Made by a program: the position numbers and the translations under genes. This document shows, piece by piece, positions 1 through 38,379 of a stretch of 38,379 bases of DNA; positions within the stretch are counted from its first letter, which is position 1, and each line of letters begins with the position of its first letter. The notes beneath the pieces were generated by a model. That model searched no databases. It saw nothing but the letters and a program-made list of their open reading frames with translations, and had not been told where the DNA came from. The DNA lies in contig JACUUQ010000003.1 of assembly GCA_014859175.1 (NCBI GenBank), forward strand, positions 1 through 38,379. The letters are read 5' to 3'. The stretch comes from Lutibacter sp. GTDB taxonomy: Bacteria; Bacteroidota; Bacteroidia; Flavobacteriales; Flavobacteriaceae.

Positions 1-512
1 AAGCCACTGATAAAGATACTGCAAATTATAAAGAAGTGCTGTTTGAAGGTTACGCACCGCACGGAATTGCGCTTGTAATTGAGACTGCCACCGACAACAA
101 TAACAGAACCGTTGCCAACGTGAGAGCGGCTTTTAACAAATGTAACGGAAACTTTGGAACATCAGGATCCGTTGTTTTTATGTTTGACCATACCTGCAAT
201 TTCCTGATAAAAGCTGATGACCTAAAGATGGATTTGGAAGAATTTGAACTGGAACTGATCGACTTTAATGTGGAAGAAGTTTTTGAAGATGAAGACGGAA
301 TTCTGATTTACGCGCCTTTTGAACAATTTGGGGCCATCCAAAAATATCTTGAAGAAAATAACATTGAAATTCTTTCCTCTGGTTTTGAAAGAATTCCTAC
401 CACCACCACCAAACTTTCCGAAGAAGAACAGGCTGATGTTGAAAAATTATTGGAACGTTTGGAAGATGATGATGATGTGCAAAATGTGTATCATTCTATG
501 GAAATGAATTAA
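1..512 (+). CDS. YebC/PmpR (TACO1-like) family protein, 5' truncated by window edge
   Basis: Reading frame open from the window start. Protein contains YebC-family blocks (EGYAPHGIALVIETATDNNNRTVANVRAAFNKCNGNFGTSGSVVFMF). Confidence 0.93.
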   Translation, partial: ATDKDTANYKEVLFEGYAPHGIALVIETATDNNNRTVANVRAAFNKCNGNFGTSGSVVFMFDHTCNFLIKADDLKMDLEEFELELIDFNVEEVFEDEDGILIYAPFEQFGAIQKYLEENNIEILSSGFERIPTTTTKLSEEEQADVEKLLERLEDDDDVQNVYHSMEMN

Positions 513-847
513 TGATAAATTTGTTTGGCAAAAAATATTCGGAATTAAAACAGGAAATACACAAGGAAATTATTTGTCCGAACTGCCTTTCCAAAAACAC
601 GACAAAAGTTACTGTAACTGGCGTTTATAAACACTTGTTCCACATACCATTTTTATCAGGCGGAAAATTTGGATCGTCCGCTTGCACAAATTGTTACCAT
701 ACTTTTGAATTGCCAAAAATGCCAATGGCCATAAAATTGGCGTATTATGAATTGAAAGAAAGCACCAAAACACCAATTTGGTTTTATTCAGGATTGATAG
801 GTATAAAGGTGCTGGTTTTAGTTAAAATATTCAGTAGGTATTTTTAG
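512..847 (+). CDS. Small hypothetical protein with zinc-ribbon-like CPNC...CTNC pair and C-terminal hydrophobic segment
   Basis: ATG overlaps the YebC stop (TAATG). Two CxxC knuckles (CPNC, CTNC). Confidence 0.7.
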   Translation: MINLFGKKYSELKQEIHKEIICPNCLSKNTTKVTVTGVYKHLFHIPFLSGGKFGSSACTNCYHTFELPKMPMAIKLAYYELKESTKTPIWFYSGLIGIKVLVLVKIFSRYF

Positions 848-874
848 AAGACGGAAGACCGAAGACCGAAGACA
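847..874. repeat. Tandem 7-bp repeat GAAGACN x4
   Basis: GAAGACG GAAGACC GAAGACC GAAGACA, beginning at the last base of the upstream TAG stop. Confidence 0.8.
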
Positions 875-879
875 GGAGG

Positions 880-1932
880 CTATTTTAAAAATTCCAACGT
901 TTTTACTCGGTCAATTTTATTTGTTTCTGTTTCCATGAATTTTTCTAAAAAATAGATTTCCTTAGGGATTTCATAGGCCGAAAGAGTTCCTAAACACTGG
1001 ATTTTATTCAATAAATTTTCATTTTTGATTCCTTCACAAATCAAAATCAGTTTTTCACCAAGAACCGCATCTTTTTTTCCAGCGACAAAAAAACGATTTT
1101 CAATAATTCCGGCTAATTTTTCTTCAATCTGTTCCGGAATTAATTTTATGCCGCCAGAATTAATCACATTGTCAATTCTTCCCAGCCATTTAAATTCTGT
1201 TGGAGAAATTAGTTCAACCAAATCGTTGGTCACCACTTTTTCGGCTGAAATAGTTGGCGCATCAATCACCAAACAGCCTCTGTAATCAACAGCAATTTTG
1301 ATGTTTGGCAGAGTTTTATAATAAGATTGCTTCGCTCCGCTCGCAATGACGTTAAGTTTTTTAACGGCAATATGCGTAATGGTTTCCGTCATTCCGTAAG
1401 TGGCAAAAATTTCTGTTTTTACCTCCTGAATTTTACTCAATAATTCATTTGAAACCGTTCCGCCACCGACAATCAATTTTTTTATTTTATGGATATCAGG
1501 CAAAGAATTGTGCAATTGCATAGGAACCATGGCCGAAAAATCGTAGTTTTTATCGCAATTTTTTAACGGATTTGACGTTGGTTCTACAACATCCAAATGC
1601 CAGCCCAACGTTAGCGCGCGCACCAACATCATTTTCCCGGCAATATAATTCGGCGACATGCACAACAATGCCGTGGTGTTTTGGGGTAAATTAAAATAGT
1701 CGCCCGTTGCTTTGGCGCTATGTGCCATCTGTTTTTTTTGAAGTCGAATGATTTTCGGATTTCCTGTGGATCCTGAAGTTTTTACTTCAACAAAAGAATT
1801 CTCATCAAACCAATTCCTTAAAAAATCGCTTACTTCCGCAGAAATTTCTTTGGAAAAATCGATCAATTCTTCCTTGGAATTAAATGATTTTCCCTGTAAT
1901 TTAAATGCGCTATGGAATGTGCTGTTTTTCAA
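880..1932 (-). CDS. menE: o-succinylbenzoate--CoA ligase-like AMP-binding enzyme (MenE)
   Basis: AMP-binding motif EVKTSGSTGNPKIIRLQKKQM, FATYGMTETITHIAVKKL, and a C-terminal domain WLGRIDNVINSGGIKLIPEQIEEKL. menC lies nearby. Start codon is apparently TTG. Confidence 0.88.
   Translation of the reverse strand: MKNSTFHSAFKLQGKSFNSKEELIDFSKEISAEVSDFLRNWFDENSFVEVKTSGSTGNPKIIRLQKKQMAHSAKATGDYFNLPQNTTALLCMSPNYIAGKMMLVRALTLGWHLDVVEPTSNPLKNCDKNYDFSAMVPMQLHNSLPDIHKIKKLIVGGGTVSNELLSKIQEVKTEIFATYGMTETITHIAVKKLNVIASGAKQSYYKTLPNIKIAVDYRGCLVIDAPTISAEKVVTNDLVELISPTEFKWLGRIDNVINSGGIKLIPEQIEEKLAGIIENRFFVAGKKDAVLGEKLILICEGIKNENLLNKIQCLGTLSAYEIPKEIYFLEKFMETETNKIDRVKTLEFLK
1324..1350 (-). repeat. Dispersed repeat GTCATTGCGAGCGGAGCGAAGCAATCT embedded in menE
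   Basis: Matches the widespread bacterial dispersed repeat that translates as VIASGAKQS. Here it is in frame inside MenE (..KKLNVIASGAKQSYYKTLPN..). Confidence 0.8.
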
Positions 1933-1935
1933 TTG

Positions 1936-1975
1936 TTTAATCGTTTATTTGTTTAAACGTTTAATTGTGTTATTG
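1936..1975. repeat. Degenerate tandem octamer (TTTAATCG/TTTATTTG/TTTAAACG/TTTAATTG/TGTTATTG)
   Basis: Five consecutive 8-bp units, immediately upstream of the menE start. Confidence 0.7.
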
Positions 1976-2017
1976 TTAACCAAAAGATGAATTTATCTGA
2001 CCAACATTTTTCTTTCA

Positions 2018-3001
2018 TTATAATTCCCCCTTCGGGGGATAGGGGGCTATAAACTCCTCTTCCTTAAATTCCAAAGGTTTAAAAACGCGACCGGTTAATT
2101 TTTCTTTCCAATTGGTCCAACCGTATTTTTTTGAAAACAATAATAAAACCAGCGGATACAAAATAAATACAGGCACAAACATTTCCCAGTCAATGGAAGG
2201 CTCAGAAATATCCACCATTAAAGCATCTGTTTGAAAAACTGTCCAATTTGTGGTGACCAACACTGCCGCAACAATGTTGTTTGCCGCATGAAAACCCAAA
2301 GCCAGTTCCGTGCCCTCATCCATCAAAGTGAATATTCCCAGCACCAAACCTGTTCCGATATAATACACCATAATAAACCAGCCCAATTTCTCCACTTCAG
2401 GATTCAATCCGTGCAACAAACCAAAGATTACCGATGTTAAAATAAGCGGCACAAAAGAATTTTTGAACCAAGTTCCAAATCCCTGCATTAAATAACCCCG
2501 AAACAACAGTTCTTCCATACTGGTTTGAATGGGTAAAAACAAGAACGATATAAGCAATAAGGTAAAAAACGGAACAGGTTTAAAATTCCAAACATAATCT
2601 CCAGGCGCCATAAAATAACCAATGGCCACCATAAAAAGTCCGACAATTGCCCAAACTGAAAATGCATAAAAAAAACGATTCCAATCCACTTTTTCCCTGC
2701 TGGTGATTAGGGTCAAAATTTTTCTTTTATGAATATATTTTATACCTAAAAACAAGAAAATCAAACCGAATAAAAAAGTAGCGATGACCAGTAAAAGATA
2801 CAAATTTGCATTTATGCCTAAATCAGCAAAATTTGTGTTGGCTGAAAGCATCAGCGTTTCCAAATCTCCTGCATACAAATAAGCGATTAAAGTTAAAGGA
2901 ATAATTCCCAGAAATTGCCAGCCAAAAATCAATAACATAAAAGTGAGCAGATAATCTGTCCAATCATTTTTTCCTTTGTATGCTTGTTGTATAAATTTCA
3001 T
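2018..3001 (-). CDS. CPBP-family intramembrane metalloprotease (CAAX protease-like)
   Basis: Polytopic membrane protein with MEELLFRGYLMQGF (EExxxR) and FGLLHGLN motifs. Confidence 0.9.
   Translation of the reverse strand: MKFIQQAYKGKNDWTDYLLTFMLLIFGWQFLGIIPLTLIAYLYAGDLETLMLSANTNFADLGINANLYLLLVIATFLFGLIFLFLGIKYIHKRKILTLITSREKVDWNRFFYAFSVWAIVGLFMVAIGYFMAPGDYVWNFKPVPFFTLLLISFLFLPIQTSMEELLFRGYLMQGFGTWFKNSFVPLILTSVIFGLLHGLNPEVEKLGWFIMVYYIGTGLVLGIFTLMDEGTELALGFHAANNIVAAVLVTTNWTVFQTDALMVDISEPSIDWEMFVPVFILYPLVLLLFSKKYGWTNWKEKLTGRVFKPLEFKEEEFIAPYPPKGEL
2021..2049. repeat. Palindromic repeat GCCCCCTATCCCCCGAAGGGGGAATTA
   Basis: CCCCCTTCGGGGG hairpin. It encodes the last residues (APYPPKGEL) of the CPBP protein. 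Confidence 0.8.
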
Positions 3002-3003
3002 AG

Positions 3004-4038
3004 TTATAATTTAACGTTCCATTTAATTTTGTTGTTGTAATGTAAATTCTCTCCCTTTACCTTTAGCGGACTTTCGAAATTGTTGGTAAATAAACTTCCG
3101 GTTCCCAAGCCCTGCGGCATGTTGTTTTTTAAGGTATAAGTCCACTGTGCAATGGCGTTTAGCCCAATATTACTTTCCAAAGCCGAGGTAATCCACCAGC
3201 CGGTATTTTGCATTTCAGCTAGCGGAATCCATTCTTCACTTCCTTTAAATCCGCCCATCAAACTAGGTTTCAAAATAATGAATTGCGGTTTTATTGTTTG
3301 TAGGATTTTCTGTTTGTCAGCAAATTCAAAAACGCCAATTAATTCCTCATCCAACGCAACAGGCAATGGTGTTGTTGCACACAATTCAGCCATTTCAGCA
3401 ATTTGTCCCTGTTTTATGGGTTGCTCAATGGAATGAAGTTCTAAATCCGACAATATTTTTAATTTTTCCAAAGCTTCTGACGGAAGAAAACCGCCGTTCG
3501 CATCAACCCTGATTTCAATTTCATCGGAAGAAAATTCTTTTCTGATGCTTTTCAACAACGAAATTTCCGATTCAAAATCTATCGCGCCAATTTTCAATTT
3601 TAGGGTTGAAAACCCGGCATCCAATTTTTCCCTGATTTGCTCTCGCATAAACGCTTCAGTTCCCATCCAAATTAATCCGTTTATTTTTATGGCATCTTCA
3701 GATTCGGTAAATTTTGAAGGAAACAATTCAAACGGATTTTCGCCTTTTACTGATAAAAAAGCCTGTTCCAATCCGAATTGAATGGAAGGAAATTCTATGA
3801 GCTCCAGCAATAATTTATCAAAATTTCGATTGATATTTTGGCAAAGCCAAGTTAATTTGGCTTCATAATCCGGTCTGTCGTCTGCACTCAATCCTTTAAA
3901 AACAGCGCATTCTCCATAACCAATTTTATCTCCATCGACCAATTTTAAAAAATAGGTTTCCTTGGTGCGCAAAACACCTCTTGAGGTGCCGCTGGCCTGT
4001 TTAAAATTTAAAATATATTTTTGAAAAAACGCGTTCAT
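3004..4038 (-). CDS. menC: o-succinylbenzoate synthase (enolase superfamily)
   Basis: TLKLKIGAIDFESEI, EIRVDANGGF, SIEQPI, PVALDEEL and IILKPSLMGGF motifs; adjacent to menE. Confidence 0.92.
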   Translation of the reverse strand: MNAFFQKYILNFKQASGTSRGVLRTKETYFLKLVDGDKIGYGECAVFKGLSADDRPDYEAKLTWLCQNINRNFDKLLLELIEFPSIQFGLEQAFLSVKGENPFELFPSKFTESEDAIKINGLIWMGTEAFMREQIREKLDAGFSTLKLKIGAIDFESEISLLKSIRKEFSSDEIEIRVDANGGFLPSEALEKLKILSDLELHSIEQPIKQGQIAEMAELCATTPLPVALDEELIGVFEFADKQKILQTIKPQFIILKPSLMGGFKGSEEWIPLAEMQNTGWWITSALESNIGLNAIAQWTYTLKNNMPQGLGTGSLFTNNFESPLKVKGENLHYNNKIKWNVKL

Positions 4039-4113
4039 TCATATTATTAAAGTGGAAAGATACAAAATTTGAAAATTTATTTTAACTTGGCAAAAGAAAT
4101 TAAACCTGTTTTT

Positions 4114-5034
4114 ATGGACCTGCCACAAATACCGAATTTAATTTATTACGCGATTCCTTTTTTTATCCTGACGGTGGTAATTGAAGGTATTGCCATTTTC
4201 AAAAAAAATCCTGAAGGCTACAATATCAAAGATACTTTTGCTTCTTTATCTATGGGCGTTGGCAATGTTTTGGTCAATTTATTGAGTAAATTGATTGTGG
4301 TTTTTGTGATCACTTTTTTATACGAAAATTTTAGATTGGCAACCATTCCTTTTGTTTGGTGGGCCTGGTTGTTGATTTTGTTTGCCGACGATTTTTGTTA
4401 TTATTGGTTTCATAGAATTGGGCACGAAAGTCGTTTTTTTTGGGCGTCTCACATCATTCACCATTCCTCACAGAAATACAATTTAAGCACCGCTTTGCGA
4501 CAAACTTGGACCGGCGGATTTTTTAGTGTTGTTTTTTATCTGGCTTTGCCTTTATTGGGTTTTCATCCGTTGATGATCTTTACGCAGATGTCTGTTAGTT
4601 TAATTTATCAATACTGGATTCATACCGAATTAATTGGCAAAATGCCGCGTTGGGTTGAAGCTGTTTTCAACACGCCATCGCATCATCGGGTGCACCACGG
4701 ATCAAATCCGTTATATCTCGACAGAAATTACGCGGGAATTCTCATTATTTGGGACCGATTATTTGGCACTTTTCAGCCCGAATTAAAGGAAGAAAAAGTT
4801 GTTTACGGATTGCATTCAAACATCAACACCTACAATCCCATAAAAATTGCATTTCACGAATGGATTGATGTTTTTAAAGATGCTTTTTCAGCAAAAACTT
4901 CTTTTGTAAAAAAACTAAGCTATTTCATTAAACCGCCGGGTTGGAAACACGACGGCTCGGGATTGCTTTCTGAAGATATACGAAGAGAATGGCTTATGAA
5001 CCAACAAAAAAATGCTGCCATAAAGCAGAATTAA
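4114..5034 (+). CDS. Sterol desaturase / fatty acid hydroxylase family membrane protein
   Basis: His-box motifs HRIGHE, HIIHHSSQKYN and HHRVHHGSN. The listed ORF begins at a TTG (4069); the first ATG is at 4114. Confidence 0.88.
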   Translation: MDLPQIPNLIYYAIPFFILTVVIEGIAIFKKNPEGYNIKDTFASLSMGVGNVLVNLLSKLIVVFVITFLYENFRLATIPFVWWAWLLILFADDFCYYWFHRIGHESRFFWASHIIHHSSQKYNLSTALRQTWTGGFFSVVFYLALPLLGFHPLMIFTQMSVSLIYQYWIHTELIGKMPRWVEAVFNTPSHHRVHHGSNPLYLDRNYAGILIIWDRLFGTFQPELKEEKVVYGLHSNINTYNPIKIAFHEWIDVFKDAFSAKTSFVKKLSYFIKPPGWKHDGSGLLSEDIRREWLMNQQKNAAIKQN

Positions 5035-5048
5035 AGTTTAAAAATTCA

Positions 5049-5729
5049 CTATATTTTTATATTTTCCCCAATTTCTAGCAAAATAAGCTCTTTTTTTGCT
5101 TTGGCAAACTTTTCAAAAGCAGCTTTATGGTCTATTTTAATGTAGCCAAAAGTATCAAAATGAACGCCCAAAACTTTATTGCAACCTAAAAATTTACTTG
5201 CTTTTATGGCTTCATTTATGCCCATGGTAAAATTATCGCCAACAGGCAAAATCGCCAAATCGAGTTCGCCAATTATCTGGGGAATTAATTTCATATCATA
5301 CGTTAAAGCGGTATCACCGGAAATATAGATGCGGTGATGGCTGGTTTCTATCACAAAACCGCCCGGTTGTCCGCCATAGCTTCCATCGGGAAAAGAACTG
5401 GAATGAACGGCATTTGTATAATGCACGGTTCCAAAATCGAATTTCCATTTTCCGCCGTGGTTCATAGGATGCCCTTTAATTCCTTTACTTTCAAAATAAG
5501 TGACGATTTCAAAATTGGAAATTACTGTGGCACCGGTGCGTTTTGCAATGGCTTCCACATCCAAAATATGATCTTGGTGTGCGTGGGTGATTAAAATGTA
5601 ATCGGCCCGTAATTTGTTGATGTCGATGTTTTTTGCCAATTCATTGCCAGAAATAAATGGATCAATTAATAGTGTTTTATCTTTTGTTTCGATGCTTAAA
5701 CTTGAGTGACCTAAAAAAGTGATTTTCAT
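5049..5729 (-). CDS. UPF0173-type metal-dependent hydrolase (metallo-beta-lactamase fold)
   Basis: FLGHSSLSIET, LITHAHQDHILD, ISGDTALTYDM and LGVHFDTF motifs. Confidence 0.9.
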   Translation of the reverse strand: MKITFLGHSSLSIETKDKTLLIDPFISGNELAKNIDINKLRADYILITHAHQDHILDVEAIAKRTGATVISNFEIVTYFESKGIKGHPMNHGGKWKFDFGTVHYTNAVHSSSFPDGSYGGQPGGFVIETSHHRIYISGDTALTYDMKLIPQIIGELDLAILPVGDNFTMGINEAIKASKFLGCNKVLGVHFDTFGYIKIDHKAAFEKFAKAKKELILLEIGENIKI

Positions 5730-5775
5730 AATGAGATTTTGTTAGATGATACCCTGCAATTTAATAAAATAAATT

Positions 5776-5812
5776 CACAAAAAAACCACGAAAAACTAAT
5801 TTTCCGTGGTTT
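5776..5812 (-). terminator. Rho-independent terminator of the TonB receptor gene
   Basis: AAACCACG ... CGTGGTTT stem followed by a T-run on the minus strand, just after the receptor stop at 5843. Confidence 0.75.
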
Positions 5813-5842
5813 CAAACAAACAAAATAAGTAAAGTTTATGAA

Positions 5843-8113
5843 TTAAAACTTATACTTGACGTAGGCAGTGAAATTTCTGCCAGTTTCGTAAATACGCCCT
5901 GCGGAAGTATTTGAATTTTGATAAGAATAATTTAAATGTTCATAATAAGCCTTGTCAAAAATATTCAATACGGCAAATCCGATTGAAAAATTATCGAACG
6001 GTGTCACTCCGGCCCTTAAATCCATGGTTCCGAAACCTGGAGTTTTTTCTTCCATAAATGAAGCGGAAATCCTGTCTTGTTTTGCCACCAATCTCGAATT
6101 TAACGCTACCCAAAATTTATTTTCTTCAAGCTTCACTCCTAAATTTGCCATAAAAGGCGGGATTTGCGCCAACGGCTCATCCAAATCTTCATTTTGGGCA
6201 CGTGTATAGGAAAGTTCAGAAGTAAATGACAATTTATTAGTTGCTCGCACATTAAAATTAAACTCAAATCCGGTTTGTGACGCTTTATCAATATTGACAA
6301 ATTGTTTGGCATAAACCGGTGGCGTTGCTGGCATAAATTTTCTTGGAATAGATGTGTTAACCACCCCATAAATATAATCTTCCAAGAAGGAATGAAATAC
6401 AGAAGCGCCAACTTCAAAAAATTCAAATTTCTTTGAAAGCGAGAGCTCTATCTGATTATTTATTTCAGGTTTTAGATTTGGGTTTCCAACATATTCATAA
6501 GGATCCACGCCAACGTTAAAATGATTGATAAACCGTTCTGTCATTGATGCCGTTCTAATTCCCCTTCCAACAGCAAATTGCGTTTGAAATCCGTTTTTTT
6601 GGTATTTTACAGAAGCATTTCCGCCGATGTTCACCTCCGTTTCGTCCTTAATTTCACCGCCATACAAGGCTTCAAAATCGGGCGCAGGATCATTTAAAGA
6701 TGCCGAAATAAAATCGGCCCTGACTCCTGCAGTAATCGTGGTGTAATCCGTAATTTTAATTTTTTCTTCGGCAAAAACACCAATATCATTTAAATCGGCA
6801 TCCTGCCAAATTTTATCCTTAAAAGTCATTGGCATTGGCAACACATTTCCGTTCTTTATTTTAACAATTCGTGTTCTGTCACCTTTTCTGTTCAGCAAAT
6901 TGGCATCAACACCGGCAAACAATTTTGAATTGCCGGAAGTATTAAAAACCATTTCTGCTTTACCTCCGTAAGAAAATGATTCAACTGGCGATTTTGAATC
7001 GGTCAACATAAAACTCGGACGATTTTCGTTGGTCATTAAATGATCAACATAAGAATAGAAAGCTTTAAACGTAAAACTGCTTATTTTTTCTGAAATGTTA
7101 TTGAATTTATAATCCATTCCTGCCAAAAAACTGTCGTCGTAAGGCGAATCCATCGGCAAACCAGCATGGTCAATATCACGCGCAAAAGATTGTCGCCAGC
7201 TGAATTGCAACCGTTGTTTGTCGGTTGGATTTACGCCAACTTTAACAGAATAATCTGTTGTTAGGAAGGATGATTGAACCTCATCGCCATTTCCGTCGGT
7301 ATAATCTCCAAAATCACGGTAAGAACCGTTCAATTGTACATCAAATTTCTTCGCAACATAAACCAAAGAAGCGCCACTGACCAAATTACCGCCGTTGGAT
7401 TCATAACCGCCTTCGATACTTCCGTGAAAACCAAGTTCGTTTTTTGATGGATTTTTGGAAACCAAATTGATAATTCCGCCAAAATTTTGTCCGAACCGAA
7501 CCGTAAAAGGACCTTTTACAATTTCAATTTTTTCAATTTCCTCAGGAATTACATGTGTTGTGATTGGATCCATGCGGCTCGGACAAGCATTGTGGATTTT
7601 CATTCCGCCATCATATTGAACATTTAATTGTTCATATTTGAAAGAACGAAATACGGGTTCGGAAGCATAAGCGCCGCGCTTTACGATGGCAAAACCTTGA
7701 ATGTCTTTAAACAAATGCCCGACACTTCTTGGCTGGCTAACTTTTTTTTCTATATTATTGATGATGACCGATTGGGAAATATCTCGCAACGGATTTGCAT
7801 CCACAATAATTTCACTTAAATCTATTTGAGCCAATTGCATTTTAATCAATATGTCGTTTTGTAATTCCACAACAATTGTTTTAAAACTGATGTGGGAAAT
7901 TTCAGCTTTATCGCCGTTTTCCGCCTGAATGGAAAATTCACCATTTGCATTGGAAACGGCCACTAATTTATTTTTTAGCATTTTAATGGTTGCATACTCT
8001 ATGGGAATATTCGTTTCTTCCGACACAATTTTACCGTTGATGACAGCCGACTGCGAAAAGGCTGTTGTAACGCCAAACATGACCAGTATGATTGGTATAA
8101 TAATATTTTTCAT
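5843..8113 (-). CDS. TonB-dependent receptor, OprC/NosA-like, putative copper receptor
   Basis: Signal peptide (MKNIIIPIILVMFGVTTAFSQ), CarboxypepD_reg-like domain, plug and barrel. Contains the GGMKIHNACPSRMDP CxxxM motif. The listed ORF starts upstream at 8206, but the signal peptide starts at 8113. Confidence 0.88.
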   Translation of the reverse strand: MKNIIIPIILVMFGVTTAFSQSAVINGKIVSEETNIPIEYATIKMLKNKLVAVSNANGEFSIQAENGDKAEISHISFKTIVVELQNDILIKMQLAQIDLSEIIVDANPLRDISQSVIINNIEKKVSQPRSVGHLFKDIQGFAIVKRGAYASEPVFRSFKYEQLNVQYDGGMKIHNACPSRMDPITTHVIPEEIEKIEIVKGPFTVRFGQNFGGIINLVSKNPSKNELGFHGSIEGGYESNGGNLVSGASLVYVAKKFDVQLNGSYRDFGDYTDGNGDEVQSSFLTTDYSVKVGVNPTDKQRLQFSWRQSFARDIDHAGLPMDSPYDDSFLAGMDYKFNNISEKISSFTFKAFYSYVDHLMTNENRPSFMLTDSKSPVESFSYGGKAEMVFNTSGNSKLFAGVDANLLNRKGDRTRIVKIKNGNVLPMPMTFKDKIWQDADLNDIGVFAEEKIKITDYTTITAGVRADFISASLNDPAPDFEALYGGEIKDETEVNIGGNASVKYQKNGFQTQFAVGRGIRTASMTERFINHFNVGVDPYEYVGNPNLKPEINNQIELSLSKKFEFFEVGASVFHSFLEDYIYGVVNTSIPRKFMPATPPVYAKQFVNIDKASQTGFEFNFNVRATNKLSFTSELSYTRAQNEDLDEPLAQIPPFMANLGVKLEENKFWVALNSRLVAKQDRISASFMEEKTPGFGTMDLRAGVTPFDNFSIGFAVLNIFDKAYYEHLNYSYQNSNTSAGRIYETGRNFTAYVKYKF

Positions 8114-8396
8114 TAGATGATTCGTTTTAATATTTGTTTTTTCAACCCAAAGATTTATCCGAATAAATAATTCGTATATATTCGGAATTTGCCTAAAAAC
8201 AACCATTCACCAAAAAATGATCAATGATGAGAATTTAAGCTTTCAATCATTTGCTATTTTCTTGATATTAAATAGTTTAATATTCATAAATCCGACAGAA
8301 CCGTTAATGGCCCCAAACTTCAGAATGTTATAAATGCAGCGAATTAAGCGCTGATTTAAGCACTATAATTTCAAGAAATAAATTAAACCAATAAAA

Positions 8397-8780
8397 TTAG
8401 GAAACGAATTGCGGCGGTTTTAATAAAGACTGATAGAAATCTTGTGAAGTGTATTTATTAACAAAAAATCTATGCGTATAAACTTCTTCAAAATTTTTCA
8501 AAGAATAGGAAAATTGATCTAAAGATGAAACAGGATATTTTTCAAAATCAATTTGGGGAACGGTAGATTTATGGTCGTGATTGTCGTGATTTGCTTTTTT
8601 AATTTGCTTCTCTAAATAACACTTACCATTGCATTCTAACGAAGGTTTGTCTCTGTTTTCGCAAAGTACCGTGGCTATATAATCATAATTGGCATAATAC
8701 TCCATAATTGGAACCAATGGACGAACCATGGCCAATAAATAGAGCAGGTAAAAAAATATGCCGAAAAACTGATTTTTCAT
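8397..8780 (-). CDS. Small membrane-anchored Cys/His-rich protein (CNGKCYL, HDNHDHK), likely co-transcribed with the TonB receptor
   Basis: N-terminal hydrophobic segment, LECNGKCYLEKQIKKANHDNHDHK; same strand, upstream of the receptor. Confidence 0.72.
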   Translation of the reverse strand: MKNQFFGIFFYLLYLLAMVRPLVPIMEYYANYDYIATVLCENRDKPSLECNGKCYLEKQIKKANHDNHDHKSTVPQIDFEKYPVSSLDQFSYSLKNFEEVYTHRFFVNKYTSQDFYQSLLKPPQFVS

Positions 8781-8829
8781 TTATAGATTATAAACAAGAC
8801 AAATGTATCTTTTATTTTTGAATTTCAAG

Positions 8830-8843
8830 GTGACAAAAGTCAC
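8830..8843. promoter_or_regulatory. Crp/Fnr-type palindrome GTGAC-AAAA-GTCAC
   Basis: Perfect 5-4-5 palindrome ~50 bp upstream of the ATG at 8780; related sites at 32032 and 36813. Confidence 0.6.
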
Positions 8844-8844
8844 T

Positions 8845-8993
8845 TTAAGTGGCTAAAAAAGTACCTATACCAAACAATATTGCAAACAAAAAAGTACTTA
8901 TTGCCAATTTTTTTAATTCTGGGTCTAAAAGCACAGGTCTTTTATTGCGGTAAACCACCAAAAAATGTTTTCCAATTGGGATATAGACTAGCC
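8845..8993 (-). pseudogene. Diverged duplicate of the menA 3' end (C-terminal ~45 codons)
   Basis: Minus-strand translation ..VYIPIGKHFLVVYRNKRPVLLDPELKKLAISTFLFAILFGIGTFLAT* versus MenA ..AYIPIGKHFLVVVRNKKPVLLDPELKKLALSTFLFSILFGIGII*. Confidence 0.92.
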
Positions 8994-9254
8994 ATGTGCT
9001 ATAATTTATACCGAAGTCCAGGGATAATTGCGTCCAATCTCAAAAAATAAGAAAAAAACAAAGAAAAAGAGCCTTTAAGTCAACTAAAAAATAGCAAAAA
9101 GTCAATATTAAGCAACTTGAAAAATTGAATTTTAAAAAAAAGTTTCCAAATTAAACCCTAAAAATAAAAAGCATTATTATGCAACGGTCTTAAAATTTTG
9201 GGTTTAGCTCTTAATAATTATTTGTTATACCAGTATTGGTAATCGTTTTGTTTG

Positions 9255-11891
9255 TTATAGTGAAAATCTAACCTTAAATAAAACCTGAGTTGGTCTTAAA
9301 TTAAAATTCGATTCCAAGTAGCTAAAATTATCAATAGACACAGTTCTGTAATTTTGGGTATTGAAAATGTTGTTCCATTGCCATTCAAAATCGATGTTTT
9401 TCTTTTTCCAAGTGTAGCGATAGACGATGTCTGCGAAAACATTTTCTTTGTTTTCAGATAATAAACTGTTCTTGATGTATTCGGTTTTTAAACCAATATA
9501 TTGATTGTCTTTTGGGTAAAAATTTACGTTGAATTTATGAAATTTTTGTGTTATGTTTTGGTTGTTTTGTCCTTGAATTTTGTTGTTAGAAAGCTGAAAA
9601 ATAGATTCCAACTCCATATTTAACCAATCTGTAATATCAGTATCAATTTTTCCATTAAATCGCCAATTTTGATTGGCAATATCGGTAATTACAGCGTTTA
9701 GTATTTGTTGAAAATCTTGTAAACTATAATTGGCACTTAAAGTAAGATTGGTGTTTATTGAACTAATGTATTTACTAGATCTAGTGGAAAAATTATGAGA
9801 TTGTCTTTTGTTATCTTGCGCTATTGCTTGTAATTCAGTAGCGCCATTGTCTAAAATTTGTGTATTGTAAAGTAAATTATTGGTTGTGGTTGTGTTGGAA
9901 TACACCAAGCTAAAAAATAAAGCATTAAAAGGATTTCTATAATTAATAGATGCAGAATAACTTATATTTTGCATCTCGGGTAAAGGCGCATCTATGCGCT
10001 GAATGTTTCTATAATTTTGTAAAATATAATTATAATATACTTGATTAATAGTACCAAACTGATTGCTTAAACTTGCTGATGACCCTACACGCCAGAAATT
10101 GGATAAATCATAATTTAAGGACAAACGCGGCTCAAAAGTAAAACGATTTAAGTTTTGTTCTTTTTGAAGAGGCTTGTCTTCTAAATGGTAATTATGAAAA
10201 TTTAGAGGCATTGTTAATTCCATACGCCATTTATCTTTTTTATATTGTGTTTGTAAATTGAAATATATTTTAGAACGCGACCAGTCTAAATTATTTTCAA
10301 AAATATTAGTTTGCGTTGCATCTGTTGATGTCAAGATTTTACTATCTAAATTTTGCTTTTCAAATTGAATACCAAATTTCGGGCTAATACTAAATTGTTT
10401 CCAACCCTTTGTAAAACCTAATGAATTGTTGGTGTAAAATGTGTTGAGTGCTATTTCTTGCGCAACTTCATCAAAAGCGTTGCCATTGTTGAGTAAATCA
10501 TTAAACTGACCTGGATTTACAGTTAATGATTGCGGTGTTTTATTAAGTCCAATATAAGAATTAAGCGTTATAATTTGCTTACCTAAAGGGAATAAGGTTT
10601 TTAAATTATTTGATAATTTGAAATATTGATTGCTTAAACGCTGTTTAACATTGTCATTGTTTAATTGAATAGCACCTTGCTGACTATCCCAAAACCCTTG
10701 AAATTGCAAACTGTTTTTTAGAAAATTTTTATTGGTGTTTTTTTGAAGCGTTAAATTGGTTTCTAATATATTTGTATAGAGCTGATTATATTTATTTTCA
10801 AATAAATTTATAGTGTCGTTTGCTGTGAAAAACTGTGTATTGGTAAATCCGTTTTGTTGCTGATAATCGTTAAGATATGATAAATTTAGACGAAGTTCAT
10901 AATCGTTTTTTAATTTATATAAATAATTAGTAGTAATTAAATGGATGTTATTATCCAGCCATCGTTTTTCTGAAAAGTTAGGCACTTTTAATTGTTGAAT
11001 GGCGAGCCAATCTTGTTTTTCATCATTGCGTTCAAATTGTTCTAGTAGGTCTTCTAGGGTTAACACTTTTAATTGAGATGCTACATTATTACCTGTGTTA
11101 TTAGTTTGATAAGAGCTTAGCATTTGCTGTTTCTTTGAAAACAACATGGGTGTAAGATTAACATCCCAAAGTAAAGGACTCAATCCACTACCAATTTTTG
11201 CTTGACCTGTAAAGGTGTAACTGTTTTTAAGTTTAATATTAATGGCGGCTTGGTCTGAATAGACTAAGCTATCCAATATCTTTATAGGTTGATGATTTTC
11301 TAAAATCTGAACTTTAGTTACTTCTTTATATGGCAAATTACTGTTGGCAAGATTGTATTTGCCTTCTAATAAATCAAGTCCTTCAATATAGTATTTATTT
11401 ATGGGTTTGCCTTGATAGAGTATTTTACCGTCGCTTAACACTTCTATGCCTGGCATATTTTTTAAGACATCTGCGATGGTTCTATCTTCCTGTTTTGAAA
11501 ATGCGTTAACGGAATAATTTATAGTATCTCCTTTGCGGGAAATTGGGCTTGATTTTATAACAACTTCCTTTAATTCTGTGGCTTCTTCTTGTAAAACAAA
11601 ATCTAAGGTTTGTGTCTTATTATCAAAAGACTTGACAATAGTTTTGTAACCCATTGACCTAATATTAAGCTGCAATTCTTTAGAACTACTTTTTATTGAA
11701 ATTGAAAACCTTCCATCTCCGTCAGAAATGGCATAGTTTAAAATGTCGTCTGTATTTAGGTCAGTGATTGTTACACTGGCACTAGAAACTGGTTTGGCGT
11801 GTTCTGTTTTTAAAATACCACTAATTGTTGTTTGAGAATAACCGCACAAAGAAAAACCGATGAAAAACCCCAAAATTAAAATTTGCTTCAT
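9255..11891 (-). CDS. TonB-dependent receptor-like outer membrane protein with carboxypeptidase-regulatory-like domain
   Basis: Signal peptide, ISGILKTEHAKPVSSASVTITDL repeat-like domain, plug-like DVLKNMPGIEVLSDGKILYQGKPINKYYIEGLDLL, and a long barrel. Overlaps the GLPGLI gene by 4 bp. Confidence 0.87.
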   Translation of the reverse strand: MKQILILGFFIGFSLCGYSQTTISGILKTEHAKPVSSASVTITDLNTDDILNYAISDGDGRFSISIKSSSKELQLNIRSMGYKTIVKSFDNKTQTLDFVLQEEATELKEVVIKSSPISRKGDTINYSVNAFSKQEDRTIADVLKNMPGIEVLSDGKILYQGKPINKYYIEGLDLLEGKYNLANSNLPYKEVTKVQILENHQPIKILDSLVYSDQAAINIKLKNSYTFTGQAKIGSGLSPLLWDVNLTPMLFSKKQQMLSSYQTNNTGNNVASQLKVLTLEDLLEQFERNDEKQDWLAIQQLKVPNFSEKRWLDNNIHLITTNYLYKLKNDYELRLNLSYLNDYQQQNGFTNTQFFTANDTINLFENKYNQLYTNILETNLTLQKNTNKNFLKNSLQFQGFWDSQQGAIQLNNDNVKQRLSNQYFKLSNNLKTLFPLGKQIITLNSYIGLNKTPQSLTVNPGQFNDLLNNGNAFDEVAQEIALNTFYTNNSLGFTKGWKQFSISPKFGIQFEKQNLDSKILTSTDATQTNIFENNLDWSRSKIYFNLQTQYKKDKWRMELTMPLNFHNYHLEDKPLQKEQNLNRFTFEPRLSLNYDLSNFWRVGSSASLSNQFGTINQVYYNYILQNYRNIQRIDAPLPEMQNISYSASINYRNPFNALFFSLVYSNTTTTNNLLYNTQILDNGATELQAIAQDNKRQSHNFSTRSSKYISSINTNLTLSANYSLQDFQQILNAVITDIANQNWRFNGKIDTDITDWLNMELESIFQLSNNKIQGQNNQNITQKFHKFNVNFYPKDNQYIGLKTEYIKNSLLSENKENVFADIVYRYTWKKKNIDFEWQWNNIFNTQNYRTVSIDNFSYLESNFNLRPTQVLFKVRFSL

Positions 11892-12682
11892 TCATTATTG
11901 ACTTTTAATTCAATTGGGTTGTTTTTATGTTTGTTTCTTTCTCTATGATTTCTGTCATATTTATCCATACCTTCTTTAGGAATTTGAATACCTGGGTTTT
12001 GCAAAACTAATGACGGTTTTTGCTTTACACGTTCTTTAAAATCATTAAAATCTTTGTTTGAAATTAATTTATATTCTTCCGAAACAATATACGGTTTGTT
12101 GTCTGACAATTCTTGTATTGAAAAGGCTTTGAAGTGATAATGATTTTTCTCATCATAGAGTTCTAAAATTAAGCCAGGTAATCCTTTAAATTTATAAGGC
12201 CCGTCTTGTATAGAAATTTCATTTGTGTACCAAGCTGTATAATTTCTACCTTTAAATGAGGTGGTAGCTTTATGCACTTTATAATCTAAAACTGTTTTTG
12301 TTGAACCATTTATAATTTCCCATTTAAAATCAATACTTTCAGAAAGTTTAAATTTAAAAGCTGTGTAATCGTAATATGAACTTATATTATTGTTATTAAA
12401 CACCTTTTCAATAGTATAGTTAAATTTTGGTTTATTAATACTAAAGAGTGATTGAGGGTTGTTAGATTGTAAAATGGAATCTTTAAGAAAAATTGATTCA
12501 GGTCTAAAATATGAATATTTAGATTTTTTAATGTCTAAATACATTATTTCATTTTGAATGCTTTTTGAATTTGTAGAGTCTATTTGAAAATTTAATTCAT
12601 ATTTGACTCTATAATTTGTTTGTGAATAAGCAAATTGTATCAAAAGAAAAAATAATAATAAATTAATAAAGTATTGTTTCAT
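11888..12682 (-). CDS. GLPGLI family protein
   Basis: Signal peptide, YTAWYTNEISIQDGPYKFKGLPGLILELYD (literal GLPGLI signature). Confidence 0.95.
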   Translation of the reverse strand: MKQYFINLLLFFLLIQFAYSQTNYRVKYELNFQIDSTNSKSIQNEIMYLDIKKSKYSYFRPESIFLKDSILQSNNPQSLFSINKPKFNYTIEKVFNNNNISSYYDYTAFKFKLSESIDFKWEIINGSTKTVLDYKVHKATTSFKGRNYTAWYTNEISIQDGPYKFKGLPGLILELYDEKNHYHFKAFSIQELSDNKPYIVSEEYKLISNKDFNDFKERVKQKPSLVLQNPGIQIPKEGMDKYDRNHRERNKHKNNPIELKVNNE

Positions 12683-12709
12683 TGGATTTGTTTTAAAGTT
12701 AGAAAAATA

Positions 12710-12737
12710 GAGGATGTCTTTTTAAAAAGACATCCTC
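12710..12737. terminator. Perfect 28-bp inverted repeat, putative terminator/attenuator between peptide gene and GLPGLI gene
   Basis: GAGGATGTCTTTTT|AAAAAGACATCCTC, 7 nt after the peptide stop codon, followed on the minus strand by CTATTTTTCT. Confidence 0.75.
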
Positions 12738-12744
12738 AGAAATA

Positions 12745-12957
12745 TTAGCATCCACCATCCCATTCCCACAGGAATGCTGCTAATTGAGCAGTGCTTACGC
12801 CTTCGTGGCAAACTTCCCACGATCCTCCACAAGAGTCATTAAAATCAAAGCACTCCATTGCTAAGACTTCCTCCTCAATAGCTACGTTTGAATCAATATT
12901 TGCAAAACTAAGTGAAGATGCGAAAACAAATGCCAAAGTTAAAAATAAATTTTTCAT
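12745..12957 (-). CDS. Short secreted acidic Cys-containing peptide (70 aa)
   Basis: Signal peptide MKNLFLTLAFVFASSLSFA, then a ~51-aa mature region with 4 Cys, 3 Trp and no Lys/Arg. Followed by a hairpin and the GLPGLI and TonB genes. Confidence 0.8.
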   Translation of the reverse strand: MKNLFLTLAFVFASSLSFANIDSNVAIEEEVLAMECFDFNDSCGGSWEVCHEGVSTAQLAAFLWEWDGGC

Positions 12958-13006
12958 AATTTTAAAATTTAATAAGTTAAGTGAGCACTATTGCTCGTTA
13001 TTTTTT

Positions 13007-13041
13007 TGCTTACTTTAAATAATATGATTAGTTAGTAAGCA
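13007..13041. promoter_or_regulatory. Inverted repeat TGCTTAC-N21-GTAAGCA upstream of the peptide gene
   Basis: 7-bp perfect arms ~50-85 bp upstream of the peptide start codon. Confidence 0.35.
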
Positions 13042-13076
13042 TACTTTAAGGCGCGTCTAAACAAAACGTGTTTGTG

Positions 13077-13108
13077 TTTTGTAATATCGGCAAGGGGCCT
13101 TACCTTTG
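13077..13108 (+). promoter_or_regulatory. Bacteroidota-type promoter TTTTG-N19-TACCTTTG
   Basis: Good match to the -33 TTTG / -7 TAnnTTTG consensus with 19-bp spacing. Points away from the peptide operon, with no credible ORF downstream. Confidence 0.55.
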
Positions 13109-13528
13109 TAAAACTTTCCTCTGGTTGTTTTTTGTCTATCTTATAGGCAGATTGGGTATTAAATTTAACATTTTAGAATCTTTTAGTTTTTTCCTCAAAC
13201 CAGAGGTATTTTTATCCGAAAGGCTTAAAGCTTTTAAAAACTCGCAATTTTATTTAATCTTTTGGAAATTAAATAAAAGTAGCGTTTTTATAAGTCGTAA
13301 GATAAGGCTTAAAAAAATGACAAGAGTTTAATTTTCCCATACAAAAAGTAAGGCTTAACCATACAATTTTAAGCCCTCAAAAAATGTTAAAAGTCAGAAA
13401 AACAATATATTAATAAATTTGAACCAAAAATATCACATAAAATATATAAAAAAAGAGTATTTTTTAGGAGGATAAAAACGCGTGAAAAGGGAAAGTTAAA
13501 AAATAAAGTGAATGCTACTTAAACGGTC

Positions 13529-14422
13529 TTATATAATTCCTATTCCGAACAAAATAGAAAACAAAAAAGTGCTCAATGCCAATTTTTTTAATTCGGGATC
13601 CAAAAGTACGGGTTTTTTATTACGAACCACTACCAAAAAATGTTTTCCAATTGGAATATAGGCCAGCAAAAATAACAGTTGATGCAAAGATTTGTAAAAC
13701 ATAAATGTGTACAATGAAGCAAACATAAACGATGCAATCAATAAAAAATAATGGTAATATTTGGCGTAGGCAACACCTATTTTTACCACAATGGTATTTT
13801 TACCCGATTTTGCATCAGATACGCTGTCGCGCATATTGTTTAAATTTAATACGCCAATGCTCAAAAAACCAATGGAAAATGCCGGTAAAAAAATGGTGAG
13901 GTCTAGCTGTTTTGTGAACAAATAATAACTGCCGCAAACACTTAACAATCCGAAAAACAGGAATACAAAGAAATCCCCGAATCCGCTGTAGCCATAGGCT
14001 TTATTTCCCATAGTGTATTTTACTGCGGCTGCGATACTCGCGATTCCCAACACAAAAAACACCAATAAATTTACAAAATCGTCTTTGCCAAAAGCAATGT
14101 AAATAAGTAAAATAGCAATAAGTAAAGTTATTGCACTTGTTATTTTAATAGTTTTTAACAATTGTTCCGGAGAAATTTCACCACTTTGTATGGCGCGTTT
14201 AGGACCAATTCTATCATCATTGTCGGTTCCTTTAACGCCATCGCCATAATCGTTGGCGAAGTTGGAAATAATTTGAAAACCAACAGTGGTCAGCAAAGCC
14301 AGCGCACAAATTAACCAATTGAAATGACCATGAGACGCCGCTAAAAAACTGCCGACAATAATTCCTGAAACGGACAATGGCAGCGTTCTTAAACGAGCGG
14401 CTTTCAAATAGATTTTAAACAT
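13529..14422 (-). CDS. menA: 1,4-dihydroxy-2-naphthoate polyprenyltransferase
   Basis: UbiA-family motif NFANDYGDGVKGTDNDDRIGPKRAIQSG; NLNNMRDSVSDAKSGKNTIVVKIG. Confidence 0.93.
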   Translation of the reverse strand: MFKIYLKAARLRTLPLSVSGIIVGSFLAASHGHFNWLICALALLTTVGFQIISNFANDYGDGVKGTDNDDRIGPKRAIQSGEISPEQLLKTIKITSAITLLIAILLIYIAFGKDDFVNLLVFFVLGIASIAAAVKYTMGNKAYGYSGFGDFFVFLFFGLLSVCGSYYLFTKQLDLTIFLPAFSIGFLSIGVLNLNNMRDSVSDAKSGKNTIVVKIGVAYAKYYHYFLLIASFMFASLYTFMFYKSLHQLLFLLAYIPIGKHFLVVVRNKKPVLLDPELKKLALSTFLFSILFGIGII

Positions 14423-14457
14423 GGTGCAATTTTTTCAATAGCTGCTTGTCATAAAAT

Positions 14458-15237
14458 TTATAAATCTTCGGCGTTGGCAATTAATTCGGCAATGTCCATC
14501 ACTTCAACGCTATGTTCTTGGTCTTTTGCTTTAATGCCGTCGGTGATCATCGTATTGCAAAACGGGCAACCTGTGGCAATAATATTTGGTTTTGTTTCTA
14601 ACGCTTCTTCTGTGCGTTCAACATTGATCTCTTTATTTCCTTTTTCAGCATCTTTAAACATTTGGGCACCACCGGCACCACAACAAAGTCCGTTGGTTTT
14701 ACAACGTTTCATTTCAACTATTTCCGCTTCTAATTTCTCAAGCAACAAACGTGGTGCTTCATAAACATCGTTTGCCCTGCCTAAATAACAAGGATCGTGA
14801 AAAGTAATGCGTTTACCTTTGAATTTTCCGCCTTCGATGGTGATTTTTCCTTCATCCAACAAAGATTTTAAAAATTCGGTATGATGCAATACTTCATATT
14901 TCCCGCCAAGTTCGGGATATTCATTTTTTAAGGTGTTGAAGCAATGCGGACAAGCAGTCACTATTTTTTTGACTTCATAGGCATTCAAAACCTCAATATT
15001 GGTCATTGCCTGCATTTGAAACAAAAATTCATTCCCCGCTCTTTTGGCAGGATCACCCGTACAACTTTCTTCGGTACCCAAAACGGCAAATTGTACATTT
15101 GCCTTGTTTAAAATTTTTACAAAAGCTTTGGTGATTTTTTTTGCTCTGTCGTCAAAACTTCCGGCACATCCAACCCAAAATAAAACATCAGGTTGAATAC
15201 CTTGTGCGGTCATTTCAGCCATTGTAGGTACATTCAT
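14458..15237 (-). CDS. (Fe-S)-binding protein with CCG domains (HdrB/LutA/GlpC-like)
   Basis: VGCAGSFDDRAKK, CPHCFNTLKNEYP, HDPCYLGR, CCGAGGAQMF and CPFCNTMI. Confidence 0.9.
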   Translation of the reverse strand: MNVPTMAEMTAQGIQPDVLFWVGCAGSFDDRAKKITKAFVKILNKANVQFAVLGTEESCTGDPAKRAGNEFLFQMQAMTNIEVLNAYEVKKIVTACPHCFNTLKNEYPELGGKYEVLHHTEFLKSLLDEGKITIEGGKFKGKRITFHDPCYLGRANDVYEAPRLLLEKLEAEIVEMKRCKTNGLCCGAGGAQMFKDAEKGNKEINVERTEEALETKPNIIATGCPFCNTMITDGIKAKDQEHSVEVMDIAELIANAEDL

Positions 15238-15258
15238 AAGTCTGCTTTTTATATTTAT

Positions 15259-15705
15259 TTATTCGTGCTGACCATCGTCAAACACTTGAATAGTTACTTC
15301 TTTGTTGATTAAATCGGTAAATTTACCGCGGTAACGTGTTGCTTTCACCAAGTGATTGTCAATCCAATGGTAGTTTCCTCCTCTTGGTTTTCCCATCAAC
15401 ATTCCGTGATATTTGAATCCATGTTTTTTAAGCCAAGTTTCTGTAACTGCACGATGTGCTTCCGTTCTTGATGTAAAAAAGAAAATAATATGGCCTTCGT
15501 CATACCATTTATTCAATGTTGCAATCGCATCAGGATAAGCTTCTGCAGTAACCATGCGCTCTGGTTCTTCATTGGGAATATCTTCTCCAACGGTTCCGTC
15601 AATATCGATTAAATAATTTTTGATTCCTTCAGGTAAAATTGGGCTGATATGCATTCCTGCTTCAACTTTTTCGTGTAATAATTTTTCTACATCCTCATTT
15701 TTCAT
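15259..15705 (-). CDS. HAD-like hydrolase domain protein
   Basis: YLIDIDGTVGEDIPNEEP (DxDGT) and FFFTSRTEAHRAVTETWLKKHG; located between the two Fe-S genes. Confidence 0.75.
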   Translation of the reverse strand: MKNEDVEKLLHEKVEAGMHISPILPEGIKNYLIDIDGTVGEDIPNEEPERMVTAEAYPDAIATLNKWYDEGHIIFFFTSRTEAHRAVTETWLKKHGFKYHGMLMGKPRGGNYHWIDNHLVKATRYRGKFTDLINKEVTIQVFDDGQHE

Positions 15706-15737
15706 GATAAAAGATTTTATTGTTTTTAGTTAGTAAT

Positions 15738-17036
15738 TTATTCGTCTTTCCAGTTAAGTCGGTCCATTTGGTTGTATTGCCAAGGAGCGCCGTTGTTCTC
15801 AATATTTGTCATCATACTGTTCAATTCTGTCGGCGCTGCCGATTGTTCCATCACCAAATAACGGCGTAAATCGATGATAATTGAAAGCGGATCAATGTTT
15901 ACCGGACATTCTTCAACACAGGCATTGCAACTTGTGCAGGCCCAAATTTCTTCAGCGGAGATATAATCGTTTAATAATTGTTTGCCATCATCAATAAACT
16001 TGCCATTTTTATCGATGTTTTTGCCAACCTCCTCCAAGCGGTCTCTGGTTTTCATCATAATGGCACGCGGAGAAAGCTCTTTTCCGGTGATATTTGCCGG
16101 ACAAGCAGCTGTGCATCTTCCGCATTCGGTACAGGTATAGGCATTCAGTAATTGCACCCAATTCAAATCTGCAACATCACTTGCGCCAAATTTTTCTGGT
16201 GGCGCGGCATTTTCATCAGGCGCCGCATAAGGATCGGCACTTGGATCCATCATTAATTTAACCTCATTGGTGACAGCTTCCAAATTGGTAAACTGACCTT
16301 TAGGTTTTAGATTTGCAAAATACGTATTTGGGAAAGCCAACAATATGTGCAAGTGTTTTGAATAGTATAAATAATTCAAAAATATTAAAATACCTACAAT
16401 ATGCAGCCACCAGGCGGTTCTTTCAATTGTGTGTACCACAGTAAAACTAGACTCTTGAAACAGCGAAGCAATGTATTGGCTGATTGGATTTCCAACATTT
16501 AAATTTTGAAAATGATTGTCGGTGGCATTCATTAAAAGGAATAACGACATTAAAACCATTTCGAAATACAAAATATTCAACGCGTCATTTTTTGGCCAGC
16601 CTTTCATTTCCTTATTCCAGAAACGCGGAATTTGCAACACCATTCTGCGCATCCAAAATATGATTACTGAAGCCAAAACAAGGAATGCCAATATTTCGAA
16701 TGACCCAATTAAAAAACCATAAAAACCACCTAAAACAGAAAAAACGCGATGCGTTCCAAAAAGTCCGTCGATAATAATTTCCAGAACTTCAATATTGATG
16801 ATAATAAAACCTGCGTAAACGATGATATGAAGTATTCCGGCGATTGGCCGTTTTACCATTTTTGATTGCCCTAAAGCAATTTTCAGCATATTATTGAAAC
16901 GCTCTTTTGGTAAATCGGATCGGTCAATATTTTTGCCAAGCTTGATATTCCTGACAATTTTTTTGCTGTTTTTCACAAAAAACCCAATTCCGATTATTAA
17001 AAGAATTGCAAATGCGATGTTATCGATATAATTCAT
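15738..17036 (-). CDS. Membrane-bound (Fe-S) protein with two 4Fe-4S motifs (HdrC/nitrate-reductase-gamma-like)
   Basis: N-terminal transmembrane region, then CTECGRCTAACPANITG and CTSCNACVEECPVNIDP. Confidence 0.9.
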   Translation of the reverse strand: MNYIDNIAFAILLIIGIGFFVKNSKKIVRNIKLGKNIDRSDLPKERFNNMLKIALGQSKMVKRPIAGILHIIVYAGFIIINIEVLEIIIDGLFGTHRVFSVLGGFYGFLIGSFEILAFLVLASVIIFWMRRMVLQIPRFWNKEMKGWPKNDALNILYFEMVLMSLFLLMNATDNHFQNLNVGNPISQYIASLFQESSFTVVHTIERTAWWLHIVGILIFLNYLYYSKHLHILLAFPNTYFANLKPKGQFTNLEAVTNEVKLMMDPSADPYAAPDENAAPPEKFGASDVADLNWVQLLNAYTCTECGRCTAACPANITGKELSPRAIMMKTRDRLEEVGKNIDKNGKFIDDGKQLLNDYISAEEIWACTSCNACVEECPVNIDPLSIIIDLRRYLVMEQSAAPTELNSMMTNIENNGAPWQYNQMDRLNWKDE

Positions 17037-17087
17037 ACATTTTGGTTTTTTACTGTTTTTAATTTTTTATCGCTGGTTTACTGATTT

Positions 17088-18059
17088 TTATTTTTCTGTC
17101 TCAATCTCAGGTTCAGGTTCCGCGATGTAACCCTTATCCTTTTTTCCGAATAAAGAAAAGTGAACAAAACGTTTTGGGTGTAATTTCATTTCGCGCAACA
17201 ACTCGTCCAATTCTTTTGAAGCACTTGTGAGATTGTTGTACATTTCTTCATCTTTCAATAATTTACCCAAAGTTCCTTTTCCCGATTCTGCATTTGCTAA
17301 AATACCATTTAAACTATTCACGGTAGTTTCTAAATTTTTGATGGTTGTTCCCAGGTTTGAATTTGCCAAAGAATCTGAAAGTTTTGCAAAATTGCTGGTC
17401 ATCAACTCAGCATTTGTCATTGTATTCCCAATCTTAACTTTATTGGTCGCCACCATTTCATTAACTGATTTTGAGATGGCATTAAAGTTTGAAATTGTGG
17501 CATTTAACTCAGCAATGCTCGATTTTAGGTTTTCCCTGGTTTTGGCATACATAATTTCATTGATGCCAACCAAAAGAGAATCGGCGCTCACAACAGCGCT
17601 TTCAACTTTTTCAAAAAGTGGTTTTAAGTTTTCGGAAACGGAAGTGATCACATCCGTTTCTGTTTCACCCTTTAAATAATCTCCAGGTTTTGCAATTTCG
17701 CCTTCATAGGATGGAACGAGCGCCAAAGATTTTCCGCCCATTAAACTGGTGTTGTAAATTTTGGCAACGCTGTTTTTTGAAAATTCCAAATCTGTATTCA
17801 CGCTAAATTCCACAATCAACCAGCCACGCTTTTCAGGGTTTTTATTAAACGTTACCGCAACAACTTTTCCAACTTCAACACCACTTAATGAAACAATGCT
17901 TGCAGTATTTAAACCCTGCACATCGCTATATTCAGTGAAATAGGTTTTTGATGGTGCATCAAATAAATTAAGGCCTTTTAGGTAATTGTATCCCCAAATA
18001 AATAAGGCAATTACAGCAACGGCAACAATGCCTGTTTTTAATTCTCTGCTAATTTTCAA
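17088..18059 (-). CDS. MlaD/MCE family protein
   Basis: Single N-terminal TM, YFTEYSDVQGLNTASIVSLSGVEVGKV and GGKSLALVPS. Confidence 0.9.
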   Translation of the reverse strand: MKISRELKTGIVAVAVIALFIWGYNYLKGLNLFDAPSKTYFTEYSDVQGLNTASIVSLSGVEVGKVVAVTFNKNPEKRGWLIVEFSVNTDLEFSKNSVAKIYNTSLMGGKSLALVPSYEGEIAKPGDYLKGETETDVITSVSENLKPLFEKVESAVVSADSLLVGINEIMYAKTRENLKSSIAELNATISNFNAISKSVNEMVATNKVKIGNTMTNAELMTSNFAKLSDSLANSNLGTTIKNLETTVNSLNGILANAESGKGTLGKLLKDEEMYNNLTSASKELDELLREMKLHPKRFVHFSLFGKKDKGYIAEPEPEIETEK

Positions 18060-18121
18060 ATCGTTTCAATTTTATTTGAGCAAAATTACTACTTATTTTT
18101 GGGAGTAATAATAAAAATATA

Positions 18122-19237
18122 TTATGATTTTTTAATGACATCCTCAATCGGTATTTTTTTTCCATTTTCAAATGCCACAATAAAAGCCGTGGTATATCCT
18201 TTAGATTTCGCCAATATGTGCATTTCTTTTATTTCCGAATAATCAGATGTGCTGCCCAAATAATATTTATAGCTTCCGTCAACTTTAACGCGTTCAATAT
18301 TTTTAAGTCCTTTAAAATTATAGGATTTTGTTTCAATTTTATTGGCTCCAGATGCAATTTGTACCTTAAATATTATTTTGGAGAAAATATTGCTTGTATT
18401 ATTGGCGATTGGCGTATTTGTTTTTGATACCGGATTGTTTTCATTTTTTGCTATATTGTTGCCAACGACGGTATTTAAAGACAGTTGCTGTATGTATTTT
18501 AAAATATCGGATGAAATTGATTTGGAAAATTTATCCTGTCCGATATCGGAATTTAAATAAGAACTTTCCTCTGCATTTGTTAAAAAACCCGTTTCAATTA
18601 AAACACTTGGCATATATGTTTGGTGCAAAACAACAAAACCCGCCTGCTTAACACCACGATCAATTCTTTTTAAATTGTTTGTAAATCCATCTTGAATAAT
18701 ACTCGCCAATTGAATGCTTTGGTCTAAATATTCTTCTTGCATCAATGTTAAGCCAATTACGGAATCGGGTGAATTTGGATTAAATCCCTTATATTTCACT
18801 TCATAATTGTCTTCCAGAAAAATAACGGAGTTTTCTGCCTTAGCCACTTCAAAATTCTGGCGATTTACGTGTGTCCCCAATACCCAAGTTTCGGCTCCGG
18901 CAGCTTGTGAATTATGCGCATTGCAGTGAATGGAAACAAACAAATCTGCATCTGCTTTATTGGCTATTCTTCCACGTTCCGTTAACTCGACAAAAACATC
19001 AGTTTTTCTGGTATAAACAACCTTAATGTTTTTTTCCCTTTCCAGTATTTCGCCAACCTGCAACACAATTTTTAAGGCAATATCTTTTTCTTTGGCATGG
19101 TTATGCCCAACCTTGCCCGGGTCTTTACCGCCATGACCGGCATCTAAAACTACAATAAATTCTTTTTTTTGAGCAAAAATTGACTGATAATTAAATAGAA
19201 ATGCGGTCAAAAACACAAAAATTAAAGTGCGTTTCAT
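18122..19237 (-). CDS. N-acetylmuramoyl-L-alanine amidase (Amidase_3)
   Basis: VVLDAGHGGKDPGKVG, FVSIHCNAH and VLIETGFLTNAEE. The signal peptide starts at 19237. Confidence 0.93.
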   Translation of the reverse strand: MKRTLIFVFLTAFLFNYQSIFAQKKEFIVVLDAGHGGKDPGKVGHNHAKEKDIALKIVLQVGEILEREKNIKVVYTRKTDVFVELTERGRIANKADADLFVSIHCNAHNSQAAGAETWVLGTHVNRQNFEVAKAENSVIFLEDNYEVKYKGFNPNSPDSVIGLTLMQEEYLDQSIQLASIIQDGFTNNLKRIDRGVKQAGFVVLHQTYMPSVLIETGFLTNAEESSYLNSDIGQDKFSKSISSDILKYIQQLSLNTVVGNNIAKNENNPVSKTNTPIANNTSNIFSKIIFKVQIASGANKIETKSYNFKGLKNIERVKVDGSYKYYLGSTSDYSEIKEMHILAKSKGYTTAFIVAFENGKKIPIEDVIKKS

Positions 19238-19387
19238 TGTCATTTTATTTTTATTTAAGAGTTGTGTGTTCATCAATAATTTTCGTTATTTTTGGCAACT
19301 GTTATTTGTGTTTCAAATATTAAGCCATACATTTACAACCAATCAATAATGTGGTTGATTATTTAGGAAGCTAATGTAAAAAAACTT

Positions 19388-22117
19388 ATGCTATCAACCC
19401 AATTTAAAAGACATTTTTATAAAAATTTCATAATCAAAACGCCTTGTAAAAATAGCCCTTCTTTATTTTTGCTGTTCTTGATTTTTATAATTGTCAATTA
19501 CACAGCATATTCCCAACAAACTAAAGAAAAATCTTCTGAAAATATAAAGGTTAAACTTAACAACACCCTTATAATTCCCTTAAAAGACACTTTGGCCTTA
19601 AAACAGAAAGATTCTTTAGTTATAAAACCAAAAGATTCCATTGCCAAACCCAAAGAATTACTTGAAAGTATCATCGTCCATAGTGCAGACAGTTTGATAC
19701 GGCAAGACATGAAAAATAAAAAAATAATGTTATACGACAATGCGCATGTAAATTACAACGACATTGATTTAACGGCAGGTTTTATTGAAATAGACAATAA
19801 CAGCAACATCATTACCGCCAAAGGAGTTAAAGACAGTATTGGAAGCTATTCCCAGCGCCCCATTTTTAAGCAAGGCTCCCAAGAATCTACCCAAGACACC
19901 ATTAAATATAATTTTAAAACCGAAAAGGCAAAAATTTGGGGATTGAAAACCGAGCAGCAAGGAATCATTATTAGAGGGGAAGTGAGCAAAAAACACAACG
20001 ATTCCGTTATTTTTATAGAAAATATTAAATTAACCTCTTCAGAAAAAGAAAAGCCCGATTATTATATCGATATCAAAAGAGCCAAATTTATAAAAGACAA
20101 AAAATTGGTTGCCGGCACAAGCCAATTGGTAATCGCAGATGTGCCCACGCCAATTGTAATGCCTTTTGCTTATGTTCCTTTAACAAAAGGAAGGACATCG
20201 GGAGTTTTAATGCCCACTTGGGGAGAAAACAACCGGCAAGGATATTTTTTACAAAATGGAGGCTACTATTTTGTGGTAAACGACAATTTTGATTTGGCTT
20301 TATTGGGTGATATTTATACCAATGGAAGTTGGGGAATGAGGGCCGAATCCGGTTATGCGAAACGCTACCGTTTTTCTGGGAATTTTAATTTCAAATACGA
20401 AAACATAATAAACAGCCTCAAAGGTTTTGAAGATTACTCAAAATCAACCAATTACAACATTAGATGGAGCCATAGCCAAGACACAAAAGCCAGTCCAAAT
20501 TCAAGATTTTCTGCTTCCGTGAATTTGGGAAGCAGTAAATATTTTAGAGAATCAATTAATGAATACAATACAAACGCTTTCTTAAACAATAACTTGAGCT
20601 CTTCCGTTTCCTATTATAAAAAATTCATTGGCACACCTTTTAACATGTCGTTGTCTTTTACGCATTCCCAAAACACGAATACCGAAGAAATTGCGATGGC
20701 ACTTCCTTCTCTGCAAGTTAATATGGACAGGATTTACCCTTTTACCGGGAAAGGCGGCGTTAAAAAGAATGCCATTCAAAAAACGGGATTGAGCTACGCT
20801 TTAAAAGGTGACAACAGAATTAAAACTACGGATGAATTTTTCTTTAAAAAAGAAATGTTTAATGATGCCAAATCGGGTATTCAACAAGATATCTCTCTAA
20901 ACACAAATATGAAAGCTTTGAAATTTTTTACGCTTTCGCCAAGTGTAAGCTACAAAGAAGTTTGGTATTTTGACCGACTTAACAAAACGTATGATACCGA
21001 AAACAAAATTATTGTTACGGATACAGTAAAAGGTTTTAACGCATTTAGGGAATACTCTGGAGCGCTTTCATTGGCAACCACATTTTATGGAATGTTTAAC
21101 TTTAAAAAAGGAAATATTGAAGCAATACGCCACGTTGTCAGACCAAGCATTTCTTATAGTTATCGACCTGATTTTAGTTTCTATAATGAAAAAGTGCAAA
21201 AAATAGCCGACCCAAATGACTCAAATGACTATTTGGAATATTCTCCCTTTGCCAATGGCATATTTGGGAGTCCGGGCTCTGGAATTTCAAATAGTTTAAA
21301 TTTTGCCTTAAATAACAATTTAGAAGCAAAATTACGAAAGAAAGACTCTACGGAAAAAGAAGCCCGAAAAATTATTTTATTGAACAATTTAAATTTCAAC
21401 ACAAGTTATAATATAGCAGCAGATTCTTTAAAATGGAGTCCGGTCAGCGTAAATGCAGGGACCAAAATTTTTAAGGACAAACTAAGCCTTAACCTACGGG
21501 GAACCCTTGACCCTTATGCAATTGATGCAAACGGCAAGAAATTTAACACCTTCAACATCAATAATGGAGGAAGTTTATTCCGCCTTACAAATGCGGGTGT
21601 CACCATGAATTATTCGCTATCAAGCAAAGATGGTGACAAAAAGAAAACTGCAGAAGAGAAAAATGCGCAGGATAACAGCTCCGATGGCATTTTTGGAGAA
21701 GAATTAAATATTACCAATAAACAAATAGACAACAAAGAATCAGATAAAAATAAGGTAAAAGAAACTAAGTTATACCAGTCTAAAATACCATGGACATTAC
21801 AATTGGCGTATTCCTTAAATTATAGCAATAACAGAAGAGAACAGGAGATTTCTTCGAATTCGCTAATGTTTTCGGGGGATATTGAATTGACTCCAAAATG
21901 GAATGTTGGCGTTTCATCTGGGTATGATATTAAAAATCAAGGGTTTACCTATACACAATTACGGTTTTCACGTGATTTAGACAGCTGGAAACTTAATTTT
22001 AACTGGGTTCCTTTTGGGGAAAGACAAACTTATTACTTTTTCATCGGCGTAAAATCATCGATGCTTAGCGATTTAAAATACGACAAGCGTCAGGTTCCTG
22101 ACAGAAGATTGTTTTAG
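19388..22117 (+). CDS. lptD: Putative LPS-assembly protein LptD (OstA-like)
   Basis: ADSLIRQDMKNKKIMLYDNAHVNYNDIDLTAGFIEIDNNSNIITAKG and IADVPTPIVMPFAYVPLTKGRTSGVLMPTWGEN; long barrel. Confidence 0.87.
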   Translation: MLSTQFKRHFYKNFIIKTPCKNSPSLFLLFLIFIIVNYTAYSQQTKEKSSENIKVKLNNTLIIPLKDTLALKQKDSLVIKPKDSIAKPKELLESIIVHSADSLIRQDMKNKKIMLYDNAHVNYNDIDLTAGFIEIDNNSNIITAKGVKDSIGSYSQRPIFKQGSQESTQDTIKYNFKTEKAKIWGLKTEQQGIIIRGEVSKKHNDSVIFIENIKLTSSEKEKPDYYIDIKRAKFIKDKKLVAGTSQLVIADVPTPIVMPFAYVPLTKGRTSGVLMPTWGENNRQGYFLQNGGYYFVVNDNFDLALLGDIYTNGSWGMRAESGYAKRYRFSGNFNFKYENIINSLKGFEDYSKSTNYNIRWSHSQDTKASPNSRFSASVNLGSSKYFRESINEYNTNAFLNNNLSSSVSYYKKFIGTPFNMSLSFTHSQNTNTEEIAMALPSLQVNMDRIYPFTGKGGVKKNAIQKTGLSYALKGDNRIKTTDEFFFKKEMFNDAKSGIQQDISLNTNMKALKFFTLSPSVSYKEVWYFDRLNKTYDTENKIIVTDTVKGFNAFREYSGALSLATTFYGMFNFKKGNIEAIRHVVRPSISYSYRPDFSFYNEKVQKIADPNDSNDYLEYSPFANGIFGSPGSGISNSLNFALNNNLEAKLRKKDSTEKEARKIILLNNLNFNTSYNIAADSLKWSPVSVNAGTKIFKDKLSLNLRGTLDPYAIDANGKKFNTFNINNGGSLFRLTNAGVTMNYSLSSKDGDKKKTAEEKNAQDNSSDGIFGEELNITNKQIDNKESDKNKVKETKLYQSKIPWTLQLAYSLNYSNNRREQEISSNSLMFSGDIELTPKWNVGVSSGYDIKNQGFTYTQLRFSRDLDSWKLNFNWVPFGERQTYYFFIGVKSSMLSDLKYDKRQVPDRRLF

Positions 22118-22172
22118 CCCCCTAACCTCGCGCAATAAAAGCGGGACAGGCTCCGAAGGGAGGATTGAGCGT
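22116..22172. repeat. Dispersed repeat copy, AGCCCCCTAACCTC..AAAAGCGGGACAGGCT..AAGGGAGG, interrupted form
   Basis: Shares the AAAAn(n)GGACAGGCT core and CCTC/AGGGAG ends with the inverted copy at 22310; starts inside the lptD TAG stop. Confidence 0.65.
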
Positions 22173-22309
22173 TAAAAAAATGTATGGAATACATTTTTAG
22201 CGGTAAGGCCAGATGGCGCGTTGGGATTTAAAAATTTAAAAGATGCAAAAAAGTAATTGGAAAAAAAGTTAAAGTCAAAAATATTTTTTATTTTATATTA
22301 AAAATTAAA

Positions 22310-22368
22310 CTCCCTTTCCTTAGTAAAAGCCTGTCCTGTTTTAGTAAAGGAGGCTGGGGATAGGATTA
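22310..22368. repeat. Second, inverted and diverged copy of the same repeat
   Basis: Reverse complement CCTCCTTTACTAAAACAGGACAGGCTTTTACTAAGGAAAGGGAG aligns with the 22116 copy. Confidence 0.6.
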
Positions 22369-22392
22369 AAGCAAAAACTAAATTTATCTCTT

Positions 22393-22773
22393 ATGAAAAA
22401 AATAATAAACACCATCAACGCTCCCGCACCGGTTGGACCATACAACCAAGCGGTTTTGGCAGGAAATACTTTATACACTTCAGGGCAAATTGCCATCAAT
22501 GCCAAAACTGGGGAATTGGTTACAAACAACATTGAGGAAGAAACCCAACAAGTGATGGAAAACTTGAAAATAGTTTTGGCTGAAGCAGGCATGACTTTTG
22601 AAAACGCGGCAAAAACCAGCATATTTATCAAAAATATGAATGATTTTTCAAAAATGAATGCTGTTTATGGAAAGTATTTTGTTGCCGGCAATGAACCTGC
22701 ACGAGAAACTGTGGAAGTTGGAAACTTACCTAAGTTCGTAAATGTTGAAATCTCGATGATTGCTGTAAAGTAA
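22393..22773 (+). CDS. RidA family protein (reactive intermediate/imine deaminase)
   Basis: APVGPYNQAVLAGNTLYTSGQIAINAKTGELV and ARETVEVGNLPKFVNVEISMIAVK. Confidence 0.95.
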   Translation: MKKIINTINAPAPVGPYNQAVLAGNTLYTSGQIAINAKTGELVTNNIEEETQQVMENLKIVLAEAGMTFENAAKTSIFIKNMNDFSKMNAVYGKYFVAGNEPARETVEVGNLPKFVNVEISMIAVK

Positions 22774-22777
22774 CCGT

Positions 22778-23140
22778 TTAAATCGATTTTATTAACAATT
22801 CCGCTGTTGCCGGATTTGTCGCCAACGGAACATCATGAACGTCGCACAAGCGCATGAGCATGGCAATGTCCGGCTCATGTGGATGCATTCCCAGCGGATC
22901 TCTGAAAAAGAAAACCATATTTGTTTTTCCTTCTGCAACGCGTGCCGCTATTTGCGCGTCTCCGCCATAAGGGCCCGATAAAAATTTCACCACTTCAAAC
23001 CCGGCTTTTTCAGCGTTTTTACCGGTTGTGCCTGTGGCAATCAACGTAATGTTTTTAGCGATGATCAATGCTTTATAATCCATTAAAAACTGAATCATTT
23101 CGGCTTTTTTGCCATCGTGGGCGATGATTGCTATTTCCAT
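22778..23140 (-). CDS. mgsA: Methylglyoxal synthase
   Basis: IAIIAHDGKKAEM, ATGTTGKNAEKAG, LSGPYGGDAQIAARVAEG, FFRDPLGMHPHEPDI and LATNPATAELL. Confidence 0.96.
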   Translation of the reverse strand: MEIAIIAHDGKKAEMIQFLMDYKALIIAKNITLIATGTTGKNAEKAGFEVVKFLSGPYGGDAQIAARVAEGKTNMVFFFRDPLGMHPHEPDIAMLMRLCDVHDVPLATNPATAELLIKSI

Positions 23141-23160
23141 ATTTCAAAAATATTATTCGT

Positions 23161-24156
23161 TTATTCCAGAGATGAAGCATATTCAATCAATTCAACAATT
23201 TTGGTTGCGTAACCAAATTCATTATCGTACCAAGAAATAATTTTATAAAAATTCGGATTCAGTTCCAGTCCTGCTCCTGCATCAAAAACCGATGTTCTTG
23301 GTTCAGATACAAAGTCCTGCGAAACCACTTCATCTTCTGTGTATCCTAAAATTCCCTTCAACTCATTTTCGGATGCTTTTTTCATCACGGCTTTAATTTC
23401 CTGGTAAGAAGTTGGCTTTTTTAACCGAACCGTTAAATCTACCAAAGAAACATCTGCAACAGGAACTCTTATGGCCATTGCCAACAGTTTTCCCTGTAAT
23501 TCAGGCATAATCGTGGTAACAGCAATTGCGGCATTTGTGGTGGTTGGAATCATATTGTTTAAAGCCGACCTTCCCCTTCGCCACTGATTTTCAGGGCCAT
23601 CAACAGTTTTTTGGCTGACTGTTGCCGCATGAACGGTTGATACAATGCCTTCAATAATTCCAAAATTTTCATGCAATACTTTGGCAATTGGCGCCAAACA
23701 ATTTGTGGTGCAGGAAGCATTTGAAAAAATATAATCTTCTTTGGAAAGTTTGGTATGGTTAACGCCCATCACAAACATAGGCGCATCTTTTGACGGTGCT
23801 GAAATCACCACTTTTTTAGCGCCGCCTTTTATGTGCAGTGCCGCTTTATTTTTATCAGTAAATAATCCCGTTGCTTCAATCACATAATCTACCCCAACTT
23901 TTCCCCAATCAATCGCTTCCGGATTTCTTTCTCCGGTTACCCTAATGGGATTTCCATTTACGATTAGCTGTTTGTCTTTTACCTCAATAGTTCCGTTAAA
24001 ACGCCCGTGAACCGAATCATATTTTAACAAATAGGCCAAATGATCAATATCAAGCAAATCATTTATGGCAACTACTTTTATGTTTTTTTTATTGATTGCA
24101 GTTCTAAAAGCGAGGCGTCCTATTCTTCCGAAGCCATTTATTCCTATTTTAATCAT
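23161..24156 (-). CDS. gap: Type I glyceraldehyde-3-phosphate dehydrogenase
   Basis: [27 protein letters not shown] and [16 protein letters not shown]. Confidence 0.97.
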
Positions 24157-24204
24157 TCAATTTAAATTGATGGTAATCGTAAAATTTTTTTAAACTATTT
24201 TGCA

Positions 24205-25191
24205 TTAAATGGACATAATATCACTAACGCGCAATAATTCCTTGTCTATTTCATGGCGTCCTTTCACCGCTTCTTTTAATTCAATGGCTTTGACCTCATT
24301 ATTAACCATACCCACCATTAAATTGGTTTTGCCGTCCAATAGCAATTCAACAGCCTTCACGCCTAACCTGCTGGCCAAAACACGGTCGAAACAACTTGGG
24401 CTGCCGCCTCTTTGCATATGTCCCAAAACAGAAACCCTCACTTCATATTGCGGTAAATTCTGCTCTACATAATCGGCCAATTCAAATACATTTTTTCCGA
24501 TTTTATCGCCTTCGGCAACCACCACAATACTTGATGATTTCCCGGAACGCTTGCTTCGTTTTAATGATTCCAGTAAACGATCTAACCCTAAATTTTCCTC
24601 AGGAATTAAAATTTCCTCCGCTCCTGCTCCAACACCGGCATTTAATGCTATAAAACCTGCATCGCGCCCCATAACCTCAACAAAAAACAAGCGGTTGTGC
24701 GAACTCGCCGTGTCCCTAATTTTATCAATAACCTGAACAATGGTATTTAGCGCAGTGTCATATCCAATGGTGTAATCGGTTCCAAATATATCGTTGTCAA
24801 TTGTTCCCGGAATGCCTATCAAAGGGAAATTGAATTCCTTGTTAAACACAATGCCGCCGTTAAAAGTTCCGTCGCCGCCAATTAAAACCAATGCATCAAT
24901 TTCAGCATTTTTAAGTTGGTTGTACGCTTTTTCCCTTCCTTCTTTTGTTCTAAATTCCTTTGAACGGTCGGTTTTTAAAACGGTTCCTCCCCTGTTTATG
25001 ATGTTGCTTACGTGACGTGCAGTGAGCGGTTCAAAATCTCCTTCAATCATTCCTTGATAACCACGGTAAATACCCACGCATTCAATTTTATAATAAGTGC
25101 AAGCGCGAACTATTGCCCTAATTGCCGCATTCATTCCTGGCGCATCGCCACCAGAAGTCATTAATCCTATTTTTTTTATTTTGTTTCCCAT
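24205..25191 (-). CDS. pfkA: 6-phosphofructokinase
   Basis: KIGLMTSGGDAPGMNAAIRAIVR, IGGDGTFNGG, GIPGTIDNDI and EVMGRDAGFIAL. Confidence 0.97.
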   Translation of the reverse strand: MGNKIKKIGLMTSGGDAPGMNAAIRAIVRACTYYKIECVGIYRGYQGMIEGDFEPLTARHVSNIINRGGTVLKTDRSKEFRTKEGREKAYNQLKNAEIDALVLIGGDGTFNGGIVFNKEFNFPLIGIPGTIDNDIFGTDYTIGYDTALNTIVQVIDKIRDTASSHNRLFFVEVMGRDAGFIALNAGVGAGAEEILIPEENLGLDRLLESLKRSKRSGKSSSIVVVAEGDKIGKNVFELADYVEQNLPQYEVRVSVLGHMQRGGSPSCFDRVLASRLGVKAVELLLDGKTNLMVGMVNNEVKAIELKEAVKGRHEIDKELLRVSDIMSI

Positions 25192-25259
25192 AAAGCGAAA
25201 GGCAAAATTATGCTAATATTTTAATTGAAAATTATTTTCTTTTATTCTTTTACAATTAT

Positions 25260-26162
25260 CTACCATAAATTGATTGGATAAACGCCGCTGGCCTTCAACT
25301 TTTGAATTTCTGAAGTCACATATTCCTTATCCTGCTTGTAAGTAACGCCGAACCAGCGCGCATCGGATTTTAACACTTCCATAGTTGCCAATTTATTAAC
25401 AATAATATGATTGATCACCAATGGAATAAAAAACTCGGCCTTTGGTTCTTTATAATTTTTAGCAAGGAATTCCTCAAACAAAGATTCAGACAATTCAAAG
25501 TATTTTGGCGTAAATCCAAAAAAGTTCATCGATACGATTGTTTCTTCTGAAATTGGAATTAAAGCTTCATTTTCATCTTTATACTTCAACTTACCGTTCA
25601 CCTTTTCTATATGTGTTCTTTCGGTAACGCCGGTTAAAAAACCATTTTCATCCACGCTGCATTCACCTCTTGAAACCGATCCGTATTCAGAAATGGTGTT
25701 TTTTAGCACATAGCCCATCATATTAAAATTGGTAGATTTTGGATCCATCATTTTCAATGATTCGGCCTCCACTTTAAAAGCTTCTGCACCATAAAAATCA
25801 TCGGCATTGATAACCGCAAAGTTTTCTTTTACAACATCTTTTGCCATCAACAAGGCATGGCCGGTTCCCCAAGGTTTTTCGCGATTGTTGTCCCGGTATT
25901 TTTCGGGAATATTTTCCAATTCCTGAAAAACATATTCCACTTCAATTTTACCTTCCAGTTTTTTATCAAAAAAAGCTTTAAAATCGGCTTCAATATTTTT
26001 TCTGATGATAAAAACCACTTTGCCAAATCCTGCGCGGATGGCATCGTATATTGAAAAATCCAGAATGGTGTCACCTTGTTCTGAAAAAGTGTCCAATTGT
26101 TTTAATCCTCCGTAGCGGCTGCCTACTCCTGCAGCTAAAATTACCAATGTTGGTTTATTCAT
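25260..26162 (-). CDS. Sugar nucleotidyltransferase-like protein
   Basis: LVILAAGVGSRYGGLKQLD, NREKPWGTGHALLMAKDVV and INADDFYG. Overlaps the end of the upstream TamB gene by 8 bp. Confidence 0.85.
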   Translation of the reverse strand: MNKPTLVILAAGVGSRYGGLKQLDTFSEQGDTILDFSIYDAIRAGFGKVVFIIRKNIEADFKAFFDKKLEGKIEVEYVFQELENIPEKYRDNNREKPWGTGHALLMAKDVVKENFAVINADDFYGAEAFKVEAESLKMMDPKSTNFNMMGYVLKNTISEYGSVSRGECSVDENGFLTGVTERTHIEKVNGKLKYKDENEALIPISEETIVSMNFFGFTPKYFELSESLFEEFLAKNYKEPKAEFFIPLVINHIIVNKLATMEVLKSDARWFGVTYKQDKEYVTSEIQKLKASGVYPINLW

Positions 26163-29100
26163 TTTCTTTATTTTTATTTTTTTTAAAATCTAAAATTCGG
26201 TCAAACTTTTCAATTGTGTCAAGCGGTTTTACCCCTTTGGTTGAATCTATTATTATTTTTTTCTTTCTAAGCCCTAATTTTCGGAGCAATTCTTTACTGT
26301 TATCAAAGTCTATTTGATAGCTTAACCCAATTCCTTGGGTGTATCCTTCTTCTTCTTCGGAATATTGAATTTCGTTTTGGCGGTTGAATACTGAAGATCG
26401 GAAAGTTCCTTCTTCATTCAGCAAAAACTCAACATTCACTTCGCCAATAATATTTGTTTGGCTGCTGGTTCCCATAGGAACACCCACTTTTCCGTTGATA
26501 ATAATTCGGTCATTTAGCTGATAATCAAGTCCTATAGCCAATTGATCTTCAATATTTAAATTGTCCACCTTACCCCTTTCACCCACAGTATATTCAGGCC
26601 TTAGTTTAAAACGGTTGCTTCCCTGGTTAAAAATATTGTCGAAAGCATTTGACAAGATATCAAAACCGGTACCATACAACGCGGTGCTGCTGTTAACGCT
26701 TAAATCGCTTTCATTATAAAAACTTCCCGAAATAAGCAACGATATAAACTGCACCGTTTTATTATTTAAATTATCGCTGTTTAGCCTAAAAGCCAACTCT
26801 GAAGCCACCGTGGAACTCGCATTTGGAATTTCAATGTCAAATTCTCTTTGGGTATTAAACAATTCTCCCGAAAAACGGGTAACCAAATCGATAGGAATTT
26901 TTCTGCTTGAGGAAATATTCTCCAGCATTAATCTCGGATTGGCAGAAACCCTGTAAACTGCCTCAATATTGATATCGGCAGTTAAAGGATCGCCATTCCA
27001 GGAAATGCTTCCGCCCTTTTTCACAATAAACGGTTTGTTGATAAATCCGCCATATTTAAAGTTATAAATGCCATTGTCCACAATAAAGTCCCCATACATC
27101 TCAAACTTGTCTTTGGTATCAAGCGCAATTTGCAAATTTCCTATGCCGCTTCCCCTTAAAAAACTTCCGGTCGATTTGTCCAAAACCATTTCAACAATGG
27201 CATCTTTTGTGACATCAATATTAAAATTTAAAGACAATCCTTTTAGCTTTTCAGAAATGTATTTTCTTCTTGTTTCTTCATTTTCTTCAGGATTGCTTTT
27301 ATTTACAAAGCGAATTAATTGGGAAGATTCAGCTGTTTTTACATCGCTCACAGGAATTGTGAGATGCGTGCCTCTTTTTGTTTTTCCAACAACATTAATC
27401 ACCAGCTTGTCTGTTGGTCCAAATAAATTGGCGTAGCCTTCTAAAAATCCGGTGCCGTAATATACCGAGTTTTCTTCTTCAACGGTATTCAACACCAATA
27501 AATTTTTGGTATTTACATTTAAATTCAATCGCCAAGTTTCAAAATTTTGATGGCTGATGGTTCCCGTTAATTTTCCTCTGGTGCTAAATGCTTTATCTTT
27601 TAATTGAACGTCTTCAAAAGTAAATGTTTGGTTTTTCATAGAAACAACGCTGGTTCCTTCAAAATCATAATCCACATTTAAATAAGGCAAATACAATCCG
27701 GCTTGGTCCAAGAACAACTCGCCTTCCATAGTTGGATTCTTAAGCAATCCCGTTAAATGCGCGTTTCCATAAGCAAAACCGCGTATATTTTTAAACACAT
27801 CTTGTCCCAAGGGAGAAAACGGCGCTAACTTAAATTCCTCAAATTCAAGCTGCACATCCAAGGTTGGATTTTTAGGCTTAAAATCAAGATCTCCAACTGC
27901 CGAAAAAGTTAGGGTATTCTTATTTTTTAGGGTAATGTTAACCCCATAATCCCTGATTGAATTTTTTCCCTCAACAGCAACCGTTAAATCGCCAAGTTCG
28001 GAATTATTAAGGTTAAAATCATTGATTGTAAAGTTAGCCGTTGGCTTTATTACCTGATTTAACTGTTTGTAATTTAGGGAACCATTCATAATTCCTTTTA
28101 AGTTTATGCTATCAATTTTAGGCGTAACATTTGCCAAATTTACATTGTCAAACTTAAAGGTTAAATCCTTTGAAATGGTGTCGCGCACTTGTCCAAAAAA
28201 CTCAATTCTTTGTTCATTTGAAGTGATTAAGAAAGGACTGATATCGAAGGTTTTTGTTTTATCGTCATACACCAATTTGTTATCGAAATTGTCTTCAGGA
28301 TTGATAATCCAATCAGTATCTTTAAAGTTAAAATTCGATTTTTGAAGTCCGAAAACCGATTTGTTTTCCTTGTTGAAGGTGTGATAAAATGCCAAATCAT
28401 AATTTTCGGTATTATTGTCTCCGCCCAAAAACTCAGTTCTAAAATACAGTGTGTCATTTAGCGTAATGTTCACCAATTGCAATTTGGCAATATTGTAATT
28501 TTTGGTATTTATTTTGGCAACGGAAAGTTGCGTATTAAATAATGGATTTTTGGTGTCAATTTGCAAATTCAGTGAATCAATGGTATTATCAAAAGCGATA
28601 ATTTCTGGCGATTTAATATTTAGCCTAAACAAATTATCATCAGAATTTAAATTTCCTGCAATGAAGGTGTTTGCCGAAAGCGTTATTTCCGGATAAAAAA
28701 CCTCCAATATTCTATTGTAAATTTTAAATCTAAAATCGAGCTCCTGCCCAGCAGTAACCTCAAAAGGTTTATAATTTGAGTAAATGCTTCCCAAAGCATT
28801 TTTTGTAAGTTTCACCAACTCGGCAAACTTAAATTTCCCTTTTACATAGCCATTCACAATTTCTGCAGAATTTACGGTAATGGTTCTTTCAGTGCCTTCA
28901 AAGGTGGAAGTTACATTGAAATCTTGGAAGAAATAGCTATCTTTTTGGTTGATGTATAAGGTATTTTTAAAATCGATGGTTCCGGCCAAATCATCCAAAG
29001 AATTTCCTAAAACTTTTATCTCAATATCACCTTTAACTTTTGAAATGCTGTCACGTTTAAAAAGGTTCAACATATTTAAATCCAAATAATCGATTTTTGT

Positions 29101-30597
29101 TTTAAAATCGAAGGTGTAAATTTTTGTTGAAAAATCGGCCAAACCAACAAAGTTCAGTTTAATATTGTCATCATTAACCTCCATTTCGCCGTCAAAATGC
29201 TTGTTTTTAATAATGCCATTTATATCAACATTGGTATAATTGTATCCTTTAAATTGTAGTTTAGAAATATGGCCTTTTACCGAAGTGCTCATTTTTTCCA
29301 AGGTAAATCCTTTTCCGTCAACATCAGCTTCCGCAGAAAGGTTGCCAATTAACGGATCATTTAAAATTTTGCCCAATCCAAAATCAATTACTGCCACCTG
29401 CCCAAAGTAAGACGCATTGTTGATATCGCCAATATTGGTCAGTTCCAAATCAGTAATCAGGGTGCCGATATCGGTTTTCATAATAACATCGGCATTGATC
29501 AAATCTTCCGTAATATAGGTGAAACCACTCACCGAAAATTTTCCCAATTTTTTAAATGATGAAGGAAGCTGTTTTCCCAAAATATTTGGAAGCAAGGCTT
29601 TTAAATGGTTGTAATCCGAAGATAATCTGGTTAAATTTGCCGCCAATGAAAATCCTTCTTCTTTATTGAACACATTTTGAAAATGCAGCGTTCCAATAAT
29701 TTCGGCTGCTTGGTCTGTTGTAAGCAACAATTCTTCTGTCTTAAAATCGTTTAAATTCCCCGATATTTTTGTTGAAAAATGAAGCACATCATCGGTGCCC
29801 AATTCCCCATAAAACTTTTTTAGATCCACCAACGATAAATCAGCATTTTTAATATCAGCTGTTAAAATAACTTTATTGACAAAATCGGAAAAATCTTCCC
29901 TGTTATACGAAAATATAATGTCGGCAACCAAAGAAGAATGGTCTGTCAGCAATTCGGTATTCAAAAAATTCATGGCCGTTTTTGTGTAGGTAAAGTCTGT
30001 TGACAGGCTTTGAACTTCTATATTGTGATTTTCAATAAAATGAAGCTTGTTAATATCGGCATAAACATTTGGCCCTTCAATTTTAAAATTTTTGGCGCTT
30101 CCGTTAATTCCTTTAAAAAACAACGGCTTGCTGTTTTCTATATTTTCATCAAACAATTCAACATAACCGTCGGCCAATTTTAGCCTGGATGAAGTCAATA
30201 AAAATCCGGAAGGTTTTGTTGGTGTGGTGCCATCATCAAACTTATCGATAAACATGGTAAAGGCATCATATTCATCTCCTTTATAAGTTTTCATATTTAA
30301 GATGAACTTATCCAAAGAAAATTGACCGAAATTTAATTTTCCATTGATCAGATTTCGGTAACTTAAAACAGATGTTGTTAAATTTTGAACATACACCAAA
30401 GTGTCTGAATGATGGTCTTTAATTAAAACCTCATTCAATTCAACAGCTCCCAAAAAAGACATATTAACCCTTTCTACATTGATGTCAACATTAAAATCTT
30501 TTCTTAAAAAATCCGTAGCCATTTTTCCCAACCGCGTTTGCACAGAAGAAAGCGACAATAAAAAACTTGTCAGCGCCAATAAAAACACCAGCGCCAA
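26155..30597 (-). CDS. tamB: Translocation/assembly module TamB-like (DUF490) protein
   Basis: Very long AsmA/TamB-like protein with N-terminal TM and a C-terminal TamB domain (..GERGKVDNLNIEDQLAIGLDYQLNDRIIINGKVG). The ORF starts at TTG. Confidence 0.88.
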   Translation of the reverse strand: MALVFLLALTSFLLSLSSVQTRLGKMATDFLRKDFNVDINVERVNMSFLGAVELNEVLIKDHHSDTLVYVQNLTTSVLSYRNLINGKLNFGQFSLDKFILNMKTYKGDEYDAFTMFIDKFDDGTTPTKPSGFLLTSSRLKLADGYVELFDENIENSKPLFFKGINGSAKNFKIEGPNVYADINKLHFIENHNIEVQSLSTDFTYTKTAMNFLNTELLTDHSSLVADIIFSYNREDFSDFVNKVILTADIKNADLSLVDLKKFYGELGTDDVLHFSTKISGNLNDFKTEELLLTTDQAAEIIGTLHFQNVFNKEEGFSLAANLTRLSSDYNHLKALLPNILGKQLPSSFKKLGKFSVSGFTYITEDLINADVIMKTDIGTLITDLELTNIGDINNASYFGQVAVIDFGLGKILNDPLIGNLSAEADVDGKGFTLEKMSTSVKGHISKLQFKGYNYTNVDINGIIKNKHFDGEMEVNDDNIKLNFVGLADFSTKIYTFDFKTKIDYLDLNMLNLFKRDSISKVKGDIEIKVLGNSLDDLAGTIDFKNTLYINQKDSYFFQDFNVTSTFEGTERTITVNSAEIVNGYVKGKFKFAELVKLTKNALGSIYSNYKPFEVTAGQELDFRFKIYNRILEVFYPEITLSANTFIAGNLNSDDNLFRLNIKSPEIIAFDNTIDSLNLQIDTKNPLFNTQLSVAKINTKNYNIAKLQLVNITLNDTLYFRTEFLGGDNNTENYDLAFYHTFNKENKSVFGLQKSNFNFKDTDWIINPEDNFDNKLVYDDKTKTFDISPFLITSNEQRIEFFGQVRDTISKDLTFKFDNVNLANVTPKIDSINLKGIMNGSLNYKQLNQVIKPTANFTINDFNLNNSELGDLTVAVEGKNSIRDYGVNITLKNKNTLTFSAVGDLDFKPKNPTLDVQLEFEEFKLAPFSPLGQDVFKNIRGFAYGNAHLTGLLKNPTMEGELFLDQAGLYLPYLNVDYDFEGTSVVSMKNQTFTFEDVQLKDKAFSTRGKLTGTISHQNFETWRLNLNVNTKNLLVLNTVEEENSVYYGTGFLEGYANLFGPTDKLVINVVGKTKRGTHLTIPVSDVKTAESSQLIRFVNKSNPEENEETRRKYISEKLKGLSLNFNIDVTKDAIVEMVLDKSTGSFLRGSGIGNLQIALDTKDKFEMYGDFIVDNGIYNFKYGGFINKPFIVKKGGSISWNGDPLTADINIEAVYRVSANPRLMLENISSSRKIPIDLVTRFSGELFNTQREFDIEIPNASSTVASELAFRLNSDNLNNKTVQFISLLISGSFYNESDLSVNSSTALYGTGFDILSNAFDNIFNQGSNRFKLRPEYTVGERGKVDNLNIEDQLAIGLDYQLNDRIIINGKVGVPMGTSSQTNIIGEVNVEFLLNEEGTFRSSVFNRQNEIQYSEEEEGYTQGIGLSYQIDFDNSKELLRKLGLRKKKIIIDSTKGVKPLDTIEKFDRILDFKKNKNKENE

Positions 30598-30685
30598 GAG
30601 TAATCTTACAACTATTTTTTTAATTCGTCTGATAAGCGTTAAATTTGCATTTTTATGGCAATTTTCGTGCCTTTAACTGTTACTG

Positions 30686-31720
30686 ATGGTCAAAGATAAA
30701 TCTATTTATATTCTTGGTATTGAATCGTCTTGCGATGATACCGGCGCTGCCGTAATTTGCAATGGCAAAGTACTGACAAATGTTGTTGCAAACCAAGAAA
30801 TTCACGCCAAATATGGAGGCGTTGTTCCCGAATTGGCATCGCGTGCCCACCAACAAAATATTGTGCCAGTAATTCAGCAGGCAATTCAACAAGCAAATAT
30901 CGACAAAAAACAGTTAAGTGCCATCGCTTTTACACGCGGACCCGGCTTAATGGGTTCATTATTGGTTGGAAGTTCATTTGCAAGGTCGCTTTCCCTGGCT
31001 TTAGACATTCCGTTAATTTCTGTAAATCATATGCAGGCGCACGTTTTGGCGCATTTTATTGATGATGAGAAGCAGCAAAAACCGCCTTTTCCTTTTTTAT
31101 GTTTGACCATAAGCGGCGGACATACCCAAATTGTGAAAATTACCAGTTACTTTAATATGGAAGTTATTGGCGAAACTTTGGATGATGCCGTTGGCGAGGC
31201 TTTTGACAAATCGGCAAAAATTTTGGGATTGCCTTATCCGGGCGGACCGTTTGTTGATAAATATGCCAGACTTGGAAATCCGAATGCTTTTGAGTTTTCC
31301 AAACCAAAAATGGCCGATTTAAACTTTAGCTTCAGCGGATTAAAAACCGGAATTCTGTATTTTATTCAGAAAAAAGTAAAGGAAAATCCGAATTTTATTG
31401 AAGAAAACCTAAATGATATTTGCGCGTCCATTCAACGCACCATTGTTGAAATTTTGTTCGATAAACTCGAAAAAGCGGTTGAATTAACAGGAATTAAGCA
31501 TATTGCCATCGCCGGAGGCGTAAGCGCAAATTCAGAAATCAGGGAAACCTTAAAAGCTACCGAAGAAAAATTTGGCTGGAAAACCTATATCCCAAAATTT
31601 GAATATACCACCGATAATGCAGGAATGATTGCCATTGTGGGTTATTTAAAATATTTGGAAAATGACTTTTCAAATCAAAATACCAGCACAACTGCACGTT
31701 TGAAAGTGAATGAGCAATAA
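30686..31720 (+). CDS. tsaD: tRNA N6-adenosine threonylcarbamoyltransferase
   Basis: ILGIESSCDDTGAAVI, GPGLMGSLLVG, NHMQAHVLAHF and IAGGVSANSEIRE. Confidence 0.97.
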   Translation: MVKDKSIYILGIESSCDDTGAAVICNGKVLTNVVANQEIHAKYGGVVPELASRAHQQNIVPVIQQAIQQANIDKKQLSAIAFTRGPGLMGSLLVGSSFARSLSLALDIPLISVNHMQAHVLAHFIDDEKQQKPPFPFLCLTISGGHTQIVKITSYFNMEVIGETLDDAVGEAFDKSAKILGLPYPGGPFVDKYARLGNPNAFEFSKPKMADLNFSFSGLKTGILYFIQKKVKENPNFIEENLNDICASIQRTIVEILFDKLEKAVELTGIKHIAIAGGVSANSEIRETLKATEEKFGWKTYIPKFEYTTDNAGMIAIVGYLKYLENDFSNQNTSTTARLKVNEQ

Positions 31721-32031
31721 TTTGAACCATAAAATAAATTAGCAGAATAGATAAATTATTTTTTTGTTATTTTATTAAAAAAACTGCTGGCAGAAAAGAA
31801 ATGTTCAATCTTATTTTTATTGTTCCAATATATTATCCTAAATTTAAAAATATTTGTTATTATTTTTGGGATAACACCTGGGTTTAAAACACTGCTATTT
31901 TTGAAGAAAATAAATTTTATTTTGCAATAAAAGTTACACAATAACCGCATAAAATTTGTTTCATAAATTATAAAAAAATCCTAACCCCTTTAATATCATT
32001 GATTTATAGTTTTTAATTATTTCCAAAAAGG

Positions 32032-32043
32032 TGATTTATGTCA
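32032..32043. promoter_or_regulatory. Crp/Fnr-like site TGATTTATGTCA upstream of diheme cytochrome
   Basis: TGAT-N4-GTCA, 65 bp upstream of the ATG; compare 8830 and 36813. Confidence 0.45.
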
Positions 32044-32108
32044 GTAAACTAAGCCAAAATCCTTTATATATTTACCAAATATTTAAAACACTAAAAACAA
32101 TATAAAAT

Positions 32109-32963
32109 ATGAAAACATTAAAATTATTTTTTGTAACTGCACTTTTAGCCATTGCTTTTACAAGTTGCACTCATGATGACGCTATTGTTGATCCAGCAGT
32201 AATTGCTTATGAAAATGCTGATGCCGTAAATGGAGGCAAAATGTATGACAAATTTTGGAGAACTGATACGGATTTTGATCAAAATAATGCAAACATCACC
32301 ACACTTAGTGCTAAAGCTGACTTTTTCCGATGCAAACAATGTCATGGATGGGATGGTTTGGGAAATGCAGGTTCTTATATTAATAGAGCTCCAAGAACAA
32401 GCCGCCCTAATATTGCAGCAGGAAATATTTATGTATTGGGACAAACCAAAACACCACAACAACTTTATGACGGTTTAACCAAAGCTACAGGAAGAAGAGG
32501 AATCGCTACAGATTTATCTACCTACGACCCTACAACAAATGCAACAGAAGGCGATAAAATGCCAAATCTTACCGAAGTTTTAACTGATACCCAAATTTGG
32601 GATCTTGTAAAATTTTTAAAAGAAGGAATGTTGGATGTAACTCAATTATATGATGCAACCATCACCGGAACTTACCCAACCGGGACTTTTGCAATTTCAA
32701 ATGTTGGTAAGGATGGTAATGCCGCAACAGGGAAAACACTTTACGCTTCCAAATGTGCATCTTGTCACGGTGCCGATGGCTCAAAAATTATTATTGAATC
32801 TATGACTGTGGGTCAGTTTACAAGAAAAAAAGGAAATGAAGTACAGCACAAAGTTAATTACGGTATTGACGGTAAAATGCCTGAATATAATCTTACGCTT
32901 GCACAAATGAAAGATGTTTACAAAGCACTTGCTGATGTTACTGCTTTTCCAGATGTACAATAA
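32109..32963 (+). CDS. Diheme c-type cytochrome lipoprotein
   Basis: Lipobox-like AIAFTSCTHDD; two CXXCH motifs (CKQCH, CASCH). Confidence 0.9.
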   Translation: MKTLKLFFVTALLAIAFTSCTHDDAIVDPAVIAYENADAVNGGKMYDKFWRTDTDFDQNNANITTLSAKADFFRCKQCHGWDGLGNAGSYINRAPRTSRPNIAAGNIYVLGQTKTPQQLYDGLTKATGRRGIATDLSTYDPTTNATEGDKMPNLTEVLTDTQIWDLVKFLKEGMLDVTQLYDATITGTYPTGTFAISNVGKDGNAATGKTLYASKCASCHGADGSKIIIESMTVGQFTRKKGNEVQHKVNYGIDGKMPEYNLTLAQMKDVYKALADVTAFPDVQ

Positions 32964-32989
32964 TTTGTTGAATTAATCAATGTAAATAT

Positions 32990-33025
32990 TAAAAGGCAGC
33001 CAATATATATTGGCTGCCTTTTTTT
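32990..33025 (+). terminator. Strong rho-independent terminator
   Basis: AAAAGGCAGCCAATATATATTGGCTGCCTTTTTTTTG, 27 nt after the cytochrome stop. Confidence 0.88.
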
Positions 33026-33177
33026 TGTGATATACAGATTCTAAGACAGTTATTTATTGAAATGAGGTTCGTTTAAGGTGATTAAACAATCTCTAAAGCA
33101 ATTGTTTCAAAAAGATTACGTCAACTTTGACAGCTACAAATTTCAATAGATTTTAACCCAGCCTAATGAGAAAATTT

Positions 33178-33269
33178 GCTAAAAATCAAGTTCACAATAA
33201 GTATATAAAAACTGATTTTTAGCATTCGTTACTTTTTGAAATAGGTCGAGAATTTAATCTTCAACCTAT
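33178..33269. repeat. Two successive inverted repeats in an ORF-free interval
   Basis: GCTAAAAATCA(33178-33188)...TGATTTTTAGC(33213-33223), and the imperfect palindrome ATAGGTCGAGAATTTAATCTTCAACCTAT (33241-33269). Confidence 0.5.
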
Positions 33270-33434
33270 GAGACAGAATAATCCGGATTTATTCAGAATA
33301 AATTTTAAAATTTCCTTGTCATATTTTAAAATAACGCTAGTGAAAAAGCTTTAAAAAAGATTGATTATCGGATTTAACTAAGTAAAAAACTGCTTGCAGA
33401 AATTGACCTTCCTAAAAACACCTTCCTAACTATT

Positions 33435-34712
33435 TTACTGACTATTTTTCGCAAAAGATTTGAGGTCATTTCCTGTTGGTTCTTCAAAAATTTCCAGGTC
33501 AAAATAAGGGACAGAAGCAATCACATGGTCAAAAATATCGGCCATAATGGCTTCAAAGTTTTCCCAGCGTTTGTCGCTTATAAAACAATAAATTTCCAAC
33601 GGAATTCCTTTTGCTGTTGGTTCCAGCTGCCTAACCATTAACGTAAGATCTTTATTCACGGCAGAATTCTCCTGTAAATAGCCATTCAAATATTTTCTGA
33701 AAATACCAAAGTTGGTTTGGTTTCTTCCGTTAATCAACACCGATTTATCTGCTGAAGTTTTTTCATTATACTTCAAAATTTCGCGCTGTCTGTGCTCAAT
33801 ATAAGATTTTACCAATTGAATTTTTTTGTATTCCTCAATCTTTTCATCCGTTAAAAATTTGATGGAAGACTGTTTTATGAGCACGGATCTTTTTATGCGT
33901 CTTCCGCCAGATTCTTGCATTCCGCGCCAGTTTTGAAAAGAATCGGAAATTAGGCTGTAAGTTGGAATTGTGGTATAGGTATTGTCCCAGTTTTGAACGA
34001 GTACCGTTGCCAAATTTATGTCGGTCACAAAACCATCGGCACCAAATTTGTTGTAAGTAATCCAATCGCCAATGCGCACAATATCGTTAACGGATACTTG
34101 AATTGAGGCTACAAATCCTAAAATTGTGTCCTTAAAAATTAACAAAATCACTGCGGAAGCCGCGCCAAGCGTGGCAAAACTCATAATATCCTTTCCTGTT
34201 AACTGATATACAATAAAAATGGCGGCTATTCCCCAAAAAAACAACATCACAACCTGAATATAACTTTCTAAAGGCTTGTCTTTATATTTTTCTTTGGTGC
34301 GCAAATATTTTTGGGTCGATCTTAAAAAACTTCGAAAAATTTTAACAATTAACACCACGCCATAAACATTAATGGCAATGCTAAAAACATTCAGTAAAAT
34401 TGGATAACCGCTTAAAATAAAGGGAATGCTGAATTTTAAAAAATACAAAGGAATAATGTGCGCAATATACCTTGGAAATTTACTTTGTGCCAAAAAATCA
34501 TCAAAAGCAGTTTTGGTTTGAAGTGAAAATAATTTAAAGGATACAACAATTATTTTACGTAAAATTCTATCGAGAAACAATACCGTCAAACCAAGAAATA
34601 TAATGGTTACCACCAAATTTATGGAACTCGCCCAAAAAGGAATCATTCCTTTTTCAACCAAATATTTTTCAATAAAGTCTGTGAAAGTTGTAATCTCGAA
34701 ATCCTTTAACAT
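33435..34712 (-). CDS. MscS-family mechanosensitive ion channel protein
   Basis: Multiple TMs, ASIQVSVNDIVRIGDWITYNKFGADGFVTDINLATVLVQNWDNTYTTIPTYSL. Confidence 0.92.
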   Translation of the reverse strand: MLKDFEITTFTDFIEKYLVEKGMIPFWASSINLVVTIIFLGLTVLFLDRILRKIIVVSFKLFSLQTKTAFDDFLAQSKFPRYIAHIIPLYFLKFSIPFILSGYPILLNVFSIAINVYGVVLIVKIFRSFLRSTQKYLRTKEKYKDKPLESYIQVVMLFFWGIAAIFIVYQLTGKDIMSFATLGAASAVILLIFKDTILGFVASIQVSVNDIVRIGDWITYNKFGADGFVTDINLATVLVQNWDNTYTTIPTYSLISDSFQNWRGMQESGGRRIKRSVLIKQSSIKFLTDEKIEEYKKIQLVKSYIEHRQREILKYNEKTSADKSVLINGRNQTNFGIFRKYLNGYLQENSAVNKDLTLMVRQLEPTAKGIPLEIYCFISDKRWENFEAIMADIFDHVIASVPYFDLEIFEEPTGNDLKSFAKNSQ

Positions 34713-34715
34713 TTT

Positions 34716-34991
34716 TTAAAGTTTTAAATATTTTTTATCGATATAAATATAGCCAAATGGAATTAAGGAAGCGAACATCACTATGCCAAAAGTTTTTATG
34801 CTCCATTTTAATTCATAAAAAACCATGATGACCATAACCACAAACAGCAAAAATAAAACACCGTGTACCATGCCAACAACCTTCACCATTTGCGGCAAGT
34901 TCCAAATATATTTTAAAGGCATGGCTAAAAACAACAATACCAATAGTGAAAATCCTTCAATAAGCGTAATAATTCTAAATGCTTTAATCAT
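34716..34991 (-). CDS. DUF3817-type small membrane protein
   Basis: FRIITLIEGFSLLVLLFLAMPLKYIWNLPQMVKVVGMVHGVLFLLFV; IPFGYIYIDKKYLK. Confidence 0.85.
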   Translation of the reverse strand: MIKAFRIITLIEGFSLLVLLFLAMPLKYIWNLPQMVKVVGMVHGVLFLLFVVMVIMVFYELKWSIKTFGIVMFASLIPFGYIYIDKKYLKL

Positions 34992-35067
34992 TTTATTTAA
35001 TTTTTTTAGTTGCGTGCAAATTTAAAGCTTAAAAGCTTATGTGTATCGTTTATTCGTGTTTTTATAA

Positions 35068-35109
35068 ACACAAAAAAGCAACCAATTTAAATTGGTTGCT
35101 TTTTTGTGT
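35068..35109. terminator. 42-bp perfect palindrome, bidirectional terminator
   Basis: ACACAAAAAAGCAACCAATTT|AAATTGGTTGCTTTTTTGTGT, downstream of the E2 gene stop at 35148. Confidence 0.88.
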
Positions 35110-35147
35110 TTTCATATTTTGCCTATAACAATTTAACGATGAGTGTC

Positions 35148-36467
35148 TTAAAAGTCAGATTTTACATCCCAGGCTTCCAAACTTTCTTTAACCGCTTTGA
35201 TAAACATGCCTCCCAAAGCGCCATTTACCACGCGATGGTCATAAGAATGGGAGACAAACATTTTATGGCGTATTCCTATAAAATCGCCATCAGGCGTTTC
35301 AATAACGGCCGGCACTTTACGCACAGCGCCCAAGGCTAAAATAGCCACTTGCGGCTGGTTGATGATGGGCGTTCCAAAAACGCTGCCAAAACTGCCGACA
35401 TTGGTTACGGTATAAGTTCCTCCCTGAATGTCATCGGGTTTTAATTGTCCTTTTCTTGCGCGGTTGGCCAAATCATTTACGGCTTTGGTCATTCCAACCA
35501 AATTCAACTGATCTGCATTTTTAATAACCGGCACAATTAAATTTCCGTCGGCCAAAGAAGCAGCCATTCCTAAATTAATCGCTTTTCTTTTGATAATTTT
35601 ATCTCCATCAACAGAAATGTTGACCATTGGGAATTTTTTAATAATATTGGCAACTGCCATCATAAAAATGGGTGTGTAGGTAATCTTTTCTCCTTCACGC
35701 GCAAAAAACTGGTCTTTAACGCGATCTCTCCATTTTACAATATTGGTAACATCAACTTCAATAAAGGATTGAACGTGCGCGGAAGTTTGAACGGAAGCCA
35801 CCATATGATGCGCCACCATTTTACCCATTCGGCTCATTTCAATAATTTCATCTTCTCCGCTCACCGATATTGGCGCCGCTGTTTTAACAGTTTCAGTTGC
35901 CGCTGTTTTTGGTTGTTGAACTTCCGCAATAATTTCTTTTTGAACCGGCTTGGCGACGCTTCGGCCGCTTTCAATATAGGCCAAAATATCATTTTTGGTC
36001 ACCCGGTCGTCTTTTCCAGTGCCGATAATTGCTTCCAGTTCTTCCATGGAAACATTTTCAGTGGCGGCAATGTTCCTTACTAAAGGCGAAAAGAATTTAC
36101 CCGATTCTGAAACTTTGCCAATCTTCTTGGCTTCAATGGCATTTTCAACTTCTTTCTCAATAATTGTTGCTTCATCTATAATTTCATCTGAATGCGTTGC
36201 GACAATTTTTTCTTCGGCACTATCACCCAAGGTTTCAATTATTGCAATGGTGTCACCAACTTTTACCACGGCATCCACCTCAAATAAAATTTCAACCAAA
36301 GTTCCTTCCACATCACTTGGCACTTCAGAATCAACTTTATCAGTGGCTATTTCAACAATGGCCTCATCCATTTCTATAGGATCTCCTATGTTTTTTAACC
36401 AAGAAGTTATGGTTGCTTCTGCAACGCTTTCCCCCATTTTAGGAAGTTTTATTTCGAATCTTGCCAT
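35148..36467 (-). CDS. 2-oxoacid dehydrogenase complex E2 (dihydrolipoamide acyltransferase)
   Basis: Lipoyl domain EIATDKVDSEVPSDVEG, PSBD-like FFSPLVRNIAATENV, catalytic SHSYDHRVVNGALGGMF. Confidence 0.94.
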   Translation of the reverse strand: MARFEIKLPKMGESVAEATITSWLKNIGDPIEMDEAIVEIATDKVDSEVPSDVEGTLVEILFEVDAVVKVGDTIAIIETLGDSAEEKIVATHSDEIIDEATIIEKEVENAIEAKKIGKVSESGKFFSPLVRNIAATENVSMEELEAIIGTGKDDRVTKNDILAYIESGRSVAKPVQKEIIAEVQQPKTAATETVKTAAPISVSGEDEIIEMSRMGKMVAHHMVASVQTSAHVQSFIEVDVTNIVKWRDRVKDQFFAREGEKITYTPIFMMAVANIIKKFPMVNISVDGDKIIKRKAINLGMAASLADGNLIVPVIKNADQLNLVGMTKAVNDLANRARKGQLKPDDIQGGTYTVTNVGSFGSVFGTPIINQPQVAILALGAVRKVPAVIETPDGDFIGIRHKMFVSHSYDHRVVNGALGGMFIKAVKESLEAWDVKSDF

Positions 36468-36812
36468 TTTCTATAATTTGGTTTTGGTGAACAAAATTAC
36501 AAAAAAAATGAGCTCTTTTTGAATTGTGATAATTAAATTTAAAAATATAGTTTTTTATTTTTTGCCACTTTCATAATTTCAATAATAAAAATCATTTAAA
36601 TATTATATATAATCTAATTTTAAATACAAATTTATTTACAATGCATAAAATTGTCATTAGACTTAAATCAATTGATTTAAAATTTGAATCATTTACAACA
36701 ATCAAAAATTACTTTGTAACAATTGTAGCGTTAAAATTGCGTTAAATTATCTATTAATTTTTAGAATATAAATTATAGTATTGATAATCAATATTTTAAA
36801 AATTAAAAAAGA

Positions 36813-36824
36813 TGACTTTTATCA
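36813..36824. promoter_or_regulatory. Crp/Fnr-like site (A)TGACTTTTATCA(T) upstream of hexaheme cytochrome
   Basis: Near-perfect 5-4-5 palindrome 65 bp upstream of the ATG at 36890; one mismatch from the 8830 site (minus strand TGACTTTTGTCA). Confidence 0.55.
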
Positions 36825-36889
36825 TAATAATACGAAAAACATGTTCTTAAATTTATTAGATATTTAAAAACAAACAAATATCTAATATT

Positions 36890-37924
36890 ATGAAAAATTT
36901 AAAATTAATAGGTTTCTTGATGATTTTAGCATCAAGCTTAATGTTTATTCAATGTACCAGTGAGGCTATTCCTGGAACAGCCGGTATTGATGGCACTAAC
37001 GGTCTTGACGGTGCAGATGGCCTTAACGGTGTTGGTGTCCAAGAATGTGTTGCTTGTCACAGCAATACTCACAGAGATGCAATTTATGATGCATTCGCCT
37101 TATCTCAGCATGCTGAAGGCGCAACAGTTGCTTACGCAGGTGGTCGAGATTCTTGTTCTCGTTGCCATTCAAATGAAGGTTACGTAAACTTTATTACCGG
37201 AAAAACAGCAGTTGCTATTGCAAACCCTACTGCTATTTCTTGTACTACTTGCCACAACAAACACAGTAGTTTCGACTTCGTAAATGATGGCAATGACTTA
37301 GCTTTGAGAAATATAGGTCCTACACCTTTAGATTTAACAGATGTTGGTTACGTAATAGATTACGGTAATAAAAGCAACGTCTGCGTTTCTTGTCACCAAC
37401 CAAGATCAAAAGCTCCGGTGGATGCAGATAATGATGGACTTTATTTACAAGCCAATTCAAGATTTTATCCTCATTATGGTGGTCAATCCACTATGCTAGA
37501 AGGAATTCAAGGCGCTGTTATTGCAAATGGTTCTACTCCTATTCCTGCAGCAGGATCAGCCGCACACAGAACTGGTGCTTCTTGTACCGCTTGTCATATG
37601 GGCGCATCAACTGATGGAGGAGAAGCTGGTTTGCATACATTTAATGCAAGTTTTTCCGCTCCAATATGTAAAACTTGCCATACTGCAGTACCAACTGAAG
37701 TTGCTGGTTTGGCTGCCGATATGGCCACCTTACACGATAAATTATTTGAGCTTGGTTTGATAGCGGAAGATGGATCTACATTAAAACAAACCGAATTAAT
37801 TCCTTTTAAAACTGCGCAAGCATTGTGGAATTATAAAACTGTTGAAGAAGACCATAGCCACGGCGTGCATAATCCAAATTATGCAAAAGCATTAATTAAA
37901 AATGCTCTTGAAGCAGTTAACTAA
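36890..37924 (+). CDS. Hexaheme c-type cytochrome lipoprotein with collagen-like linker
   Basis: Lipobox-like LMFIQCTSE; Gly-X-Y run GTAGIDGTNGLDGADGLNGVG; six CXXCH motifs (CVACH, CSRCH, CTTCH, CVSCH, CTACH, CKTCH). Confidence 0.92.
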   Translation: MKNLKLIGFLMILASSLMFIQCTSEAIPGTAGIDGTNGLDGADGLNGVGVQECVACHSNTHRDAIYDAFALSQHAEGATVAYAGGRDSCSRCHSNEGYVNFITGKTAVAIANPTAISCTTCHNKHSSFDFVNDGNDLALRNIGPTPLDLTDVGYVIDYGNKSNVCVSCHQPRSKAPVDADNDGLYLQANSRFYPHYGGQSTMLEGIQGAVIANGSTPIPAAGSAAHRTGASCTACHMGASTDGGEAGLHTFNASFSAPICKTCHTAVPTEVAGLAADMATLHDKLFELGLIAEDGSTLKQTELIPFKTAQALWNYKTVEEDHSHGVHNPNYAKALIKNALEAVN

Positions 37925-37945
37925 ATTCCAAAATATATAGTTATT

Positions 37946-37990
37946 AAAGTTCGGGAGTTATAAAATTTCTGTAACAACCGAACTTTTTCA
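37946..37990 (+). terminator. Putative rho-independent terminator after the hexaheme cytochrome
   Basis: AAAGTTCGG...CCGAACTTTTT stem with T-run. Confidence 0.6.
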
Positions 37991-38084
37991 ACTTATATCA
38001 TAAATCGTTTTTAACAAATTTGAAACATACGTTTTCAATTTCATTTTGTAAAAAACAAGTGTTTATTTAATTAAAAAACTAAAA

Positions 38085-38379
38085 ATGAAAAAAATATTTC
38101 AAATTTTATTAATCGTATGCGCGGGTTTAGCGATGAACTCTTGTTATTATAATGAATTAATAGAAAGGCCTATTCCTGAATTGCCTGCTGATGTAGAAAT
38201 TTTATTTGGAACCCAAATACAACCTTTTTTCACGAACAGTTGTGCCGGTTGCCATAATGCCAGCAGAAATCCAGATTTAAGAGAAGGTTTTGCTTATAAC
38301 GCTCTTGTGCCGCAATATGTTACCGCCAATAACGCTGATGCAAGTCCATTGTATGTTAAACTAGAAGGCGGTCATCAAA
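38085..38379 (+). CDS. c-type cytochrome-like lipoprotein, 3' truncated by window edge
   Basis: MKKIFQILLIVCAGLAMNSCYYNELIERPIPELPADVEILFGTQIQPFFTNSCAGCHNASRNP... with lipobox and CAGCH. Not in the supplied ORF track because it is open at the edge. Confidence 0.85.
   Translation, partial: MKKIFQILLIVCAGLAMNSCYYNELIERPIPELPADVEILFGTQIQPFFTNSCAGCHNASRNPDLREGFAYNALVPQYVTANNADASPLYVKLEGGHQ

What the first reader, a model, noticed from the sequence alone, without database searches (positions are those of the whole stretch)
36890..37924. Hexaheme cytochrome lipoprotein with a collagen-like Gly-X-Y N-terminal spacer
Between the lipidated Cys and the first heme lies GTA-GID-GTN-GLD-GAD-GLN-GVG, seven consecutive Gly-X-Y triplets. 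This may act as a stalk or trimerisation segment that projects the heme domain from the outer membrane, a notable architecture for extracellular electron transfer.
Basis: partly seen in the sequence, partly recalled or inferred. Interest (0 to 1): 0.62.

Follow-up and report, generated by a model that had tools for sequence, protein, structure and literature searches.

The report
Gly-X-Y-tethered hexaheme lipoprotein of Bacteroidota
A six-heme electron-carrying protein anchored to the outer membrane by a short collagen-patterned tether turns out to be the first gene of a widespread, apparently low-oxygen-controlled electron-transfer operon in flavobacteria, and its tether is conserved across its phylum, although there is no sign that it forms a collagen-like trimer.

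Summary
In detail: 36890-37924 encodes a 344-aa lipoprotein with six CXXCH motifs and seven Gly-X-Y triplets between the lipidated Cys22 and heme 1. It is not chance. All 49 Flavobacteriaceae orthologues examined carry 5-10 triplets there, and so do all 19 intact single-domain homologues from other Bacteroidota families; two homologues on one contig filed as an actinobacterial MAG have an acidic linker instead.

All six hemes have a conserved second histidine, suggesting bis-His electron transfer rather than catalysis. The nearest solved structure is OcwA, a cell-surface cytochrome of Thermincola. The gene opens a strictly ordered operon: hexaheme lipoprotein, optional EB_dh lipoprotein, monoheme lipoprotein, DUF5777 barrel, Fe-S, NrfD, membrane protein, cytochrome c. 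A CRP/FNR-type box precedes it in 48 of 49 genes (about 1 expected).

Trimerisation is not supported: proline is 7% of linker residues, the tether is low-confidence in the monomer model, and MtrC and MtrF carry a similar run. A flexible tether on a surface- or outer-membrane-facing electron carrier is most likely. Extracellular electron transfer is plausible but unproven: the DUF5777 barrel model has only 12 strands, probably too few to enclose a cytochrome as MtrB does. New variant of a known kind.

The parts
36890..37924 (+). hexaheme lipoprotein gene (HEX), 344 aa
   Evidence: 49 Flavobacteriaceae orthologues in alignment A1
36812..36825 (+). CRP/FNR-type palindrome ATGACTTTTATCAT, starting 78 nt before the ATG
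   Evidence: TGAY-N4-RTCA upstream of 48 of 49 Flavobacteriaceae orthologues against about 1 expected from shuffles; 32 ATGAY-N4-RTCAT sites in the genome against 2 for the reversed control pattern
36864..36889 (+). strongly conserved 5' leader (AACAAACAAATATCTAATATT) just before the ATG
   Evidence: 83-96% DNA identity of leader plus signal-peptide region across the genus even where the heme domain is about 40% identical
36890..36952 (+). lipoprotein signal peptide, residues 1-21
   Evidence: sequence; helix 2-20 in the model; Cys22 at least 90% conserved
36953..36955 (+). lipidation Cys22, with an acidic residue at +4 (Glu25)
   Evidence: D/E at +4 in 48 of 49 orthologues
36974..37036 (+). 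Gly-X-Y run, seven triplets, residues 29-49
   Evidence: 5-10 triplets in 49 of 49 Flavobacteriaceae orthologues
37046..37060 (+). heme 1 CVACH (C53-H57)
   Evidence: invariant
37154..37168 (+). heme 2 CSRCH (C89-H93)
   Evidence: invariant
37241..37255 (+). heme 3 CTTCH (C118-H122)
   Evidence: invariant
37382..37396 (+). heme 4 CVSCH (C165-H169)
   Evidence: invariant
37583..37597 (+). heme 5 CTACH (C232-H236)
   Evidence: invariant
37667..37681 (+). heme 6 CKTCH (C260-H264)
   Evidence: invariant
38085..38379 (+). monoheme lipoprotein (MONO), second gene of the operon, cut by the contig end; the genome continues on contig C82 (locus L091) with a DUF5777 barrel
   Evidence: same gene order in complete relatives

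Best explanation
It is an outer-membrane-anchored hexaheme electron-transfer lipoprotein of the OcwA / octaheme-nitrite-reductase fold group, without a catalytic heme, and the terminal component of a low-oxygen-induced respiratory operon. Proposed route: a NrfD-type membrane subunit with a Tat-exported Fe-S subunit exchanges electrons with the quinone pool; a periplasmic monoheme cytochrome c passes them to outer-membrane lipoprotein cytochromes linked to the DUF5777 barrel; the hexaheme domain is the outermost carrier and reduces an acceptor at or beyond the cell surface. The Gly-X-Y segment is a hydrophilic, acidic, extended and flexible tether of roughly 20-40 residues that lets the heme head reach away from its lipid anchor and dock to its partners. 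It is kept for spacing and disorder and is not a trimeric collagen stalk. Shown here: the architecture, conservation, operon, upstream boxes and fold similarity. Inferred: the direction of electron flow, surface exposure, the acceptor, FNR control and the mechanical role of the tether.
For: Run conserved in 49 of 49 Flavobacteriaceae and in 19 of 19 intact single-domain homologues of other Bacteroidota families, found with a profile of the heme domain alone (A2), so the spacer did not bias the search. Six CXXCH plus six further (near-)invariant His: H74, H125, H195, H226, H249, H327. No CXXCK motif. Best solved fold: OcwA, E 5.6e-5, probability 1.00, TM 0.48; profile search OcwA 6.6e-16, then ONR, NrfA, MtrC. 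Operon order HEX-[EB_dh]-MONO-DUF5777-[TAT90]-FeS-NrfD-TM309-CYTC in almost every relative with enough flank. Homologues elsewhere in the phylum sit beside large multiheme cytochromes (11-14 hemes), cytochrome b/Rieske subunits or a CXXCH-bearing 400-aa protein. CRP/FNR-type box upstream in 48 of 49; the same motif precedes a CRP/FNR regulator gene with a CSHC motif, a CcoI/FixI-like P-type ATPase, a cytochrome c, ResB, HemA and three further transcription-unit starts of this cluster. Tether below pLDDT 50. MtrC and MtrF have a like run after their lipid Cys.
Against: The barrel model has 12 strands and resembles NanC/FapF, not the 26-strand MtrB, so a cytochrome inside the barrel is unlikely and the electron path across the outer membrane is not explained. 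No periplasmic multiheme cytochrome is in the Flavobacteriaceae operon. The surface-export signal is only partial (one acid at +4; F. johnsoniae consensus SDDFE, PMC5080379). No experiment on the family was found.
Confidence: 0.58

Rival explanations
1. The Gly-X-Y segment folds as a short collagen triple helix and makes the cytochrome a trimer that stands off the membrane.
For: Strict Gly at every third position in all orthologues; relatives in other families have more canonical GPE-GPA-GPP-GKD runs, one above Pfam's Collagen cut-off with about 14 triplets.
Against: 5-10 triplets only, Pro 7% of linker residues, Lys/Arg 0.4%, Asp/Asn at most Y positions, a composition that by general knowledge of collagen stability should be far too weak alone. 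MtrC carries a similar run and is a single copy in the MtrCAB complex. No separate trimerisation domain recognised.
Confidence: 0.1
2. The lipoproteins face the periplasm: the hexaheme protein stores or relays electrons between the NrfD module and a soluble reductase or oxidase, and DUF5777 is a substrate channel, not a conduit.
For: Only a 12-strand barrel; a CRP/FNR-type box shared with cytochrome c, ResB and heme-biosynthesis genes; partial surface-export signal only.
Against: No terminal enzyme is encoded in the conserved operon; nearest fold is a cell-surface cytochrome; homologues end multiheme clusters beside a 435-aa candidate barrel and a 14-heme cytochrome; a long tether makes most sense for an extended reach.
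Confidence: 0.3
3. It is a nitrogen-oxide or sulfur-oxide reductase related to NrfA/ONR.
For: Profile similarity to NrfA and octaheme nitrite reductases in the C-terminal half; the box is shared with a NorC-like cytochrome gene.
Against: No CXXCK or other free-site heme; every heme has a conserved second His; below the Pfam C552 cut-off (21.9 against 24.1).
Confidence: 0.05
4. The Gly-X-Y run is a neutral low-complexity linker maintained by DNA slippage.
For: Length varies, largely in steps of nine bases (linkers of 22-39 residues), and some relatives show near-identical GVD repeats.
Against: Phase and position kept across families; synonymous codons differ between triplets; absent only from lineages with another N-terminal architecture.
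Confidence: 0.12

Closest known systems
OcwA (PDB 6i5b), outer cell wall cytochrome of Thermincola
   Same: Best structural match and best profile match in the PDB; c-type multiheme electron-transfer fold of the same group as NrfA/ONR; linked to extracellular electron transfer (from memory).
   Different: OcwA has more hemes (nine, by my recollection), belongs to a Gram-positive and has no lipid anchor or Gly-X-Y tether that I know of (not tested).
MtrC/MtrF/OmcA outer-membrane decaheme cytochromes
   Same: Lipid-anchored multiheme outer-membrane cytochromes; MtrC and MtrF have a Gly-every-third run right after the lipid Cys: CGGSDGNNGNDGSDGG (MtrC), CGGSDGDDGSPGEPGK (MtrF); encoded with a barrel; weak PF22113 hit.
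   Different: Ten hemes and beta-domains; TIGR03507 score 26.4 against cut-off 209.3; partnered with a 26-strand MtrB barrel and a decaheme MtrA.
Cytochrome c nitrite reductase NrfA / octaheme nitrite reductase
   Same: Similar C-terminal heme region and the WNY...HNP.YA motif.
   Different: No catalytic lysine- or open-ligated heme; six bis-His candidates; lipoprotein.
Porin-cytochrome (Pcc/Mtr) gene clusters, reported for Ignavibacterium album among others (PMC4245776)
   Same: Outer-membrane cytochrome encoded with a barrel and, here, a quinone-side module.
   Different: In Flavobacteriaceae the barrel is DUF5777 (12 strands in the model), with monoheme instead of multiheme periplasmic partners; no description of this operon was found.
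DsrOP / QrcCD / NrfCD and alternative complex III modules
   Same: Tat-exported Fe-S subunit plus NrfD plus a cytochrome c.
   Different: No molybdopterin-type or pentaheme subunit in the operon; below every equivalog cut-off shown.

Membership tests
OmcA/MtrC family (TIGR03507) | model score over the curated cut-off 209.3, ten hemes | tested here: not met
   26.4 bits, six hemes
Collagen repeat (PF01391) | score over 27.2 bits | tested here: not met
   P0001 7.6 bits; L155 homologue 31.8, L149 20.9, L060 19.1
Collagen-like stalk protein | triple-helical trimer | not testable with these tools
   single-chain prediction only; linker pLDDT below 50
NrfA / octaheme nitrite reductase | catalytic heme without distal His ligand (CXXCK or equivalent) | tested here: not met
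   six CXXCH, six conserved distal His candidates, no CXXCK
OcwA-like cytochromes | same overall fold | tested here: inconclusive
   E 5.6e-5, probability 1.00, but TM 0.48 and rmsd 6.4
OcwA-like cytochromes | cell-surface terminal reductase function | not testable with these tools
   needs experiment
Porin-cytochrome (Mtr/Pcc) electron conduit | outer-membrane cytochrome gene in one operon with an outer-membrane barrel gene | tested here: met
   DUF5777 barrel gene downstream in the relatives with enough flank; barrel model pLDDT 84
Porin-cytochrome (Mtr/Pcc) electron conduit | barrel wide enough to sheathe a multiheme cytochrome, and that cytochrome encoded alongside | tested here: not met
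   12 strands, nearest NanC/FapF; only monoheme partners in Flavobacteriaceae
Bacteroidota surface lipoprotein | lipoprotein export signal: acidic stretch at +2 to +6 (QKDDE / SDDFE) | tested here: inconclusive
   D/E at +4 in 48 of 49, rarely at +3, +5 or +6 (PMC5080379)
FNR-controlled gene | CRP/FNR palindrome upstream, conserved | tested here: met
   48 of 49 genes against about 1 expected
FNR-controlled gene | oxygen-dependent expression through that regulator | not testable with these tools
   needs experiment

The most novel reading that the evidence does not exclude
A so far undescribed outer-membrane respiratory system of Bacteroidota: a low-oxygen-controlled NrfD quinone module wired through monoheme carriers and a small DUF5777 barrel to Gly-X-Y-tethered hexaheme surface lipoproteins, moving electrons across the outer membrane without a cytochrome sheathed in a large barrel. 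Linked to it, a Gly-every-third tether behind the lipid anchor would be a recurrent design rule of surface multiheme cytochromes in unrelated lineages (this family, and MtrC/MtrF).
Probability: 0.3. Interest if true: 0.82.

Novelty: new variant of a known kind. Interest (0 to 1): 0.6.

Why it matters
Extracellular respiration is little described in flavobacteria, which are abundant in marine sediments and water. A conserved, FNR-box-marked operon with a surface-type cytochrome in about 10% of the Flavobacteriaceae genomes sampled (38 of 400), including about two thirds of the genus (24 of 38), gives a concrete target for testing whether these bacteria respire extracellular acceptors when oxygen runs low. 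The tether gives a testable rule for recognising outer-membrane-anchored multiheme cytochromes.

Tried and rejected
Sequence search of the PDB with the single protein gave nothing useful; the alignment profile did. 'of' with a locus id failed. Literature on DUF5777: none; collagen-like plus multiheme plus lipoprotein: none; Gly-X-Y with MtrC/OmcA: nothing relevant; the large-scale outer-membrane cytochrome survey PMC11475568 has no mention of Bacteroidota, Flavobacter or collagen in its main text; PMC8258643 describes a Bacteroidetes multiheme cluster without this family named. Trimer prediction was not possible (single-chain folding, both jobs used). The idea that the leader region is a cassette shared by many genes was not borne out: long matches in the genus sit at this locus, and shorter good ones inside or near the cluster (G014, and C82:1192-1237 in front of the second monoheme gene). 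A NrfA-like enzymatic role was rejected for lack of a free heme site.

Full report
CHECK OF THE OBSERVATION. The ORF at 36890-37924 on the + strand codes for 344 aa with a lipoprotein signal peptide (FIQ|C22), six CXXCH motifs and, at residues 29-49, seven glycines at every third position: GTA GID GTN GLD GAD GLN GVG. Shuffling gives a run of seven in 0 of 200,000 whole-protein shuffles and 3 of 100,000 shuffles of the linker's own letters. At DNA level the pattern of six GG pairs at nine-base spacing is found in this genome only here and in one G-rich repeat. The codons of the triplets differ synonymously, so this is not fresh slippage.

CONSERVATION. Homologues were found in 24 of 38 genomes of the genus and 38 of 400 of the family; named hits are mostly Lutibacter, so the window most likely comes from a Lutibacter-like flavobacterium (inference; the genome itself is unnamed). 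All 49 Flavobacteriaceae proteins aligned carry 5-10 triplets in a linker of 22-39 residues; X is mostly Val/Ile/Thr/Ala and Y mostly Asp/Asn/Ala. To avoid bias I searched 396 Bacteroidota genomes with the heme domain only (A2). Of the homologues found, all 19 distinct single-domain lipoproteins outside Flavobacteriaceae with an intact N-terminus also have the run directly after the lipidated Cys, there with a more collagen-like make-up (for example CTGPEGPAGPPGKDGKDGSPG), while fourteen longer, mostly nine-heme relatives have another N-terminal region and no run. Two homologues on one contig filed as an actinobacterial MAG (L012) have an acidic linker instead. On an IQ-TREE tree the trait needs two changes against 13.8 for shuffled labels. 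Pfam's Collagen model is below its cut-off for the window protein (7.6 against 27.2 bits) but above it for a relative (31.8, L155).

WHAT THE PROTEIN IS. In A1 (51 sequences) ten histidines are invariant and two nearly so: six belong to CXXCH and six are extra (H74, H125, H195, H226, H249, H327). The simplest reading is six bis-His hemes, i.e. an electron carrier; there is no CXXCK. AlphaFold2 gives mean pLDDT 81 with residues 23-49 below 50. Foldseek finds OcwA of Thermincola (E 5.6e-5, probability 1.00, TM 0.48), then NrfA and octaheme nitrite reductases without significance. A profile search of PDB sequences gives the same order: OcwA 6.6e-16, octaheme nitrite reductase, multiheme cytochrome cF, NrfA, with MtrC further down.

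THE OPERON. The window ends inside the next gene (monoheme lipoprotein, 38085-). The rest of the operon in this genome begins at the start of contig C82 (barrel at 62-916); adjacency of the two contigs is inferred from relatives. In almost every relative with enough flank the order is hexaheme lipoprotein, optional EB_dh-family lipoprotein (PF09459), monoheme lipoprotein, DUF5777 barrel (PF19089), optional small Tat protein, Fe-S protein (DsrO/NrfC-like), NrfD (PF03916), a ~300-aa membrane protein without Pfam match, cytochrome c. On C82 the Fe-S/NrfD/cytochrome c unit is present three times and the monoheme/barrel pair appears to be duplicated. In other Bacteroidota families the homologue closes clusters with a Rieske protein, cytochrome b, 11- and 14-heme cytochromes and a 435-aa protein that may be a barrel (no family match), or precedes a 400-aa CXXCH-bearing protein that looks like a fused cytochrome-barrel (no family match, not modelled) plus Rieske and 13-heme proteins. 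So the protein travels with quinone-side modules and, in Flavobacteriaceae, with a predicted outer-membrane barrel, but with different partners in different lineages.

REGULATION. TGAY-N4-RTCA, the CRP/FNR core, lies upstream of 48 of 49 Flavobacteriaceae genes, mostly 71-95 nt before the ATG; shuffles give about 1. In this genome ATGAY-N4-RTCAT occurs 32 times against 2 for the reversed pattern. Sites precede a CRP/FNR-family regulator gene whose product carries a CSHC motif near its start, a divergent P-type metal ATPase of the CcoI/FixI kind, a NorC-like cytochrome c, a ResB-family cytochrome maturation gene, HemA, and four transcription-unit starts of the present cluster. Expression at low oxygen is therefore the best guess; it is inferred, not shown.

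HOW IT LIKELY WORKS. Quinol electrons enter through NrfD/Fe-S, pass by monoheme cytochrome c to outer-membrane lipoprotein cytochromes and on to the hexaheme head, which hands them to an acceptor at the surface. The weak link is the outer membrane. The DUF5777 model is a 12-strand barrel closest to NanC/FapF, probably too narrow to hold a cytochrome as the 26-strand MtrB does (PMC7198977). Either the lipoproteins hand electrons over at the barrel's rims in a way not seen before, or the chain stays on one side. Hence about 0.6 for the surface route and 0.3 for a periplasmic one.

THE TETHER. A trimeric collagen stalk is unlikely: short runs, 7% Pro, 0.4% Lys/Arg, low confidence in the monomer model, and the textbook surface cytochromes MtrC (S. 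oneidensis, S. baltica) and MtrF have four to five Gly-phased triplets right behind their lipid Cys (a Geomonas OmcA/MtrC protein has four), while MtrC is a single copy in MtrCAB. I read the pattern as an extended, hydrophilic and acidic leash. Whether the Gly phase itself matters is open. The acid at position +4 (48 of 49) with no positive residue nearby is partly like the Bacteroidetes lipoprotein export signals (QKDDE, SDDFE; PMC5080379), which supports but does not prove surface export.

NOVELTY. No paper in the searchable library describes DUF5777, this operon or a Gly-X-Y tether on multiheme cytochromes. Most subscription papers and preprints are not covered, so this is not proof. The protein is a new variant of a known kind (outer-membrane multiheme lipoprotein cytochrome), with an unusual conserved tether and an undescribed operon.

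Noticed in passing
window 32032-32043 and 32109-32963 (+): A diheme cytochrome c lipoprotein (CTHDDAIVDP...) has a CRP/FNR-type box TGATTTATGTCA starting 77 nt before its ATG, the same spacing as the hexaheme gene; in L004 and L008 a diheme cytochrome gene lies near the hexaheme gene.
   Followed up: partly
locus L091 (G000 contig C82) 3084-15475: Three tandem copies of the Fe-S / NrfD / membrane protein / cytochrome c unit, each with its own cytochrome c, downstream of a duplicated monoheme-barrel pair.
   Followed up: partly
window 36864-36972 and genus relatives: The 5' leader and signal-peptide DNA is 83-96% identical across the genus even where the heme domain is only about 40% identical in protein; may reflect RNA-level or regulatory constraint.
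   Followed up: partly
L005 3239-4277 and L018: In one relative (filed as a Gelidibacter MAG) a frameshift separates the leader from the Gly-X-Y run and heme domain; real or assembly error unknown.
   Followed up: no
L142 10537-11733, L155 11614-12870, L141 6726-7949: A 400-aa protein with an early CXXCH and an aromatic C-terminal end, next to the hexaheme gene in family f33, looks like a fused monoheme cytochrome-barrel (Cyc2-like architecture, from memory); no family match.
   Followed up: no
L155 8080-16553: Three hexaheme paralogues in one genome with tethers of very different length (about 14, 5 and 5 triplets) but near-identical signal peptides.
   Followed up: no
window 8831-8842: Another CRP/FNR-type box, upstream of the 127-aa ORF 8397-8780 (-), which has no Pfam match.
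   Followed up: no
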